Below, piece after piece: positions 1 to 60,631 of a stretch of DNA of 60,631 bases. Source of the DNA: Minisyncoccota bacterium (GTDB taxonomy: Bacteria > Patescibacteriota > JACMRA01); the NCBI GenBank assembly GCA_014376695.1, contig JACMRA010000012.1, positions 1-60,631 on the forward strand, given 5' to 3'. The position numbers and the translations under genes were made by a program. A model generated the notes under the pieces. The model was not told the origin of the DNA, searched no databases, and saw only the letters and a program-made list of their open reading frames with translations. The first letter of the stretch is position 1, and each line of letters opens with the position of its first letter.

Positions 1-14
1 ATCTTAGGCAGCTA

Positions 15-2378
15 ATGAAGCAAAATCCAGTTATTAAAAAAGTTGTAGATGCGTTGGGATTAAAATCAGAATGTGAATATAATTGCCAGATCGTTATCAC
101 ACAGAGAAAAAGTAATAAAATTCATTTAGATATTAAAATTCTTCAGAACAAAAGTAGGGTTGGAACTATTCCTGGTTATGTACAAATAGACCTAAATACT
201 ACAATAAAAACGGTAACTATACACAGTTTTTTCCCATCTACAAACGAACTTGGTATAAAAGGATTTGGAGACATATTTATGTCTGGTTTGATAAAATCTA
301 TTCTCGCGAGTGATAAATTTAACAGACTAGTGGTTGATAAAATTGAATCTTCGTACTGGAATAGATTTGGAATTTCAGAAATGGACAGCAATACATCTCC
401 ATTTGATTTTAATAATACCACGCTTCAAGAATATGGTGATAAGTCTTATTCTTTAACTAAAAAAGCTATGAGGTTGTGGCTGCATTTGCGAGGTCTCGAC
501 AAGGGTATGGAACCTATAAACGAATCTGATTTGAGCCAACCTTTAAAAGATGTTGGAGGCAATAATGGTCAACCTCCAAACAAGACTACAGGTTTAACAC
601 CCCCAGAACCAGGTGGGGTGAATAAAAATTTACCTTTAGAAAGGCAAATTGTAACCTTAGAAAATACTTGCGCTGGAGATTTGGGAGACATTGGTAGTTG
701 GGATGAAGGCGATATTGTAGCAGAATTTGAACTTGTTGCAGATGCAATTGACTATGACTCAAATCCAAATTATAGAGATTTAATTTATAACGCTATTAAA
801 GATAAATTAAATGATGATCTACAAGACAGTCTAGAAGAGTGTTCTTTAGACAAATTTGCTTCTGAAGTCAGGGAACTCGCGAAAAATCATCAAGAAATCA
901 AAAAAATAATTGAAGCTCTAAATCTGGATAGGTCAAAAAAACAATATAATTGCCAAGTTAGAATTAAAGATCGCGATGGTACTTGTATTGAGATAGAAAT
1001 TGGTTTGACTGATAAAAAAGACGGTACGGTACTTAATCAATACTCTAATATAATTTTAATTATTAATAACAAAAAAGTGGAAATTTTAGATTTTTACCCG
1101 AATACAGCTCAGGTTGGGATTGAAGGTTTTGAAGATCGATTTATGGTAAGTTTGATTAGATCTATACTGAAAAATGATTACAAATCCCTAACTATCAACG
1201 ATGTCGATTCTGATTATTGGAATAGGTTTGGGTTCGATAAGCTAGGAAAATTGTCACCTTTCGCTTCTAAAGATCCAAGGATGCTAAAATTCGGTGAGCA
1301 TACCGCTAGTATCAGTAGAGAAGCTATGCAATTATGGTTATATTTGCGAGGATACGGTCCAAAACCTATCGAAGATATTTTGAAGCAAGCTAATACTAGT
1401 AAAGATGGAAGTAAATTGTCTAAAGTTGGCAGTGACAATGATCAACCTCCAAACAAGCCACCCGTAATTGATGATAGGTCAAGTCCCGATAAAGACTCGG
1501 ATGGGGAATCAGAACGCCTACCGACCCAAAGGGTAAAATCACTACAAAGAGTGTTAGAGGGTATTGGCGACCTAGCAATCGTGATTAAAAATACAAACTC
1601 AATCGACGCTTCGTTAATAATTAAAGAATTAATTAAATTACATGATCTCGAATACAAAAAATCTCGGGGTGTTGCTATAAGCGAACAATTAGATGATATA
1701 ATAGGGAATTATCCAGCAATACCAGATCTTAATATTCAACAACTACTTACTAAGATTTCACATGCGTTATACCACTGTTTGAAAAACCACCCTTATCAAG
1801 CGCCTGATGGAGCTACATTTACCGATTGGGTTGCTGTAGGTTTACCCGCAATAAGACAATTAACAAAAATATTGAATCCAGACTCAACTACAACTCAAAT
1901 AACCTTAACTCGAGATATGTTTAAACAATTTTATCTTGCATCTCTACAAAATCAAGGTAGATATAACTTTAAAGAAGATTATTGGCCTGGGATTTTAAAT
2001 AATTTGCCAATGCATTCATTTATGGCATTTCAAGGCGGTGTTTTAAAAGAATATATCGAATTTTTAGAAGTGAAACTAAACAAGATTAAAAATCTTGAAA
2101 GATTATCTCGTGAAACCAATATACCAATTGAAGTTCTAGATACAAGAGATATTCCATTAATTATAAAGTATCTTAAAGACTCAGATCGATTAGAACCTGA
2201 GGATGATTTTAATCCTCTAGGAATGATTAATTCAATAATTCAAGATAAAAAATACGTGAAAAGCATTGAAGAATATTCAAAAGCCAGGCTTGATGAATTC
2301 AATAACGCAAACAGCATCATAGATTTGATTGACCTTGATGATTACCCAATAATTCTTGAAAATGGGTTAATAGTATAA
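15..2378 (+). CDS. Hypothetical protein with a tandem-duplicated GNAT-like domain
   Basis: I do not recognise this 787-residue protein as a named family. It contains an internal duplication. Residues about 4-160 and 293-452 align with each other and share the blocks 'YNCQ', 'GFGD/GFED.FM..LI.SIL', 'YWNRFGI/F' and 'AM.LWL.LRG'. Each copy is followed by a proline-rich linker containing 'QPPNK'. The end of the repeat ('D..YWNRFGF' after a helix following 'GIEGF') resembles motif B of GNAT acyltransferases, so a GNAT-like fold is inferred, with no function proven. The last 300 residues are unique and largely helical. No signal peptide or membrane segment is visible. The frame stays open to the window edge upstream of this ATG, so the true start could lie outside. 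Confidence 0.75.
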   Translation: MKQNPVIKKVVDALGLKSECEYNCQIVITQRKSNKIHLDIKILQNKSRVGTIPGYVQIDLNTTIKTVTIHSFFPSTNELGIKGFGDIFMSGLIKSILASDKFNRLVVDKIESSYWNRFGISEMDSNTSPFDFNNTTLQEYGDKSYSLTKKAMRLWLHLRGLDKGMEPINESDLSQPLKDVGGNNGQPPNKTTGLTPPEPGGVNKNLPLERQIVTLENTCAGDLGDIGSWDEGDIVAEFELVADAIDYDSNPNYRDLIYNAIKDKLNDDLQDSLEECSLDKFASEVRELAKNHQEIKKIIEALNLDRSKKQYNCQVRIKDRDGTCIEIEIGLTDKKDGTVLNQYSNIILIINNKKVEILDFYPNTAQVGIEGFEDRFMVSLIRSILKNDYKSLTINDVDSDYWNRFGFDKLGKLSPFASKDPRMLKFGEHTASISREAMQLWLYLRGYGPKPIEDILKQANTSKDGSKLSKVGSDNDQPPNKPPVIDDRSSPDKDSDGESERLPTQRVKSLQRVLEGIGDLAIVIKNTNSIDASLIIKELIKLHDLEYKKSRGVAISEQLDDIIGNYPAIPDLNIQQLLTKISHALYHCLKNHPYQAPDGATFTDWVAVGLPAIRQLTKILNPDSTTTQITLTRDMFKQFYLASLQNQGRYNFKEDYWPGILNNLPMHSFMAFQGGVLKEYIEFLEVKLNKIKNLERLSRETNIPIEVLDTRDIPLIIKYLKDSDRLEPEDDFNPLGMINSIIQDKKYVKSIEEYSKARLDEFNNANSIIDLIDLDDYPIILENGLIV

Positions 2379-2681
2379 TTGGAATCCCCCCAGATAAAAA
2401 AAGTCTAGACTTTCTCAAGTCTTCAGACGATGTGGTCTGTTACAACATAGCCAAACGTGGACTAGTACTTATAACCAAATAAATTCGCAAAATCACGACA
2501 TAAATAACCCTTCCAAAAACTCCTAGCTACAAGAATTCATCAAGATTGATTTGCCATAAACCAAAAAGTTCTCCACGATTAGTAGGCTTCTAATTAAGAT
2601 TAGTAATACCAAGAACATATATATATTTTATTGTATTTCTTACCTACATCGTGATTATTAGTACAATAACAAGTATCATAT
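2379..2681. other. Non-coding leader/intergenic region with hairpins
   Basis: About 300 bases without a gene lie upstream of the RRM-protein gene. They hold a perfect 14-base palindrome (2400-2413, AAAGTCTAGACTTT), just after the end of the upstream gene, and a hairpin of CAGAC (2424-2428) with GTCTG (2435-2439). A possible -10 box TACAAT at 2662-2667 lies 14 bases before the ATG, with no good -35. The region could end the upstream transcript and serve as a long leader, but nothing more can be claimed. Confidence 0.4.
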
Positions 2682-3155
2682 ATGAGTCAAACCAACAAAA
2701 CATCTCTATTCGTTAGAGCCTTCAACCAAGACCAATCATTCGAAGAAAGAATGCAAGTCATTTTCGAATTATTCGGTCCATTAGTAGAATTGGATCCAAG
2801 CATGGAACCAGGAAAGAACCGAGACATCGCTCTTATCCCTAACCACGAATTCGGAGGATACAAAAACTTCTGTTTCGTCAAAGTTGACCCAGAAAAAGCT
2901 GAATCAGTTGTCGAACAATTGAACGACGGCCGACTTCTAGCTGACGGTGTAACTGTCCTATTGGTTAACATCGCTCGACCAAAAGAAGACAACAAACCAG
3001 CTTACAACAAAGGTGGTGGATCTAGCTACGGCGGAGGTTCTAGCTACGGAGCTGGCGGCAGCACTGGCGGCGGTTACAGTAACGGCGGAGGAAAATTCGG
3101 CGGTAACAACAAAGATCGAGGTGGATTTAGCCGAGATCGAAGCAGTCGATACTAA
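2682..3155 (+). CDS. RRM-domain RNA-binding protein with glycine-rich tail
   Basis: This is a 157-residue single-stranded RNA-binding protein. Residues about 6-86 form one RNA recognition motif, with an RNP2-like strand 'LFVRAF' and an RNP1-like strand 'YKNFCFVKV'. The RRM ends in 'VLLVNIARPKED'. Residues about 108-157 are a low-complexity tail of Gly, Ser, Tyr and Asn ending in RD/SR dipeptides, as in bacterial glycine-rich RNA-binding proteins linked to cold response. The codons are C-ending and regular, unlike the neighbouring unknown genes, which suggests high expression. The start is inside ATATATG with no Shine-Dalgarno sequence. A terminator and tRNA-Trp follow directly. A role as an RNA chaperone is an inference from the family. 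Confidence 0.88.
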   Translation: MSQTNKTSLFVRAFNQDQSFEERMQVIFELFGPLVELDPSMEPGKNRDIALIPNHEFGGYKNFCFVKVDPEKAESVVEQLNDGRLLADGVTVLLVNIARPKEDNKPAYNKGGGSSYGGGSSYGAGGSTGGGYSNGGGKFGGNNKDRGGFSRDRSSRY

Positions 3156-3179
3156 TAAAAAACTGCAAAAATCATAATT

Positions 3180-3197
3180 AAGCCTTCGGGCTTTTTT
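3180..3197 (+). terminator. Rho-independent terminator with UUCG loop
   Basis: The stem AAGCC/GGCTT encloses a TTCG tetraloop, and the T-run ends at 3197. It lies 25 bases after the RRM gene stop. The base after the last T is the first base of tRNA-Trp, so the terminator directly abuts the tRNA. Confidence 0.85.
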
Positions 3198-3271
3198 ACG
3201 GGTATAGTTTAGTGGTAGAACATGGGTCTCCAAAACCTAGAGTGTGGGTTCGATTCCTACTACCCGTGCCA
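3198..3271 (+). tRNA. tRNA-Trp (CCA anticodon), CCA end encoded
   Basis: A full cloverleaf can be folded. The acceptor ACGGGTA pairs with TACCCGT, the D arm contains GGT, the anticodon stem TGGGT/ACCTA holds loop CTCCAAA with anticodon CCA, and the T stem GTGGG/CCTAC holds loop TTCGATT. Discriminator G is followed by an encoded CCA. Its 5' base follows directly on the T-run of the upstream terminator, so it may depend on readthrough from the RRM gene. A reading frame that begins inside the tRNA is not a real start. Confidence 0.95.
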
Positions 3272-3332
3272 ATACCAAATATTCAAAACAAATTTCTCCC
3301 TGTGGAGATTTTTTGCTGGTAGGTCTTTTTTT

Positions 3333-3944
3333 ATGAGTAATAGTTTATTTTCTCAGGAGGAGATTATCCTCAAAACCGAAAATTCTCTGGTTACCTATCA
3401 GAGCCAGTTTTTGAGCGAGCAAGAAATTGCAAGTTACTTTGGGTATTTTTTGGAGAATATTGATTGGGATAATGATCAAGCTATTATTTACGGCAAAAAA
3501 ATTATCACGAAGCGAAAAATTGCTTGGTTTGCCGATGACGGCGCCGATTATAATTACTCGGGGTCAAGCCGAATAGGTAAGAATTGGGACAAAAACCTCC
3601 TTAAAATTAAACAAAAACTTACCCTTGACACGGGTTATACTGTTAATTCCTGCCTTATGAATATGTATCACACAGGTATGGAAGGAATGGGCTGGCATAG
3701 CGATGACCAAAATCATTTGGAGCCAAAATCAGCTGTGGCAATTATTTCATTTGGGGCTGAGAGGTGGCTAAAACTTAGAGAAACCAGTGACAAGACTAAT
3801 CAAAAAAAAACTTTGCTTGAACAGGGATCTCTCCTATTAATGCTCGACCAAACCCAAAAATACTGGCAACACGAAATTCCAAAAATGGCCGGAGTCAAAG
3901 ATATTAGAATTAGCCTAACCTTTAGGTTGATGAAACGTAAGTAA
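3333..3944 (+). CDS. AlkB-type 2-oxoglutarate/Fe(II) dioxygenase
   Basis: A 203-residue protein of the AlkB superfamily, which removes alkyl groups from damaged nucleic-acid bases by oxidative dealkylation. The iron ligands are visible: 'GWHSDDQ' supplies H and D, and a later 'WQHEIP' supplies the second H. The 2-oxoglutarate-binding signature near the end is 'RISLTFR', matching the R-x-N-x-T-x-R pattern except at the N position. The size and the 'NMYHTGMEGMGWHSDD' block resemble the ALKBH2-like bacterial subgroup. I chose the ATG at 3333 because an upstream in-frame start at 3222 would put the first 15 codons inside tRNA-Trp. The substrate (DNA or RNA) is not known from sequence. Confidence 0.88.
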   Translation: MSNSLFSQEEIILKTENSLVTYQSQFLSEQEIASYFGYFLENIDWDNDQAIIYGKKIITKRKIAWFADDGADYNYSGSSRIGKNWDKNLLKIKQKLTLDTGYTVNSCLMNMYHTGMEGMGWHSDDQNHLEPKSAVAIISFGAERWLKLRETSDKTNQKKTLLEQGSLLLMLDQTQKYWQHEIPKMAGVKDIRISLTFRLMKRK

Positions 3945-3999
3945 TCTTGATTGATGCATACTTGCCAAAAACTCCAATTTTTTTTACGTATTAAATACT

Positions 4000-4668
4000 A
4001 TGGAATTATACCCAGACATTGAAAGTATCAAGACACTTAATGAAATTAAAGAATATTTACTGTTCATAGCTTGGACTGCTCTTTGGGTTTGCACTCTGTC
4101 TAATGCAGATTATCAAAAAAAGAACAGTGCTAACTCGCCTAATCGTTTAGACGTAGAGGAAGGCAAACCGCCGAAAACTCGGGGGGGATTATGGTTATGG
4201 TACGAATATATAACAACGGAGGTTAACAGTTACGAGTTATCAGGCACTGAGCTTAATTTAACAGAGCCTCTAGGAGATTCTCAACCGTTAGTGCTTAAAT
4301 TGATACCAAGAATTTTTGAATACTTATCCAACTCGTTAAAAGGGGTTATATCTGGATTAGATTCGGGTAGCCCTTCTTTGTCGGCCGTTCGCGAAGGTCT
4401 TTACATTCAAGGTTCCGATATTCGCAAATTTATAATTACAGAAGTTTGGAAAGCGGCATTGACTGACGGTGCGATAATGACCACAATCGATCTAAATCCT
4501 CGACTAGATTTAACTTACATAATTTTCAAAGCGATTCTCCCAACTAAAACTGGCGATAAATATGTAGTAAATGAGCAAATTGTCAGCCGGTTACCGTTAG
4601 AATTAGCTTTCTTCATGAGGTCGGAAACACTAAGAATGAAGGCCGTAGAAGATGGTGAGTTTTATTAA
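4000..4668 (+). CDS. Hypothetical protein
   Basis: An unrecognised 222-residue protein. It is rich in hydrophobic and acidic residues, with a hydrophobic stretch near residues 18-33 ('YLLFIAWTALWVCTL') that could be an amphipathic or buried helix. A tryptophan-rich block 'GGLWLWYEYI' lies near residue 64. No signal peptide, metal-binding cluster or known motif is seen. It stands alone between the AlkB-like gene and engB on the same strand. Codon use is irregular like that of the first gene of the window, which fits an accessory or fast-evolving gene. No function is proposed. Confidence 0.65.
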   Translation: MELYPDIESIKTLNEIKEYLLFIAWTALWVCTLSNADYQKKNSANSPNRLDVEEGKPPKTRGGLWLWYEYITTEVNSYELSGTELNLTEPLGDSQPLVLKLIPRIFEYLSNSLKGVISGLDSGSPSLSAVREGLYIQGSDIRKFIITEVWKAALTDGAIMTTIDLNPRLDLTYIIFKAILPTKTGDKYVVNEQIVSRLPLELAFFMRSETLRMKAVEDGEFY

Positions 4669-4676
4669 CCCTCGCG

Positions 4677-4706
4677 TTGACAACAATATATGATTAAAAC
4701 TATACT
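4677..4706 (+). promoter_or_regulatory. Promoter of engB, giving a near-leaderless transcript
   Basis: TTGACA (4677-4682) and TATACT (4701-4706) are 18 bases apart. The -10 ends 7 bases before the ATG at 4714, so the transcript should start at or just before that codon. The alternative ATG at 4690 lies between the two boxes and would not be transcribed from this promoter. Confidence 0.7.
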
Positions 4707-4713
4707 TAGTCAT

Positions 4714-5559
4714 ATGCCTCACACCAAAAAATCACAAAAAGCCAAGCCGTATAAATCGAATAGGGTTGTGCCTGAACCGGCTTCGCGAGTAAGTAAAGCC
4801 CCGGTATTTGTTGACCGAACTAAGATTGACCCCAAAAAGCCAAGCCCAAAAAAAGCCATTTCAAAAAATGGTATTAAAGACGGTAAATTCGGCCCAAAAC
4901 CCCTAAAAAATATCTGGCTAAAATCTACAGACAGAGCCAATATGAGCAACAAAGACCTAGCTAAAACTTCCAAGGTATTAAGCGTCAGTAGCTACGAGGA
5001 AGCCCATCCTGAGATTGCCGATCCACATAGCAACACCGCCAAAATCGCCTTTATTGGTCGCTCTAATGTAGGTAAATCCAGCGTGATTAACTACATACTC
5101 GGGCGGCAAATTGCCAAAACTTCTAAGCACCCCGGTCGAACTCGCAAGCACGAAATCTACCCAATGGATGAGCATAGAGTGCTAGTGGATATGCCTGGAT
5201 ATGGCTACGCAAGGATCTCCAAGGATAGGCGTGAAATCTGGACAGTCGAGATGCAGAAGTTATTTTTTGAGGATTTGAGGTTTAAATTCTTGATGGTACT
5301 TATCGACTCTTCCATACCGCCGACTCAGATTGACAAGGATTATCTCCAGTGGCTGGCCGACGGCAAAGTCAAATTTGGGGTGATATTTACCAAGGTGGAC
5401 AAGGCCTCGCAGAGAGAACTTAATTTTAATTTGACTAGTTGGCGCGACTTTTTGGATCCGAGTATCAAAACCTTTGAGACTTCCACGGTCAAGCATATCG
5501 GCAAGGAGGCAATTATGGCTTTGATTAATAGAATAACTATGACAAATAATTCGATCTAG
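4714..5559 (+). CDS. engB: Ribosome biogenesis GTPase EngB/YsxC
   Basis: A GTPase of the YihA/YsxC/EngB family, which assists assembly of the large ribosomal subunit. The G motifs are clear: G1 'GRSNVGKS' (about residues 115-122), a threonine-rich G2 region 'HPGRTRKHEIY', G3 'DMPGYGYA' and G4 'TKVD'. The usual protein is about 200 residues. This one has an additional N-terminal extension of about 110 residues, rich in Lys, Pro and Ser and probably disordered, which could bind RNA. I chose the ATG at 4714 rather than 4690 because a promoter overlaps the earlier codon. The partial dnaG gene starts 15 bases after the stop, so the two are probably co-transcribed. Confidence 0.93.
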   Translation: MPHTKKSQKAKPYKSNRVVPEPASRVSKAPVFVDRTKIDPKKPSPKKAISKNGIKDGKFGPKPLKNIWLKSTDRANMSNKDLAKTSKVLSVSSYEEAHPEIADPHSNTAKIAFIGRSNVGKSSVINYILGRQIAKTSKHPGRTRKHEIYPMDEHRVLVDMPGYGYARISKDRREIWTVEMQKLFFEDLRFKFLMVLIDSSIPPTQIDKDYLQWLADGKVKFGVIFTKVDKASQRELNFNLTSWRDFLDPSIKTFETSTVKHIGKEAIMALINRITMTNNSI

Positions 5560-5573
5560 AAGCTAGCTTAATT

Positions 5574-6728
5574 ATGCATAAAGACAAGTTTAAGTCCCGA
5601 TTGATGATACCTATTTTTAACAAACAGGGTCAAGTTATCGGCTTTACTGGGCGAGTCTTTCCCTGGGATAGGAGCGAACGGCCAAAATACCTCAATAGTA
5701 GCCAAAGTCAGTGGTTTCATAAGGGTGAAAACTGGTACGGCTGGCATCTGGCCAAAGAATCGATTAAGCATACCAAGCAGGTAATACTGGTCGAGGGTAA
5801 TATGGATGTTATCGCTGGTCATTGTCACAAGATAGAGAATATTCTGGCCTCACAAGGCACTTCGGTCGGACTTAGCCAAGTAAAACAACTGCGAAATCTT
5901 CAAGTGCAAGATGTTTTGTTAGCCTTTGACAACGACAACGCTGGGCGGATAAGCGCCACCAAACTCTACCTTTTGTGTCAGCAGGTTGGCTTGAATACCT
6001 ATCAGATAATAATCAACAGTCAGTACAAAGACCTAGATGAGTACCTCCAAGCCAATAGCCATCAGCCTAATTATAACAAACTTACCACTCAAGAATACGG
6101 CCAGTACCTAATCGATAGTCACAAAACTAACCTACAGTCAACGGATTTGATAACTCAAAAATTGTCTATCGAGCAAATCCTTAAAACCCTGTCTCAGCTG
6201 GAAAATCGAATATACCAAGAGCAATTAATCAAGTATCTAAGCCAGTTATCAGGTATAAATCAAGATAATCTCGAGGTAGAATTATCCAAAATCCCTAAGG
6301 TTCGAAATTTTGAGGAAACTAACAGTGTCCAAGCTCCCGTGGCAATTGCTCGCGAGAAACAGGTTACGCCATTTCAAGCCATGATTAATATCGCCTGGGA
6401 CAAGGTAATGGCTCTCCATCTTGATAAATCCCTTGATCCAAAATACGAAACAATCACAGAAACAATTTTTTATCTGTTTGGGACGCTTTGGCCTGCAATG
6501 AGAGAGGCTCAAAGTCTAGATAACTACATACTGTTTAAGCAAGTCGAACTTGAGTTAATTAAGACCGAACTAAAGGCCGGTGGAGTCTGGATCAATCTCT
6601 TGACGGATCAGTCCCAAGCCAATCTAATCAAGACAATTATCAATTATATTATCTCAACAAAAGCTAATTATAGCTCAAGCGACCAAGAAATTATCAATCA
6701 AGATCTGACACACTATCTCAAGTCTTGA
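5574..6728 (+). CDS. dnaG: DNA primase DnaG, C-terminal portion only
   Basis: A 384-residue protein that matches bacterial primase from the middle of the polymerase domain onward. Its first residues 'KSRLMIPIFNKQGQVIGFTG' align with a block near residue 200 of full-length DnaG. The TOPRIM catalytic motifs are present: 'LVEGNMDV' (about 72-79) and 'AFDNDNAGR' (about 117-125), followed by 'LDEYL'. A helical C-terminal domain follows, as expected for helicase binding. The zinc-binding CHC2 domain and the first part of the polymerase domain are absent. A stop codon lies 4 bases upstream in frame, and engB ends 15 bases upstream, so there is no room for them. The N-terminal half may be encoded elsewhere, or this is a reduced primase. 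Confidence 0.85.
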   Translation: MHKDKFKSRLMIPIFNKQGQVIGFTGRVFPWDRSERPKYLNSSQSQWFHKGENWYGWHLAKESIKHTKQVILVEGNMDVIAGHCHKIENILASQGTSVGLSQVKQLRNLQVQDVLLAFDNDNAGRISATKLYLLCQQVGLNTYQIIINSQYKDLDEYLQANSHQPNYNKLTTQEYGQYLIDSHKTNLQSTDLITQKLSIEQILKTLSQLENRIYQEQLIKYLSQLSGINQDNLEVELSKIPKVRNFEETNSVQAPVAIAREKQVTPFQAMINIAWDKVMALHLDKSLDPKYETITETIFYLFGTLWPAMREAQSLDNYILFKQVELELIKTELKAGGVWINLLTDQSQANLIKTIINYIISTKANYSSSDQEIINQDLTHYLKS

Positions 6729-6783
6729 CGCAAATTAGTTACTAGATTAGTTTATAATTAATTAAATTACTAATGAAATATAT

Positions 6784-7209
6784 ATGAGAGAAGCTACAGA
6801 AGAGAGGGGAGTAACATTAGAAAGTATTAATTACAATTTGTCTTTGATAGGCATAATGCTAAAAAGAAATCCAGAAAATATACAAGGGGCAGATAATCAT
6901 TCAGAATTAACAAACAGCCTAGACAAATTAAGACAGTTTAAACGGGGTAAAGCTGTCGAGTTTTACATCTGTACTGCAGCCTCGATTATTGCCGTAGTTG
7001 GAGGTATTTCTTTATCAGAGACAGGGTATAATACATTTATTGGGGACGCGTTAATTCCTGTGGGAGTTGCTATTGGTTTGGTATCGTTTGGTAACGTAGC
7101 TCGGGAGAGTAAAGTATATGACGACGAACTTCAAACTCTTGACAACCGCGCAAATTACCTGCTTAAAGACGTCAAACCTAGAGACCTTGGCCCAGCTGGA
7201 ACTGAGTAA
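6784..7209 (+). CDS. Hypothetical small membrane protein
   Basis: A 141-residue protein with no recognised family. Residues about 1-58 are charged and helical. Two hydrophobic segments follow at about residues 60-78 ('FYICTAASIIAVVGGI') and 86-106 ('FIGDALIPVGVAIGLVSFG'), with a short charged tail, so a two-span hairpin membrane protein is likely. The start is in an ATATATG context with no Shine-Dalgarno sequence. A TATAAT at 6753-6758 may be its -10 box. Its 3' end overlaps the convergent uvrC fragment by 32 bases. No function can be given. Confidence 0.6.
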   Translation: MREATEERGVTLESINYNLSLIGIMLKRNPENIQGADNHSELTNSLDKLRQFKRGKAVEFYICTAASIIAVVGGISLSETGYNTFIGDALIPVGVAIGLVSFGNVARESKVYDDELQTLDNRANYLLKDVKPRDLGPAGTE

Positions 7210-8146
7210 TAATTTTTTCGGTGGTTTTTTGACCTATTGCCTCCATTACTAATTCGGGATTTAGTTCTAAAGTCTCAAAGAATTTTTTGGTTGAACCGAA
7301 TTGCTGGAGTATCTTTTGTTTAGTTTTGTCGCCGATACCATCAATATCATCAAGCATAGACTTGCTAGCCTGCTTGAACCTAGCCTCCCTATTGGCGGTT
7401 ATTGCGAACCGGTGAGCCTCATCTCGTATTCGCTGCACCAAGAATTTGACGTCTCCTTTGACTAATAGTCCGCCGTTTTTGCCTAAGTCTAGTGGCTGAC
7501 TTGGATTATTTTTTTGGAGTATTTGAATTTGCTGATTATGTTCGATAAAGAAAATCTCTTCTTCTTTTTTGGCTAGGCTGACCATTTGTACTTTGCCTTC
7601 GAGCTGATAGTTCTTGAGGATTTGATAATCGCTACTAAGTTGCCCTTTACCGCCGTCCACTATGATTAGATCTGGTAACTGCCATTGATAATCATCAGGT
7701 TTGTCGATAGCTTTTTGAAATCGCCGGGATAGGACTTGTTTGTGATTGTCGAAGTCGTCATTTTGATCGGGGCATTTGAACAGTTTATAGAGCTTCTTTT
7801 CGGCCCGCCCATCAACAAAAGTGATCATCGACCCATAGACATATTTGCCACTAAGATGACTAATATCATAGCATTCAATTCGACGTGGGTTTTTTGGAAG
7901 CCCTAGATTTTTGGCCAGTTGCACCACACTACCAAAAAGATTATTCTCTTCGAGCGGATTGAGTTTTTGGCCAAGGTGTTGCCTCTGAAGGTAGACCTCG
8001 GCGTTTTGCTTACCTAGCTCTTGAAGTCCGTTAATATTGTAAGTATTTTGCCCGAAGGCCGCATCGGTGTTCTTGAGCAAAATTTTGACACCGCCAACCT
8101 GTTCTAAGATAGACTTTTGATTTTTTGTAAGTGTGATTTTTGCCAT
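7178..8146 (-). CDS. uvrC: UvrC, C-terminal half (5'-incision nuclease and HhH)
   Basis: A 322-residue protein that matches the second half of excinuclease subunit C. The RNase H-like nuclease domain that makes the 5' cut is intact: 'ECYDISH' (D94), 'IIVDGGKGQL' (D164) and 'RDEAHRFAI' (H245). A helix-hairpin-helix DNA-binding segment follows at about 264-300 ('LDDIDGIGDKTKQKIL'). Full UvrC is about 600 residues. The GIY-YIG domain for the 3' cut and most of the UvrB-binding region are missing. Upstream on the same strand, only 9 bases separate it from another complete gene, so the N-terminal half is not adjacent. It may be encoded elsewhere, or the protein acts as a reduced 5' nuclease. Confidence 0.87.
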   Translation of the reverse strand: MAKITLTKNQKSILEQVGGVKILLKNTDAAFGQNTYNINGLQELGKQNAEVYLQRQHLGQKLNPLEENNLFGSVVQLAKNLGLPKNPRRIECYDISHLSGKYVYGSMITFVDGRAEKKLYKLFKCPDQNDDFDNHKQVLSRRFQKAIDKPDDYQWQLPDLIIVDGGKGQLSSDYQILKNYQLEGKVQMVSLAKKEEEIFFIEHNQQIQILQKNNPSQPLDLGKNGGLLVKGDVKFLVQRIRDEAHRFAITANREARFKQASKSMLDDIDGIGDKTKQKILQQFGSTKKFFETLELNPELVMEAIGQKTTEKIITQFQLGQGL

Positions 8147-8155
8147 CGATTTGGA

Positions 8156-9652
8156 TTAAATACTAATTACCTCAGATTCAACGGTCTCAATCTCTATTTT
8201 GACAAATTTGAAGGCTTTGAGAATGCTCCATAATATCCAAGTAACGGTTAAACATATACTATTAATAATCGGCTTGAGTAGCATCAATATCAAGAATAAC
8301 AAAATTGCAAAAATCAACGGGACGATATACTTAGAACTACTAGCCAGCTTGTTGCCAATATTCTCAGGAATTGTTTTTGATAATTTTTCACTGTTGGATA
8401 GTTCTCCAACATAGTTTATAAAATATTGCTTGACTAGCTGGCGATATAGGTTAGCATCTACTGGGGTCTCTAGGGCAACTGTTTTTAAATTCGGATATGC
8501 TTCATCTCGCCAAGAAGTTAATTTGACTGCCTTATTAGTTTGAATAAGCTTTTCACAGTCAGCTTCGCTCAGCTTGTCGGCCTTACATTTGATATCAAGA
8601 TCATCTTTTTCGACTACGGTTAACAAAACTTCGGTCGGTCGATAATTAAGCTCTAAGTAATCACGAAGCAAAGCTTGTTCATCTGATTTGGTACCGACTA
8701 ATTGTCCTGAATTCAGAGTTAAACCTCTATTAAGAAATAGATTTGCCAGGCCCGTAGATTTGCCCTTGTCGTTGTATCCGATAATTAATTTGTCCAAAGT
8801 ATCTTTTTGGGACAGGAAAACTTTGTCAATGAACTTGACCCCGCCGTCAAACTTATTATCGGTAGTCCCCATAGCGACAATTTGATTAAATAAACCAACA
8901 CAAAGCACCAGAATTGCCACAGTAGTCAGAATACGCGTCACTTCAGTACAAATATGAGAGATATTAAATAGTCTGCTAGATAATTGATTTTTTTCGAGTT
9001 CGAGATAAGCTAAGTAAAGAAGGAGAAATACTATCCAGACAAGCACTAAGGTTGAAACCGCCAGCAGCTGTCCTATAAATAAATTGACAAGCAAAAATAC
9101 ACCGGCCTGCACAAATAAAAATACAAACAAAAACAAACGATCTATCAAAATAATATAAAAGATGTTGGTTAGGGCCACAAAACTGACCAAGGACAAAATA
9201 ATCAGACCGAAGTTTAATAAGATGTTAGTACTAACCCCAAAAATTGTCGACCCTATCACAGTCATCAAAGTAAATGAAATTGTACCAAGCACTAAAAGGG
9301 CGATGGATTTCTGGAGGAGTCTTAGTGAATTATTTGATTTGTTCGGACTTGGGTTACTTACTTTTGATTTTGATATTTTCAAGCTGCTTTGGGATTGAAG
9401 TTTCGTAATATTTTTTTCGAGGGCTTGAGTGGGATCCTTACTTGAGAGAATTTCTTGATTATCAAGCAAAGAAGTACTGCCATTTTTTTGAGGCTCTAAC
9501 TTTTTGATATAACCAAAGTCTAGCTCCTCACTGTTGGCCAGCCCACGTTTGAGCTGACTTACATCAGAAACATCGTCTGAGACAATATTCGAACTAGTAG
9601 AACTTTCACGATTAAATGATAGGTGTCGAATTTTTTTGATTGGAGCTGACAT
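8156..9652 (-). CDS. Hypothetical polytopic membrane protein
   Basis: A 498-residue protein without a recognised family. The first 110 residues are polar and probably cytoplasmic. Five or so membrane segments follow between about residues 110 and 265. A soluble region of about 150 residues comes next, containing three cysteines ('IKCKADKLSEADCEK' holds two). Two more hydrophobic segments lie near the end (about 445-485), then a short acidic tail. The layout suggests an envelope protein with an extracytoplasmic loop. It lies between rpsA and the uvrC fragment on the same strand with gaps of 28 and 9 bases, so the three genes are probably one transcript. Confidence 0.7.
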   Translation of the reverse strand: MSAPIKKIRHLSFNRESSTSSNIVSDDVSDVSQLKRGLANSEELDFGYIKKLEPQKNGSTSLLDNQEILSSKDPTQALEKNITKLQSQSSLKISKSKVSNPSPNKSNNSLRLLQKSIALLVLGTISFTLMTVIGSTIFGVSTNILLNFGLIILSLVSFVALTNIFYIILIDRLFLFVFLFVQAGVFLLVNLFIGQLLAVSTLVLVWIVFLLLYLAYLELEKNQLSSRLFNISHICTEVTRILTTVAILVLCVGLFNQIVAMGTTDNKFDGGVKFIDKVFLSQKDTLDKLIIGYNDKGKSTGLANLFLNRGLTLNSGQLVGTKSDEQALLRDYLELNYRPTEVLLTVVEKDDLDIKCKADKLSEADCEKLIQTNKAVKLTSWRDEAYPNLKTVALETPVDANLYRQLVKQYFINYVGELSNSEKLSKTIPENIGNKLASSSKYIVPLIFAILLFLILMLLKPIINSICLTVTWILWSILKAFKFVKIEIETVESEVISI

Positions 9653-9680
9653 ATTGGTTATTATTATTTTTTATTTTTGA

Positions 9681-10943
9681 CTATTCGTTACTAGCCTCGC
9701 TAACTTCTCGTTCTTGGTTTTGTCGCTCCATTGCCTCACGCGCTCGGTCTTCACGGGCTTGCATATGAACAGCTTTGTCAGCTTCTTGCTTAGCGACGAT
9801 TTCTGTTTGGATTTGGAGGGCTTTATCAAAATCTTCGAGTAAAGTAAGGTAGAGTTTTTCGGAATTATCTAGTGAGAGAATCTTAAATTCTTTTATATCT
9901 CCCAATTTTAGAAGATCATGGATCTTAGTTGGGTTGTCGAGAATTGGATCGCTTATTTGCGAAATATGGCACAGGCCTTGAATATCTGTATCTTCATTGA
10001 CAACGATTACACCATAACTAACGATTTTCCCAATTTTTCCTTTGAAAGCATCTCCAACCTTGGAGGCTTTGACAAATTGTGTCCATGGATTTGTCATTGT
10101 TTGCTTGATAGAGAGGTTAATTCGATTCTCTTTGTCAATATCAATAATTTTGACAGTAACTTTATCGCCTTTTTTGTATTCGTTGCGTGGGTCATCGACT
10201 TTTTTCCAAGCAATTTCGCTAATGTGGACTAAACCATCAAGATTTTCGTCAAATCTAACAAACAGCCCAAAGTCAACTGCTCCGGCAATAACGCCTTCAA
10301 CCACATCTCCAATTTTGTATTTATTTAGTTTTTCAGTGATTAATTCGTCATTAACAGCCCTTTCACTGACAATAATAGATTCACTGTCTGGGTTTAGACT
10401 GATAATTTTGACTTTAAAAATTTGGCCCACGTATTTTTTCATCTGGTTCAAAAGGCTTTTATCTTCCGTACCAATTTGCTTGATTGCATGGGTAGGGGAA
10501 AGTAGGGAGGCTGGCAAAAATCCTTCAATACCTCGAACCTTAACCATAAATCCACCGCGGTTTACTTCGCGAATTTTGGCGTCGACTGTGGTCTTGTTAT
10601 CTATAGCTTCTTTAATTTCAGCAATAACCTTGTCATGTCCAATTGACTTAAAACTTAATTCAAGGGCGCCTAACTCACTGTCAAGAGCCAATACCATAGC
10701 TTCGACAATTTCACCGATTTGGAGCTTGCTAATATAATCATCGGTGTAGAGTTCCTTCCCTCGGATTACCCCGATTCCAATGTTTTCGATTTGGATTAGC
10801 ACTTGGTTTTTTACAACAAAGATTACCTTTCCTTCTATTTTGTCTCCAACTTTTATTGAAGTTGATTCGCTTGCAGCGTTGCTAACGGCACTGAGTAAAT
10901 TACTCATCGTTGGCTTGTTTTGGTCTTGGATATTATTAGTCAT
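9681..10943 (-). CDS. rpsA: 30S ribosomal protein S1
   Basis: A 420-residue protein with four S1-type OB-fold RNA-binding domains at about residues 32-100, 115-190, 210-285 and 297-368. The third is the most typical ('DFGLFVRFDENLDGLVHISE'). S1 binds single-stranded mRNA on the small subunit and helps initiation on leaders without a Shine-Dalgarno sequence, which fits the SD-less genes in this window. The C-terminal 45 residues are charged, with many Glu, Arg and Gln. Six-domain S1 is about 550 residues, so this is the shorter four-domain form. A consensus promoter lies just upstream and the ATG is in a CATATG context. Confidence 0.93.
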   Translation of the reverse strand: MTNNIQDQNKPTMSNLLSAVSNAASESTSIKVGDKIEGKVIFVVKNQVLIQIENIGIGVIRGKELYTDDYISKLQIGEIVEAMVLALDSELGALELSFKSIGHDKVIAEIKEAIDNKTTVDAKIREVNRGGFMVKVRGIEGFLPASLLSPTHAIKQIGTEDKSLLNQMKKYVGQIFKVKIISLNPDSESIIVSERAVNDELITEKLNKYKIGDVVEGVIAGAVDFGLFVRFDENLDGLVHISEIAWKKVDDPRNEYKKGDKVTVKIIDIDKENRINLSIKQTMTNPWTQFVKASKVGDAFKGKIGKIVSYGVIVVNEDTDIQGLCHISQISDPILDNPTKIHDLLKLGDIKEFKILSLDNSEKLYLTLLEDFDKALQIQTEIVAKQEADKAVHMQAREDRAREAMERQNQEREVSEASNE

Positions 10944-10958
10944 ATGTATTTATATGCT

Positions 10959-10987
10959 ATTAAAGGCGGGTTGTGTTTTTTTGTCAA
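10959..10987 (-). promoter_or_regulatory. Promoter of rpsA
   Basis: On the minus strand, TTGACA (complement of 10982-10987) and TTTAAT (complement of 10959-10964) are 17 bases apart. The predicted transcript begins about 8 bases before the rpsA ATG at 10943, so the leader is very short. The -35 box is half of the palindrome at 10981-10995. Confidence 0.65.
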
Positions 10988-10995
10988 ATTGACAA
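10981..10995. promoter_or_regulatory. Palindrome TTGTCAA-A-TTGACAA between divergent genes
   Basis: A perfect 7+1+7 inverted repeat lies in the divergent region between rpsA and the ABC-F gene. Each arm reads as a -35 box (TTGACA) on one strand. The minus-strand arm has a good -10 partner. The plus-strand arm has no convincing -10 at 17 bases. A near-identical palindrome is at 57084-57097, again between divergent genes. Confidence 0.5.
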
Positions 10996-11068
10996 TTTGC
11001 AGAATTGAGAGCAAGTTTGAAGGTGTAAATAACTAATTTTTCTAAATTTTTTTCAATTTTTTCGTCCC

Positions 11069-12907
11069 GTGATCAATACATCCATCAAAAGCTATATAAG
11101 TAGCCATGAGATTAGCCTTCATTACGGCAAAAAGGCCATTCTTGATACCACCAGCTTCGAGATAACTCAAGGTGCTAGAATTGGGTTAGTAGGGGTTAAC
11201 GGTACCGGAAAAACTAGTGTAATTAGATTACTTGCAGGTATTGAGAGGGTTGACGAAGGGTCGATGATAGTGACAAGCGGCGTTCGAGTGGCTTATCTGA
11301 CACAAGGGTTTAATTTTGGTTTGGCCAGTACGGTTCAGGAGCATTTGTATAACACCAGTGGCCACATCACGGTGCTGCTAAGTCAATATAAAGTTAGCCC
11401 GAATCAGGAATTATTCGACATATTGACCGAACTAAAAGGCTTTGATCTAGATCGGATTATTGATTATTGGCTCAATCGTTATAAGATTCCTGGGAGCGAT
11501 CAACTAATAAACCAGCTTAGCGGCGGGCAAAAAAAGCGATTACAGATTATTTCAGCCTTGATTAATCCAACCGAAGTATTACTACTTGACGAGCCAACCA
11601 ATCACCTCGATATTGAGACTATCCAAACTTTACAAACGGATCTTGCCAATTATACAGGAGCCGTCGTTATAGTTAGTCATGACAGGCAATTTATGAATGA
11701 TGTTTGCGACCATATTTGGGAGTTAGATCGGGGCAAAATCTATAACCATATTGGTAACTATCAAAAATATCTCAGCTCCAAAATCGCACGAATGGAAAAT
11801 GAAGCCACCATTAGCTGGAAAACCAAGCAGCATCTGAAACGGGAGTACAAATGGGTAACAGCAGGCGTTCAAGCTCGAGGTGTCAAAGACAAAGGCCGCT
11901 TGCAAAGATATTGGGAGCTTTCTGATCAGCAAAAAGCCTTGGCCAAATCGCAAATTGCTATGCTTATACCAGAACCGTCCCAACTTGGATCGCGGATTAT
12001 AGACGTGGTTAATCTGGGTTATAAGATCGATGAGCGAGTATTAATTAACAGTTGGAGTTGGGACTTTCAGCCCTATCATAAAATAGCCCTCATTGGGCCA
12101 AACGGCGCGGGTAAAACTACATTACTCAAACTCTTACAAGGGCATCTCAAGCCAACTAGCGGCACTATTAAACGCGGGATTAATACCAAAATATTATACC
12201 TAGATCAGCACAAAAGCGATCTGAATCTCAACACTACCCCGTTTGAATATATGGGGAACGGACTTGAGCGAATTGATTTTGGGTTAGTGCCCATCAGTAC
12301 TCGAAAGTATTTGGATAGGTGGTTATTTGATAAGACTCAGATTAATACCCCGATTGCCTATTTATCAGGCGGGCAACAAACTAGGCTTCTAATGGCCAAA
12401 AAACTTTGCGCCCCAGCCAATCTTTTGATTTTTGATGAGCCGACTAATGATTTAGACCTTGATACTATTCGGTCGCTAGAACAGACTCTCGAGGCTTATG
12501 ACGGGCCGGTTTTGATTGTTTCTCATGATCGATCTTTTATTAATGCAATATGCAATTATGTTCTAGTTTTTGATGGATTGGGTAATATCGATATGGTTAC
12601 CGGGAATTATGACGATTATTTAGAATGGAAAAAAGACAAAACTCTGGAGACTTCGGCCGAGACACCAAAAATAGATCCAAATTTAACCTTAACTCCTAAG
12701 CAAGAGAGGCAGCTCAAAGCCAAGTCGCACCAACTGCAAAAGGAAGTGATCCAGCTAGAAAAATCCATGGAAGCCCTACAAGAAAAATTCAACGATCCAA
12801 AAATCTACCTTGATGTAGTCAAAGCCAGTAAGCTTAATTATCAATTAAAACAGCTCTCAACCGAACTCGATAAAAAGATGACCGAGTGGCTAGAAATAGA
12901 AATTTAA
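11069..12907 (+). CDS. ABC-F family ATPase
   Basis: A 612-residue protein with two ATP-binding cassettes in one chain and no membrane segment. This is the ABC-F type, whose members act on the ribosome in translation or antibiotic protection. Cassette 1 has Walker A 'GVNGTGKT', signature 'LSGGQKKR' and Walker B 'LLLDEPTNHLD'. Cassette 2 has 'GPNGAGKT', 'LSGGQQTR' and 'LIFDEPTNDLD'. The linker between them holds many basic residues. The last 70 residues form a coiled coil ('QLQKEVIQLEKSMEALQEKF') as in Uup-like proteins, so it is closest to the Uup/EttA group, though the subfamily is not certain. The start is a GTG at 11069. The exonuclease gene begins 14 bases after the stop. Confidence 0.9.
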   Translation: MINTSIKSYISSHEISLHYGKKAILDTTSFEITQGARIGLVGVNGTGKTSVIRLLAGIERVDEGSMIVTSGVRVAYLTQGFNFGLASTVQEHLYNTSGHITVLLSQYKVSPNQELFDILTELKGFDLDRIIDYWLNRYKIPGSDQLINQLSGGQKKRLQIISALINPTEVLLLDEPTNHLDIETIQTLQTDLANYTGAVVIVSHDRQFMNDVCDHIWELDRGKIYNHIGNYQKYLSSKIARMENEATISWKTKQHLKREYKWVTAGVQARGVKDKGRLQRYWELSDQQKALAKSQIAMLIPEPSQLGSRIIDVVNLGYKIDERVLINSWSWDFQPYHKIALIGPNGAGKTTLLKLLQGHLKPTSGTIKRGINTKILYLDQHKSDLNLNTTPFEYMGNGLERIDFGLVPISTRKYLDRWLFDKTQINTPIAYLSGGQQTRLLMAKKLCAPANLLIFDEPTNDLDLDTIRSLEQTLEAYDGPVLIVSHDRSFINAICNYVLVFDGLGNIDMVTGNYDDYLEWKKDKTLETSAETPKIDPNLTLTPKQERQLKAKSHQLQKEVIQLEKSMEALQEKFNDPKIYLDVVKASKLNYQLKQLSTELDKKMTEWLEIEI

Positions 12908-12921
12908 CCCAAAACCTCCTT

Positions 12922-13866
12922 ATGAAAAATGTAATAATTATTGATTCATCTTATCTTGTGTTTCGCTCGCACTTTGCTTATTCCAAATTGTCTCACAACG
13001 ATAAACCGATCGGAGCTTTTTTTGGGTATATCAAAACCGTTCTAAATCTAATTAGAATTTATCAGCCTATGGATATTTATATAGCTTTTGATCTGCCCAA
13101 GCCGACTTGGCGGCACCAAATTTTTGGAGATTATAAGGCAGGGAGAAGCCAGCCAGATCCAGCCATGATCGAGCAATTTCCAATAATCAATCAATGGAGT
13201 AGCGGCGTTGCCACAAGTAGCTATTCTAAGGAAGGATATGAGGCCGATGATATGATTAATACCCTTGGCTACCGATTATCAATTGACGCAACTATTGATC
13301 AGATTATTGTCTTTAGTGCTGACAAAGACCTATATCAGATGTTAACCCTCCCAAAAATTAAGTTTTATCAAAATGACGGTAAGCTTTTTGGATGCACCGA
13401 GTTTATTGACAAATACGAACTAGAGCCAAGCCAGTGGCTTGATTACAAAGCCTTAGTTGGAGACAATAGTGATAATATAATTGGCATTTCTGGGATCGGT
13501 CCAAAAACCGCAACTAATCTACTCAAGACTTTTGATACTTTGGACGTAATACTAAATATAGATTTGGCAGCTTACAAACCAATTAATAATATTAAACCTG
13601 AATTAATCCAAAAAATCCAATTCCAAAAAGAGCTATTACATCGAAATCTTGTTCTGTGTAAGTTAAGCTTTGTGGACGATATCGAAATCCCTGATAGCCT
13701 GGAAACTATTTCTTATAAACTTGAAAAGGGGGCAGAAACTCTAAAAAAGTACAATTTTAATTCTTTAATTACGGAGATATTTAATATTCAAAACCCCAAA
13801 AAAACAGACTCTACATCTCTAGGGCAATCGCAAGCGCATCAGTCTTGGAGTCAACCTCTCTGGTAG
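12922..13866 (+). CDS. Stand-alone 5'-3' exonuclease (PolA N-terminal type)
   Basis: A 314-residue FEN-family nuclease equivalent to the 5'-3' exonuclease domain of DNA polymerase I, without the polymerase domain. It would remove RNA primers or flaps. Acidic metal ligands are seen in 'IIDSSYLVFRS', 'IAFDLPKPTWR', 'EGYEADDMI' and 'VFSADKDLYQM'. The DNA-binding helix-hairpin-helix is 'VGDNSDNIIGISGIGPKTA'. I chose the ATG at 12922, because an earlier in-frame start would overlap the ABC-F gene and adds residues not typical of the family. The six bases before the start read CCTCCT, which is the opposite of a Shine-Dalgarno sequence. Its 3' end overlaps the convergent protease gene by 56 bases. 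Confidence 0.9.
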   Translation: MKNVIIIDSSYLVFRSHFAYSKLSHNDKPIGAFFGYIKTVLNLIRIYQPMDIYIAFDLPKPTWRHQIFGDYKAGRSQPDPAMIEQFPIINQWSSGVATSSYSKEGYEADDMINTLGYRLSIDATIDQIIVFSADKDLYQMLTLPKIKFYQNDGKLFGCTEFIDKYELEPSQWLDYKALVGDNSDNIIGISGIGPKTATNLLKTFDTLDVILNIDLAAYKPINNIKPELIQKIQFQKELLHRNLVLCKLSFVDDIEIPDSLETISYKLEKGAETLKKYNFNSLITEIFNIQNPKKTDSTSLGQSQAHQSWSQPLW

Positions 13867-14959
13867 GTTTTATCCCTTGTTTATCTATTTGCCTGCCTTT
13901 TGGGGTGAGCCACTCGGCGGTTGTTATTTTGAGACTGTCGCCGTTAGGTAGCTCAATCACTTCTTGGACGACGCCCTTGCCATAAGTTTTTTGGCCAACT
14001 GTTGGGATATCTCGGTGATCTTGTAATGCTCCGACTAGAATTTCACTGGCACTGGCCGTACCTTTATTGGTGAGGATTATTAACGGGTATTTAACCAAAC
14101 TCAAATTATTTTTGTCGGTAGATTTAATCGTCGATTCTCGCGCCTTTGTTTTTTCGGTAACTATTGGTAAATTTTTATCTAGGAAATAACTAATTACTTG
14201 GATAGATTCTTGAAGTAGTCCGCCCCCGTCAGAGCGTACATCAATAATAATACGATTAATATTAGTGTCAGCAAGTATATTTTTGGCGATGGCAGCCATT
14301 TTCTTATCTAGATTTTGCCCAAAAGAAACTATTGTAATAATCGCTGTCTTGTCTTTTTTGGTGAGGTCAATTAGCTCCACGTCAATTTTTACACGGGTTA
14401 ATTCACGGTCTATATTTTGGGCATTGCGGATAAAGGTTAGTTTGACTTTGGAGCTTTTTGGCCCACGGATTTTGCCTACTATATCTTGAGAATCTAACCC
14501 TCTGATATTTTCACCGTTGACTGAGATTAGAACATCGCCTGGCTGTATGTCTAGGAGGCTTGCAGGAGAACTGGGAAGAGTCTTTTTTACGACGGTCTTA
14601 TCGGGTGTTTCAAAGTCAAATTCGATACCCACACCTTCGTATTGACGATTAAGATCGCTATTAAATTGCTGATACTCCTTTTTGGATAGATAGTCTGAAT
14701 AGGGATCATCTAAGGCGCTCACTATGCCTTTGAGTTGACCGAGTTCGTATTGCTGGGCAGTTGGGGGAGTTTTATAATATTTAGCCTGAATTAGACTTTT
14801 GAGTGATACATCGTTTATTGGGCTAGTCAACAGCACGGCTACCAGGGCAGAACTAACAATGACAAGCAAAATTACTAGAATTGAACACAACACCTTCAGA
14901 CCGATTAAATGGAATTGTGCACCTGATTTTTTTGGTTCTTCGAGGATGGGATTACTCAT
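13811..14959 (-). CDS. S41-family C-terminal processing protease (CtpA type)
   Basis: A 382-residue membrane-anchored serine protease. An N-terminal membrane segment (about residues 20-44) would place the rest outside the membrane. A PDZ domain at about 105-190 ('QPGDVLISVNGENIRGLDSQ') recognises C-termini of substrates. The S41 domain follows with the catalytic serine in 'NKGTASASEIL' and the lysine in 'GQKTYGKGVVQE', the Ser-Lys dyad of this family. 'DVRSDGGGLL' is the conserved strand before the active site. Length is typical. Likely roles are processing of surface proteins or cell-wall enzymes. The gene is divergent from the surface-protein gene that begins 240 bases away. Confidence 0.93.
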   Translation of the reverse strand: MSNPILEEPKKSGAQFHLIGLKVLCSILVILLVIVSSALVAVLLTSPINDVSLKSLIQAKYYKTPPTAQQYELGQLKGIVSALDDPYSDYLSKKEYQQFNSDLNRQYEGVGIEFDFETPDKTVVKKTLPSSPASLLDIQPGDVLISVNGENIRGLDSQDIVGKIRGPKSSKVKLTFIRNAQNIDRELTRVKIDVELIDLTKKDKTAIITIVSFGQNLDKKMAAIAKNILADTNINRIIIDVRSDGGGLLQESIQVISYFLDKNLPIVTEKTKARESTIKSTDKNNLSLVKYPLIILTNKGTASASEILVGALQDHRDIPTVGQKTYGKGVVQEVIELPNGDSLKITTAEWLTPKGRQIDKQGIKPTREVDSKTDALAIALEM

Positions 14960-15106
14960 AATTAACTCATTAATTTGGTATTAGTATTCAATCATTATAA
15001 TAGTTTTTAATTTGTGGCAAATGATATTTATTTGTATTAAAATTTTAACGTAGTTAACCAGAGTTATTACATTACCAGATATGTATCAAGCAAACAGTAA
15101 TTACTC

Positions 15107-15136
15107 TTGACTATAACCAACAAAAAACAATATAGT
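15107..15136 (+). promoter_or_regulatory. Promoter of the surface-protein gene
   Basis: TTGACT (15107-15112) and TATAGT (15131-15136) are 18 bases apart. The start of transcription would be near 15143, giving a leader of about 57 bases before the ATG at 15200. This is one of the longer leaders in the window. Confidence 0.55.
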
Positions 15137-15199
15137 TAGAGTAACCCATAAAACTATTTCTTGCGGTTATATTAATCTAAAGACTTTACCTTAAAATAT

Positions 15200-17521
15200 A
15201 TGATTCAACCAATTTTCAACCAGTTAAAACTCGTAGTAACAGCATTTGTCCTTACTATGGGAATTGTAAGCTCTTTATCAATAGGATCTATCAGCACCCA
15301 AGCCGCGCCAGTATATACCTGCCCAGCAGGAAGTGTATTAGCCGGTACTAGTTGTCAATCCTTTACATGTGCCGATAATTCTGTACCAGTGAGCGGTAAC
15401 TGCGCCGCCAATCAATACGGATTATACGAATGCAAAACTGCCCCAGCTGGTGCAACTAGAGTATTATTACCATATTACCAAGTCTCTTATGGTGGGGGAC
15501 TCTGCACAACTAAACCCGACTTATTTCGAATGGGTAGTTGTAATGCTGGTGGCGCCTGGCCAGAAGGAAACAAATCAACTGGGCCAACAGCGGGCAATAC
15601 TTCATATTCGACCAATGGTAAATACTGGTGGGATCCCGCCATATCTGCGGGCACTCAGTGGGTTTACACACACGGTAATGGAACTCAAGGGATTCAACCA
15701 CTAGGGCGATCCGGTACGGCATATGGTGTCGGAGCTAATTTCAGTGCTTACATTGCTAATAATAACTGGAAGCCTCTTATCAATCCTTATCTTGATCCTA
15801 AAGTGTATGGAAACAATGGTCAAAACTACGAAAATGTTGTAAATGCTTTTAACCAAGATGTATTACAAAATAATATGTGTACTCAGTACAAAATAGTTAA
15901 TGTCGTCTGTGCAATACCTAGCGGTGGAGCTGGCGGCTGTAATCAATACAAATACACCTTCGAGAGATCAGGTAATTATAGGGCTTGTGAACCTGGTTAC
16001 GGTGTTTATATGAGACCTACCAATTTAGGGCACTCAATTGATACTACATTTGGAAGTGGAGAGTCTTCAATTGTTGATGATGTTTTGACTCGCGGGATAA
16101 CTTCCCTCTGTATGAAATATGGGACACCAACAGCAGGTCTTCAATCCATTGCTTATAGTACAGGTTACAGACCAAAAAGCTGTAAAACAATTGGATTAGT
16201 TGAAGTTTACGCAACGGATCTAGGTGGTGGTGACCAAGAAGCTGACACTCTTTGTATCCCTTCAAGTCCTCAACCAGCTTCTGTCGTTGGTAAGACCGTT
16301 ACTACTCCAGCAAGCCTAACCTCTAATTCACCAGAAGGTTGGTTAGACGGTATTTCCAATACTGGCGTTGCTAGCGGTTGGGCTACTGATGCAGATGTCC
16401 CTAATACTTCTCTTGATGTACATTTTTATATCGACGGATCAACAACATCGATGGGAACCTATATCGGCAAAACTACAGCTAGCTATGTGCGACCTGATTT
16501 ACCAGCCCCATACAACACTGGTAAAAATGGTTACGACTTCAAAATGCCAAAAGCGTACTGCGACAGCAAACCACATACTCTCTATGCGTATGGAATTGAT
16601 GCTCCAGCTTTTGTGAGCAACCCGTTATTGAGTGGATCTCCAAAAAGCTTTACTTTGAGCCCGACTGAATGTGGGTATGGTACTACTACCACTACAACTG
16701 TCACAATAGATCCAATCACACTAACAGATTTGACTAATGGGTCAACCAAGATTATATGTAACGGCGGAAAGGAAGTTGTCGTCAATTCAAAGACTACATG
16801 TATTTTTGACATTGGTAAGAAGACACTGCCTGACAACACAAATATTGCTATTGGTAATGGGGATATTTCCAGTTCTACCTGCAAAGCTGTTGGCGCTGCT
16901 GTAAACTGCACTAATGTTTCCACAGGTACCTTAACAGGTGATCAACCTATTTATGTAAAGGTCGGAGATAGTGATAAAACTGACTCCAACCAAAAAGCCA
17001 AAGTAGTTGACGTTCCAACAATAAGTCCAGTTACAGCAACAACTACAGCTATAACAACTGATGATTTTAAGCCAAAAAACGATAATGGTTCAGGGGTTTC
17101 AAATAATAATACTATCAAAATAATCTGTAACGACGGAAAAGATGTCGCTATGAATTCGACTACAACTTGTACTTTTGATATCGGAAATAAAACCCTTCCA
17201 GAAAACACCAAAATCGCAATTGGAAATGGAGATATCAACACTTCAACCTGTACTATCAACGGTTCCAAGGTAACTTGTACCAGTGTTTCTACAGGATCAG
17301 AAGCTGGCGACCAACCTCTCTATATCAAAATTGGAAAGGGCGATAAGGTTAACACTAACCAAAAGGTCAAAGTCTCCGGAGATTCTTCAGTCGGCGCAAC
17401 ATTAGTTCGCTCCGGTGCTGGTACTGCGGTAGCAGGTACAATAGGAACAATGGCAATAGCCGGAGCTGGATTCTTTCTTTATAAGAAAAAGACTTCCCGC
17501 AACGCTAAGTTAAACATTTAA
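15200..17521 (+). CDS. Large secreted, membrane-anchored surface protein
   Basis: A 773-residue protein with a signal peptide ('FVLTMGIVSSLSIGSISTQA', cleavage near residue 35) and a C-terminal hydrophobic anchor followed by 'YKKKTSRNAK'. There is no LPXTG sortase site. Residues about 36-90 are cysteine-rich. Residues about 380-495 form a module with 'WLDGISNTGVASGWA', 'VHFYIDG' and 'AYGID', a pattern I associate with secreted carbohydrate-active or adhesion proteins. Two tandem repeats of about 95 residues follow, each with 'KIICN.GK', 'TTC.FDIG.KTLP.NT.IAIGNGDI' and 'GDQP.Y.K.G'. The gene has its own promoter and terminator. A role in attachment to a host or surface is inferred. Confidence 0.85.
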   Translation: MIQPIFNQLKLVVTAFVLTMGIVSSLSIGSISTQAAPVYTCPAGSVLAGTSCQSFTCADNSVPVSGNCAANQYGLYECKTAPAGATRVLLPYYQVSYGGGLCTTKPDLFRMGSCNAGGAWPEGNKSTGPTAGNTSYSTNGKYWWDPAISAGTQWVYTHGNGTQGIQPLGRSGTAYGVGANFSAYIANNNWKPLINPYLDPKVYGNNGQNYENVVNAFNQDVLQNNMCTQYKIVNVVCAIPSGGAGGCNQYKYTFERSGNYRACEPGYGVYMRPTNLGHSIDTTFGSGESSIVDDVLTRGITSLCMKYGTPTAGLQSIAYSTGYRPKSCKTIGLVEVYATDLGGGDQEADTLCIPSSPQPASVVGKTVTTPASLTSNSPEGWLDGISNTGVASGWATDADVPNTSLDVHFYIDGSTTSMGTYIGKTTASYVRPDLPAPYNTGKNGYDFKMPKAYCDSKPHTLYAYGIDAPAFVSNPLLSGSPKSFTLSPTECGYGTTTTTTVTIDPITLTDLTNGSTKIICNGGKEVVVNSKTTCIFDIGKKTLPDNTNIAIGNGDISSSTCKAVGAAVNCTNVSTGTLTGDQPIYVKVGDSDKTDSNQKAKVVDVPTISPVTATTTAITTDDFKPKNDNGSGVSNNNTIKIICNDGKDVAMNSTTTCTFDIGNKTLPENTKIAIGNGDINTSTCTINGSKVTCTSVSTGSEAGDQPLYIKIGKGDKVNTNQKVKVSGDSSVGATLVRSGAGTAVAGTIGTMAIAGAGFFLYKKKTSRNAKLNI

Positions 17522-17563
17522 TCCAAGACTTTTTAGTTTCTAGACTAGAATCTAGCCAGGCTG

Positions 17564-17589
17564 CCTTCTCAATTTTGAGAGGGTTTTTT
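17564..17589 (+). terminator. Rho-independent terminator of the surface-protein gene
   Basis: A nine-pair stem (17564-17572 with 17575-17583, including one T-G pair and a TT loop) is followed by six T residues at 17584-17589. It lies 43 bases after the surface-protein stop codon. Confidence 0.85.
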
Positions 17590-17687
17590 GGTGCCTGGAA
17601 GGTAATAGATTATGGCTGGACAAATTAGAGTATTTTGTTTTTAGTTCTAGTATTAATTATTATATAAAGTTTAGAATTTTTTTAAAT

Positions 17688-18569
17688 ATGAATGAACTCA
17701 ATTTGTGGAGACCTAGCAATATTATAAAAGCTGGTACTATTGGGAAAAATCTTTTACCAAATGATGGCCTCCTATTCGACGGTAGATGGGAGAGTACAGA
17801 TGAGCGAGGCCCCGGTAGCTTGCTGTATGCAATTGATGTAATATATGAGGTGACAGGACATCTTTTTGAGCCCTGCGACATATTTATTCCCCGCGTTAAT
17901 AACGGAACTAATATTTTAACAGATTTAAAAAACTTTGAAGTAAATAAAAGAGGTGTAAACGTTTCGGTACCTACCGCCGATGGTATCATTGTGTTAAATG
18001 ATGATGTTTATAAAAAAAAGAAATTAATCAGGCTCGGAGCTAGTGACTGTGGGCCACTGCTCTGGAGGGGTAAAAATTCCTCAGGGATAATACATGTTGC
18101 TCACGGCGGGTTTTTTCAGGAAGTAAATATCATTGATGAGTTGTTCAAACTTCTTAAAGAAATAGAAGGGCTAGATTTGGGCAGTGTTCAATTTGCTTTG
18201 GGGCCAACCGTCGATAGGCTTCTCTTTCCCGCTAGTTTTCATAAAAAAAACATTCCAAGTAAATTCCATTCTTTTGTCGATGAATTAATATTTCTTGATC
18301 CTGAGGATCCCATTCGGATAAAGACATTCGATTCCTGTCCAAGTTCAGAAAAAAAATTATTAGTTTATTTCACAAGTCTTATAGTCAAATACCTTATTGA
18401 GGTGCATGGAGTCAATTCCGAAAATATTTGCAATTCCAATATTGACACTGCTAATTGCGGAGGAAATTTGCCGAGTGAAGCATTTTTTAGTAGAAGACGA
18501 GACCCTTTTGATGATAAATTACTTCGTGACCTGCACTACGGCAATAATCTTAGTTTTATTGCAACCTGA
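17688..18569 (+). CDS. Degenerate PgeF/YfiH-like (DUF152) protein
   Basis: A 293-residue protein with a weak match to the YfiH/PgeF family, zinc enzymes known as purine nucleoside phosphorylases or peptidoglycan editing factors. The order of blocks fits: 'VSVPTADGIIVL' (family 'PTADC'), 'IIHVAHGGF' (family 'VHAGWRG'), 'FALGPTVDRLLF' (family 'GP.I....F.V') and the end block 'SEAFFSRRRDPF' (family 'FFSYRRDG'). The Cys and one His of the zinc site are replaced (Gly in 'PTADG', no 'QVHG' motif), so catalysis is doubtful. It may be an inactive paralogue with a new role. The start is in an AAATATG context, and it is the only gene between two well-separated units. Confidence 0.5.
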   Translation: MNELNLWRPSNIIKAGTIGKNLLPNDGLLFDGRWESTDERGPGSLLYAIDVIYEVTGHLFEPCDIFIPRVNNGTNILTDLKNFEVNKRGVNVSVPTADGIIVLNDDVYKKKKLIRLGASDCGPLLWRGKNSSGIIHVAHGGFFQEVNIIDELFKLLKEIEGLDLGSVQFALGPTVDRLLFPASFHKKNIPSKFHSFVDELIFLDPEDPIRIKTFDSCPSSEKKLLVYFTSLIVKYLIEVHGVNSENICNSNIDTANCGGNLPSEAFFSRRRDPFDDKLLRDLHYGNNLSFIAT

Positions 18570-18612
18570 CCCCTCTTGACAGTAAATCATCTCTATCTCA
18601 GGCTTTGTAGAT

Positions 18613-19305
18613 ATGAGACAAAATATTTCTATAGCTAAGTACCTCGTAATTGACACCGAGACCACTGGCCTAAACCCTACAAAACACGGCCTAATCCAAA
18701 TGGCGGCCCTGGCTCTCGATTCTGAACTTCAAATTGTGGCCGAATACAACGAATATATTTGCCCACCTGAGGGAACTGAATTCGACCCTGAAGCCCAAAC
18801 CATCCATAATATCCCCCGGTCAAAGGTCGATAATGGTTTGAATTATACTGAATTTGCTGATAGTTTTATTGACTTTATATCAGACAACTTTAACACTAAG
18901 CCAATTATCGTTGCCCAGTTCTTTGCTTTTGATTATGGATTTCTTACATCTGTGTTTGATCAGGCTATGGAATTAGATAGCGATATCAAAATCCGACTCA
19001 AGGTAGAGAATGAAAGTCAGTCTGGAGTCTTTAATACCCTGCTGAGCCGAAATTTCATCGATACAAAGGCTCTTGCCAGCGTAATGAACCTCAAGGCCGA
19101 ATTAATCAGCAAGCCTCCCTACTTCCAAGAAACCTCTCTCTCCAAGTACGGCGGCCTCAAAGACACCCTAGGTATCCCCCAAGACAAGTTCCAAGCCCAC
19201 GACGCACTAGCAGATTGTTATGCCACCCGAGAAGTTCTCGAAAAGATGATTGACTTGATAGATTTGGTGGCAATTGTTCCACCGGTTATTGAAGAAGAAG
19301 TTTAG
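18613..19305 (+). CDS. DnaQ-like 3'-5' exonuclease (DEDD family)
   Basis: A 230-residue nuclease of the DnaQ/epsilon family. ExoI 'VIDTETTGLN' carries the first D and E. ExoII is 'VAQFFAFDYGFL'. ExoIII is 'FQAHDALADCYATREVL' with H and D, which marks the DEDDh type. The length fits a stand-alone proofreading or processing exonuclease rather than one fused to a polymerase. Whether it is the proofreading subunit of the replicase cannot be told here. The start is AGATATG with no Shine-Dalgarno sequence. A reading frame overlapping its 3' end (from 19274) is considered too long and is trimmed in the next entry. Confidence 0.88.
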   Translation: MRQNISIAKYLVIDTETTGLNPTKHGLIQMAALALDSELQIVAEYNEYICPPEGTEFDPEAQTIHNIPRSKVDNGLNYTEFADSFIDFISDNFNTKPIIVAQFFAFDYGFLTSVFDQAMELDSDIKIRLKVENESQSGVFNTLLSRNFIDTKALASVMNLKAELISKPPYFQETSLSKYGGLKDTLGIPQDKFQAHDALADCYATREVLEKMIDLIDLVAIVPPVIEEEV

Positions 19306-19393
19306 TCTACTCAAACTACCAGATACTATTGACAAAATTACGTTTGTTGGTTTTTATTTGGTCACAAATTTTTTACTATTGAAAACAATTTTT

Positions 19394-19777
19394 ATGGAAT
19401 ATATCCCAACTTTTCCCATTGCCCAAGTTAGAAATACACCGGAAGATACTCGATCAATTCAGTGGGAAGAATCTCTGTATCGAGATTTGCAAACCGAAGT
19501 TCTTAATCTGACAACTCCAATGCTTAGCCAGAAGCTTAAAGAATCTGAAATCAAATCGGGTGGAGATACAAAAAAATTCGTGGAATATTTGCATAATCAG
19601 GCCCAAACTAGTAGAATAGATGTTGAAAGTTCCATTGACGGTCTGTTAAAATCTGGTTCAGTGTCTGACGGGAAGCTTCGAAGCGAGATCGAAGAGTATC
19701 GAGAAATTTTCAGAAATGCCATTCAGATTGCATCGAATAAAATTAGTTCAGAAGCTATTCAAGAATTAGCTATATAG
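19394..19777 (+). CDS. Hypothetical protein
   Basis: A 127-residue, mostly helical and charged protein with no known motif. The ATG at 19394 is preferred over an earlier in-frame start at 19274, which overlaps the exonuclease gene and would add a stretch looking like translated non-coding DNA. TTGACA at 19329-19334 may be part of its promoter. Its TAG stop is followed in the same frame by 104 further open codons (see the next entry), so it could be the first part of a longer gene interrupted by a nonsense change. Confidence 0.55.
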   Translation: MEYIPTFPIAQVRNTPEDTRSIQWEESLYRDLQTEVLNLTTPMLSQKLKESEIKSGGDTKKFVEYLHNQAQTSRIDVESSIDGLLKSGSVSDGKLRSEIEEYREIFRNAIQIASNKISSEAIQELAI

Positions 19778-20092
19778 CACCTAGTTAACAATGATTGTAT
19801 TGTTACTGGAGATGGTCGCTCAGCCTGGAATAACAACGTCGCCAAATATTTTGGTGGTGAAACATACGCCACCACCGACAGAGGGAATTCAGCTACTAAT
19901 GATTCTAGGACGACGACAAAAAATTACCCAGGATTGATTGGGCTGTGCAAGAATCAGCCAACGTTTAAACTCGCCGAGGGTGAGAAGATTGTGATGACCA
20001 GGGGTGGGATGTATATTGTAAATACACTAACAGGGGTTATTGTAAGGAAAATTAGCCTCCCGTCAACAAAATCTCTACTATTTGACAAATAG
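19778..20092 (+). pseudogene. Open in-frame fragment after a TAG stop, no good start codon
   Basis: Directly after the TAG of the preceding gene (19775-19777) the same frame stays open for 104 codons, ending in TAG at 20090-20092. The translation reads like protein ('CIVTGDGRSAWNNNVAKYFG', later 'EGEKIVMTRGGMYIVNT') rather than random AT-rich DNA. The first usable start codons are TTG at 19934 and GTG at 19991, which would keep only half of it. It could be a remnant of a secreted or toxin-like gene, the tail of the preceding gene split by a nonsense mutation, or a readthrough extension. Sequencing error is also possible. I do not recognise the family. Confidence 0.4.
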
Positions 20093-20138
20093 ATAACCCT
20101 TGAACAAGCTTCAGACATAATCGATTAATGACTTATTT

Positions 20139-20918
20139 ATGAATATTTACCAATCTATCGTCCTTGGAGTTATCGAAGGCTTAACCGAATTTTTGCCAAT
20201 CTCTTCGACCGGACATCTCATAATAGCCCAAAAAATCTTGGGACTGCCCAAAGTAGATGACTTTATGACGGTAGTTATTCAATCAGGAGCTATTTTGTCA
20301 GCCTTGGTTTATTTTCGGCATAAAATTTGGGATATTATTTTGCATAAAAGAGCAGTCTTACCAAAATTATTTGTTTCAATGTTGCCAGTTCTCGTAGTCG
20401 GCTTCGTGGTCAAAAAACTCCTCGAAAACTACAATGACACGATTTTATTAATTGCTATTTCTTCGATTGTTGGAGGTATTTTCTTTTATGTAGTCGAAAA
20501 GTTCTACGCCAAAAAAGCCACTCGAGATCTTGAGTCGGGATCCTATCTTGATTATCTAGGCCTTGGAGTAGTGCAAATATTATCCCTCATACCGGGTTTT
20601 TCTCGCAGCGGTTCAGCAATTGCAGGTGGTTTAATTAACAATATTAAACTTAAAGACTCGATAGAAATTAGCTTTTTGATGGGAATCCCTTTGCTCCTAA
20701 TTGCCACCCTTTACAAACTCGTATCGCATAGTTATGTGCCAAGTCCTGATTTGCTGATCAACACAGGGGTGGCAACGCTTGTGGCTTTTGCGGTTGGATT
20801 AGCTGGGATCAAATTAACGCTTGGCTGGGTACAAAAATATGGCTTCCGCCCCTTTATGTATTATCGAATTGGACTTGGAGTGATTTTACTGGTTGCTTAT
20901 TTCGCAAAATTAATCTAA
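20139..20918 (+). CDS. uppP: Undecaprenyl-diphosphatase UppP (BacA family)
   Basis: A 259-residue integral membrane enzyme that recycles undecaprenyl diphosphate to the monophosphate carrier for peptidoglycan synthesis. The two family signatures are present: 'EGLTEFLPISSTGHL' near residue 13 with the catalytic Glu, and 'LIPGFSRSGSAIAGG' near residue 150. About seven to eight hydrophobic segments are seen and the length is typical. It heads a short co-directional set with a small unknown protein and rsmH, which fits the common link of these genes to wall synthesis and division. Confidence 0.95.
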   Translation: MNIYQSIVLGVIEGLTEFLPISSTGHLIIAQKILGLPKVDDFMTVVIQSGAILSALVYFRHKIWDIILHKRAVLPKLFVSMLPVLVVGFVVKKLLENYNDTILLIAISSIVGGIFFYVVEKFYAKKATRDLESGSYLDYLGLGVVQILSLIPGFSRSGSAIAGGLINNIKLKDSIEISFLMGIPLLLIATLYKLVSHSYVPSPDLLINTGVATLVAFAVGLAGIKLTLGWVQKYGFRPFMYYRIGLGVILLVAYFAKLI

Positions 20919-20927
20919 TCTAGTTTT

Positions 20928-21158
20928 ATGACTAAGACAATCGAAGAACTAAAAAAATTGACACTGGAGCAAAAAATTCTCTATTTCAAGGAAGTCGTTG
21001 ACATGATTATTAGTCGCAAAGTCGATATCGAACAAAGTGCCAGTATGGTCGAATTACTTAGCCAACTCAAAGAAATTATCCAAAGCGAACTAACTCTAAT
21101 TGAGACCCGATTAATTCAGCTCAATCCAACTTCTAATCAGACTAATGCGAGTTTTTGA
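20928..21158 (+). CDS. Hypothetical small helical protein
   Basis: A 76-residue acidic and helical protein with a likely coiled-coil pattern. It starts 9 bases after uppP, and its TGA overlaps the rsmH ATG by one base (TGATG), which argues for translational coupling and a real gene. No family is recognised. Its place before rsmH is where small division or wall-associated proteins such as FtsL or MraZ can be found, but it has no membrane segment and does not look like either. Confidence 0.65.
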   Translation: MTKTIEELKKLTLEQKILYFKEVVDMIISRKVDIEQSASMVELLSQLKEIIQSELTLIETRLIQLNPTSNQTNASF

Positions 21159-22213
21159 TGACTGATAACTTACATATTCCAGTGATGCTCGGTGAGTCTA
21201 TATCTAATTTGGAGGTCTTAATTTTGCGGCATCTAGATTTAAAGACCAAGCTACCTAGCAAGGTTTGGCAAGTTTTTGACGGGACGCTTGGTGGAGGTGG
21301 ATATACCATCGCTATCATTGCCCTATTTCAAAAATATAAACAAAATTACCAACTATATGCCTGCGATCTTGATAGCGTTGCAATCGATCGTGTTGGCCTT
21401 AGACTCCAAGAAGAGCTAGGCTTTTGTAAAAAAACAAAGGATATTCCAGGATTTATCACAAAGCACCAATTAGATTTTGGGCTTAAATCGAAGCTTGTAC
21501 AGGAGGTTTGTCTAATTCAGGGTAATTTTGCCGATGTTGTTAATCAATTTTTGGATGGAAGCATGGATTACCTGATTTTGGATCTGGGATTTTCGTCCAA
21601 TCAGCTTGAGTTGGATCACCGTGGATTAAGTTACTTGCAAGAAAGCGACAGCTTAGATCTTCGATACGATCAGGACTCAAGGGTCGAACCCCTCTGGCTC
21701 AAGCTTAAGCATATTAAGGGACATCAAGAATTGACCAAAGTTTTGTTTAATAGCAGTGGGGAGAAACTTAGCCCTAGAATTGCTGGGCGAATTATTGAGG
21801 CTCGGGGCCGCGGGACTACACTTGAGACTGTGGCAGATTTAGTTGCCGTTGTAACTGACAGTATCCCAAAGATTATGTACAAAAACAGATACGGTATTCT
21901 AAGTCGGGTTTGGCAGGCTCTGCGTATTTGGGTTAATGGAGAATTTGAGGCCTTGGAAGCTTTTTTACCAATTAGTCAAGATAAGCTTGTGGTTGGTGGT
22001 CGCCTGGCCATTGTGTCCTTTCACAGTTTAGAAGATAAGATAGTTGCCAAGAATTTTCGATTGGTAAGTCAAGGTCAGGAAATTGATGATTACGGCAATA
22101 AAGAGTTCGATTTTAAACATCTTACTGCCCGGGCATTACTCCCGTTGGAAGCTGAAATTGAGGCCAACGCACGGAGCCGAAGCGCTACTATGCGAACCTT
22201 AGAGCGTGTTTAG
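21158..22213 (+). CDS. rsmH: 16S rRNA m4C1402 methyltransferase RsmH
   Basis: A 351-residue SAM-dependent methyltransferase that N4-methylates C1402 of 16S rRNA. The SAM-binding loop is 'FDGTLGGGGYT', the acidic strand is 'YACDLDSVAI', and the family blocks 'LILDLGFSSNQLE', 'SDSLDLRYDQ' and 'VSFHSLEDKIV' are present. The C-terminus 'NARSRSATMRTLERV' matches the usual 'ARSAKLR..E' end. I chose the ATG at 21158, one base overlapping the preceding TGA, and not the TTG codon just before it. The region from residue 80 to 110 is longer than usual. The genes that often follow (ftsL, ftsI) are not present. Confidence 0.95.
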   Translation: MTDNLHIPVMLGESISNLEVLILRHLDLKTKLPSKVWQVFDGTLGGGGYTIAIIALFQKYKQNYQLYACDLDSVAIDRVGLRLQEELGFCKKTKDIPGFITKHQLDFGLKSKLVQEVCLIQGNFADVVNQFLDGSMDYLILDLGFSSNQLELDHRGLSYLQESDSLDLRYDQDSRVEPLWLKLKHIKGHQELTKVLFNSSGEKLSPRIAGRIIEARGRGTTLETVADLVAVVTDSIPKIMYKNRYGILSRVWQALRIWVNGEFEALEAFLPISQDKLVVGGRLAIVSFHSLEDKIVAKNFRLVSQGQEIDDYGNKEFDFKHLTARALLPLEAEIEANARSRSATMRTLERV

Positions 22214-22276
22214 GAGTAGAATATTTTGAAATTCCAATTTTCGGTGCGGTTATAGGCGCCTAGCTTGGCTTGCGAT

Positions 22277-23989
22277 CTATTCACCGACACTAGTGAACAA
22301 TTCATCGCTTTCACCCTCTAATCTTTGGGGCATTGGAATGGCTTTTTGACTGTCGATAAACGGCTTTTTGACTTCTTGGTTACTTTGGTTGATGGCTTGG
22401 CTGTAATTTTGATGCTCAGGCGAAAGTTGCGGTTTTTGCTTATTGGAATTAATCGAATTTACCGAACTAGTTGACATTGGTCTCGCTAGTGGAATAGCAT
22501 TTTGGATTTGAATGTCTGGCTCACTTACTTTGGGTACGGATGGTAGCTTAATTTCCATAGGCATAGACTCTTCGACTGTACTAAGGTTGGCGGGTGAGTG
22601 AGGTTTTGATTCGAGTTGGAAATTAGGCTGGGCTAAAATAACGATTTGTTGATTCTGAATAATTTTTCTATCGAGGTAAGTGTTGGGGATTTGGATTAGA
22701 CTGCTTAGGGCTTCTATATCAAAGTAACGTATTTTACCGCCCATTCCGAGCGATCTACAGAGGAGCGCGCTGTACATTTGGGTTTGCCGCTTAAAAACCT
22801 CGGGTTCCCAGTAGAGTTTGTCCCAGAATTGGCCGTAAGTGGCGCTCGGGGATTCGTCCCAGCTTTTTGGCATCGGGATTAAGCCTTGATTAGCCGTGGC
22901 GTAATTTTTCCAATAGGCCATGGTGGTACCTAGATATCTTTTGCCGGTAATTTTCTTGCCAAAAAGTCCAAAGCGGATCTTGGTCTCGTAGCAAAAGGCT
23001 GGGATCTTGCGCTCAATTCGCTCAATAGTCTGGAGTTCCGTTGGAGTAAATTGATTAACGACGCCGTTGGCTCCCAGGGACACGCTGGCGTTAGTGGCTA
23101 GTTCCTTACGGACTTTGGCGAGCTCTTTTTCCCATTTTTTCTTGACGCCAGTTTTGGCGGTGTCTTGCGGGCGGAAGTTGAACTGAATTATTGCCATATC
23201 CCCATCGTCCACAGCTTCTAGGCATTCAATTAATTGCTTAATAGGAGTTTGTTTATAATCTGCTTTGAGACTAGTTAGCTCGTTATAGTATTTTGTAGCG
23301 TAAATATCAGCCCCGAATCCAGCAAACTCGCCAAAATCTGTATGCTTGTATTCGTTTTTGAGATCGACCAATGTTTTTGGCATTTGCCCTGTTGGATCTT
23401 CGACTTCTTGAAATTGAACCAGCGGAAAATATAATTTTAGCCCAGATGTCAAAGTCCCCAAGGATTGTTTCCAGACCTTAAAATACATATTCACCTTGCC
23501 CCCGTCAGAAATCAATTCGATGCTATATTGCTCAAAATAAGTTCCCGCGGTTCTTTGGGCTTTTTCTGACCTAGCTCCGTGAATTCCACTCATTATTAAG
23601 AAGAATTTTTCCATGCTTTCAACCGTTACATTGCTTGACTCCGATGGGATAATCTTGATATAGATAGATTTTTGCTCGCTAAACCAATTACCAATTTTGT
23701 CGTTCAAAAATGAATTATCAACCCACTCATAAACCTTAACGCCGCCAATAAAAATCAGAATTGCAGTCAAAGGAATGTACCACGGGTTAAGAAAACTATA
23801 AGTAACGAGGCTTATCGTAACCCCAAAAAGCATTAGCACAAAAACAGGCGACTTCCTAAATATGGCAAAAAATATCCGAGAAATAAAAAGCCCCGGGCGG
23901 ATAAAAATTACTATTAGTAATAACAGTGCTATACCGCCAGTGATTAAGGTTGCTATATACCCAAGTGAAATATTGCTAAAGTCGATCAT
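22277..23989 (-). CDS. Conserved membrane protein of unknown function
   Basis: A 570-residue protein with three hydrophobic segments in the first 95 residues and a large soluble region after them. The last 120 residues are rich in Pro, Gln, Ser and Asn and probably disordered. The soluble part has mixed alpha/beta character ('SIYIKIIPSESSN', 'MYFKVWKQSL'). The layout of N-terminal membrane segments plus a cytoplasmic domain resembles proteins found near type IV secretion ATPases in CPR genomes, but no such ATPase is present in the window, so this is only a hint. It is convergent with rsmH. Confidence 0.65.
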   Translation of the reverse strand: MIDFSNISLGYIATLITGGIALLLLIVIFIRPGLFISRIFFAIFRKSPVFVLMLFGVTISLVTYSFLNPWYIPLTAILIFIGGVKVYEWVDNSFLNDKIGNWFSEQKSIYIKIIPSESSNVTVESMEKFFLIMSGIHGARSEKAQRTAGTYFEQYSIELISDGGKVNMYFKVWKQSLGTLTSGLKLYFPLVQFQEVEDPTGQMPKTLVDLKNEYKHTDFGEFAGFGADIYATKYYNELTSLKADYKQTPIKQLIECLEAVDDGDMAIIQFNFRPQDTAKTGVKKKWEKELAKVRKELATNASVSLGANGVVNQFTPTELQTIERIERKIPAFCYETKIRFGLFGKKITGKRYLGTTMAYWKNYATANQGLIPMPKSWDESPSATYGQFWDKLYWEPEVFKRQTQMYSALLCRSLGMGGKIRYFDIEALSSLIQIPNTYLDRKIIQNQQIVILAQPNFQLESKPHSPANLSTVEESMPMEIKLPSVPKVSEPDIQIQNAIPLARPMSTSSVNSINSNKQKPQLSPEHQNYSQAINQSNQEVKKPFIDSQKAIPMPQRLEGESDELFTSVGE

Positions 23990-24038
23990 ATCGTTAAAAG
24001 GTTATATAATATAAATTAAAACAGTTTTGGGGATTTGT

Positions 24039-25070
24039 CTATACAACAACCTCAATCTTTTTCTTATTCATATAGTCGAGGATTTGGTAATTAAGTTCTT
24101 CAAGAATATCAAGGGCCACATCGTAATCATTGGATTTGACCTTAAAACTGGTCTCAACATGGATACCCACCCGCTCTTTTTGGAAAATGCCCATATAGTG
24201 CGAGCGGATTAAATCAACTTCGGTATTGTCGGTGAGATATTTTTTGATAAAGCTAATTAATTGTTGGATTTGGGGACTGGTAGTTTTGGCGTGTAGGATT
24301 AGGTTTTGAGTCATCCGCCTACCAATTAACTTGTCAAAGTTTTGGATTTTCGATTGAGCTAGATCTTTATTTGGAATGATTAATTCTTCTCCCTCCAGTG
24401 TTCTAAGTCGAGTGGATTTTAGGCCGATACGAGTGACGGTACCCGTGTACTCTCCAACTTTGATTTCGTCGCCAATCAAAAAAGGTTTATCTGTAAAGAT
24501 TGAAAAAGAGGCCACTATATCAGTCAAAAGGCTCTGAATCGAAAAAGCCAAAAAGACGGCCGAAGCTCCCACGGTGGCTATAATGCTAGAGGCGGGGATA
24601 CCAAGAAACTGGAAAAACAAGGCAAAAATCCATGTCCAAAAAACCACATTAACTATTAATGCAATGAATTGCTGTTGGCTTTTTTGGGTAGCTTCCATAT
24701 TTTCGTCCTTGCGAAACAGATTATATAGAATCCAAAGGCATAAACTTGAAATAACCCGACTAAGAAATATTAGACAGGCGATGAGGAGGATTAATCGATA
24801 TTCGCGAGCTACGGCATTGCCGCTCACTTCCGGTAAAAATGTCTGAATCAAAGTGGCTAGCAAAAAATAAAAGATAGCCGGAAGCTCTTTAATCCGACCA
24901 AAAATTCGCAACTCAAATAATGGCTTAATCAATTCTAAATGACGGAAATAACTCAAAACCAAAAAGCGGATTAGCAAGAAAATCCCAAGTAAAATACTTG
25001 TTAAAAAGACGAACCTTGTCATTTGGTTAGTTATAATAGCTATAAAAAGAGTTGTTAAAGTAGTCATCAA
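24039..25070 (-). CDS. Small-conductance mechanosensitive channel (MscS family)
   Basis: A 343-residue MscS-type channel that releases osmolytes when the membrane is stretched. Four hydrophobic segments precede the pore helix. The pore-lining TM3 is visible as 'SIIATVGASAVFLAFSIQSL', followed by the beta domain 'FLIGDEIKVGEYTGTVTRIG' and 'RTLEGEELIIPNKDL'. The C-terminal alpha/beta domain is complete. Length is normal for a plain MscS plus one extra N-terminal segment. Start is ATG at 25070 with a TATACT about 50 bases upstream. Confidence 0.92.
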   Translation of the reverse strand: MMTTLTTLFIAIITNQMTRFVFLTSILLGIFLLIRFLVLSYFRHLELIKPLFELRIFGRIKELPAIFYFLLATLIQTFLPEVSGNAVAREYRLILLIACLIFLSRVISSLCLWILYNLFRKDENMEATQKSQQQFIALIVNVVFWTWIFALFFQFLGIPASSIIATVGASAVFLAFSIQSLLTDIVASFSIFTDKPFLIGDEIKVGEYTGTVTRIGLKSTRLRTLEGEELIIPNKDLAQSKIQNFDKLIGRRMTQNLILHAKTTSPQIQQLISFIKKYLTDNTEVDLIRSHYMGIFQKERVGIHVETSFKVKSNDYDVALDILEELNYQILDYMNKKKIEVVV

Positions 25071-25202
25071 AAAGCAGGTTAGGGGGTTTGGTTATTAGCA
25101 CATTTGTTAATCACACCAAAGTATACTAAATGTACCAAACATATGATTTGTTGGCAAAAAATAACTCAAATCAACTAGTTTGCACTTGACAATCCCATCT
25201 AC

Positions 25203-25217
25203 TTTAGAAATTCTAAA
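25203..25217. repeat. Inverted repeat TTTAGAA-A-TTCTAAA before pyrG
   Basis: A perfect 7+1+7 inverted repeat covers the -10 region of pyrG, downstream of TTGACA at 25186-25191 and 12 bases before the ATG. It could be an operator for a dimeric regulator or simply the -10 region of an AT-rich promoter. Confidence 0.4.
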
Positions 25218-25228
25218 GCCAGCAAATT

Positions 25229-26896
25229 ATGACTATCAAAAATACTAAATATATCTTTGTAACGGGCGGAGTTGTCTCGGGCCTGGGTAAAGGGATAACG
25301 GCTGCCAGCGTTGGCTTGATCCTAAAATCTACTGGATACAGCGTTGATATTATCAAATTCGATCCATATCTCAATGTAGATCCTGGGACAATGTCACCAA
25401 TCGAGCATGGTGAAGTCTATATCCTAGAGGATGGCTCAGAAACCGATTTGGATCTTGGTCACTACGAGAGATTTCTGGATATCAATCTTACTTCTAATTC
25501 ATCAGTCACGGCGGGCAAAATCTATTCTAGTATTTTGGAAATGGAGAGAGCTGGGCTATTTCTTGGCAAAAATGTTCAGTTAATTCCTAATGTGACTAAT
25601 TATATCAAAGAGTGTTTTGTTCGGTGTAATGAGGCGGTAGATGTCCGTATCATTGAAATCGGTGGAAGCGCTGGAGATATGGAGGGAGAGATATTTCTTG
25701 AGGCCATCCGCCAATTTCGGCGGGAAAAACGTGGAGATGTCTTACATATTCATCTTGGATATGTGCCTTTTTTGGCCTGCTCGCAAGAATACAAAACTAA
25801 GCCCTTCCAAAACTCACTCCGGGAGTTACTCCGCTCGGGGCTTCAACCAAATGTCTTGGTAGCTCGATACGAAAAGCAACCGAATGCCGATATTGAGATT
25901 GAACAATTAGGTAAGATTGCACTATTTGGAAACATTGCCCCTGAATATGTCTTGCCAGTTCCTGATTTAAAAAGTATCTATGAGGTGCCTAATCATCTTA
26001 TTAAGGTAGGGGCTGTCCCACTACTGGCCGAATTTATGAAATCTGATATCTATCCGGTACTGCCTGCCTTTTTCTTGCAAGACGGGGTTAATCAAACTAC
26101 TGGTAAATCTGTTAAAGTTGGGGTTGTTGGCAAGTATGGGTCAAAGCTCGGAGACGCTGATTATAGCGTTATGCAGTCGCTGGCCATTGCGGGCTTTTAT
26201 GCGGGGTGCGAGGTTATCCCAGAAATAATACTAGCAGATGACCTGGTCGATCCAATGAGCCAAACTTGGGACAGGCTAAAAAGCTGTGATGCGGTTATGG
26301 TCTTAGGAGGCTTTGGCAGGCGAGGCATGGAAGGCAAAATAAAAGCCATTGAATACGCCCGAACGACCAAAAAACCATTTTTGGGCATATGTCTGGGACT
26401 TCAATTAGCCGTGGTAGAGTTCGCTCGAAGCGTCTGTGGTATGGATGCTATGTCGGCCGAAATGCTCGAAGAAGGAGAGCCTGCAAATCCAAGCACCTCA
26501 AAAGTTATTGATTATATGCTGGGGCAGTCTGAATACACTCCTAAAGGTGGTACGATGAGGCTTGGAGGCTACCAATGTGAATTGAGTGATGGTAGTATAG
26601 TTCGGGAATTATACAAAGTCAGCTCTGTAATAGAAAGGCATAGACATAGATTAGAAGTTCAGAATCAATATGTTGACATATTAGCCAGTCACGGCATGCA
26701 AGTCACCGGAAAGCACTACTACGAAGGAAAAACCGGTCCCAAATATCTATCCGAGATGATAGAACTTGACCGGAGGCTACACCCATTTTTTGTGGCTACG
26801 CAATCTCACCCAGAGGTATTATCTCGACCTACTAAAGCCCATCCCTTATTTTTGGGATTGGTGACTGAGGCACTGGCAAAGATTATCGCCCACTAA
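25229..26896 (+). CDS. pyrG: CTP synthase
   Basis: A 555-residue enzyme that forms CTP from UTP, ATP and glutamine. The N-terminal synthetase domain carries 'VTGGVVSGLGKGITAAS' (P-loop) and 'DPYLNVDPGTMSPIEHGEV'. The C-terminal class I glutamine amidotransferase domain has the nucleophile cysteine in 'FLGICLGLQLAV' and the His/Glu pair in 'FFVATQSHPE'. Length is typical (about 540). Its stop codon overlaps the convergent sanA-like gene by 14 bases. An inverted repeat covers its promoter. Confidence 0.97.
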   Translation: MTIKNTKYIFVTGGVVSGLGKGITAASVGLILKSTGYSVDIIKFDPYLNVDPGTMSPIEHGEVYILEDGSETDLDLGHYERFLDINLTSNSSVTAGKIYSSILEMERAGLFLGKNVQLIPNVTNYIKECFVRCNEAVDVRIIEIGGSAGDMEGEIFLEAIRQFRREKRGDVLHIHLGYVPFLACSQEYKTKPFQNSLRELLRSGLQPNVLVARYEKQPNADIEIEQLGKIALFGNIAPEYVLPVPDLKSIYEVPNHLIKVGAVPLLAEFMKSDIYPVLPAFFLQDGVNQTTGKSVKVGVVGKYGSKLGDADYSVMQSLAIAGFYAGCEVIPEIILADDLVDPMSQTWDRLKSCDAVMVLGGFGRRGMEGKIKAIEYARTTKKPFLGICLGLQLAVVEFARSVCGMDAMSAEMLEEGEPANPSTSKVIDYMLGQSEYTPKGGTMRLGGYQCELSDGSIVRELYKVSSVIERHRHRLEVQNQYVDILASHGMQVTGKHYYEGKTGPKYLSEMIELDRRLHPFFVATQSHPEVLSRPTKAHPLFLGLVTEALAKIIAH

Positions 26897-27590
26897 GATT
26901 ATCTTCAGTCCCGTCGCCTTTAATTTCTGGCTCATAAGTTTCTGTTTTGATAGGGCTTTTGGTATTTTTGAGAGCCTCCCAGGTAGCAAATATCTCGCGG
27001 AAAAACCCGTCTCTTTCTATCCCAAGCTTCGTATCTTGAGCAATAATTGGGACGGTAACAAGGCCAGTTTCACGGCACAAAAAGTAAGTCCTGGCCAGAT
27101 GATAGGCTTGGGTAATCACATAAACGCCCTCTAACTTAAAAACATTTTTGGCTCGCCAGCAACTGTCAATCGTCCGCCGACCTCCAAAATCCATAATTAT
27201 ATCCTCGGCAAGGACTTTGCGTTCGTTTATCAAATAGAGCTTCATTGCCAGCGGCTCGTTGTAATAAATCGATGTATTTGTACCAGAGACAAGTAGCGTA
27301 TTCACGATACCGCTTCGATACATTCTGGCCGCCTCATCTAAGCGAAGTTCTAACACTTGACTTGGTTTTTTGTTATTCAGGCCAGCGCCAAAAATTAGGG
27401 CTGTTTTGATATTTGGATTATCGCTCCTAACCACGCCAAACGCTCGTAGATTCATGGCAAGATACGGCCCAACAATTATCAAAGTTATGACGATCTGAGT
27501 TTTTAGGATGACGCCGAACCAATTAAGTTTTTTGGTCTTTTTTGGACGCGGAAGATTTTTGAGGTCAGCAGTTTCAGGAGTAGGTTGCAT
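26883..27590 (-). CDS. SanA/YdcF-type DUF218 membrane protein
   Basis: A 235-residue protein with one N-terminal membrane segment (about residues 24-45) and a DUF218 domain. Family blocks are 'TALIFGAGLNNKKPS', 'RLDEAARMYRSGIVNTLLVSG', 'ERKVLAEDIIMDFGGRRTID' and 'YVITQAYHLARTYFLC'. Members of the SanA group are linked to envelope integrity and vancomycin tolerance in enterobacteria, and the reaction is unknown. It follows murG by 4 bases on the same strand, which supports a wall-related role. Confidence 0.87.
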   Translation of the reverse strand: MQPTPETADLKNLPRPKKTKKLNWFGVILKTQIVITLIIVGPYLAMNLRAFGVVRSDNPNIKTALIFGAGLNNKKPSQVLELRLDEAARMYRSGIVNTLLVSGTNTSIYYNEPLAMKLYLINERKVLAEDIIMDFGGRRTIDSCWRAKNVFKLEGVYVITQAYHLARTYFLCRETGLVTVPIIAQDTKLGIERDGFFREIFATWEALKNTKSPIKTETYEPEIKGDGTEDNLSGR

Positions 27591-27594
27591 AAGA

Positions 27595-28773
27595 TTAACC
27601 GAGTAATTCTGATACTTTTTTGTAGTAGTGTTCTAGTTTTACTTTGGTGTCAATATTCCAGCCGTGCGACCGACTGATTTGATTATGATAGGTGGCTTTA
27701 ATTTTTTCTAGCCAGAGTTCGGGTTCCAGTTGACTCAGGATAGTAAATTTATCGGCAACAAGCTCAGCGTTTAGTTCTTGATGACTTCCGGGGATTGGGA
27801 TTAGACAAGCCGACTTTCCCAGATATTCAAGTTCGGTAATTGAGGAGAGGCCGCTTCGGCAGACAACAATATCACTATCCACCAAAGCTTTTGGCATGTC
27901 TTCAAGCAGTGAATTAAGTTGCAGATAATTAATCGGGAGCTTGGCCGCGCTGGTAGACTGTCGTAAAGGACTTTTGCCGCCGACCAGATGAATAACGTCA
28001 AATGCTTGGCATAGCGGTTCCAAATTATCCCAGACCCAATTATTAATAAATTCAGATCCAGATCCCCCACCAAAAATCAGCAAAATTGGTAGTTTTTTGT
28101 TTAGCCTAGTTGGTAAAGCCCTCAAATCGTAAAAATTCTGCAAGTTTGTGTCGATCAAAATTTTATCTTTTGACAGCGCGAATCGCTCAATATCAAGTGG
28201 ATTGGGGATTAGATTAAACTTGTGAAACTGCGGGTAATTGTCCTTAGTATATTGATAGCTTGCGGTCCCAAGATTAGCCAATCGACTAGTTAATCTATTG
28301 GCAATTCCAGGTTTTGGGTCTTGTTGGTGGATTACAATTTGGGTCTTAAGGAGTTTAAGTTTATTCAAAAATGTAGCCGTGTAAAGTACAGGTACAGCCA
28401 AAAAGCTACCAGCGCTTAATATCATTCGCGGCCTAAGTCGCAGCAGGTAAATAATCGACAACAGGCAGGATACGCCGAACCCAAAAACTGACCAGATGGT
28501 CAAAAATAAACTAATAATTAGCTCAAGGGGATTAAGCTTGCTAAAGCTGAGTAAGTGGAGCTTGGCCTCGGGTAAATAATAAATCGGCAAATTTTTGGAT
28601 ATGGCAATCTTAGTTTCAAACCCTCCGCGAACACCAAAAAGCACGATATTGTGACGGGGAAGATTCTTGTCAATTGCCAGAAGAGGGATCAATGGGCCGC
28701 CTGTTTTGCCAGCGAGAATAATTACGGTTGAGAGTTTGGTTTGGGGTGTAATTCGTGGTAGTGTCTTGAGCAT
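27595..28773 (-). CDS. murG: MurG-type GlcNAc transferase (lipid II synthesis)
   Basis: A 392-residue GT-B glycosyltransferase that adds GlcNAc to lipid I to make lipid II at the membrane. The C-terminal half has 'LLIFGGGSGSEFINNW' and the UDP-sugar site 'VCRSGLSSITELEYLGKSAC' with 'SHQELNAEL'. The N-terminal glycine-rich loop, usually GGTGGH, reads 'AGKTGGPLIP', so the conserved His is replaced. An internal hydrophobic stretch near residues 90-125 is longer than usual and may be a membrane helix. The function is well supported by context (sanA, uppP, mraY, PBP) but the altered loop is notable. Confidence 0.88.
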   Translation of the reverse strand: MLKTLPRITPQTKLSTVIILAGKTGGPLIPLLAIDKNLPRHNIVLFGVRGGFETKIAISKNLPIYYLPEAKLHLLSFSKLNPLELIISLFLTIWSVFGFGVSCLLSIIYLLRLRPRMILSAGSFLAVPVLYTATFLNKLKLLKTQIVIHQQDPKPGIANRLTSRLANLGTASYQYTKDNYPQFHKFNLIPNPLDIERFALSKDKILIDTNLQNFYDLRALPTRLNKKLPILLIFGGGSGSEFINNWVWDNLEPLCQAFDVIHLVGGKSPLRQSTSAAKLPINYLQLNSLLEDMPKALVDSDIVVCRSGLSSITELEYLGKSACLIPIPGSHQELNAELVADKFTILSQLEPELWLEKIKATYHNQISRSHGWNIDTKVKLEHYYKKVSELLG

Positions 28774-28829
28774 TTCTTGGGTCTTAAAAATATACCTAAT
28801 CTTTTTGGTCGCTTTTATCTATTTTTTAA

Positions 28830-28859
28830 TATGTAATAACTTCTTTATGTAATTGTCAA
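28830..28859 (-). promoter_or_regulatory. Promoter upstream of murG
   Basis: On the minus strand TTGACA (complement of 28854-28859) is followed 17-18 bases on by TTACAT/TACATA (complement of 28830-28836). The leader to the murG ATG at 28773 would be about 50 bases. Confidence 0.5.
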
Positions 28860-28924
28860 TCGAGTTTTAAAATCTTGTTAAGTAGCGATTGTCTAGTTAT
28901 ATGAGAAATCCCCCAATTAAAATA

Positions 28925-29800
28925 TCAAAAAACTATTTTCTTTGCCAGGAAGCCGGCATCGGTATCAGTAATTTTTGGATTAGGGCAGGGCATCAAAATA
29001 TAAGAATCCACGCTCGCAGCAATATCCCCATTTTTAGATTTTGCATAAATCTCACCCTTTTTTACAAATATTTCAGACGCAATATCGGGGTTTGTAAATT
29101 TAAATTCTAACCGTGGAATGATAGGCTCGATTAATTCATAAGCAACAAAATTACTACTGCTCACCGTCTTTTCCAAAATAAATTCAGCCATCTTAAAATA
29201 ATTCAGCAGTTGTTTAATTTTGAATATAGCTACGCTTAAGCCGGTACTAGAGTTGTGATTGCCGCATTCAACTCCCATAGTATTTTCGAGGAATTTAAGT
29301 TGGATAGAACTTCCTTTCATAGCTTTTTGGCTGACAACTATTTGCATAAAGTTTTGGTTAATCAAACATCGAACTATATTATTTTTGTTTTTGTGTATTT
29401 CCATTTGAGTATTACCAATAGATACGGAGTGGAGATCCAGGAGGTAATCAGGCTTGTATTTACGCAAAAAGTCTGTAATTTCTTTGGCTCTAAAACCTTC
29501 ATAGTCTTTTGGATAATCTTTTACAAAGCACCGATTCAAATTAGAACTAATAAATCGCACATCCTCAAGAAAGGCCAGTGGATTACCAAGAATAAATGTA
29601 ATTTCTCCATTTTTCAAATTCTGTATCTGACTTTGAATTTTTATAATAGCCTCAACCCCAACTGGTTCATTGCCGTGAACTCCACCAATAATCACGATTT
29701 TTGGCCCAGGGTTTCCAGAACTAAATATAAATGAAAATGATAATTCCATATTTTGTCTTTGAGCAAAGAAATTAATTGCTTCTATTCGTGTTTTTGTCAT
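28925..29800 (-). CDS. Succinylglutamate desuccinylase/aspartoacylase family protein
   Basis: A 291-residue protein of the M14-like AstE/AspA family of zinc amidohydrolases. Zinc ligands are in 'GGVHGNEPVGVEA' (H and E) and in 'YLLDLHSVSIG' (H). 'NLNRCF' matches the substrate-binding 'D.NR.FP' block, and 'GVECGNHNSST' matches the 'E.G..G' loop. The exact substrate is not evident; family members cleave N-acyl amino acids or peptide-like bonds. A possible -10 box TACAAA sits 6 bases before the ATG, again giving a leaderless layout. Confidence 0.85.
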   Translation of the reverse strand: MTKTRIEAINFFAQRQNMELSFSFIFSSGNPGPKIVIIGGVHGNEPVGVEAIIKIQSQIQNLKNGEITFILGNPLAFLEDVRFISSNLNRCFVKDYPKDYEGFRAKEITDFLRKYKPDYLLDLHSVSIGNTQMEIHKNKNNIVRCLINQNFMQIVVSQKAMKGSSIQLKFLENTMGVECGNHNSSTGLSVAIFKIKQLLNYFKMAEFILEKTVSSSNFVAYELIEPIIPRLEFKFTNPDIASEIFVKKGEIYAKSKNGDIAASVDSYILMPCPNPKITDTDAGFLAKKIVF

Positions 29801-29864
29801 ATAATTTTTGTATTTAACTTGTGTTAATTGTTACTGCCTTTTTGCTTTGGACTATATATTTGAG

Positions 29865-30782
29865 CTACCTATCAAAATTCAATACTACATTACTCTTTAA
29901 AAAGCTCTGCAAAGACCTAATCGCCGATTGCCTGTCAACCAGTGATTGAATATTTTTGTTCAAAATTGTGTTCTTCCCAGCCTCTAAGCTTGTCCCAAAA
30001 TCTGATTTGAGGGTTATTATATTATTAATATCAACGGCCTTAATCATATCTAAGGCGGTGGCCAGTCCCGGTCGATCTTCGGCTTTGAGCGTTTCAATCA
30101 GGCGACTATAAAGCTGATCTATACCGAGCAAATAATTACCAGATCGAATAAGCGAAAATAGATTATCCTTGGTGATGAAGCTTGGCCCAGCTTTTTGATA
30201 GCAAATTAACAATTCTCGATTAAGCTCGATTGCTTTTTTTAAGTTAGCCTTAATACTTGCAAAGCTATTTTCCAATTCACCTATATTGGCTTTGGAATAG
30301 GGTTTAATTTCTGTCTTAGAAATTGCTTGCAAGAATTGATTAATTTGTGATATTTTAGTGCCTTGGCACAGTTGCAAATCAAGTTTGATTAAATTATTAT
30401 CTAGGGTTTTGGTTAATTTGATTTGATCGGACTGGAAAACCTCTTTTAGTTTGGGCCACTTTTTGTTTATGTTATCGAATTGAGTAACCAGATTGGACGG
30501 ATATAACTCTTTTTTGATAGTTTCAATTTGGGATTTTTGTTTTTTGAGGCTTTCTTGAGCCGTTTGTGGCCCGAAGCTAATTGAGACCAGTGAGATTTGG
30601 AGGACTTTACTTTGGCTTAGTCGGTTAATTTCGTACAATCTGTGAAGATCGCCGTGTTGATTAAAAACATCTACGAGGACAACTAAACCAGTTATCCCAA
30701 CCCATAATAGTACCAAAAGCACTGCCACAATGGGCAATTTTAGAAGACGAAGTTTTTGGTAAATCGGAAAAAAAGTAGTCAT
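29865..30782 (-). CDS. Hypothetical membrane-anchored helical protein
   Basis: A 305-residue protein with one hydrophobic segment near the N-terminus (about residues 16-40, 'LPIVAVLLVLLWVGITGLVV') and a long, mostly helical soluble region with coiled-coil tendency. No enzyme motif is found. The layout suggests a bitopic protein with an extracytoplasmic domain. It is divergent from the partial pnp gene 131 bases away. Confidence 0.65.
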   Translation of the reverse strand: MTTFFPIYQKLRLLKLPIVAVLLVLLWVGITGLVVLVDVFNQHGDLHRLYEINRLSQSKVLQISLVSISFGPQTAQESLKKQKSQIETIKKELYPSNLVTQFDNINKKWPKLKEVFQSDQIKLTKTLDNNLIKLDLQLCQGTKISQINQFLQAISKTEIKPYSKANIGELENSFASIKANLKKAIELNRELLICYQKAGPSFITKDNLFSLIRSGNYLLGIDQLYSRLIETLKAEDRPGLATALDMIKAVDINNIITLKSDFGTSLEAGKNTILNKNIQSLVDRQSAIRSLQSFLKSNVVLNFDR

Positions 30783-30913
30783 AGACGGAGCGAGCTAGAT
30801 CGGCTTGTTTATTAAAACGCTGGATGAAATATGATAGTTTGACAAGCTCCTTGTTTTGGTTGACTATAACCTTATACACCAAGGCCTTTGGCCGAACCAA
30901 AAACTAAATATAA

Positions 30914-32284
30914 ATGTTCCAAAATACTCCCAATCAAATAACTGTCGATTTTTTCGGCCAAAAATTAACCCTCCAAAGCGGGCTTTTGGCCCAGCAAGCC
31001 ACTGCCTCGGTACTAGCGACTATTGGTGGAACTAGCGTGCTTTGTGCCGTCGTAGTTGGAAAAGAAAGTTTAGGCGACTACTTTCCACTGCAGGTTGTCT
31101 ACGAAGAGCGTTACTACGCGGCGGGCAAAATCAAATCCAGCCAATGGTCAAAGCGCGAAGCCAGGCCTAGCGATAACGCAATTTTGACTGGGAGAATGAT
31201 TGACAGAAGTTTAAGGTCGCTTTTTGACCCCGATATTAGAACTGAAATTCAAGTAATAATCACAGTATTAAGCCTAGACAAACATAATCCACCAGATACA
31301 CTTGCCGTATTAGCCGCCTCAACGGCAATGCAAATGTGCCAATTCCAACCAAAAGTTAGCCATATCGAAACCTCCCAAATCAAAAAGTTGCTTGGAGCCA
31401 CGGAATCCACCTCTAGCTCTAATATCATTGTGCAGTTCAATACTGCCATTCAAATATACAGCCTAGCCCAGCAGGTCGATATCACCCCAAATGACCAATT
31501 AATTAGCCTAGGAGAAGATATTATCGATGGCCAAATTGCCTACAAAGCTTATCTTACCCTAACCAATCAACCAGAGTCCCAATTCAAGCCAGTCGACCAA
31601 ATCCCAAAATATATATTAGAAAACCATAATCAAGCCATCAATCAAGCCCTTATTAGAGCTGTAAGCAAGGCCATTCAACTCGGCCATGACGTTACTAATT
31701 CCGCAAGTGTCTACAATACGCAATTCACTCCAGTGGGCTACTTAGATTACAAACTGTATCGAGGGCCAGTTGCCAGCGTTAGAATAGGTTATACAAGTGC
31801 CGATACTAATTCAACCTCAAAATCCAATGTGATAAGTTCGATTTTGCCGATTTATGAGGGTGTGAACACGCTAGCCGAGTTGCAAGCCTTGGACAATTCG
31901 ACTCATAACCTGTTCAAAAATCTTGATTTAACAGATGACTCTAACCTAGAATATTTAGCCAAAATCAGCAAAACCCTAACCCAAAAAAGTCCTCAACTAG
32001 GTATTTATTTCAAGAATATAGCGGATCTTGCCAAAGAAAGCTTCGTTCCAAGCGTAAGTCTAGGTAGCCAAGTTGGTAGCTATCAAGTCAATCCGAGCTA
32101 CGAATATTTACAAACGGCGGATCTAGATATTGTGATTAGCGGTAACGGTGATAACATTGTAATGGTCGAGTGCGGAGCCAATATTGTTGATGAAAGCGTT
32201 ATTTCTCAGGCCCTAGAGCTGTCTGTGGAACCAATAAAGCAATTGATAAGTCTGCAAAACCAGTTTGTAAATCAACTTGACTAA
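30914..32284 (+). CDS. pnp: PNPase-like protein: first RNase PH domain with large insertion, rest missing
   Basis: A 456-residue protein whose residues 10-145 clearly match the first RNase PH domain of polynucleotide phosphorylase ('KREARPSDNAILTGRMIDRS', 'TVLSLDKHNPPDTLAVLAAS'). Residues about 385-450 match the end of the same domain ('YQVNPSYEYLQTADLDIVIS', then 'VMVECGANIVDESVI'). Between them lie about 235 residues of unfamiliar sequence. The second RNase PH domain, which holds the phosphorolysis site, and the KH and S1 RNA-binding domains are absent; normal PNPase is about 700 residues. Another gene begins 36 bases after the stop. Either the C-terminal half is encoded elsewhere or this is a non-catalytic descendant. 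Confidence 0.82.
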   Translation: MFQNTPNQITVDFFGQKLTLQSGLLAQQATASVLATIGGTSVLCAVVVGKESLGDYFPLQVVYEERYYAAGKIKSSQWSKREARPSDNAILTGRMIDRSLRSLFDPDIRTEIQVIITVLSLDKHNPPDTLAVLAASTAMQMCQFQPKVSHIETSQIKKLLGATESTSSSNIIVQFNTAIQIYSLAQQVDITPNDQLISLGEDIIDGQIAYKAYLTLTNQPESQFKPVDQIPKYILENHNQAINQALIRAVSKAIQLGHDVTNSASVYNTQFTPVGYLDYKLYRGPVASVRIGYTSADTNSTSKSNVISSILPIYEGVNTLAELQALDNSTHNLFKNLDLTDDSNLEYLAKISKTLTQKSPQLGIYFKNIADLAKESFVPSVSLGSQVGSYQVNPSYEYLQTADLDIVISGNGDNIVMVECGANIVDESVISQALELSVEPIKQLISLQNQFVNQLD

Positions 32285-32320
32285 AAAAATATCAGTACCC
32301 AAGAATTAATTAATAGCCGT

Positions 32321-35300
32321 ATGACTAACCCACGACCCGAAAATAACCAAAACAATCTAAACAAAGGTAAAAGTAGCCGATTTGAATTTTTGGATAATCC
32401 GCCAATTAATTCGGGATATAATAATCCAGGTACTGTCAATCAGACTCAAGTCCAAAATAGTCCAACAACTCAGCCTTTGGTAACTACGCCTCAAAATATG
32501 AGTTACGACCAGGTAGAGGTCTTTGATCAGGCTAGTCAATCGGTAACTGGGGGTAGCAATCCTTATATTGATAGAATAGGTCTTAATCAAGAGTTTGGGG
32601 GCAACCAAACGGATATCAATTCAATGTTATTGGACGACGGAGTCTATAAAGCTGGGGAAAAAGTCATCGGTCGCGACCAAAAATTTAACCAAGATTCTAG
32701 TTATAGGTTTATCGATCAAGGTAGCTTTGTGGCTGACCCGCAAACTTTGGTCAAAAAAAAAGGCAAGACCGACATCCAAAATCTCCGCAAAAAAATTGGC
32801 TTTAATTGGCAAAAATTCTGGCAAAAAATGGCGGTTACCAGCATTGTTTTTGTATTGTTTTTGGTAATGATTTTTGCTGGGGGGTCGGCCTGGGCTATTA
32901 TCCAGTATGGCGAAGCCCCAAACATTTCAGACGGTAACTTATTCAATGTTAATCAAAGTAGCGTAGTCTACGCACGCGATGGAAAAACTAAGATTTATGA
33001 ATTTTTTGGACGGGGGGCGACAGATAGTAAAAGAGAGTACATAACTATTGATAAAATACCTGAGGTAATGCAACTAGCGATGATTGGGCTTGAGGATGAG
33101 AATTTTTATTACAATCCAGACGGTATTCCTTACACAAGTATTGCCAAAGCTATTGTAGAATGCGCCCAGTCGCTGGTCAATAATTGCCGCGGTGCCTCAG
33201 GGCTTGCTCAACAGCTTGTCAAAAATGTTCAAAAAGACTCAAAAGACGATGTTAATCGAAAGATTCGCGAGCTATTTACAGCCATCAAGCTTTATAATGA
33301 AGGGGTCAAAAAAGGCGGTGACAAGATAAATAAGTCAGACATATTGGAACTTTATCTCAATTGGGTTGACTTTAATCGAACCAGTAGTGGGATTCAGCAG
33401 GCCTCGCGCGCCTATTTTGGACATGATATTAATGCTCGGGAAAACCCTGCGGATCCTAACAGCCCATATTTGTTAACTCCGCCAAAAGCCTGTTTTTTGG
33501 CATCTATCCCACAACAACCAACCTACTTTGCTGGTAGTATCGGTAAACCAGATTCTAAGGCCTGGAAGGATTACGTAGCCCGAAAAAACAGTTGTCTCTA
33601 TATCTTGGCTGGAAAAGGTCCTGAAAAATTTAGCATTCGAGGAGATGGTAAGCCACTGTTCATCCCGACATTAGAAGAGTACAAAAAATGGGTCGATGTT
33701 GAAGTAAAATTCGTGGATTTCAAAACCGACGATCCCTACCCTCATTTTCGTGAATATGTTAAAGACGAGGTGGTTAAGTTCCTCCAGAGTATCGGAGGAT
33801 CAGAAAAAGATCTCAATCGCAGAGGTCTCAAGATAATCACAACGCTTGACCCAGATATCCAGAAAAAAAATATGGAGGTAATGGCAGCTAACAAGGCGCA
33901 AATTGTCAAAAACGGTGGAAATAACGCTGCTAGTATAGTATTGGATGGCCCCACAGGCGAGATTGTTTCTATGGTCGGATCGCTTGATTATTACGATGAT
34001 TCAATCCAAGGCAAAAATAACGTTTTATTGACACCTCAGCAGCCTGGATCGAGTGTAAAACCCTATGTTTACACCAATCTATTCGAACAAGGATTTAATC
34101 CTGGGACGGTTCTGGGTGATGTTGCAACAAAATTTCTAACAGATCCAAAAGACCCCAAATCTATATACGAACCAAACAATTATGGAAAGAATTACAATGG
34201 CCCAGTTACTATTCACTCTGCCTTGTCTAACTCGCTAAATATCCCTGCGGTTAAAGCTGGTTTTATGTCAGCCGGAATTAACAAATACAATTTGAGAGAG
34301 GCCCTCGATTCTTTCTTCGATTTTACAGAAAAGGTCGGTGTTAGATACGAAGAGGACGGTGAATACGGGGCCAAAGCACCTTATCGGAGTCGTTGTTACG
34401 CCGGAAGCTTCATTGGAGGGTGTGAGATGATACCTATTAATCACGCGACTGGGATTAACACCTTACTTCAAGAAGGAAATCTTCGAACGGCCACTCCGTT
34501 TATTAGTATCACCGATAAAGACGGTAAAGAATTGTACAAAGATGCGCATCAGCAAATCTATCCAAGCGAAGACAGAAAAGTTAAGCCTGAAGCTGCCAAA
34601 GAAATAGCCTTGATTATGTCTGATCAAAATAGGCCAGCGTTTAGGGGGTTGGAAAAAGTATTTACAATTCCTGGGTGGAATTTGGCAGCCAAAACTGGTA
34701 CGACTGATAACAATGTCGATACCTGGATGGTCGGAGGTTCGCCATATTACACAACAGTGGTTTGGGCGGGTAATACCGATAATAGTCCACTTAATCAAAA
34801 TGTTATAGCCGCAAACGTAGCTGCTCCAATGTGGGTAGGGATACAGAAATTCCTCCATGAGGGTAAGACAGTCAAAGCTTTTAGTACCGAAGGGCTGAAG
34901 CAAGTTGGGATAGATCCAATTAGTGGCTTTCCGAGAGAAGGCTCAACCACCAAAGAGTGGATGTCGGAAAATCAATTAAAAATTCTTCAAGAAAACGGAG
35001 TAAAAGTTGCCAAACCAGATTATGATCCCCGCAAGCAAACCATTATTGAAAATCGCTCGGCTGTGGTATCGCGAAGTCTAAAAATTAATAAGCTTGATGG
35101 TAAAATGGCGGTAGAAGGCAAAACTTTGCCCGAGAATATCGAAGACAAAACCTGCTATGACTATGTTAGTGAGTATCCAGAGCAGCCTAGTTGGCGAAAC
35201 CCGATGGAAGGCTGGGGGTCAAAAAATCCCAATAAATGCGGCGACATTGAAAAATCGGATCAAGACCAAGTCAATGACAAAACCATAATTCCACTTATAG

Positions 35301-35920
35301 ATTCGTCAATAAGTTCTGGCCAAAGTATCATCGGTTCAACCAATATTAATTTCAGTGCGAAGGCCGGAGCTAGTTCCAAAAAAATTGTCCGAGTCGATGT
35401 TACAGCCAATGGAATCCCAATTAAGAACTACGATAACGGGGGAGGGGAATCAAGTGTTAATTTAAATATCTTAGGTTCGGAGCTTTCAAGTCTACTTGGC
35501 GGGGCAACTACCGCCAACATTATTATTACTGCCAAGGACTCTTCAGGTACCCAAAACAGTAAGTCAATTAGCAATATTATTCTTAATATTTCCAGCGTAC
35601 CAGGGCCAGCTGGGCCCACGGGGCCAACCAATGTATCGGCCTCTCTCAACACTACTACAATTGCACCTGGAACAAATCTAAAACTAAAACTCAAAATAAC
35701 CGGGAATTCGAATAACTTAGCCAATGTCAAGTTAATGAATCAAGACGGACGAGCTATTGAGGTGGCAACCCAACGCGAGGGAGAAGGGAAGTACGAAGTG
35801 GAATTTCCGTATTCAAGTATGGAGCTAATGTTTAGTAAAGGGGACACCCTCCAGTTCGAAGATCCCACAAAAGTGATAAATCTAACTCAGATTAATCTGG
35901 TAACTTATCTCGGTAATTAA
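32321..35920 (+). CDS. Bifunctional penicillin-binding protein (class A, PBP1a type)
   Basis: A 1199-residue peptidoglycan synthase. The first 165 residues are Asn/Gln-rich and cytoplasmic, followed by a membrane segment (about 168-193). The GT51 glycosyltransferase domain has 'GLEDENFYYNPDGI' and 'RGASGLAQQLVKN'. The transpeptidase domain has the catalytic serine in 'PGSSVKPYVY' (near 578), the SxN-type motif 'LSNSLN', and 'AAKTGTTDN' (near 790). The last 220 residues hold Ig-like or fibronectin-like repeats joined by a short collagen-like 'PGPAGPTGPT' segment. Class A PBPs are usually 700-900 residues, so both ends are extended. A membrane protein gene follows 11 bases on. Confidence 0.95.
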   Translation: MTNPRPENNQNNLNKGKSSRFEFLDNPPINSGYNNPGTVNQTQVQNSPTTQPLVTTPQNMSYDQVEVFDQASQSVTGGSNPYIDRIGLNQEFGGNQTDINSMLLDDGVYKAGEKVIGRDQKFNQDSSYRFIDQGSFVADPQTLVKKKGKTDIQNLRKKIGFNWQKFWQKMAVTSIVFVLFLVMIFAGGSAWAIIQYGEAPNISDGNLFNVNQSSVVYARDGKTKIYEFFGRGATDSKREYITIDKIPEVMQLAMIGLEDENFYYNPDGIPYTSIAKAIVECAQSLVNNCRGASGLAQQLVKNVQKDSKDDVNRKIRELFTAIKLYNEGVKKGGDKINKSDILELYLNWVDFNRTSSGIQQASRAYFGHDINARENPADPNSPYLLTPPKACFLASIPQQPTYFAGSIGKPDSKAWKDYVARKNSCLYILAGKGPEKFSIRGDGKPLFIPTLEEYKKWVDVEVKFVDFKTDDPYPHFREYVKDEVVKFLQSIGGSEKDLNRRGLKIITTLDPDIQKKNMEVMAANKAQIVKNGGNNAASIVLDGPTGEIVSMVGSLDYYDDSIQGKNNVLLTPQQPGSSVKPYVYTNLFEQGFNPGTVLGDVATKFLTDPKDPKSIYEPNNYGKNYNGPVTIHSALSNSLNIPAVKAGFMSAGINKYNLREALDSFFDFTEKVGVRYEEDGEYGAKAPYRSRCYAGSFIGGCEMIPINHATGINTLLQEGNLRTATPFISITDKDGKELYKDAHQQIYPSEDRKVKPEAAKEIALIMSDQNRPAFRGLEKVFTIPGWNLAAKTGTTDNNVDTWMVGGSPYYTTVVWAGNTDNSPLNQNVIAANVAAPMWVGIQKFLHEGKTVKAFSTEGLKQVGIDPISGFPREGSTTKEWMSENQLKILQENGVKVAKPDYDPRKQTIIENRSAVVSRSLKINKLDGKMAVEGKTLPENIEDKTCYDYVSEYPEQPSWRNPMEGWGSKNPNKCGDIEKSDQDQVNDKTIIPLIDSSISSGQSIIGSTNINFSAKAGASSKKIVRVDVTANGIPIKNYDNGGGESSVNLNILGSELSSLLGGATTANIIITAKDSSGTQNSKSISNIILNISSVPGPAGPTGPTNVSASLNTTTIAPGTNLKLKLKITGNSNNLANVKLMNQDGRAIEVATQREGEGKYEVEFPYSSMELMFSKGDTLQFEDPTKVINLTQINLVTYLGN

Positions 35921-35931
35921 GAATATTTACT

Positions 35932-37113
35932 ATGCCTCAAAAAAATACAAATACAAATACCCAAAAAAAACCAAATACCCCACTCAAACAAAAATTTAAT
36001 AATTTTATCGCTAAGCTCAATAGCCTTCAAAAACTATTAATTATCCTAGTTCTAACCGTATTAATTGTTTTGGCAACTATTTTTGGGATTGCCTTTGCAA
36101 GCGACCCACTATTTCGCCGCGATATTCTCAATCTGCCAAGGCAAATTACAAGTAATAACAGTCAACAAAAAGCCGTTGATAAAGAACTAAATAATCTTCA
36201 AGCCAATCTTGATAAACTTACTAACACGGATCAGTACTATAAGGAGTACTCCATAGAGGATCTCGATATCTACCCAGTCGCTTGGATGGGGCGAAATTTT
36301 GATTTGACCGAGCAAAAAAATGTACTAATCAGCGGTGCAAAAGCCGATCCAGACAAAGACGGTCTTACTAATCAGCAAGAATATTTCGCAGGCTCCAACC
36401 CCAAAAAGGCTTTTACTTTGTGTGATGGCCTTGCAAACGGAGCCAAGCCAATTGAGACTTCTCCATTCGTTTGTGACGGGCGAAATGACGGTGACTTATT
36501 TCGAGGTAACCTTTCCCCTCTATCAGGCCTAGATTTGGATATTATTCCCAAATTTACAGTGCTGAATCAAGATTTTGCAATGATAAACTCACTGCGTGAA
36601 AGCGTAGAAACCGCCAGCAAAGAAGGCAATGACTACCCAGAACTATATCAACTTAGCCGTAAGATCGATTTAACTAGTCAACTGAATCTTCAGGAGTATG
36701 TTGCTGGAGAGGATGAGGCAAGCACCATTCTCAAGTATCGACAAGACCGTATTAATGTTAGTCAAGAATTCGTCACTCAAGACGCCGTAACCCCAATCTC
36801 CCAAATCTACACATTAACAAAAGCCGAGCAATTTGACGCGGTAATAAAAAAATACCAAGGGATCGTCACTCAAATGGCCATATTAATTGTCCCGCCAAAA
36901 TACAAAATAGTTCACCAAGCCAACCTTTTGATGTTCAAAAAAATCATTGAACTATACACCCTTCGAAGAGACTATATTATCAAGAAAAAGACTAATGACC
37001 CAGAATTCCAGACCAAATCTAAAGAGAAATCAATCGAAACAATCTGGGCTTTTCGCCGCCTAAACGAAGAAGAAAAAAAACAGGACTTGCAACAAGATGC
37101 CCTCGCCCGATAG
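35932..37113 (+). CDS. Membrane-anchored protein with TSP3/EF-hand-like calcium loop
   Basis: A 393-residue protein with a basic N-terminus, one membrane segment (about residues 33-55) and a soluble, mainly helical domain. Residues about 142-160 read 'DPDKDGLTNQQEYFAGSNP', a thrombospondin type 3-like calcium-binding loop often found in surface proteins. A second acidic stretch 'VCDGRNDGDLF' follows. It lies 11 bases after the penicillin-binding protein and is probably co-transcribed with it, so a part in wall or surface assembly is inferred. No enzyme motif was found. Confidence 0.75.
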   Translation: MPQKNTNTNTQKKPNTPLKQKFNNFIAKLNSLQKLLIILVLTVLIVLATIFGIAFASDPLFRRDILNLPRQITSNNSQQKAVDKELNNLQANLDKLTNTDQYYKEYSIEDLDIYPVAWMGRNFDLTEQKNVLISGAKADPDKDGLTNQQEYFAGSNPKKAFTLCDGLANGAKPIETSPFVCDGRNDGDLFRGNLSPLSGLDLDIIPKFTVLNQDFAMINSLRESVETASKEGNDYPELYQLSRKIDLTSQLNLQEYVAGEDEASTILKYRQDRINVSQEFVTQDAVTPISQIYTLTKAEQFDAVIKKYQGIVTQMAILIVPPKYKIVHQANLLMFKKIIELYTLRRDYIIKKKTNDPEFQTKSKEKSIETIWAFRRLNEEEKKQDLQQDALAR

Positions 37114-37204
37114 GCTCGAAAACGTAATCATTTACTAGTTCAAGTTTGCTAGACAATAAGCAAAAGACAGATTAAACTTAGTGCATCTAGATTTAATTTG
37201 TAAT

Positions 37205-37468
37205 ATGCCAGCCACAAAAAAACCAAAAAACCCGTTTCGGATTACTAATAATCAGATTAGCAAAATATCTAAATATATTCCACTTGCACCAGACGTAAAA
37301 TTTGAGCTAAAATCTATCGAATTACCCAAATACAAATATTTTAATAGCATTATGAAGAGCTTGGAGGAGATTAAAATCTCGTGGGGACTAAGTTCAAATA
37401 TTAATCAACTAAAGACAGGTCGGATCCGTGAAAAGCTAAGTGAGTTGCTCCGAGTAATCAAAAAATAG
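37205..37468 (+). CDS. Hypothetical small basic protein
   Basis: An 87-residue lysine-rich protein (ends 'LSELLRVIKK') of unknown family. I chose the ATG at 37205, in a TAATATG context like other starts here, over an in-frame GTG at 37181. It is preceded by a 67-base gap after the upstream gene and its stop is close to the convergent lipoprotein gene. It could be a nucleic-acid-binding protein from its charge, but this is weak. Confidence 0.5.
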   Translation: MPATKKPKNPFRITNNQISKISKYIPLAPDVKFELKSIELPKYKYFNSIMKSLEEIKISWGLSSNINQLKTGRIREKLSELLRVIKK

Positions 37469-37487
37469 GTGCCAGATTGCCGTTGCA

Positions 37488-38813
37488 CTATTTCTTTAAG
37501 CTGGCTAATCCTAGATAATTTATTTCCGGGTTTTGCCTATCAATAACAATTTGATATATGGATCCGATTTTTTCTTGAGTCCGGATGTTATCGCTAATAG
37601 CCCAGCTTTGACCCTTGTTACCAGAAATCAAAAGCTTGTTATCAACGCTCAGCATTAGCTTATTTGTCCCAATTTTTGGATCGTAGGCTAGGTCCAACAA
37701 ATTATTTTGGGTGTTTTGAAGTGGTAGATTAATCGGTGCTAGTCCCGAGGCTAAATTATCAGTGTACCAGAGCTGCTGCTCAGCTATTACAAATACCTCC
37801 AAAGTATTAATCCCTTGGTCTTGCCGAGTCTTAAGGGCATTATAATCACCATTTTGCACAAAAACTATTTTGGTAATACTGCTCAAAATATCCGGACTAC
37901 CGCTATTAAAATAATTGTTATTATTGCTTACAGAATTTACTGAGTTTGCGGCTTTTGGCTTTTTTTTGAGCGGGATATTGGTCCAAGTTGTTCCGTCATC
38001 GGCACTAGTGAGTAAGCTTTTATCCGTCAATGCATACAAAAGGTTATTACTATTAACCACAAATCCGATCGAAACGGGAGGATCTATCAGCCCATAGATT
38101 TTTTGCCAGTTACTGCCACCGTCAAGACTTCTAATAATCGCTCCTTTCTCAAGAATGGCATAGACGCGATTGGGATTTAGTGGGTCAATTGTGAGGTGAT
38201 TAACGCTAATATTAGGCTCAACTTCAGTATAGGTCGGCAAAAAACTATTCCCATAATCGTTAGATTTAAAAATTTTCCCGACTTTAGTTATATCTTTTCC
38301 CGAAATATAAATAGTCTTAGGGGAAGATATGTCAAAGGCAAAATCCACGATGTTGAACTGATCATTTTGCTGAATTTTGGCATTGGTATCAGCAGTTTTT
38401 TCTTCCGGGGTAGATTTGTTAGAATTGATATTATATATATACTTTCGCTTCCAGGTTACACCGCCATTTGAGCTTAGAAATAGCCCTTTTTCAACGGTTA
38501 GGGCGTAGAGAGTATCCTTGTCAACTTGTTGCAGTTTGCGGATGCTTAGCGTAGATAGAGCTGTTCCGTTAACGTCCTTGCTGTCTGTTGTAGGGCCTAT
38601 TTGGACGGCATTGGCACGAAGATAAGTGCCGCCCGAAATGTCTGTATTATTGGGGTCATTTTTGAGAACTCCATAGAGAGAGGACGGCCCTCCGCCAATT
38701 GTTCCAACCCCCGGGATAGTACAACCAGTGGCAGCGGTCATAACGGTAATACTAGTTACTACAATAGTAAAAAATTTACTAATAATCGCGTTGTCAAAGA
38801 AAGAGAGAATCAT
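37488..38813 (-). CDS. Lipoprotein with Asp-box (BNR) beta-propeller repeats
   Basis: A 441-residue secreted protein. A hydrophobic N-terminus ends in 'VMTAATGC', a likely lipobox whose Cys would be lipidated. The rest carries repeated Asp-box turns ('SSNGGVTWK', 'SNDYGNSF', 'SLDGGSNWQ', 'SADDGTTWT', 'SGNKGQSWA') spaced about 60-80 residues apart, typical of beta-propellers of the sortilin/photosystem stability-factor type. A binding or scaffold role on the outer face of the membrane is likely. There is no sialidase catalytic motif, so an enzyme function is not claimed. Confidence 0.82.
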   Translation of the reverse strand: MILSFFDNAIISKFFTIVVTSITVMTAATGCTIPGVGTIGGGPSSLYGVLKNDPNNTDISGGTYLRANAVQIGPTTDSKDVNGTALSTLSIRKLQQVDKDTLYALTVEKGLFLSSNGGVTWKRKYIYNINSNKSTPEEKTADTNAKIQQNDQFNIVDFAFDISSPKTIYISGKDITKVGKIFKSNDYGNSFLPTYTEVEPNISVNHLTIDPLNPNRVYAILEKGAIIRSLDGGSNWQKIYGLIDPPVSIGFVVNSNNLLYALTDKSLLTSADDGTTWTNIPLKKKPKAANSVNSVSNNNNYFNSGSPDILSSITKIVFVQNGDYNALKTRQDQGINTLEVFVIAEQQLWYTDNLASGLAPINLPLQNTQNNLLDLAYDPKIGTNKLMLSVDNKLLISGNKGQSWAISDNIRTQEKIGSIYQIVIDRQNPEINYLGLASLKK

Positions 38814-38889
38814 AGAAGGATTGAGTTAGCTAGGTTTATACTTTAGTCTTTTTAAACTACAAGTTTTGGTCAAGGCAATCTGCTTTAGT

Positions 38890-39414
38890 CTACATATGAG
38901 CAAGCATCTCGACTCGCTGAGTATGTCGCGGCTCTGTTGAGGGTTCCGTCTCCAAAAAAATCTTAACAATCTTGAGGGCTTGACCGAGGTTTAGATGTTG
39001 ACTACTTAGGCACAGGCAGTTAGCTTGATTATGTTCTCGCATTGTTCTGGCCGACACTTCGTCGTAGCCAACTCCGGCCCGTAGATAATTATATCGATTT
39101 AATGCCATGCAGACTCCTTGACCGCTCCCACAAATGGCAATGCACATGTAATTGTTGTGCTGATTCTCGGTGTTATTGAGAATTGTAGTATTGAGATTTT
39201 GGATAATTTTGGGATAGTCGTCTGCGGGATTTAATTTGTTACTTAAATTCAAAAATACTCGTTTGGGCGATCCTTGTCCGATATGATTATCCTCGACCAA
39301 GGCTTTGTAAAGATCTTGGAGCAAGTCATACCCGGCGTGATCAGCTACCATATAAATTTTTTGGATAAGATTAGTTTGAGGATTTGGGTCAAAGTTTTGA
39401 TTTTCGTTGGTCAT
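38890..39414 (-). CDS. rpiB: Ribose-5-phosphate isomerase B
   Basis: A 174-residue RpiB/LacAB-family sugar-phosphate isomerase, linking ribulose 5-phosphate and ribose 5-phosphate. Family blocks are 'YMVADHAGYDL', 'AICGSGQGVCMALNR' with the active-site Cys, 'LRAGVGYDEVSARTMREHNQ' and 'NCLCLSSQHL'. The usual length is about 150, and extra residues lie between 45 and 80. A consensus promoter ends 9 bases before the ATG, so the mRNA is nearly leaderless. With the RPE-like gene at 49.8 kb it suggests a working non-oxidative pentose-phosphate path. Confidence 0.92.
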   Translation of the reverse strand: MTNENQNFDPNPQTNLIQKIYMVADHAGYDLLQDLYKALVEDNHIGQGSPKRVFLNLSNKLNPADDYPKIIQNLNTTILNNTENQHNNYMCIAICGSGQGVCMALNRYNYLRAGVGYDEVSARTMREHNQANCLCLSSQHLNLGQALKIVKIFLETEPSTEPRHTQRVEMLAHM

Positions 39415-39423
39415 ATATTGATT

Positions 39424-39452
39424 ATTATAATATAAAAAATTAACTTTATCAA
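39424..39452 (-). promoter_or_regulatory. Promoter of rpiB, near-leaderless
   Basis: On the minus strand TTGATA (complement of 39447-39452) and TATAAT (complement of 39424-39429) are exactly 17 bases apart. Only 9 bases separate the -10 from the ATG at 39414, so transcription should start about 0-4 bases before the ATG. Confidence 0.75.
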
Positions 39453-39469
39453 GGCCTGTCTTGGATTAT

Positions 39470-39498
39470 TTGACAAAAAAAAGTTTTGTAACGATATT
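39470..39498 (+). promoter_or_regulatory. Promoter of rplQ
   Basis: TTGACA (39470-39475) and GATATT (39493-39498) are 17 bases apart on the plus strand. The leader to rplQ would be about 60 bases. It is back to back with the rpiB promoter. Confidence 0.6.
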
Positions 39499-39564
39499 TG
39501 AATTATCAATTAATATTTCAAGAGGTAATCTGATTCAGAGTTACCACACAGTGAAACTAGAGAT

Positions 39565-39927
39565 ATGCGCCATCAAAAAAAATCCCAAAAATTCCATAGA
39601 ACCGAAGAAGAGCGACGACGCTTATGGATCGATCTATCAACTGCCCTTATTAAATACGGCCAAATCACCACTTTTTCAGCTCGTGCCAAATGGTTTCGAT
39701 CTAAGTTTGAGCGACTTATCACCCTAGTTAAGCGATCAGAGGGAGACGTTCAATTAGCCTACCGAAAAGTACGGCCATTCCTAAAGGAAGAAGAGGCTCG
39801 AAAGCTGATTGAGGAAATTGCCCCTCAATACACTGATAGAGTTGGTGGATATACTCAAGTATTCCAATTATCTGCAGTCTTTTCAGATCATCAAAAAAGT
39901 CTAGTTCGGCTCACCCCAGCGCAATAA
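39565..39927 (+). CDS. rplQ: 50S ribosomal protein L17
   Basis: A 120-residue ribosomal protein. The N-terminal block 'MRHQKKSQKFHRTEEERRRL' varies on the family start 'MRH...KLGR...HR', and 'LIKYGQITTFSARAKWFRS' matches the 'LI.HE.I.TT.A.AKE.R' block. The C-terminus 'RVGGYTQVFQLSAVFSDHQK' matches 'R.GGYTRI.KL..R.GD'. In most bacteria rplQ follows rpoA. Here it has its own promoter and is separated from rpoA. L13 follows 39 bases later. Confidence 0.93.
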   Translation: MRHQKKSQKFHRTEEERRRLWIDLSTALIKYGQITTFSARAKWFRSKFERLITLVKRSEGDVQLAYRKVRPFLKEEEARKLIEEIAPQYTDRVGGYTQVFQLSAVFSDHQKSLVRLTPAQ

Positions 39928-39966
39928 AATTCTTAGAATTTACGAAATCATCGAAGCTAATTTATT

Positions 39967-40416
39967 ATGTCCCAAATTTACTCATCCACAAAAACCACTA
40001 ACCCAAGTGCTACTAACTATAATCGACCTTGGTACATTATTGATGCCTCCAAACTACCTGTAGGTCGACTCGCTTCCAAAGTGGCTACAGCCCTCACAGG
40101 CAAAAATCTAGCTAATTATACACCTCACGTTGATATGGGAGGCTGTGTAGTTGTGATCAATTCTGCCAAGTTAGTTTTCACCGGGAAAAAAATGGAGAAG
40201 AAAAACTATTTTAGATATGACAACGGTCGTATTGGATCCCTCAAGGTTCGCTCCCTCTCTCAGCAACTTGCCGTAGATCCAAAAAAACCTATTTATCTTG
40301 CAATCAAGCGAATGCTCCCAAAAAATCGTCACCAAGACATTTGGGCTAACCAAAGACTACACATAATCCCAGGTGATAAACATAGTTTCACCCAAATTCT
40401 TACACCTCTTATTTAA
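39967..40416 (+). CDS. rplM: 50S ribosomal protein L13
   Basis: A 149-residue ribosomal protein with 'WYIIDASKLPVGRLASKVAT', 'YTPHVDMGGCVVVINSAKLV', 'TGKKMEKKNYFRY' and 'AIKRMLPKNRHQD', all standard L13 blocks. The N-terminus has about 15 extra polar residues. In nearly all bacteria rpsI (S9) follows directly. Here a strong terminator comes 25 bases after the stop and the next gene is a HAD phosphatase, so the L13-S9 pair is broken. Confidence 0.95.
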   Translation: MSQIYSSTKTTNPSATNYNRPWYIIDASKLPVGRLASKVATALTGKNLANYTPHVDMGGCVVVINSAKLVFTGKKMEKKNYFRYDNGRIGSLKVRSLSQQLAVDPKKPIYLAIKRMLPKNRHQDIWANQRLHIIPGDKHSFTQILTPLI

Positions 40417-40440
40417 GTGTTACCAGATATAAAACTCTTG

Positions 40441-40466
40441 AGAGTAGATTAATTCTACTCTTTTTT
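40441..40466 (+). terminator. Rho-independent terminator after rplM
   Basis: An eight-pair stem AGAGTAGA/TCTACTCT (40441-40448 and 40454-40461) with loop TTAAT is followed by a run of T to 40466. It ends the rplQ-rplM transcript. Confidence 0.9.
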
Positions 40467-40472
40467 GTTACA

Positions 40473-40501
40473 TTGACGACTTTTTAAGATTATATTATAA
40501 T
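40473..40501 (+). promoter_or_regulatory. Consensus promoter of the HAD phosphatase gene
   Basis: TTGACG (40473-40478) and a perfect TATAAT (40496-40501) are 17 bases apart, immediately after the rplM terminator. The leader to the ATG at 40547 is about 40 bases. Confidence 0.8.
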
Positions 40502-40546
40502 CGAACTAATTAAGCAATCTTTTTTATTTAAACGCATTTTATTTTA

Positions 40547-41161
40547 ATGACTTACACTACCTTAGTAATTGATTTTGACGGTGTTGTGGCTGATACTATG
40601 GAATCAGTGGCCGACTTTTTGGCATTGACATTTTACCGCTCCAAATACTGGGCCTTGACCAAGGTTTTTGAGACTGCACTTCACAACTACCCTAACAAAC
40701 TATCAACTGTTCGCAAGTTTTTTGGCAACCGGTACAAGGATTATTTGATCAAGCAAAATGAGTTAGGTCTCCAAGAAATTAGTATGCTCAAATTTCAACC
40801 GGTTTTGGATATTTTAAGAAATTCCCCCCACAAAAAAATTTTATTAACCAGCAATTACAGAAGCGTTTGCGAGCTAATACTCGGTAAAGACAAAGATATT
40901 TTTGGGCAAATTATAACTTTTGATGATGTAATATCCAAAAGCAAAGGGTTAGAATTTTTGGTAGATCAAGGACTTGATCTGGGTAAATGCTTATTCGTCA
41001 CTGACACATTAGGCGACGTCGAAGAGTTCCAGCGACATATCTCTAGTGAACAAATTTATAGTGTTACTTGGGGCTTTAACCCGCATTCAGTACTAAGTGT
41101 GGCTTTGCCGGATAATCAGATTATTCATACAGTTGAGGAACTAAAAAAAGTAATTAGTTAG
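40547..41161 (+). CDS. HAD-superfamily hydrolase
   Basis: A 204-residue haloacid-dehalogenase-like phosphatase. Motif I 'VIDFDGVVADT' gives the nucleophile and general-acid aspartates. Motif II is 'ILLTSNY', motif III lysine is in 'SKSKGLEFL' and motif IV is 'FVTDTLGDVEEF'. A helical cap lies between motifs I and II, as in the phosphoglycolate phosphatase group. The substrate is not known. It has its own strong promoter between two ribosomal genes. Confidence 0.85.
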   Translation: MTYTTLVIDFDGVVADTMESVADFLALTFYRSKYWALTKVFETALHNYPNKLSTVRKFFGNRYKDYLIKQNELGLQEISMLKFQPVLDILRNSPHKKILLTSNYRSVCELILGKDKDIFGQIITFDDVISKSKGLEFLVDQGLDLGKCLFVTDTLGDVEEFQRHISSEQIYSVTWGFNPHSVLSVALPDNQIIHTVEELKKVIS

Positions 41162-41168
41162 ATTTCTA

Positions 41169-41369
41169 TTACTGTCTTAATAAGGTAGATTTTGTTGCCC
41201 TGTAGTTCTGGGAATTTATCGACACTCCTTTAATTGGGTTCTCTAGTTCATTTTTTGCTTGATCCAAAAACGGACCAAAAACATCAAGAGACTCTCCAAC
41301 TCGCGTTCGCTCAAACAGTTTCGCCTCGTTGGGACGGTGATTGGAGTTAATGGATAATTTAGCCAACAA
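41169..41369 (-). CDS. Possible small protein downstream of rpsD
   Basis: A 66-codon frame in the 258-base gap between the HAD gene and rpsD, on the rpsD strand. It begins with TTG and has a GGAGG 4 bases upstream, the only SD-like sequence I noticed before a possible start in this window. The product is basic and has no known motif. It may be chance. Confidence 0.25.
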   Translation of the reverse strand: MLAKLSINSNHRPNEAKLFERTRVGESLDVFGPFLDQAKNELENPIKGVSINSQNYRATKSTLLRQ

Positions 41370-41419
41370 AAAACCTCCAATGAATGAAGGTATGTTATGT
41401 AGTTATATGTCAATGAGAC

Positions 41420-42058
41420 TTAGGCCACCTTTCGTGAGTAATACTCTACGATTGAGGCGATGTTGATGCTTGCTGGTAGGTCGTCGGCTAATGGCAGATT
41501 AATTACTTTGACAGTGTTTTTCTTTGAGGCATCTAACCAAGCCGGTACTGTGAGCGGTACTTGTAAATTGAAGTTAGTCCAGAAGGCTGACTTAGCTTCT
41601 TTACCGGAGCGAACTGCGATAATATCTCCTTGTTCTACCATGGCGGATGGAATATCACATTTGTGGTCGTTGACTTGGAAGTGTCCGTGAGCAACTAATT
41701 GCCTAGCTTGAGCTAACGAATTAGATAGACCGGCTTTGTAGACAACGTTGTCTAGTCGTCGCTCGAGCATAGTCATGGCAGTTACACCAGTATCACCTTT
41801 TGATTTGAAGGCTTTTTTGAATATATTTGCCAATTGTTTTTCCATCAAACCGTAGGTGTAGCGAAGAGTTTGTTTCTCTTTTAGTTGCTTACCGTATTCA
41901 GATAGCTTAGCTGGTCGCTTGGACACACCGTGAACACCGGGTTTTTGTGGTCGTCGTGCGTAGTCGTCTTTGGCGGAGAAACTTCGAGCTCCTTTTAGAA
42001 ATAGGTTTTTACCTACTCTTTTGCTTAATTTGGTCTTTGATCCAGTGTATCTTGCCAT
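41420..42058 (-). CDS. rpsD: 30S ribosomal protein S4
   Basis: A 212-residue primary-binding protein of the small subunit. The N-terminus 'ARYTGSKTKLSKRVGKNLFL' varies on the family start. 'SEYGKQLKEKQTLRYTYGLM' and the S4 RNA-binding domain 'MLERRLDNVVYKAGLSNSLA', then 'ARQLVAHGHFQVNDHK', are typical. The C-terminal end is 'IVEYYSRKV'. It lies alone, away from the alpha operon genes. A TATAAT sits 9 bases before the ATG, giving a nearly leaderless mRNA. Confidence 0.96.
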   Translation of the reverse strand: MARYTGSKTKLSKRVGKNLFLKGARSFSAKDDYARRPQKPGVHGVSKRPAKLSEYGKQLKEKQTLRYTYGLMEKQLANIFKKAFKSKGDTGVTAMTMLERRLDNVVYKAGLSNSLAQARQLVAHGHFQVNDHKCDIPSAMVEQGDIIAVRSGKEAKSAFWTNFNLQVPLTVPAWLDASKKNTVKVINLPLADDLPASINIASIVEYYSRKVA

Positions 42059-42067
42059 AATAATTGT

Positions 42068-42073
42068 ATTATA
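42068..42073 (-). promoter_or_regulatory. -10 box of rpsD, near-leaderless
   Basis: TATAAT on the minus strand lies 9 bases before the rpsD ATG at 42058, the same spacing as for rpiB. The -35 region (TTTTAT at 17 bases) is weak. Confidence 0.6.
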
Positions 42074-42142
42074 TTTCTTATATTTTCAGAATAAAATGTT
42101 TTATGTTTGAATTAATAGTTTTTTTGCTGGATTTGTCAAGCT

Positions 42143-42324
42143 ATTGACTTTTTTAAAAAATTATAACTAAGTTGTATTATATAGGTTAATTTGTACCACT
42201 AATATTATTGAAGTTTTGATTAATAGCCGTTATGGCTTGAAGTAGATTTTGGTTTGGAGGGCAAGTGAACCTGTGTTTAATAACTAAACGGCCTAACATA
42301 TTTTGTTAGCCAACTATTCTACTT
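42143..42324 (+). promoter_or_regulatory. Structured 5' region of the DEAD-box helicase gene
   Basis: Upstream of the helicase gene lie possible promoter elements (TATTAT near 42175) and a leader of about 140 bases. It can form three small hairpins: AGCC/GGCT at 42225-42237, GTTTA/TAAAC at 42275-42289 and CTAAC/GTTAG at 42293-42309. Long leaders on cold-response DEAD helicase genes often carry autoregulatory structures. Here that is only an inference. Confidence 0.4.
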
Positions 42325-43884
42325 ATGACAACCCCAACACTATTTACAAGCTTAGATCTACAACCTAAGTTACAAGCTGCTTTGGCCACTCTTGGCTTTA
42401 CAGAAGCCTCACCAATTCAATCACAATCCATTCCAGTCATCCAAAGCGGTAGTGACCTTATTGGACTGGCTCAAACTGGTACCGGTAAAACAGCTGCCTT
42501 TAGCCTTTCCGCTATCAACACAATGGAAAAAAATGGAAAAATTCAACTACTGGTTTTGGCCCCAACTCGAGAACTAGCCTCACAAGTCGAAACTGAAATT
42601 TTTAAGTTTGCCAAAGCTCTCGGTCTTAATACATTAGCTGTCTACGGAGGCTCACCATATGGCAAGCAAATTGCCGTCCTTCAAAAAGGCGTCGAAATTT
42701 TAGTTGCAACCCCAGGAAGACTTCAAGACCTTATGGATCGAAAAGCAGTCACTCTTGAAAATCTCAAAACGATCGTTCTTGATGAAGCTGACGAAATGCT
42801 TAATATGGGCTTTATTGCTGATATTGAAAACATTCTCAAATCCAAACCTGAAGATGCTCAGACACTTTTATTCTCAGCTACAATGCCTGCGGCTATCCAA
42901 AGTCTATCTGGTAAATTCCTCAAAAATCCAACTGTCGTTGATGTCTCCCCAAAGAATGTTAGCAAAGACAGTATTTCGCAGAGTTATTTCGCTATCAGAA
43001 ACGATATGAGAATGGAATTAATGTCCAGAATAATAATGGTAGACGATCCTAAGCTAACTGTAGTTTTCACTAATACTAAGGCTGCATCGCTGGAAGTCGC
43101 TTTTGAACTCCAAGCCCTTGGACACAAGGCTGAAGCTTTAAACGGTGATTTAGACCAGAAGGATCGCGAGCGTATTATGGCTAGGTTCCGCAATGGAATT
43201 AGCAAGGTCCTAGTTGCCACCGATGTTGCTGCTCGAGGTATCGATGTCAAGGATATCGATGTAGTTATTAACTACGATTTGCCATTCGAAAAAGAATATT
43301 ATATTCACCGAATTGGGCGAACTGGTCGAGCGGGGCGAACTGGTAAATCATACTCATTTGTATGTGGTGGAAAAGATCGACAGCTACTTCGAAATATTGA
43401 GCAATATACCAAATCTCAAGTAGTTAAACTTGAACCTTACAACAACGATATGATCTACCAAAAGCAGCTGGACAACGCTTCTGAAAGTTTTGTAACCCCA
43501 GATAAGGTAAGTCACAGACTCAAGACGGCCCTTCTCAAGTTACAGCAAAATTATAGCTTAGAAGATATTGCTCTGAACCTATTAGCTATCGCTATCAAGG
43601 AACCGGCCCAAGAAATCCAATCAATGGAACACGCGGACTCACGTGGTGGCTTCAACCGAGGCGGGGCATATAGAGGCAACGATCGCGGTGCAAGTCGAGG
43701 TGGTTATCGCGGTGCAAGTGATCGAGGTGGATTTAGTCGAGGAAACGACCGAGGTGGTGAAAAAAGCTTTGACCGAGGAGGATTCCGAGGCCCCCGAGTT
43801 ACTAAGCCAGGTGGATTTGATCGAGGGTCAAGGCCTGCATTCAAGCCACGAACTGGCGAACCAAATTTCCAAATCACTATGTAA
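42325..43884 (+). CDS. DEAD-box RNA helicase with RGG-rich tail
   Basis: A 519-residue ATP-dependent RNA helicase of the DeaD/RhlE group. The Q motif 'EASPIQSQSIP', Walker A 'AQTGTGKTAA', 'PTRELASQ', 'VLDEADEML', 'LFSATMP' and 'HRIGRTGRAG' are all present in order. Residues about 440-505 are a low-complexity tail of repeated RGG, RGN and DRGG units, which bind RNA. Such helicases unwind structured mRNA and help ribosome assembly, especially in the cold. It heads a six-gene run through dprA. The RRM protein at 2.7 kb has a similar glycine-rich tail. Confidence 0.95.
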   Translation: MTTPTLFTSLDLQPKLQAALATLGFTEASPIQSQSIPVIQSGSDLIGLAQTGTGKTAAFSLSAINTMEKNGKIQLLVLAPTRELASQVETEIFKFAKALGLNTLAVYGGSPYGKQIAVLQKGVEILVATPGRLQDLMDRKAVTLENLKTIVLDEADEMLNMGFIADIENILKSKPEDAQTLLFSATMPAAIQSLSGKFLKNPTVVDVSPKNVSKDSISQSYFAIRNDMRMELMSRIIMVDDPKLTVVFTNTKAASLEVAFELQALGHKAEALNGDLDQKDRERIMARFRNGISKVLVATDVAARGIDVKDIDVVINYDLPFEKEYYIHRIGRTGRAGRTGKSYSFVCGGKDRQLLRNIEQYTKSQVVKLEPYNNDMIYQKQLDNASESFVTPDKVSHRLKTALLKLQQNYSLEDIALNLLAIAIKEPAQEIQSMEHADSRGGFNRGGAYRGNDRGASRGGYRGASDRGGFSRGNDRGGEKSFDRGGFRGPRVTKPGGFDRGSRPAFKPRTGEPNFQITM

Positions 43885-43887
43885 TCT

Positions 43888-44367
43888 ATGCTTTATTTTC
43901 TTTCCCTCGGACTAATCATTGTCCTTACCGTCATTCTTACTTTAGTTGCTCAGATTTTAGTGTCGATGGCTCGCTATAAATACAAAATCGAAGCCCCAAA
44001 AACAGTTGGCGACGACAATTTTGAGCGGGCGTTTCGAGCCCACCAAAACCAATTAGAAGCTAACAATATATTCTTACCACTGGTCTATGTGCAATTTCCA
44101 CTCGGGATCGTACTGATTTTGTCGAATATATTTAGTTTTCGCGAGGGTGGGTCAATGGCAAATCTAATATTGATTTTGATACTTTTGCCTAATATTGTCT
44201 GGCTCATCGGTAGAAGTCTTTATGTGTATGCTTACAATGCTAACAAACCAAAAGTTAGATTCGTCGGTGGTATTCTTGCGGGCTTAGCTTCTGTATTATT
44301 ACTTTTATTTGTTATCGGAATCGGAGCCTTTTTGACATGGAGTTATCTTTTCGAAGGGCCTCGATAA
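43888..44367 (+). CDS. MAPEG-family membrane protein
   Basis: A 159-residue protein with four hydrophobic segments and the MAPEG signature 'FERAFRAHQNQLEANNIFLP' near residue 50. MAPEG proteins include membrane glutathione transferases and related enzymes of eicosanoid metabolism. Bacterial members are mostly uncharacterised. The function in this cell is not known. It begins 3 bases after the helicase stop, without a Shine-Dalgarno sequence. Confidence 0.85.
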   Translation: MLYFLSLGLIIVLTVILTLVAQILVSMARYKYKIEAPKTVGDDNFERAFRAHQNQLEANNIFLPLVYVQFPLGIVLILSNIFSFREGGSMANLILILILLPNIVWLIGRSLYVYAYNANKPKVRFVGGILAGLASVLLLLFVIGIGAFLTWSYLFEGPR

Positions 44368-44410
44368 CCTTATATTATACTTATTCAATATTTAATTTTT
44401 TTATTTTCTA

Positions 44411-45202
44411 ATGCGTCTCAACCAATATCTAGCACAAGCCACTGGCCTATCACGGCGTGCTGCTGACACCCTCATCCAAAAAGCTTGCGTCGAAGTAGAT
44501 GGTCAATTAGCTGTTCTAGGTCAAGATGTCAGCGACAAAAATCTCGTCAAATACTACAAAAATAACCAGTGGGTCAACTGTGTGACACTTGATGACCAAG
44601 ATGACCCAATCGTGCTCTTTTATAAGCCAATTTTTTGTATAACCAGCCGCAACGACCCCGAAAAACGCAAGACTATTTACGATTTACTCCCCAAAATTTA
44701 CCATAAACTCAAACCGGCTGGTCGACTTGATTATATGAGCGAAGGTTTGATGATTCTTAGTAGTAACGGCGATTTAGTCCACAAATTAACACATCCAAGC
44801 AACAATAGTATTAAGACTTATATGGTCGGTCTAAAAGAAGCTTTGACGCCCGAAATGATCGCCCAAGCGGCCAAAGGTATGAACGTTGAAGGTATAGATT
44901 TAGTCCCAGTAACAATAAACAAAGCTCCAAAATCTCAACTTACTGAGTATAATTATCTCAAATTGGAGAGGCATTTAGAGTGGTACGAATTCGTGCTTGG
45001 TGAGGGTCGCAATAATCAAATTAGGAATATGTGTGGAAGCTGGGGACAGCGAGTACATCGTTTGATTAGATTGACTCAAGGTGAATATCGCTTGACTGAG
45101 GGCTTGCATCGTCAAAAAATTCTGACAATCGAGACAAAAAAAGTAGATACCAAACCAAAGAAAAAAATCTTCAAAAAACCTTTTAAGCCACGAGAAAATT
45201 AA
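44411..45202 (+). CDS. rRNA pseudouridine synthase (RsuA/RluB family)
   Basis: A 263-residue enzyme that isomerises uridine in rRNA. An S4 RNA-binding domain opens the protein ('MRLNQYLAQATGLSRRAADT'). The catalytic domain has the active-site Asp in 'AGRLDYMSEGLMILSSNGD', then 'KTYMVGLK' and 'LGEGRNNQIRNMC'. The C-terminus is a lysine-rich tail. Which uridine it modifies (16S or 23S) is not decided by sequence here. Confidence 0.93.
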   Translation: MRLNQYLAQATGLSRRAADTLIQKACVEVDGQLAVLGQDVSDKNLVKYYKNNQWVNCVTLDDQDDPIVLFYKPIFCITSRNDPEKRKTIYDLLPKIYHKLKPAGRLDYMSEGLMILSSNGDLVHKLTHPSNNSIKTYMVGLKEALTPEMIAQAAKGMNVEGIDLVPVTINKAPKSQLTEYNYLKLERHLEWYEFVLGEGRNNQIRNMCGSWGQRVHRLIRLTQGEYRLTEGLHRQKILTIETKKVDTKPKKKIFKKPFKPREN

Positions 45203-45230
45203 TTTTTGAAGACCTTTTCGTTGATTAAAT

Positions 45231-45701
45231 ATGATCTGCCCAAAATGTAAGTCTACCCAAAACAAAGTCCTGGATTCGAGGTCAACCCAATCGAGTATCA
45301 GGAGGCGTCGACAATGCGAAAGCTGTCAGTTTCGGTTCACAACACTTGAGGCCATAAAAATATTTGACCTAATAATAACAAAACGCAAAGGAAACCGCGA
45401 AATATTTGACCAAAAAAAGCTAGAATGCGGCATTAGAAAATCCTTTAATAAGCGAAATATTGACGAAATAAAAATCAACCAATTGCTTCAAGAGATTCAA
45501 GAACAGATTGTTCAACTTGACTGCGATGAGATAAGCTCACTAGAATTAGGCAATATTGTACTCTATGAATTAAGCAAGGTCGATGAGGCGGCCTTCGTAT
45601 GTTACTGGGCTATGTTTGGTAATTTTTCGACGATCAACGACTTTGAGCAATTACTATCTAATTATCTTCAATCAAAAAAACTACAAACCGAAAAATCTTA
45701 A
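45231..45701 (+). CDS. nrdR: Transcriptional repressor NrdR
   Basis: A 156-residue nucleotide-sensing repressor of ribonucleotide reductase genes. A zinc ribbon ('MICPKCKSTQNKVLDSR', later 'QCESCQFRF') binds DNA, and an ATP-cone domain (about residues 49-139, 'IITKRKGNREIFDQKKLECG') senses ATP/dATP. Length is typical. The target nrd genes are not in this window. It is followed by the holB-like gene after 6 bases. Confidence 0.95.
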   Translation: MICPKCKSTQNKVLDSRSTQSSIRRRRQCESCQFRFTTLEAIKIFDLIITKRKGNREIFDQKKLECGIRKSFNKRNIDEIKINQLLQEIQEQIVQLDCDEISSLELGNIVLYELSKVDEAAFVCYWAMFGNFSTINDFEQLLSNYLQSKKLQTEKS

Positions 45702-45707
45702 TTTTTT

Positions 45708-46424
45708 ATGAGTACTGGCGTAATACTTACCCAAACCTATATTGACTACCTACATCTTGATAAACTGGTTACTTACAGTTTTTTTGAGACGGAATTTCGT
45801 AATTGGCCTGGGATTAATTTATTTGATGATTCTTTGGTTGATGCAAGCTGGAGCAAATATCACAACTCAGGATGTATTCACACCCTTAAGATAGAGAACA
45901 AAGACGATTATCGTGTCAAAGTTCAAGGCTTATACAAGAATTACGAGACAAAGCAGTTGGTGCTTTTTGGTTATATCGGTAATCTTGATATCTCGGTGCA
46001 GCAAGCCATGCTCAAACTACTAGAAGAGCCTCCAAAAAATGTCCAGATAATTATTTATGCCCACGATCTTAATCAATTGCTCCCAACTATCAAATCTCGC
46101 TCCCAAATATACAATTTGCCAATCAGCTTAATACTAAAACATCTTGACAAGGAACTCCTGGCTACTGTCAAAAAAAAGTTACCAGGTCCCGTAGATTTTT
46201 GTAATAGTTTAATTGCCAAAAAGGCCGAACTTCCAGATTTAAAAGATATTGAACGCGCAGAAATAGATTTCTGGTTATGGCAAAACCTGTATTACGCCCA
46301 GCAAATTTATGCTGCTCAACCGCTGGAGCAAATTGCTCAAGTCATCCTTGGCTTAACCAAAGCCTACAATTACAACAATTCAAACCTCCAAAAGAAATTG
46401 GCCTTAGCTATTTTGGGGCTTTAA
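45708..46424 (+). CDS. holB: DNA polymerase III delta'-like clamp-loader protein
   Basis: A 238-residue AAA+ like protein. The central block 'SVQQAMLKLLEEPPKNVQII' and 'LNQLLPTIKSRSQIYNLP' are typical of clamp-loader subunits delta' and gamma/tau (arginine-finger 'SRCQ' region, here 'SRSQ'). There is no P-loop, as in delta'. It is short (delta' is usually 300 or more), lacking most of the N-terminal nucleotide-binding part and the C-terminal collar region. Context between nrdR and dprA fits a DNA-metabolism run. Confidence 0.8.
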   Translation: MSTGVILTQTYIDYLHLDKLVTYSFFETEFRNWPGINLFDDSLVDASWSKYHNSGCIHTLKIENKDDYRVKVQGLYKNYETKQLVLFGYIGNLDISVQQAMLKLLEEPPKNVQIIIYAHDLNQLLPTIKSRSQIYNLPISLILKHLDKELLATVKKKLPGPVDFCNSLIAKKAELPDLKDIERAEIDFWLWQNLYYAQQIYAAQPLEQIAQVILGLTKAYNYNNSNLQKKLALAILGL

Positions 46425-46435
46425 TTTTCTGATCT

Positions 46436-47596
46436 ATGATTAATTTTCAATTCGACCCGCTCAAACTTGCCTTTTTGGTTAGTAAATATAGTCTTACGTA
46501 CGCTCATCTATGCCATATTAGCGAGTGTTACAAAACTCTGACCGAGGCGGTCAATGATAAGTTTAACGGCCTCGATGCCAAAAAGTGCCAAGCCAAAAAT
46601 AAGCTTATCACCATTGACACCAAAATTTTTGAAGCACCTTTTGCCGAGTTTGGTCAGTTATTAGAAGATAATCAAATCAAGGTAATCAGCTACCAAGACA
46701 GTCAATATCCGAGCCAATTTAGAGATCTCCCCAATCCACCGATTATATTATATTATCAAGGGGATTTGGATTTGCTCGCCTATCACCGGAATCGTATGAC
46801 GATTATTGGTTCACGCAATATTAAGGCCTACACCCAAATTATCCTCCCGCATTTGCTTACCAGTTCGATTAATCAGGGACTTATTACCGTTTCGGGGCTC
46901 GCCCTCGGCGTTGACAGCCTTGTACACAGTATGTCAGTTGGGTCGCATAAGCCAACAATTGCTATAATAGGGTCGGGGCTAGATAATATGAGTTTTTATC
47001 CGTTCGAGAATCTGGGTCTCAAAGTTCAAATCTTGGAAAATGGAGGTCTTGTGTTATCCGAGTACGCACCCAACACGCCACCGAATAGATACAATTTCCC
47101 ACATCGAAACCGTCTTTTGGCAGCAATTTCACCAATTTGCTTCGTTGCACAAGCTAGCCTTAAGTCAGGTAGCCTTATCACGGCAACCCAAGCCCAAAAA
47201 CTGGAGCGAACAATTATCAGTCTCCCAGCCAACTTAACAGAAGGTGGCTTCGAGGGGAATTTGGAATTACTGCAATCTAGGGTGGCTAGCCTAATTCTTA
47301 CGCCCGAAAATATCCAATCACTCCTTGGTTATACGAATCTTGACAAACCAAAAATACCAGAGGAACTTAAACCAAAAAAAATCTTAGAAGTACCGACAAA
47401 TAACGCAATAATTCTAGAATTTGACTCCCAGAGCCATCAACAAATCTGGAATATTTTATCCGCCAAGCCAATTAATATAGAAGATCTACAAAAGCAGTCA
47501 GGGTTAGAATTGGGTGAGCTTCAAGGAGTTTTGACAAGTCTTGAAATAGACGGATTAGTTGTCAGCGTCGGGAGTAATGACTGGGTTAGAGGGTAG
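46436..47596 (+). CDS. dprA: DNA-processing protein DprA
   Basis: A 386-residue protein that loads RecA on incoming single-stranded DNA during transformation. The Rossmann-like core has 'MTIIGSRNIKAYTQIILPHL', 'VSGLALGVDSLVHSMSVGS', 'AIIGSGLD' and 'NFPHRNRLLAAISPICFVAQ', then 'SGSLITATQAQKLERTIISL'. The last 60 residues look like the winged-helix DML1-like domain ('NILSAKPINIEDLQKQSGLE'). This and the PilM gene support natural DNA uptake. It is the last gene of the run starting at deaD. Confidence 0.95.
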   Translation: MINFQFDPLKLAFLVSKYSLTYAHLCHISECYKTLTEAVNDKFNGLDAKKCQAKNKLITIDTKIFEAPFAEFGQLLEDNQIKVISYQDSQYPSQFRDLPNPPIILYYQGDLDLLAYHRNRMTIIGSRNIKAYTQIILPHLLTSSINQGLITVSGLALGVDSLVHSMSVGSHKPTIAIIGSGLDNMSFYPFENLGLKVQILENGGLVLSEYAPNTPPNRYNFPHRNRLLAAISPICFVAQASLKSGSLITATQAQKLERTIISLPANLTEGGFEGNLELLQSRVASLILTPENIQSLLGYTNLDKPKIPEELKPKKILEVPTNNAIILEFDSQSHQQIWNILSAKPINIEDLQKQSGLELGELQGVLTSLEIDGLVVSVGSNDWVRG

Positions 47597-47659
47597 GTTT
47601 TATTAAGTTTTTCGGATTTATTCTATTTTCTATTTTTTCGATACTTTACAAAAAGTTTT

Positions 47660-48208
47660 TTACTTAGCATTTTCCTTTAAATTAGGGCTAATTGAGTCGT
47701 TTTGATTTTTGTATTGAGGATTTGATTTTTGACCAACCTTAGATTCTAACCGTGAAAAAAGCATAGTGCCAATCGGCATCTTATAATACAAAATAACTTT
47801 GTGGTTGCCTACATTTTTCACTTCTAAAGTTATGGAATTTTGCCTATCGTGCATCCCATCGCAAGCAAAACAGGTTTGATGAATACTAATCCCGCATCTT
47901 GCAGTTGTGGATCGACCGTCTAAAATTGGTAAAAGAGTGTTGCTATTTTGTATTTTTTGTAGCGTAGAAATCAAAACAAATTGACCAGGTTCGAGAACAA
48001 AATCGCTTTTTTCAAGATTTATTTTGTGGTACATTAATTCTTTAGGATTTCGGAAGTCGATAATTTGATCGGGAAGAGGTACAAGGAGGGCAGCTCCTAA
48101 ATGAATACGTATTCCAGTTGCCCTTATGTCCTCGTTTTGCACTTCGGGCGAAATTTGAATTTCTTTATTTTTAAGAGCTTTTTTTATTGCGGTATCTGAT
48201 AGAAACAT
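47660..48208 (-). CDS. dcd: dCTP deaminase / dUTPase-family protein
   Basis: A 182-residue trimeric nucleotide hydrolase fold. The active-site block 'LDGRSTTARCGISIHQTC' corresponds to the 'GRSS.AR.GL..H.T' motif of Dcd and dUTPase, and 'NSITLEVKNVG' matches 'G.ITLE..N'. The N-terminus 'FLSDTAIKKALKNKEIQISP' is typical of Dcd. It removes ammonia from dCTP (or pyrophosphate from dUTP) for dTTP supply. Which of the two it does cannot be settled. It follows mraY on the same strand by 12 bases. Confidence 0.85.
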   Translation of the reverse strand: MFLSDTAIKKALKNKEIQISPEVQNEDIRATGIRIHLGAALLVPLPDQIIDFRNPKELMYHKINLEKSDFVLEPGQFVLISTLQKIQNSNTLLPILDGRSTTARCGISIHQTCFACDGMHDRQNSITLEVKNVGNHKVILYYKMPIGTMLFSRLESKVGQKSNPQYKNQNDSISPNLKENAK

Positions 48209-48220
48209 AACTTAATGGTT

Positions 48221-49324
48221 TTATCTTAACACTAATGCAATAGCAATTGATAGTGTGCACATTCCAATAGTTATTAGGCAGTAGCGAAAGACGATTTGAT
48301 CGCGTTTGAGTCCGATGGATTCGAAATGGTGATGGATTGGCGCAGCCCTAAAGACTTTGCGTCCCCCACGAAATCGCTTGGAAGTAACTTGAATAATATT
48401 CCCAAAAGTTGTAGCCATAAGCATAATTCCGGCGACAGGAAGGAGGTAGACAGTGTCTGTAAGAATGGCCACCACGCCTAGTGTCAGCAAAAGTGGTGTT
48501 GAACCTGTATCGCCCATATAAAATTTGGCGGGAGAAATATTAAACCACAAAAAGGCCATTGTAGCCCCTGCCAAAACTCCCATAAGTACCGCAATATCAT
48601 AATACCCCTTGATATAACTCGTAGCAGCAAATGTAATAAAAATTGGCACAAAAACTGAACCAGCCAATCCATCGAAGCCGTCTATAACCGACGAAGTCCA
48701 CAGCACATTAAGGATAATGATTGTAATAGGTATAATAAGCCAGGCCAGATTAAGACCGGCGATATTAGAAAGGTCAAAATGAGCTCCAAAAAAACTAAGA
48801 GTGGTCACTTTATTTTGGTAGTAGAACCACAGGCCGATAAGACCACTAAATATCCCAATAAGTCCTATTCGGTGGCTAAGCTTGAGACCCCCAGCCTTAT
48901 AGTTACCACCAGATTCTAGTGTAGCTAGTGCGTCGTCAACGAAGCCGAGTATAGCCCCAAAAAATAGCGTACCGAGGGGGATAAATGTTTGTGTCCTCGA
49001 TACAAAGTTAAGGTACTGGAATAACTTATTGGAGGGATCAATTTTAAGTAAAATCCAAAAGCAAGTAGCCAAAAATAATGCTGTTACCCAGATAACCAGT
49101 CCGCCACCTCGGGGTACTTTGTTTTTGACTTCGGTGTGATCGAAAAACTTGATCAGAGTTGGATCGGTAAATTCAGTGCCGTTAAGATTAATATTCTTTT
49201 TTTCTTTTTTCCAGAAGCGGAGCCACCGTAGCAATTTTATTAAACTTGGCGACCAAGCTAAAGCGACCAAAAAAGATAGGACAGTGTATATCAGTACTTT
49301 GACAATTTCTAATGAGTTAGACAC
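48221..49324 (-). CDS. mraY: Phospho-MurNAc-pentapeptide transferase MraY
   Basis: A 367-residue multi-span membrane enzyme that makes lipid I. Catalytic acidic residues are in 'GAILGFVDDALATLE' and 'SSVIDGFDGLAGS', and the MraY-specific 'AAPIHHHFESIGL' lies near the end. Around ten hydrophobic segments are seen. The second site is divergent from the standard 'NAVNLTDGLDGLA'. The start codon is a GTG at 49324 (no ATG fits). With UppP, MurG and the class A PBP it completes the membrane steps of wall synthesis. Confidence 0.92.
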   Translation of the reverse strand: MSNSLEIVKVLIYTVLSFLVALAWSPSLIKLLRWLRFWKKEKKNINLNGTEFTDPTLIKFFDHTEVKNKVPRGGGLVIWVTALFLATCFWILLKIDPSNKLFQYLNFVSRTQTFIPLGTLFFGAILGFVDDALATLESGGNYKAGGLKLSHRIGLIGIFSGLIGLWFYYQNKVTTLSFFGAHFDLSNIAGLNLAWLIIPITIIILNVLWTSSVIDGFDGLAGSVFVPIFITFAATSYIKGYYDIAVLMGVLAGATMAFLWFNISPAKFYMGDTGSTPLLLTLGVVAILTDTVYLLPVAGIMLMATTFGNIIQVTSKRFRGGRKVFRAAPIHHHFESIGLKRDQIVFRYCLITIGMCTLSIAIALVLR

Positions 49325-49848
49325 AGGGAGAAGTTTTTATTTGTTTTATGTTTGACGCAATTGACTATTTCGGCGTCGAGGCTGTTACCTATAATAAAAT
49401 CAAAAAAAAATGTGTATGTCAATAGTAATCAGTAATTTCAAATTCATCGCTCCGCCCGGTATTAGTTCATAAATTTCATCGATAGGAGGCGGAGATTAGA
49501 ATAGAGTGTTTGGTGTTGATCCAAAATACCAGTTACGTAACTTAATGCACACAGATTAAACACCTGAGCCTTAGATTGCGGGTCAAGTGATAATATATGA
49601 ACAAACGGGTTCGCGTATAAAATTGTAATATTTTGCTCGACTCCATTGACCAAGTATAAAAAAGTAAATGTACCCTTCATAATCGTGAGTAGCTATTAGC
49701 GTAGCTAGAATAATAACTGTAACTTGCTATATACTATATATATTTTAGTAAGATTATGCCCCCTAATTAGCTGATATAAATAACAATATTACACCAAAAT
49801 ATAAACTAACAATAGCAGATTTTTTGAATAATGTCAATCAATAAACAA
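49325..49848. other. Intergenic region, mostly without signal
   Basis: Five hundred bases between mraY and the RPE-like gene. Apart from the doubtful small frame at 49462-49680 I see only AT-rich stretches and a TATAAT at about 49391 on the plus strand with no matching -35 or gene. Confidence 0.4.
49462..49680 (-). CDS. Possible small hypothetical protein
   Basis: A 72-codon ATG frame on the minus strand. The product is mostly hydrophobic and aromatic, with no charged clusters and no known motif, but reads like a real small domain ('FLYLVNGVEQNITILYANPF'). Nothing else occupies the region. No promoter or Shine-Dalgarno sequence supports it. Confidence 0.35.
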   Translation of the reverse strand: MKGTFTFLYLVNGVEQNITILYANPFVHILSLDPQSKAQVFNLCALSYVTGILDQHQTLYSNLRLLSMKFMN

Positions 49849-50472
49849 TTACCCATTCTTGCGCCAATAGCTGGTGTAGCTAACAAGATCGACATTTTCG
49901 ACATCGGTATCGAACAGACAAGACCAACCTCCGTCAAAAACAAAATTAATTTGGGGATTTTTTATAGCTAGCTCAAAAGCGTCGATCTTGGTTTTTGGCA
50001 AAAGTATTTGACCGCTTAGACCAGCTTTGACAGTCATAATAAGTGCAGTGGTATATATATATTGATTAAAGTCGGTCCCAATATTCCACTGATCAATATC
50101 GAACCAGTTGCCAATTTTTACATTGTTGCAACTTTCAAAGCACGCAAAAGCCAGCTCAGAATTAAGAGGTAGATAGATTCGATACTGCCAATTAGGTTCG
50201 AAGTGGTAACCCGCAAAAAATTTGTAGGCTTCGACCAAATCTTCGGTATCTCCCATAATGTGGATTGTAACATATAGGCTATTTTCCTTAAATTTCTCAA
50301 GATGCGACAAGACGGTCTTTACCGAAATTGACATCATCACATTTCGCGACCGAGCAAAGTTTTGGCAAATCGTATCAATATGCACCTCGAATTTGTTCAA
50401 CTCTTTCAGCTTATCAACGCGTTTACCTAGCTCATAAGGACTATATTCAAGGAGCGATGGCAGGATTAGCAT
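49849..50472 (-). CDS. Ribulose-phosphate 3-epimerase-like protein
   Basis: A 207-residue TIM-barrel protein with the pattern of ribulose-5-phosphate 3-epimerase. The four metal/acid-base residues can be placed: 'MLILPSLLEYS' at the start, H and D in 'FEVHIDTICQN', H in 'VTIHIMGD', and D in 'FVFDGGWS'. The flexible loop motif and 'MDG' of the normal enzyme are changed. It is therefore a divergent RPE or a paralogue. The start at 50472 (ATATG context) is preferred over 50517, which would add residues not seen in the family. Confidence 0.65.
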   Translation of the reverse strand: MLILPSLLEYSPYELGKRVDKLKELNKFEVHIDTICQNFARSRNVMMSISVKTVLSHLEKFKENSLYVTIHIMGDTEDLVEAYKFFAGYHFEPNWQYRIYLPLNSELAFACFESCNNVKIGNWFDIDQWNIGTDFNQYIYTTALIMTVKAGLSGQILLPKTKIDAFELAIKNPQINFVFDGGWSCLFDTDVENVDLVSYTSYWRKNG

Positions 50473-50606
50473 ATTTAAAATTTCTAGGATCAGCAGAGCG
50501 GATGATTTCGCCGTCACAAAGGTATAATTGGACTAATTATAACAAATTGTCGCAATCGTGTCAAAGACTTTTGACTATTGGTTAGTTATGGACTAAGCTA
50601 TTATAT

Positions 50607-51704
50607 ATGATTCTGATAATTAACCTCGGTAGCACCACTCTCAAATACCAGGTGCGAGCAAGCAAAGTCGATCAAATATTATTCAAAAATACAATCCAAA
50701 TTAGCCACAAACCTGATTGGACAGGAGTTTGGAGCGGGATTATAAACTCTTTAAAAGAATCTCAAATTGAAATTACCTCTATCAAGCAGGTTTTGCACCG
50801 AGTAGTTTTTGGGCCGGAAGATATTTTAATGTCCCAAGATTGCAACCAATTCCAAGTAACTAATCAATTACTAGATAAGCTAGAGTTGACAGCTAGCTTT
50901 GCCCCGTTGCATAATCCAATTAGTTTAAGTTTTGTAAGATTTTTGGGGCAGTTTGAGTTCAAAAGTTTTTTGGTTTTTGATAATTATTTGTATCGAGATA
51001 TTCAACCGATTAATTATTTATACGCCGTGCCAATCGAGTGGCAACAAAAATACCAGATTAGAAAATACGGTTACCACGGATTTGCCCACCTAAGTATCCA
51101 AAATCAACTAAAAAAAGTTAGCTCAAAATCCAAAATCCTAAGCCTGCAACTTGGAGGCGGTTGTTCAATTACAGCCTTTGAAAATGGGCGAGTTGTTACT
51201 AATAGTATGGGCTTTGGCACTGGGGACGGGCTGATTATGGCCACCCGCTCTGGTGATATAGATTCCGGGGCTTTGCTCCATTTGCTTGATGTCAGTCAAA
51301 TTAGTCCAAAAGAACTTAGGAATCAATTACAAAAGAACTCCGGTTTATTGGCTCTTGCTGGGCAGGAGTACGGGGGCGATATGCGATTAATTCTGGCTAA
51401 TTTGGATAACCCGCGGTGCCAATTAAGTCTGGATATGTTTGTGGGTAGAATAGTTGGATGTATTGGTAATTATTGGTTACGGTTTGGTGGTTTCGATGTG
51501 GTGGCCTTCGGCGGTGGTATTGGGGAGGGGTCCGATGTTATTAGAGAGCTGATAATTAGTAAATTGGCTATTTTGGGCTTGAGACTTGATTCTGGATATA
51601 ATCAAAACGCTAACGAGGCAGCTCAAATAGTTAGAATAAGTGCCGACTTGAGTTCAGCTGAAGTATGGGTTGTGCCAGTGGACGAGGCTGGGGTGATGGT
51701 TTGA
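50607..51704 (+). CDS. ackA: Acetate kinase (divergent)
   Basis: A 365-residue ASKHA-fold kinase that makes ATP from acetyl phosphate. The N-terminal block 'INLGSTTLKYQ', 'VLHRVVFGPED', 'APLHNPISL', 'RKYGYHGFAHLSIQ', 'TRSGDIDSGAL' and the C-terminal 'FGGGIGEGSDVI' fit AckA. Several normally strict positions differ: 'VVHGG' is 'VVFGP', 'FDTAFH' is 'FDNYLY', 'LGNG.S' is 'LGGGCS' and 'TPLEGL' is 'GTGDGL'. Catalytic Arg, Asp and the 'DE' at the end remain. It is about 35 residues shorter than usual. No phosphotransacetylase gene is adjacent, and acetyl phosphate may come from a phosphoketolase. Confidence 0.85.
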   Translation: MILIINLGSTTLKYQVRASKVDQILFKNTIQISHKPDWTGVWSGIINSLKESQIEITSIKQVLHRVVFGPEDILMSQDCNQFQVTNQLLDKLELTASFAPLHNPISLSFVRFLGQFEFKSFLVFDNYLYRDIQPINYLYAVPIEWQQKYQIRKYGYHGFAHLSIQNQLKKVSSKSKILSLQLGGGCSITAFENGRVVTNSMGFGTGDGLIMATRSGDIDSGALLHLLDVSQISPKELRNQLQKNSGLLALAGQEYGGDMRLILANLDNPRCQLSLDMFVGRIVGCIGNYWLRFGGFDVVAFGGGIGEGSDVIRELIISKLAILGLRLDSGYNQNANEAAQIVRISADLSSAEVWVVPVDEAGVMV

Positions 51705-51856
51705 ACTTAGTCTTGTAGCTTATTGTAAGCATTTTCCCATTCATTGACTCCTTGTAACAAAATTGATAGACCTGTAGCCCCTAGTAAACATATCAACTGG
51801 TTCTCGGGCTTTTATAATTCTTAATTTTGCTTTTAGGTTATTTGTTAAGCAATCAG

Positions 51857-51887
51857 TTGACAAATTCCCAAAATAAATTCCTAATTA
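51857..51887 (+). promoter_or_regulatory. Possible promoter of tRNA-Arg
   Basis: TTGACA (51857-51862) is followed 19 bases later by TAATTA (51882-51887), about 10 bases before the first tRNA base. The spacing is longer than ideal, so this is only likely. Confidence 0.4.
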
Positions 51888-51897
51888 ATATGTTAAA

Positions 51898-51974
51898 GCA
51901 GTCGTAGCTCAGTGGATTAGAGCGTTCGGTTGCGGTCCGAAAGGTCGGAGGTTCGAGTCCTCCCGATTGCACCA
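51898..51974 (+). tRNA. tRNA-Arg (GCG anticodon), CCA end encoded
   Basis: A complete cloverleaf with acceptor GCAGTCG/CGATTGC (one G-T pair), D stem GCTC/GAGC, anticodon stem TTCGG/CCGAA with loop TTGCGGT, T stem GGAGG/CCTCC with loop TTCGAGT, discriminator A and encoded CCA. The anticodon is GCG (codons CGC and CGU), not the ACG that most bacteria modify to inosine. A frame on the other strand across the tRNA is not a gene. Confidence 0.95.
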
Positions 51975-51985
51975 AAATCACAAAA
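51966..51985 (+). repeat. 20-base direct repeat, copy 1 (tRNA 3' end)
   Basis: The last 9 bases of tRNA-Arg (51966-51974, ATTGCACCA) plus 11 flanking bases are repeated exactly at 52019-52038. Copy spacing is 53 bases. The sequence after each copy is also partly similar (AGATTC..GAG). Confidence 0.8.
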
Positions 51986-52018
51986 TTCAGATTCTGAGAC
52001 CAGTGATAAGTGTTCTCA

Positions 52019-52038
52019 ATTGCACCAAAATCACAAAA
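52019..52038 (+). repeat. 20-base direct repeat, copy 2
   Basis: An exact copy of 51966-51985, including the CCA end of the tRNA. It may be a scar of integration or excision at the tRNA, or a local tandem duplication. Confidence 0.8.
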
Positions 52039-52119
52039 GCTAGATTCAGAGGGCAACAATAAATTCTCCTGATTCTCATCGCCAAGCAATAACTCTTCCC
52101 AAACATCAGGGAGGTTTCT

Positions 52120-52998
52120 TTATACGATTTTTTTGTAAAAGTGGCAGTATGGAGATTGGCCGTTTTTTGTATAGTAATCTTGATGATAGTCTTCGGCTGG
52201 CCAGAACTTAGTTTCGGTCAGTAATTTAGTCACTGGCTTGTAGCCTTTTTGCTCTAATTCGGTTAGAATTTTTTGAATTATTGTTTTTTGTTCTGTCGTC
52301 TTGTACTGGATTAGGCTCAAGTATTGACTCCCAACGTCGTTCCCTTGACCGTCTACTTGTTCAAAATCATGGATATTAAAAAAATAGCGAATTAACTCTT
52401 CAAAACTAACTTTACTACTATCGTAATCAATTTTTAGGACTTCGATGTGACCAGTTTCGCCCGAGCAGACTTGCCGGTATGTAGGATTATCGGTATGGCC
52501 GCCGCTGTATCCCACACTTGTTGATACCACGCCATTTAATTTTTTGAACCAATATTCAACTCCCCAGAAGCACCCGCAGCCGACAACTAAACTCTCAATT
52601 TTTTGGATGGGATGGGCTTGGTCTTTGTTGATATATTTGATTGAGGCTGAATTAACACAGTGACGAGTATTTTGAACTGTTAATTGCTCCCCTATAAATA
52701 CATGCCCGAGATGAACACTGCAGTTACTACAAACTATCTCTATACGGCGACCATCAATATCAGGAACTTGTATAACGCTATTTGGGTAGCATTTATCGAA
52801 GGCGGGCCACCCACATCCAGCATCAAATTTAGCGCTAGAGCTATACAAAAGCGCACCGCAGTTGCGACAGGCGTAATCGCCAGCTTGATAGAAATCATCG
52901 TACTCGCCGCTATAGGCCGGCTCGGTCGATTGGTTGAACATTACTTCTTTTTGAAAATTTGTCAGGTTTGGGTTGATAATTGACTTAGACATAGACAT
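52120..52998 (-). CDS. msrBA: Methionine sulfoxide reductase, MsrB-MsrA fusion
   Basis: A 292-residue two-domain repair enzyme that reduces both epimers of methionine sulfoxide. The N-terminal MsrB domain (about 10-125) has zinc-binding 'CRNCG' and 'CSNCSVHLGHVF' and catalytic Cys in 'TRHCVNSASI'. The C-terminal MsrA domain (about 135-285) has 'VVGCGCFWGVEYWF' with the catalytic Cys, and 'FWPAEDYHQDYY'. The order B then A occurs in several bacteria. It protects against oxidative damage, possibly at the surface, though no signal peptide is seen. TTGACG and TATAAA lie upstream with unusual spacing. Confidence 0.95.
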   Translation of the reverse strand: MSMSKSIINPNLTNFQKEVMFNQSTEPAYSGEYDDFYQAGDYACRNCGALLYSSSAKFDAGCGWPAFDKCYPNSVIQVPDIDGRRIEIVCSNCSVHLGHVFIGEQLTVQNTRHCVNSASIKYINKDQAHPIQKIESLVVGCGCFWGVEYWFKKLNGVVSTSVGYSGGHTDNPTYRQVCSGETGHIEVLKIDYDSSKVSFEELIRYFFNIHDFEQVDGQGNDVGSQYLSLIQYKTTEQKTIIQKILTELEQKGYKPVTKLLTETKFWPAEDYHQDYYTKNGQSPYCHFYKKIV

Positions 52999-53071
52999 TA
53001 GAATTTTTTGGACTGCTTTTATACTGTTGATTAATTACAAATACGTCAAATAAAATATAGTAAGCGGTTTC

Positions 53072-53100
53072 TTGACCAATATAACCTTACTTGATAGTAG
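53072..53100 (+). promoter_or_regulatory. Promoter of the gene at 53113
   Basis: TTGACC (53072-53077) and TAGTAG (53095-53100) are 17 bases apart on the plus strand. The leader before the CATATG start would be about 5 bases. Confidence 0.45.
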
Positions 53101-53112
53101 TGTCACAAGCAT

Positions 53113-53607
53113 ATGTTTGGAATAAAAAATTCGAGTACCTGGTTTTGGGGCGTTTTAATAATTTTTGAATTGCTACTTATTGGTGTTGTAGGCTATAGTT
53201 TAACTAGTTTTCAGGCCTATAACCTTATTGCAAGTCAACTACAAGCAGATTCGGCAAAACTTCTAAACGGTCAACCTAAGTCCGAGTCTGAATATCTAAT
53301 TATCGATCGAAATGGGCGTGTCAAGCAAGGTTCCAGCCAAGTCAACAAACCAATCCCGAGCCAGCTAGCTAAACCGACTAGTCTGCCAGATCGCTCAATT
53401 GTCTACGACGATTTGTATGCCTACCGATTGCAAAACCTAGGTGATTCTAATGACTATTTGGTCACTTATCTGCCGTACAAAAAAAATAATCCGTGGCCTG
53501 AGAGGGTCCTTTTGATTACTGCGGCCTTGGTGATTGGTATAATTATAATTATAATTTTGTTTCAAATACTCAGCGGTAGTCGAAGCGGGACATTCGCTAT
53601 TTCGTAA
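53113..53607 (+). CDS. Hypothetical two-span membrane protein
   Basis: A 164-residue protein with a membrane segment at each end (about residues 10-32 and 128-152) and a soluble loop of about 95 residues between them ('YLIIDRNGRVKQGSSQV', 'LVTYLPYKKNNPWPERV'). The topology resembles small sensor or chaperone modules such as PAS-like extracytoplasmic loops of histidine kinases, but no kinase domain is present. Function unknown. Its stop lies 2 bases from the convergent gene. Confidence 0.7.
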   Translation: MFGIKNSSTWFWGVLIIFELLLIGVVGYSLTSFQAYNLIASQLQADSAKLLNGQPKSESEYLIIDRNGRVKQGSSQVNKPIPSQLAKPTSLPDRSIVYDDLYAYRLQNLGDSNDYLVTYLPYKKNNPWPERVLLITAALVIGIIIIIILFQILSGSRSGTFAIS

Positions 53608-53609
53608 GA

Positions 53610-54611
53610 TTAATTTTTGGATTTTTTGTCCGGGCCGAAAATGAAGTTATAATCGAAGTAGCTTGAATCTCCCCCTTGCGGGTGGTTATTAACTTTTTTT
53701 GGGTCTTGATTAATTACGTCTGACATCTGTTTGATAGAATCACCGGTTTTGGATTCTTTACTTTTGGGGCTTTTTTTTTGGATTTCTTCTTGGATTTCTT
53801 TGATATTTTTTTGCTGGTGCTGGATTTCTTGGTCGGTTTGGTCGGTTATTGACTCAGGGGCGGTTTGATTTTCGATCTCTGCCCCAGGGGTGCTTTGGGA
53901 TTCGGTCTCTGGCTCTACTTCTGGTACTGGCAGTGGTGTCGAAAGGTGATATACTCCGTCCCGTGTAATTCCGAATTGATAGATTTCAAGAAGGGCGTAG
54001 ATTAGGGTTCGAGGCTTACCGCTATTGACAATACTTTCTATCAGAGTATTAATAATTTCTAACTCGCTTTGAATCTTCTTTTCGAAGGCTTCTTGCTCGA
54101 TAATAATCTTGTTAAGTTCGCTTGATAGCTCGACATTAGTCTGGGTGAGGATAGGGTTTCTGTCGGGTTTCTGCCCAGCTATTGGTTGCATCGCCTCCCG
54201 GACTGAGTTAAGTCTTGTGATATCTTTTTGGATATTTTGACGGACGGCCTGAATAGTTTGTACAGTAGGAAAATGTTCCAGTCTGCGAACTAAAATAACC
54301 ATCGCCGAGTCTTTTTGACGATTAATTGTTCCGGTGTGGCGAAGATTCTCCGATTCACTTATTAGCACTTTTGACCAACTTACGTCGTCCGCCCAATCAA
54401 ATGTCTTTTCCCAATCAGGAACATCCGCCTTGAGAATATTAAGCTCGTTCCCGCCAGAATTATTGCTCAAAAAGCTGTCTCGATGCTCAGAACTAAAGCT
54501 ACCGCTGTTTAGATTGTTACTAGCGTGTGTTTCTATAGCTGAATGATCAGTTTCGGGAGTTTCGTTATTTTCTTTGATTGGCTGGGGATTTTTTTTACTT
54601 AGACCGAACAT
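53610..54611 (-). CDS. Hypothetical coiled-coil protein
   Basis: A 333-residue soluble protein. The first 65 residues and the last 115 are polar and low in complexity (Glu, Gln, Pro, Ser), while the central part (about 70-210) is helical with coiled-coil heptads ('SSELNKIIIEQEAFEKKIQS'). No enzyme motif or membrane segment is visible. It could be a structural or scaffold protein. The ending 'SYFDYNFIFGPDKKSKN' is not known to me. Confidence 0.65.
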   Translation of the reverse strand: MFGLSKKNPQPIKENNETPETDHSAIETHASNNLNSGSFSSEHRDSFLSNNSGGNELNILKADVPDWEKTFDWADDVSWSKVLISESENLRHTGTINRQKDSAMVILVRRLEHFPTVQTIQAVRQNIQKDITRLNSVREAMQPIAGQKPDRNPILTQTNVELSSELNKIIIEQEAFEKKIQSELEIINTLIESIVNSGKPRTLIYALLEIYQFGITRDGVYHLSTPLPVPEVEPETESQSTPGAEIENQTAPESITDQTDQEIQHQQKNIKEIQEEIQKKSPKSKESKTGDSIKQMSDVINQDPKKVNNHPQGGDSSYFDYNFIFGPDKKSKN

Positions 54612-54793
54612 AATAATTGATGATTTTTTAGTAAAAATTTGGTATTGAGATATAACTTAAATCAAAAAATAAAAGCTATCCTATATTTACTTTTAATGTG
54701 TGCAATTTAACTAAGTTAAACATAAAGTAAAAATTTTTTTTAGGCAAGTTTTTGAGCTTTATCAGCTTAACTTCAAATTTATGAATAATATAA

Positions 54794-54822
54794 TTGACAT
54801 TACCTTGAATATCTGCATAAAT
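54794..54822 (+). promoter_or_regulatory. Promoter of ribBA
   Basis: TTGACA (54794-54799) and ATAAAT (54817-54822) are 17 bases apart. The -10 ends 9 bases before the ATG at 54832, and the boxes lie within an in-frame upstream extension, so the start at 54781 is not used. Confidence 0.65.
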
Positions 54823-54831
54823 CTTATTGCT

Positions 54832-56094
54832 ATGACTAAAATTTTACATTCTATCGAAGAGGCTATTCTTGACCTCCAACAAGGTAAATTCGTAATCGTT
54901 GTTGACGACGAAGACCGAGAAAATGAGGGTGACTTAATTTGCGCGGCCTCTAACATCACCCCGGCAATGGTAAATTTTGCGATAACTAATGCTAAGGGAC
55001 TTATGTGCGTATCGATTGATCAAGCTAAGGCTGATTTTTTGAGACTTCCCGCGATGACAGCTGTTAACACCGATATAAAAGGTACGGCTTTTACTATTTC
55101 AATTGATTATAAACATCGAGGCTGCACTACCGGAATAAGTGCATACGACCGGGCTGTAACTCTTAATTCGCTCCTTGACCCAGAAACTACCGCGGATTCT
55201 TATACTCGCCCTGGCCATGTATTTCCACTGGTTGCCAAAGATGGCGGAGTCCTGACTCGAGATGGACACACAGAGGCCTCTTTGGACTTGGCCAAACTTG
55301 CGGGGCTAGGTGCTGCTGCTGTCCTTATCGAAATAATCAAGCCAAATGGTGAGATGGCCCGACTCAGGGATCTTTTGGCGATGTCTAAGCAATGGAATAT
55401 GAAAATTATCTCAATTGCAGACTTAATAGAATATCGTAAATCCAACCCAAAGTTCCCTGTTCAAAATTTTGAGGTTACTTACGCTAATCCTACGACAAGC
55501 TTTGAAAAAACCGAGTCAGTACAGCTTCCAACCAAGAACGGTGAGTTTGAAATGATAGTCTACAAAGATCTCCACACCGCGGATGAATATACCGTAATTT
55601 ACAAAAATTCAGCCCCATTAGAAGCGGGCAAAGATCTCAAAGTTCGATTACATTCAAGTTGTGTTACTGGAGATATCTTCGGTTCGCACAAATGTGATTG
55701 CGGTGAGCAGCTAGACATTGCACTTCAGCACATCGAAAAAGAGGGGAACGGAATGATTATTTACCTACCTCAAGAAGGTCGGGGTATCGGGTTATTTAAT
55801 AAGATGAAAGCTTATAAGCTCCAACAAGAAGGCTTTGATACATTAGAAGCTAATAATAAGCTTGGATTTGAGGGAGATTTGCGAGAGTATGATTTTGCCG
55901 CCACGATTCTCAAAGATATGGGCATTACTCGAATTCAATTAATGACTAATAACCTCGATAAAGTCGAACAATTAACCAAGCTTGGTATTATAGTAAGCGC
56001 CCGAACGCCAATCCTCGTCCCAGCAAACTCCCACAACGAAAGCTATATGGCCACCAAAGAGGCTAAGATGAACCACACTTTTAAGACCCTTTAG
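54832..56094 (+). CDS. ribBA: RibBA: DHBP synthase and GTP cyclohydrolase II
   Basis: A 420-residue bifunctional enzyme for the first steps of riboflavin synthesis. The N-terminal RibB domain (about 1-200) has 'VVDDEDRENEGDLICAA' and 'YTRPGHVFPLVAKDGGVL' with 'RDGHTEASLDL'. The C-terminal RibA domain has the zinc-binding cysteines in 'HSSCVTGDIFGSHKCDCGEQ', the active-site block 'YLPQEGRGIGLFNKM', and 'TNNLDKVEQL'. I chose the ATG at 54832 because the promoter covers the region before it. No other rib gene and no FMN riboswitch structure was seen here. The pheT fragment overlaps its 3' end on the other strand. Confidence 0.96.
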   Translation: MTKILHSIEEAILDLQQGKFVIVVDDEDRENEGDLICAASNITPAMVNFAITNAKGLMCVSIDQAKADFLRLPAMTAVNTDIKGTAFTISIDYKHRGCTTGISAYDRAVTLNSLLDPETTADSYTRPGHVFPLVAKDGGVLTRDGHTEASLDLAKLAGLGAAAVLIEIIKPNGEMARLRDLLAMSKQWNMKIISIADLIEYRKSNPKFPVQNFEVTYANPTTSFEKTESVQLPTKNGEFEMIVYKDLHTADEYTVIYKNSAPLEAGKDLKVRLHSSCVTGDIFGSHKCDCGEQLDIALQHIEKEGNGMIIYLPQEGRGIGLFNKMKAYKLQQEGFDTLEANNKLGFEGDLREYDFAATILKDMGITRIQLMTNNLDKVEQLTKLGIIVSARTPILVPANSHNESYMATKEAKMNHTFKTL

Positions 56095-57026
56095 TTAGTT
56101 GTTTCAACTAATTTTTGGTGGTCAAACATATGGCTTGGCTGCCCTATATCTACCAATAAATAATTAGACAAGTCGCCCATATTGCCAATTAGATTGCGTC
56201 CGCTTAGGAACATTCTTTGCTGATAAATATGGGGTAAATTGTAGCCTTGATCGGGCGTTTTTGGTGTCAATTGGTACAGGTCAAAACTGTTGACATAATT
56301 AGATTGGTCAGTAATTTCAATTCGGGTAGTTGACTTGGTCATTGCCTCGATTAACTTGGCGTATTCGGAGTTGACGTAATCTATATTTAGTAGGTTTTTG
56401 GCTCTTTCGGTCAAAAGATTATAATCTTCCAAAGCGATACTCAATTCCAGAGCCATGCCGAGATGATTGGCGATTTGGCCGTATTTGTCAGGCAGGACTT
56501 TGATATCAATAATTGTTTGAGGCTCGAAGTATTCTGGTAGGATTTGGCAAATTGATTGTCCGAGAACATTGTCTATCTTTAGGTTTTTGGATTGCAAAAT
56601 ATCGTTTAGTTCCCAGAGCCCACTACTAGATTCAGTTTCCAACATTAATTCGCTCATTCCACATCCCATTCCATTCGATTCAATACCACGGAGCTTGCGA
56701 GGAGCGATCGTCATAAACGGAAGCAGGCAGCCATTGAGAGCCACGGGGATAACCAAACCATCTCGGCTATTAGCCGCCGCCGAGACAATAGTAACATTAG
56801 GAAGAATTCCACCAAAATCTACCTCAAAAATATTTAGCTTATCTGCCTCGGGGTGTTTGGCAAGCTTAGTGATCTGGCCAATGACTACGCGACTATTAAA
56901 CCAGTCGGACTTGACTTCTATTTCGTCCACCTCGGCAATTTTTTGGGTGATAATTGATTCTAGTTGGGTATTGGTGTAGGCAGACAAATCGATATATTCA
57001 CGAAGCCAGGATCGTACAAAAAGCAT
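56091..57026 (-). CDS. pheT: Phenylalanyl-tRNA synthetase beta, N-terminal part only
   Basis: A 311-residue protein equal to the first part of PheRS beta (normally about 780-800 residues). It has the tRNA-binding EMAP/OB domain at about 43-150 ('VVIGQITKLAKHPEADKLNI') and the start of the B3/B4 editing domain ('LSGRNLIGNMGDLSNYLLVD', then 'DIGQPSHMFDHQKL'), where it ends. The rest of B3/B4, the B5 domain, the catalytic-like domain and the FDX-ACB domain are missing. The stop overlaps the 3' end of ribBA on the other strand. No decayed remainder is seen. The C-terminal part may be encoded elsewhere. Without it the heterotetramer with PheS should not form normally. Confidence 0.85.
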   Translation of the reverse strand: MLFVRSWLREYIDLSAYTNTQLESIITQKIAEVDEIEVKSDWFNSRVVIGQITKLAKHPEADKLNIFEVDFGGILPNVTIVSAAANSRDGLVIPVALNGCLLPFMTIAPRKLRGIESNGMGCGMSELMLETESSSGLWELNDILQSKNLKIDNVLGQSICQILPEYFEPQTIIDIKVLPDKYGQIANHLGMALELSIALEDYNLLTERAKNLLNIDYVNSEYAKLIEAMTKSTTRIEITDQSNYVNSFDLYQLTPKTPDQGYNLPHIYQQRMFLSGRNLIGNMGDLSNYLLVDIGQPSHMFDHQKLVETTN

Positions 57027-57083
57027 AAAAGTTAATTGGGTAATTTGATATATATAATATAGGATTAGTCGAGGCAGGTTTTT

Positions 57084-57097
57084 TTGTCAATTGACAA
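57084..57097. promoter_or_regulatory. Palindrome TTGTCAATTGACAA with back-to-back -35 boxes
   Basis: A perfect 14-base palindrome between divergent pheT and the gene at 57156. On the minus strand its TTGACA is 17 bases from TAATCC (complement of 57062-57067). On the plus strand TTGACA (57091-57096) is 17 bases from TAGCCT (57114-57119). The same layout is seen at 10981-10995. Confidence 0.5.
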
Positions 57098-57155
57098 TAT
57101 GTGGTATTTGGGATAGCCTTGAGCTATAAAAACATTATTTTATTTAAATATTTAT

Positions 57156-57893
57156 ATGCAAGAAAAATATGGTCAGTTAAATCGAAAAAAACAGTCCCTA
57201 AAAAGTGAACTTAAAAAGGGAGGGGAGTTAGACAACCCAGAAGGAGGGACTTCGAATTCTTTGCCTACATTAGCTTTGGCGAAACCCTTCAGTGTTAGAA
57301 CCGAGTGTATCGGTCATATTATTAATACAACTAATCCTAAAAGCAAGGAGGAGTTGGAAGCTAAGGGTAACGAAGACTATGTAAAAAAGATTCACGGGGA
57401 ATGTTTAGTTTGGCTCCAAGAATCCTTCGCTACGATTGCACGGAAATCACAACCTGACAGCATTTCTATAAATTTTACTGAAGATTTGGGAGGATTGGGA
57501 TTATCCACCAACGGCAATGTTAACTTTGGAGAGAGAGTAGTTTTAAAAAACGTAGATTCAATTGTTAAAATAGCACCGCTTTGGAAAGAATGTTTTCATT
57601 TATCAGACGACGACGATTACTTATCTGACGATCCTGATGCTTTTAATAATAAAATTGACATTAGAGACCGATTACTTAAGCTTGGTATCAAGTCTAACGA
57701 TGATTTATCCGAATTTGTCGAGCGGGTTAAGAAAAATGTTGAAACAAAGCTGGTGGTAGCCCGGGCGGAAGCAATTAGAATGGGGACGCAAACGCTAAAT
57801 GAAATTAATGAGTTAATAACACGTGGTCAAACATTAGACTGGAGTATAATTAGAAACATGAGCTACATAAGCTATAGCATTGACCAAAAGTAA
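57156..57893 (+). CDS. Hypothetical acidic protein
   Basis: A 245-residue protein with no recognised family. The first 35 residues are basic and polar, and a region near residues 150-170 is strongly acidic ('SDDDDYLSDDPDAF'). The remainder is helical. No membrane segment or signal peptide. It is one of several stand-alone unknown genes (also at 4000, 6784, 17688) with irregular codon use, consistent with accessory genes. The start is TATATG with no Shine-Dalgarno sequence. Confidence 0.6.
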   Translation: MQEKYGQLNRKKQSLKSELKKGGELDNPEGGTSNSLPTLALAKPFSVRTECIGHIINTTNPKSKEELEAKGNEDYVKKIHGECLVWLQESFATIARKSQPDSISINFTEDLGGLGLSTNGNVNFGERVVLKNVDSIVKIAPLWKECFHLSDDDDYLSDDPDAFNNKIDIRDRLLKLGIKSNDDLSEFVERVKKNVETKLVVARAEAIRMGTQTLNEINELITRGQTLDWSIIRNMSYISYSIDQK

Positions 57894-57977
57894 TCTATTG
57901 TTTATTATAACTAGATATTGACGGCCTAAGGTAATTTTATTTGGCTAGTCCGTTGAACATAATTCCCATTACTAGCT

Positions 57978-58003
57978 ACCCGTCCCAGACTGGTCCGACG
58001 GGT
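57978..58003 (+). promoter_or_regulatory. Strong hairpin in the pilM leader
   Basis: A seven-pair stem ACCCGTC/GACGGGT (57978-57984 with 57997-58003) has an inner CCA/TGG pairing, and lies 13 bases before the pilM ATG at 58017. GC-rich for this window. No T-run follows, so it is not a terminator. It could affect translation or RNA stability. Confidence 0.45.
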
Positions 58004-58016
58004 GCATAAGTAGCAT

Positions 58017-59045
58017 ATGCCCTTATTTAGCGACAATATTTTAATCGGCCTCGACATTGGTTCATCTTCAATCAAGATGGCCGAAATTCGCCATTCCAAA
58101 AAAGGCTTGGAGCTGGTTACCTTTGGTTCGGCTAGTCACAATGTTGATTTGGAAGGTCACTGGGACTCCCAAAAACTCCGTAAACTGGCTATTATCATCG
58201 ATGATATAATGACATCCAATAAATTTACCGGGGTTCGGACGGTTTTTTCGGTGAGGTCTAAGGATGTCTATGTTACCACAATGGATTTTGACGCTAGTTG
58301 GGATAAAAAAAGAATCCAAGGCGAGATAGAACGGCAAGCTCCTTACTTTTTGCCGCTCCCGCCAGATGAGATGCGTCTTTCTTGGAAGCAAATCCCGATG
58401 GACAGTGCCTCAACTCAGTACAGTGACAAACAACGTATAAGTATCAAGGCGCTCCCTGATTCGGTGATCGATAACTCCAAAAATTTATTGGAACATATTA
58501 ACTTGGATGGAATTATCATCGAGAATCAGACTGAATCGCAAATTCGCTCCCTGCTTAGCGCGGATACCGGCAACACAATTTTGATTGATATTGGAGACAC
58601 GCAAACCACATTTAATATGATTGTTAATGGCGCGCTTCGCTCTTCGTCCCATATCAACATCGGTTCTGGGCAAATCACCAAAGATTTAGCAGCTAGCCTC
58701 GGGGTTGAGAATGATACGGCAGAGTATTTTAAACGGGATTTACATTTGATTAATCTTATGCAGCTACCTAAGCCAATTCTGGATTTTCTCAAGGTGCTAA
58801 AGGTAGAATTGGTCTCATTCGTCAACCTCAACAAAAAAATTGGGCAACCCTCTAACAAAATTGTGGTTACGGGTGGCGGGATTATGATACCGGGATTTTC
58901 GGAGTTCTTTGAGAATTTTGAGCTACCGATTTACTTTGGAAATGCTTTGAGGCAAGTTATTGTTACTGATGACTTTTTGCCCATCATTACGCCGATTAAC
59001 AACCAATTTGCCGCGGCTATTGGGCTTGCGTTATGGGAGGGATAG
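58017..59045 (+). CDS. pilM: Type IV pilus assembly protein PilM
   Basis: A 342-residue actin-like ATPase of the PilM/FtsA fold, which joins the cytoplasmic face of the type IV pilus machine to PilN. Nucleotide-binding blocks are 'GLDIGSSSIKMAEIRHSKKG', 'ILIDIGDTQTTFNMIV' and 'VVTGGGIMIPGFSEFF'. The 'EIERQAPYFLPLPPDEM' segment matches PilM 'E....IPF...E'. Length is typical (about 350). In other bacteria pilN and pilO follow directly, but here none does. Together with DprA it suggests pilus-based DNA uptake or attachment. Confidence 0.92.
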   Translation: MPLFSDNILIGLDIGSSSIKMAEIRHSKKGLELVTFGSASHNVDLEGHWDSQKLRKLAIIIDDIMTSNKFTGVRTVFSVRSKDVYVTTMDFDASWDKKRIQGEIERQAPYFLPLPPDEMRLSWKQIPMDSASTQYSDKQRISIKALPDSVIDNSKNLLEHINLDGIIIENQTESQIRSLLSADTGNTILIDIGDTQTTFNMIVNGALRSSSHINIGSGQITKDLAASLGVENDTAEYFKRDLHLINLMQLPKPILDFLKVLKVELVSFVNLNKKIGQPSNKIVVTGGGIMIPGFSEFFENFELPIYFGNALRQVIVTDDFLPIITPINNQFAAAIGLALWEG

Positions 59046-59215
59046 GCGCTGACCAGGCATAATTTAAGCTATATATTAATCAAATTAGGTTTTAGGGGGC
59101 TTTATTGCTTGCTACACTAAGTTTTTTGTAGTTTTTTTTGCCAAAAGATAACATTTGCTTGACAGCTCGTCTAATATAATTTTTAGTTATGGTTAATTTA
59201 ACTAACTAGGCTATT

Positions 59216-60631
59216 ATGATAACGCATCAACAAAACACAACCTGCAACAAGATCGCGGTTAAAAAAAACTTGCAATTATTTATTAAAAAAAGTTTGGTCG
59301 TTTTCGGCTTGACCAGTTTGATTATTGGGGGAATTTCTGGCTTTAGTTCAATCGCCAGTATTAACAATATCAAATCTCAAGCTGCCAGTCCAAGTTACAC
59401 AACAAGCAACAAAAAGTTTTTTAGAGACGGTCAAGAAATTGTTCTTAAGGGTGTCAACTGGTTTGGATTTGAGACAGACAACGCTGTATTTCACGGTCTC
59501 TGGACTAACCGAAGTGCTAATACGCAGTTGGATCAAATGAAGTCTCTTGGATTTAACGCCATTCGGGTTCCTGTTTGCCCTGGTGTTTTGACCAATAAGG
59601 CTATTGGTGGAGTGGATTATTCGGCTAACCCTGATCTTAATGGGCTTAATTCACAGCAGGCCTTAGACTTACTTATGAACAAAATTTCGGCCAAGGGAAT
59701 GTATATTTTGCTCGATCACCACCGTCCTGATTGCAACGCAATTAGCGAGTATTGGTACACCAGTGGCTACAGCGAAACGCAGTGGATTGGAGATCTTAAG
59801 AGTTTGGCCACCAGGTACGCTAGTAACCCAAATTTCGTTGGTATCGATATCAAGAATGAGCCTCACGGGCCAGTTTCTTGGAGTGAGTGGAAGGGAGCAA
59901 CTGAGCGAGCAGGGCAGGCAATTCTCGGTGTTAATCCCAATATTGTCATCTATACTGAGGGCGTAAGCTCGACTAATGCTGGTGGCAATTGTAACTCAAG
60001 CTATAATGCTTGGTGGGGCGGAAATATCAAAGGGCAGCTTTGCGATCCGATTTCTACCGCAGCAATACCGGCCAATAAGCTTGCTTTTGCTCCTCATGTT
60101 TACGGGCCAGATGTCTATGCTCAGCCGTATTTTAATGATACAACTTTTGCCAATATGCCCGCAATTTGGGATGATCATTTTGGCAGTGTGCAAGCCGCTG
60201 GGAATTCTGTGGCTTTTGGTGAATTCGGTGGAAAATACGGCGGCGGAGATCCTCGAGACGTAGCTTGGCAAAATAAAATTGTAGACTATCAGATAGCTAA
60301 GGGTATGTGTTCATTTTTCTTCTGGTCGTGGAATCCTAACTCGGGAGACACTGGCGGAATACTCAATGACGACTGGACAACTGTTAGTACGGCCAAATAT
60401 AACAACCTCAAGAGATTGATGGATGCACCAGCTTGCCAAGGCGGCTCGGTACCTAGCAACTCATCCTCTCCAGCCAGCTCAATCGCAAGTTCCGCAGCAA
60501 ATTCCGTTAGCTCAAGTCCAAACTCAAGTTCAGCAGGGGTTTCTTCCAGTGTATCATCTTCTACTCCCGCAAACTCTGCCTGCTACCAAGTTATGACTAA
60601 TCGACAAATGGGTGGGGATAATTGGTATAAT
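59216..60631 (+). CDS. Secreted GH5 cellulase-like enzyme with Ser-rich linker, runs off window
   Basis: An incomplete gene of at least 472 codons. A basic start and one hydrophobic segment (about residues 24-50) form a signal peptide or anchor. The glycoside hydrolase family 5 domain follows (about 60-400): 'LKGVNWFGFET', 'YILLDHHRPDCNAISEYWYT', acid/base Glu in 'DIKNEPHG' (residue 215) and nucleophile Glu in 'VAFGEFGGKYGG' (residue 336). A Ser/Asn linker of about 40 residues leads to what looks like the start of a carbohydrate-binding module of family 2 ('CYQVMTNRQMGGDNWYN'). It would cut beta-1,4-glucans outside the cell. Similarity of motifs to Xanthomonas-type cellulases suggests lateral transfer. 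Confidence 0.9.
   Translation, partial: MITHQQNTTCNKIAVKKNLQLFIKKSLVVFGLTSLIIGGISGFSSIASINNIKSQAASPSYTTSNKKFFRDGQEIVLKGVNWFGFETDNAVFHGLWTNRSANTQLDQMKSLGFNAIRVPVCPGVLTNKAIGGVDYSANPDLNGLNSQQALDLLMNKISAKGMYILLDHHRPDCNAISEYWYTSGYSETQWIGDLKSLATRYASNPNFVGIDIKNEPHGPVSWSEWKGATERAGQAILGVNPNIVIYTEGVSSTNAGGNCNSSYNAWWGGNIKGQLCDPISTAAIPANKLAFAPHVYGPDVYAQPYFNDTTFANMPAIWDDHFGSVQAAGNSVAFGEFGGKYGGGDPRDVAWQNKIVDYQIAKGMCSFFFWSWNPNSGDTGGILNDDWTTVSTAKYNNLKRLMDAPACQGGSVPSNSSSPASSIASSAANSVSSSPNSSSAGVSSSVSSSTPANSACYQVMTNRQMGGDNWYN

Follow-up and report, generated by a model that had tools for sequence, protein, structure and literature searches.

Probable fission of pheT inside the editing domain in a genome of the Minisyncoccota

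Results

The N-terminal part of pheT and its neighbor

The window, the whole stretch of 60,631 nucleotides that was analysed, contains a gene for the N-terminal part of the PheRS beta subunit (pheT-N), which converges on ribBA. The features concerned are the following:

56091..57026, minus strand: pheT-N, 311 residues, comprising the B1/B2 tRNA-binding part and the first B3/B4 part
56616..56888, minus strand: tRNA_bind (OB-fold, B2), residues 47-137 of pheT-N (PF01588, 1.4e-13)
56106..56234, minus strand: first part of the B3/B4 editing domain, residues 265-307 of pheT-N (PF03483, profile positions 20-62 of 174)
54781..56094, plus strand: ribBA, encoding DHBP synthase and GTP cyclohydrolase II, convergent to pheT-N
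56091..56094, no strand: putative fission junction on the window contig, contig 6 of the assembly, where the stop codons of pheT-N and ribBA overlap by 4 bp

The initial annotation had described a pheT gene that ends at residue 311 inside the B3/B4 domain and overlaps the 3' end of ribBA, and the ORF (ATG start, TAA stop, 311 aa), the Pfam matches and the NCBIfam model TIGR00472 (pheT_bact) agree with this description. PheT-N covers positions 1-277 of the 798 positions of TIGR00472 (2.5e-44; 1-278 in the search of the whole assembly) and is 45-50% identical to four relatives, and this match to PheRS beta is far beyond chance. It had also been stated that the minus strand holds no remainder of the gene, which was borne out: past the pheT-N stop codon that strand is the antisense of ribBA and nothing follows, and a longer or read-through pheT-N ORF was thereby ruled out. 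No Rfam match was found near the junction, and the promoter and terminator scans gave results at chance level only.

Among the 48 ORFs in the window that reach 150 aa or more, the stop codon is TAA in 27, TAG in 17 and TGA in 4, and TGA is thus rare. Some relatives bear the labels Gracilibacteria or SR1, groups known to read UGA as glycine; the genes of the window are read through in table 11. In addition, an ORF at 52120-52998 on the minus strand resembles, by eye and from its translation only, a fusion of the MsrB and MsrA methionine sulfoxide reductases.

The remainder of pheT and the pheS gene

The window's own assembly, a 78% complete MAG of 955,781 bases in 16 contigs, was searched with TIGR00472, and exactly two matches were found, pheT-N and a second gene, pheT-C:

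Contig 15, 65334-66812, plus strand: pheT-C, a 492-aa ORF with its own ATG

The match of pheT-C (G000:C15:65346-66791) corresponds to positions 280-783 of the model. Its ATG lies 9 bp downstream of tig and is preceded by an AGGA-like motif; glyS follows 22 bp beyond the end of the gene. The pheS gene is present as a single copy on contig 2, adjoining neither pheT piece, flanked upstream by a YbaB-like ORF and downstream by an ORF predicted to encode a membrane metal-dependent hydrolase (both named by eye), and the PheRS genes are therefore spread over three loci on three contigs. Thus, the approximately 480 residues that had been suggested to be sought as a separate gene, together with pheS, are both encoded in this genome, while a complete pheT, which would have contradicted the initial annotation, was not found elsewhere in this 78% complete assembly.

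Position of the cut

When the two pieces were compared with the intact pheT of a relative (G001, 825 aa, adjoining pheS), they were found to abut exactly, with no residue missing or duplicated, and the same abutment without loss or overlap was obtained with the pheT of another relative, G003, which is frameshifted and otherwise complete. PheT-N ends in FDHQKLVETTN (...GQPSHMFDHQKLVETTN) and pheT-C starts with MTQWTIKSL, and the intact protein of G001 reads ...FSQVKTILDEGSQWKILNL (also given as ...GQPTHLFSQVKTILDEGSQWKILNL) across the junction. The cut falls in what we take to be the turn between the FDxxKL segment (helix) and the next B3/B4 strand in bacterial PheRS; AlphaFold models, with a pLDDT of 40 for the N part and 45 for the intact relative, were too poor for testing the fit or the secondary structure.

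The distribution of domains is that of one protein divided in two: tRNA_bind and the start of B3_4 are found on the N piece, and the rest of B3_4 and tRNA_synthFbeta (CLM) on the C piece. Jointly, the pieces cover positions 1-783 of the 798 in TIGR00472. Their scores of 151 and 139 bits lie below the curated cut-off of 402.65, as does that of intact G001, and since the latter itself scores only 283 bits, the family is divergent. The Pfam B5 and FDX-ACB domains are below significance on pheT-C; in intact G001, B5 is undetected and FDX-ACB is weak (23 bits). The alignment of pheT-C to G001 extends through the FDX-ACB region, and pheT-C ends some 14 residues earlier. PheT-C is somewhat more diverged than the N piece (31-34% identity to the relatives, against 46-50% for the N piece; G001 and G003 share 52% and 40% over the two parts), and this divergence, together with the shortening by about 14 residues relative to the relatives, leaves room for an altered function. 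No frameshift or internal stop was found across the 803 codons of both pieces, and residues invariant in the family are retained on both sides of the cut. The two ORFs are thus complementary, lie at separate loci and have lost nothing between them, as is expected of a gene split in two.

Division of the editing residues

It has been reported that the editing site of the Thermus thermophilus PheRS beta subunit comprises Thr249, Asn250, His261, Gly315, Glu323 and Glu334 (PMC3275996). By alignment to the beta chains of 3pco and 6p8t, through His265 of Escherichia coli, Ser287, Asn288 and His299 of pheT-N were placed at the positions of Thr249, Asn250 and His261, with serine standing in for threonine at the first of them, while Gly44 and Glu63 of pheT-C correspond to Gly315 and Glu334. 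Glu323 is conserved neither in pheT-C nor in G001. Since the editing residues are divided between the N and C chains, a working pocket would need both of them.

Relatives and survey of the phylum

The class sample consisted of six genomes, the window genome and five family relatives (G001-G005). The pheT gene is intact in G001, frameshifted in G003 and interrupted by contig ends in G004 and G005, and G002 gave no match. In G003 the frame changes by one base at an A7 run (L009, about 3230-3245) and is restored just downstream, and sequencing error, slippage and a real mutation are indistinguishable as its cause. The contigs of G005 (L004 start) and G004 (L005 end) terminate in pheT at residues 263 and 254, about ten codons apart, and no match to the C-terminal part was found elsewhere in either genome. 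The closeness of these two contig ends is probably a coincidence, given how often contigs of this phylum break off within pheT. A split common to the relatives was therefore rejected, as G003 has a one-base problem and G004 and G005 run off contig ends.

Among the matches listed for 287 genomes of the phylum, pheT is in most cases a single gene, either full-length or truncated at the N-terminus. Two re-searches covered about 108 weak-scoring genomes, whose candidate loci were then read, and no other dispersed pheT split was found among these CPR genomes and loci. Seven candidates (G171, G164, G196, G257, G172, G143 and G024) were discarded as splits because a contig end coincides with the end of the piece or lies no more than about 10 bases from it, and two more (G065 and G132) because their interruptions are adjacent and resemble a local deletion or frameshift. 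The split of the window genome is so far found in one MAG, with no second genome carrying the same split in the sample.

The survey also brought up other forms of PheRS. In 23 CPR genomes from about ten sampled families (G261, G200, G209, G158, G071, G020, G150, G219, G097, G245, G055, G125, G038, G194, G270, G139, G076, G213, G131, G236, G029, G169 and G089), no PheT core was found, and only FDX-ACB and small tRNA-binding matches were obtained. These genomes contain one strong PheRS catalytic domain, in an ORF of about 380 aa with a C-terminal FDX-ACB, which often adjoins a stand-alone tRNA-binding ORF (for instance, G261, L103:1768-2892 and L103:2900-3310, both on the minus strand). The one example tested, G261, scored 193 bits to the human mitochondrial monomeric PheRS versus 103 bits to bacterial PheS; the literature searched contained no report of bacteria whose only PheRS is a mitochondrial-type monomeric enzyme. 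Furthermore, G184, G248 and G282 (L104, L105) contain PheT-like frames of about 400-440 aa that match TIGR00472 at 155-200, 400-630 and 670-797, and appear to be without the tRNA-binding domain and the greater part of the B3/B4 editing domain.

Discussion

Few synthetase subunits are as large and as conserved as PheRS beta. The results described above suggest that pheT has quite probably undergone fission in this CPR lineage, giving two complementary genes and a PheRS made of three polypeptides. The first alternative to be considered is that a chimeric join in one of the contigs, or in both, created the junction and that the real pheT is contiguous. The source is a MAG, and the contig ends inside pheT in G004 and G005, together with the frameshift in G003, indicate that pheT is often broken in these assemblies. 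Furthermore, pilM is located near tig in G003 but near pheT-N in the window genome, and because of this difference synteny does not settle whether the split is genuine. However, a misjoin requires a repeat common to the two junctions, and the longest words common to their 600-bp windows, 11 bp direct and 8 bp inverted, are at the level of random pairs (mean 9.6, maximum 12), so that nothing evident would have led the assembler to exchange them. Each junction sequence is single-copy in the genome, both junctions lie within contigs, the nearest ends being 4.5 and 7.2 kb away, and an in-frame stop codon and an in-frame start codon follow immediately at the ends of the two pieces. The composition of each piece resembles its surroundings. 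In addition, tig and RNase J are near neighbors on the same strand in G001 as they are here, a proximity that supports the arrangement of contig 15, and ribA in G003 is located about 2.2 kb from pheT. A chimeric contig, which had been named as the finding that would overturn the truncation, is thus, on the evidence of the sequence, an unlikely source of the split, and an assembly artefact is rather improbable.

At the pheT-C locus, a 10-bp direct repeat, ATGGACAATT, is found at L001:1458-1467, where tig ends, and at 1494-1503, where pheT-C begins, with both copies in the same reading frame. The chance of such a repeat is about 0.5% per given pair of 60-bp windows, and it is possible that it represents the footprint of a rearrangement. 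The tig gene itself ends earlier in the window genome than in G001 and G004.

A second alternative is that both pieces are remnants of a pseudogene and that another gene provides the PheRS activity. In a 78% complete assembly another pheT could be missing, but exactly complementary frames would not be expected from decay, the 803 codons are free of frameshifts and internal stops, the family-invariant residues are intact to either side of the cut, pheS is single, and the other PF01409 match in the assembly is HisRS-like, and this explanation is accordingly very unlikely. The proposal that PheRS could manage with only the N-terminal fragment of beta, lacking B5 and FDX-ACB, recalls the unusual short PheT or monomeric PheRS of some CPR genomes, but is hardly credible here, as the C-terminal 492 residues are encoded on contig 15 of the same genome.

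Under gene fission, the N-terminal 311 residues would have remained as one gene, convergent with ribBA, while the C-terminal 492 residues, furnished with a start codon of their own, would have become a second gene, located between tig and glyS, with pheS at a third locus. PheT-N and PheT-C would then most likely co-fold, or associate after translation, and combine with PheS into a tetramer of the usual arrangement, (PheS:N:C)2. Very probably, non-covalent association of the two beta fragments and PheS restores a PheRS of normal shape, and we infer that both fragments are expressed and that the enzyme is active in charging and editing. Since the cut is placed at the turn presumed to link the FDxxKL helix to the next strand of B3/B4, two chains would have to come together to form the editing pocket, with Ser/Asn/His contributed by the N chain and Gly/Glu by the C chain. 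It is thus reasonably likely, though less so than the fission itself, that this bacterial PheRS consists of PheS, PheT-N and PheT-C and that its pocket for editing Tyr-tRNA(Phe) exists only where two chains meet.

A natural cut in the editing domain shows the extent to which an essential multidomain enzyme tolerates fragmentation. It also offers a ready-made split site and permits a direct test of whether editing survives the division of the pocket between chains. Furthermore, fission can make single-copy markers such as pheT look duplicated or truncated in CPR genomes.

Compared with the ordinary (alpha-beta)2 PheRS, such as that of G001, the pieces placed end to end have the same domains and residues, whereas the ordinary enzyme has one beta gene that adjoins pheS. 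In the literature searched, split pheT was found only in two reports. A natural two-locus pheT, cut before B5 and present throughout the order, has been described in the Altiarchaeales, where function was inferred (Bird et al. 2016, PMC4975002). Both cases concern a natural division of PheRS beta between two genes that are not neighbors, with the conserved residues kept; however, that split is archaeal, lies between domains and extends to a whole order, whereas the present one is bacterial, lies inside B3/B4 and occurs in one genome. In Mycoplasma pneumoniae, PheT was split by engineering after residue 207, in the B1/B3 linker, and the strain was viable (PMC12494982), a finding that counts in favor of the fission proposed here. 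That protein is likewise a bacterial PheT in two fragments, which in our case are known from their genes, but its split is man-made and at one locus, whereas the present one is natural, lies about 100 residues further along the chain and has its two genes at dispersed loci. As far as they are cited in PMC4975002, the Aquifex LeuRS and the AlaRS of Nanoarchaeota are other split aminoacyl-tRNA synthetases, in which an essential chain is likewise made from two genes, with different enzymes and cut sites. The splitting of pheT itself is therefore already known, and what is new here is a bacterial pheT split inside the editing domain.
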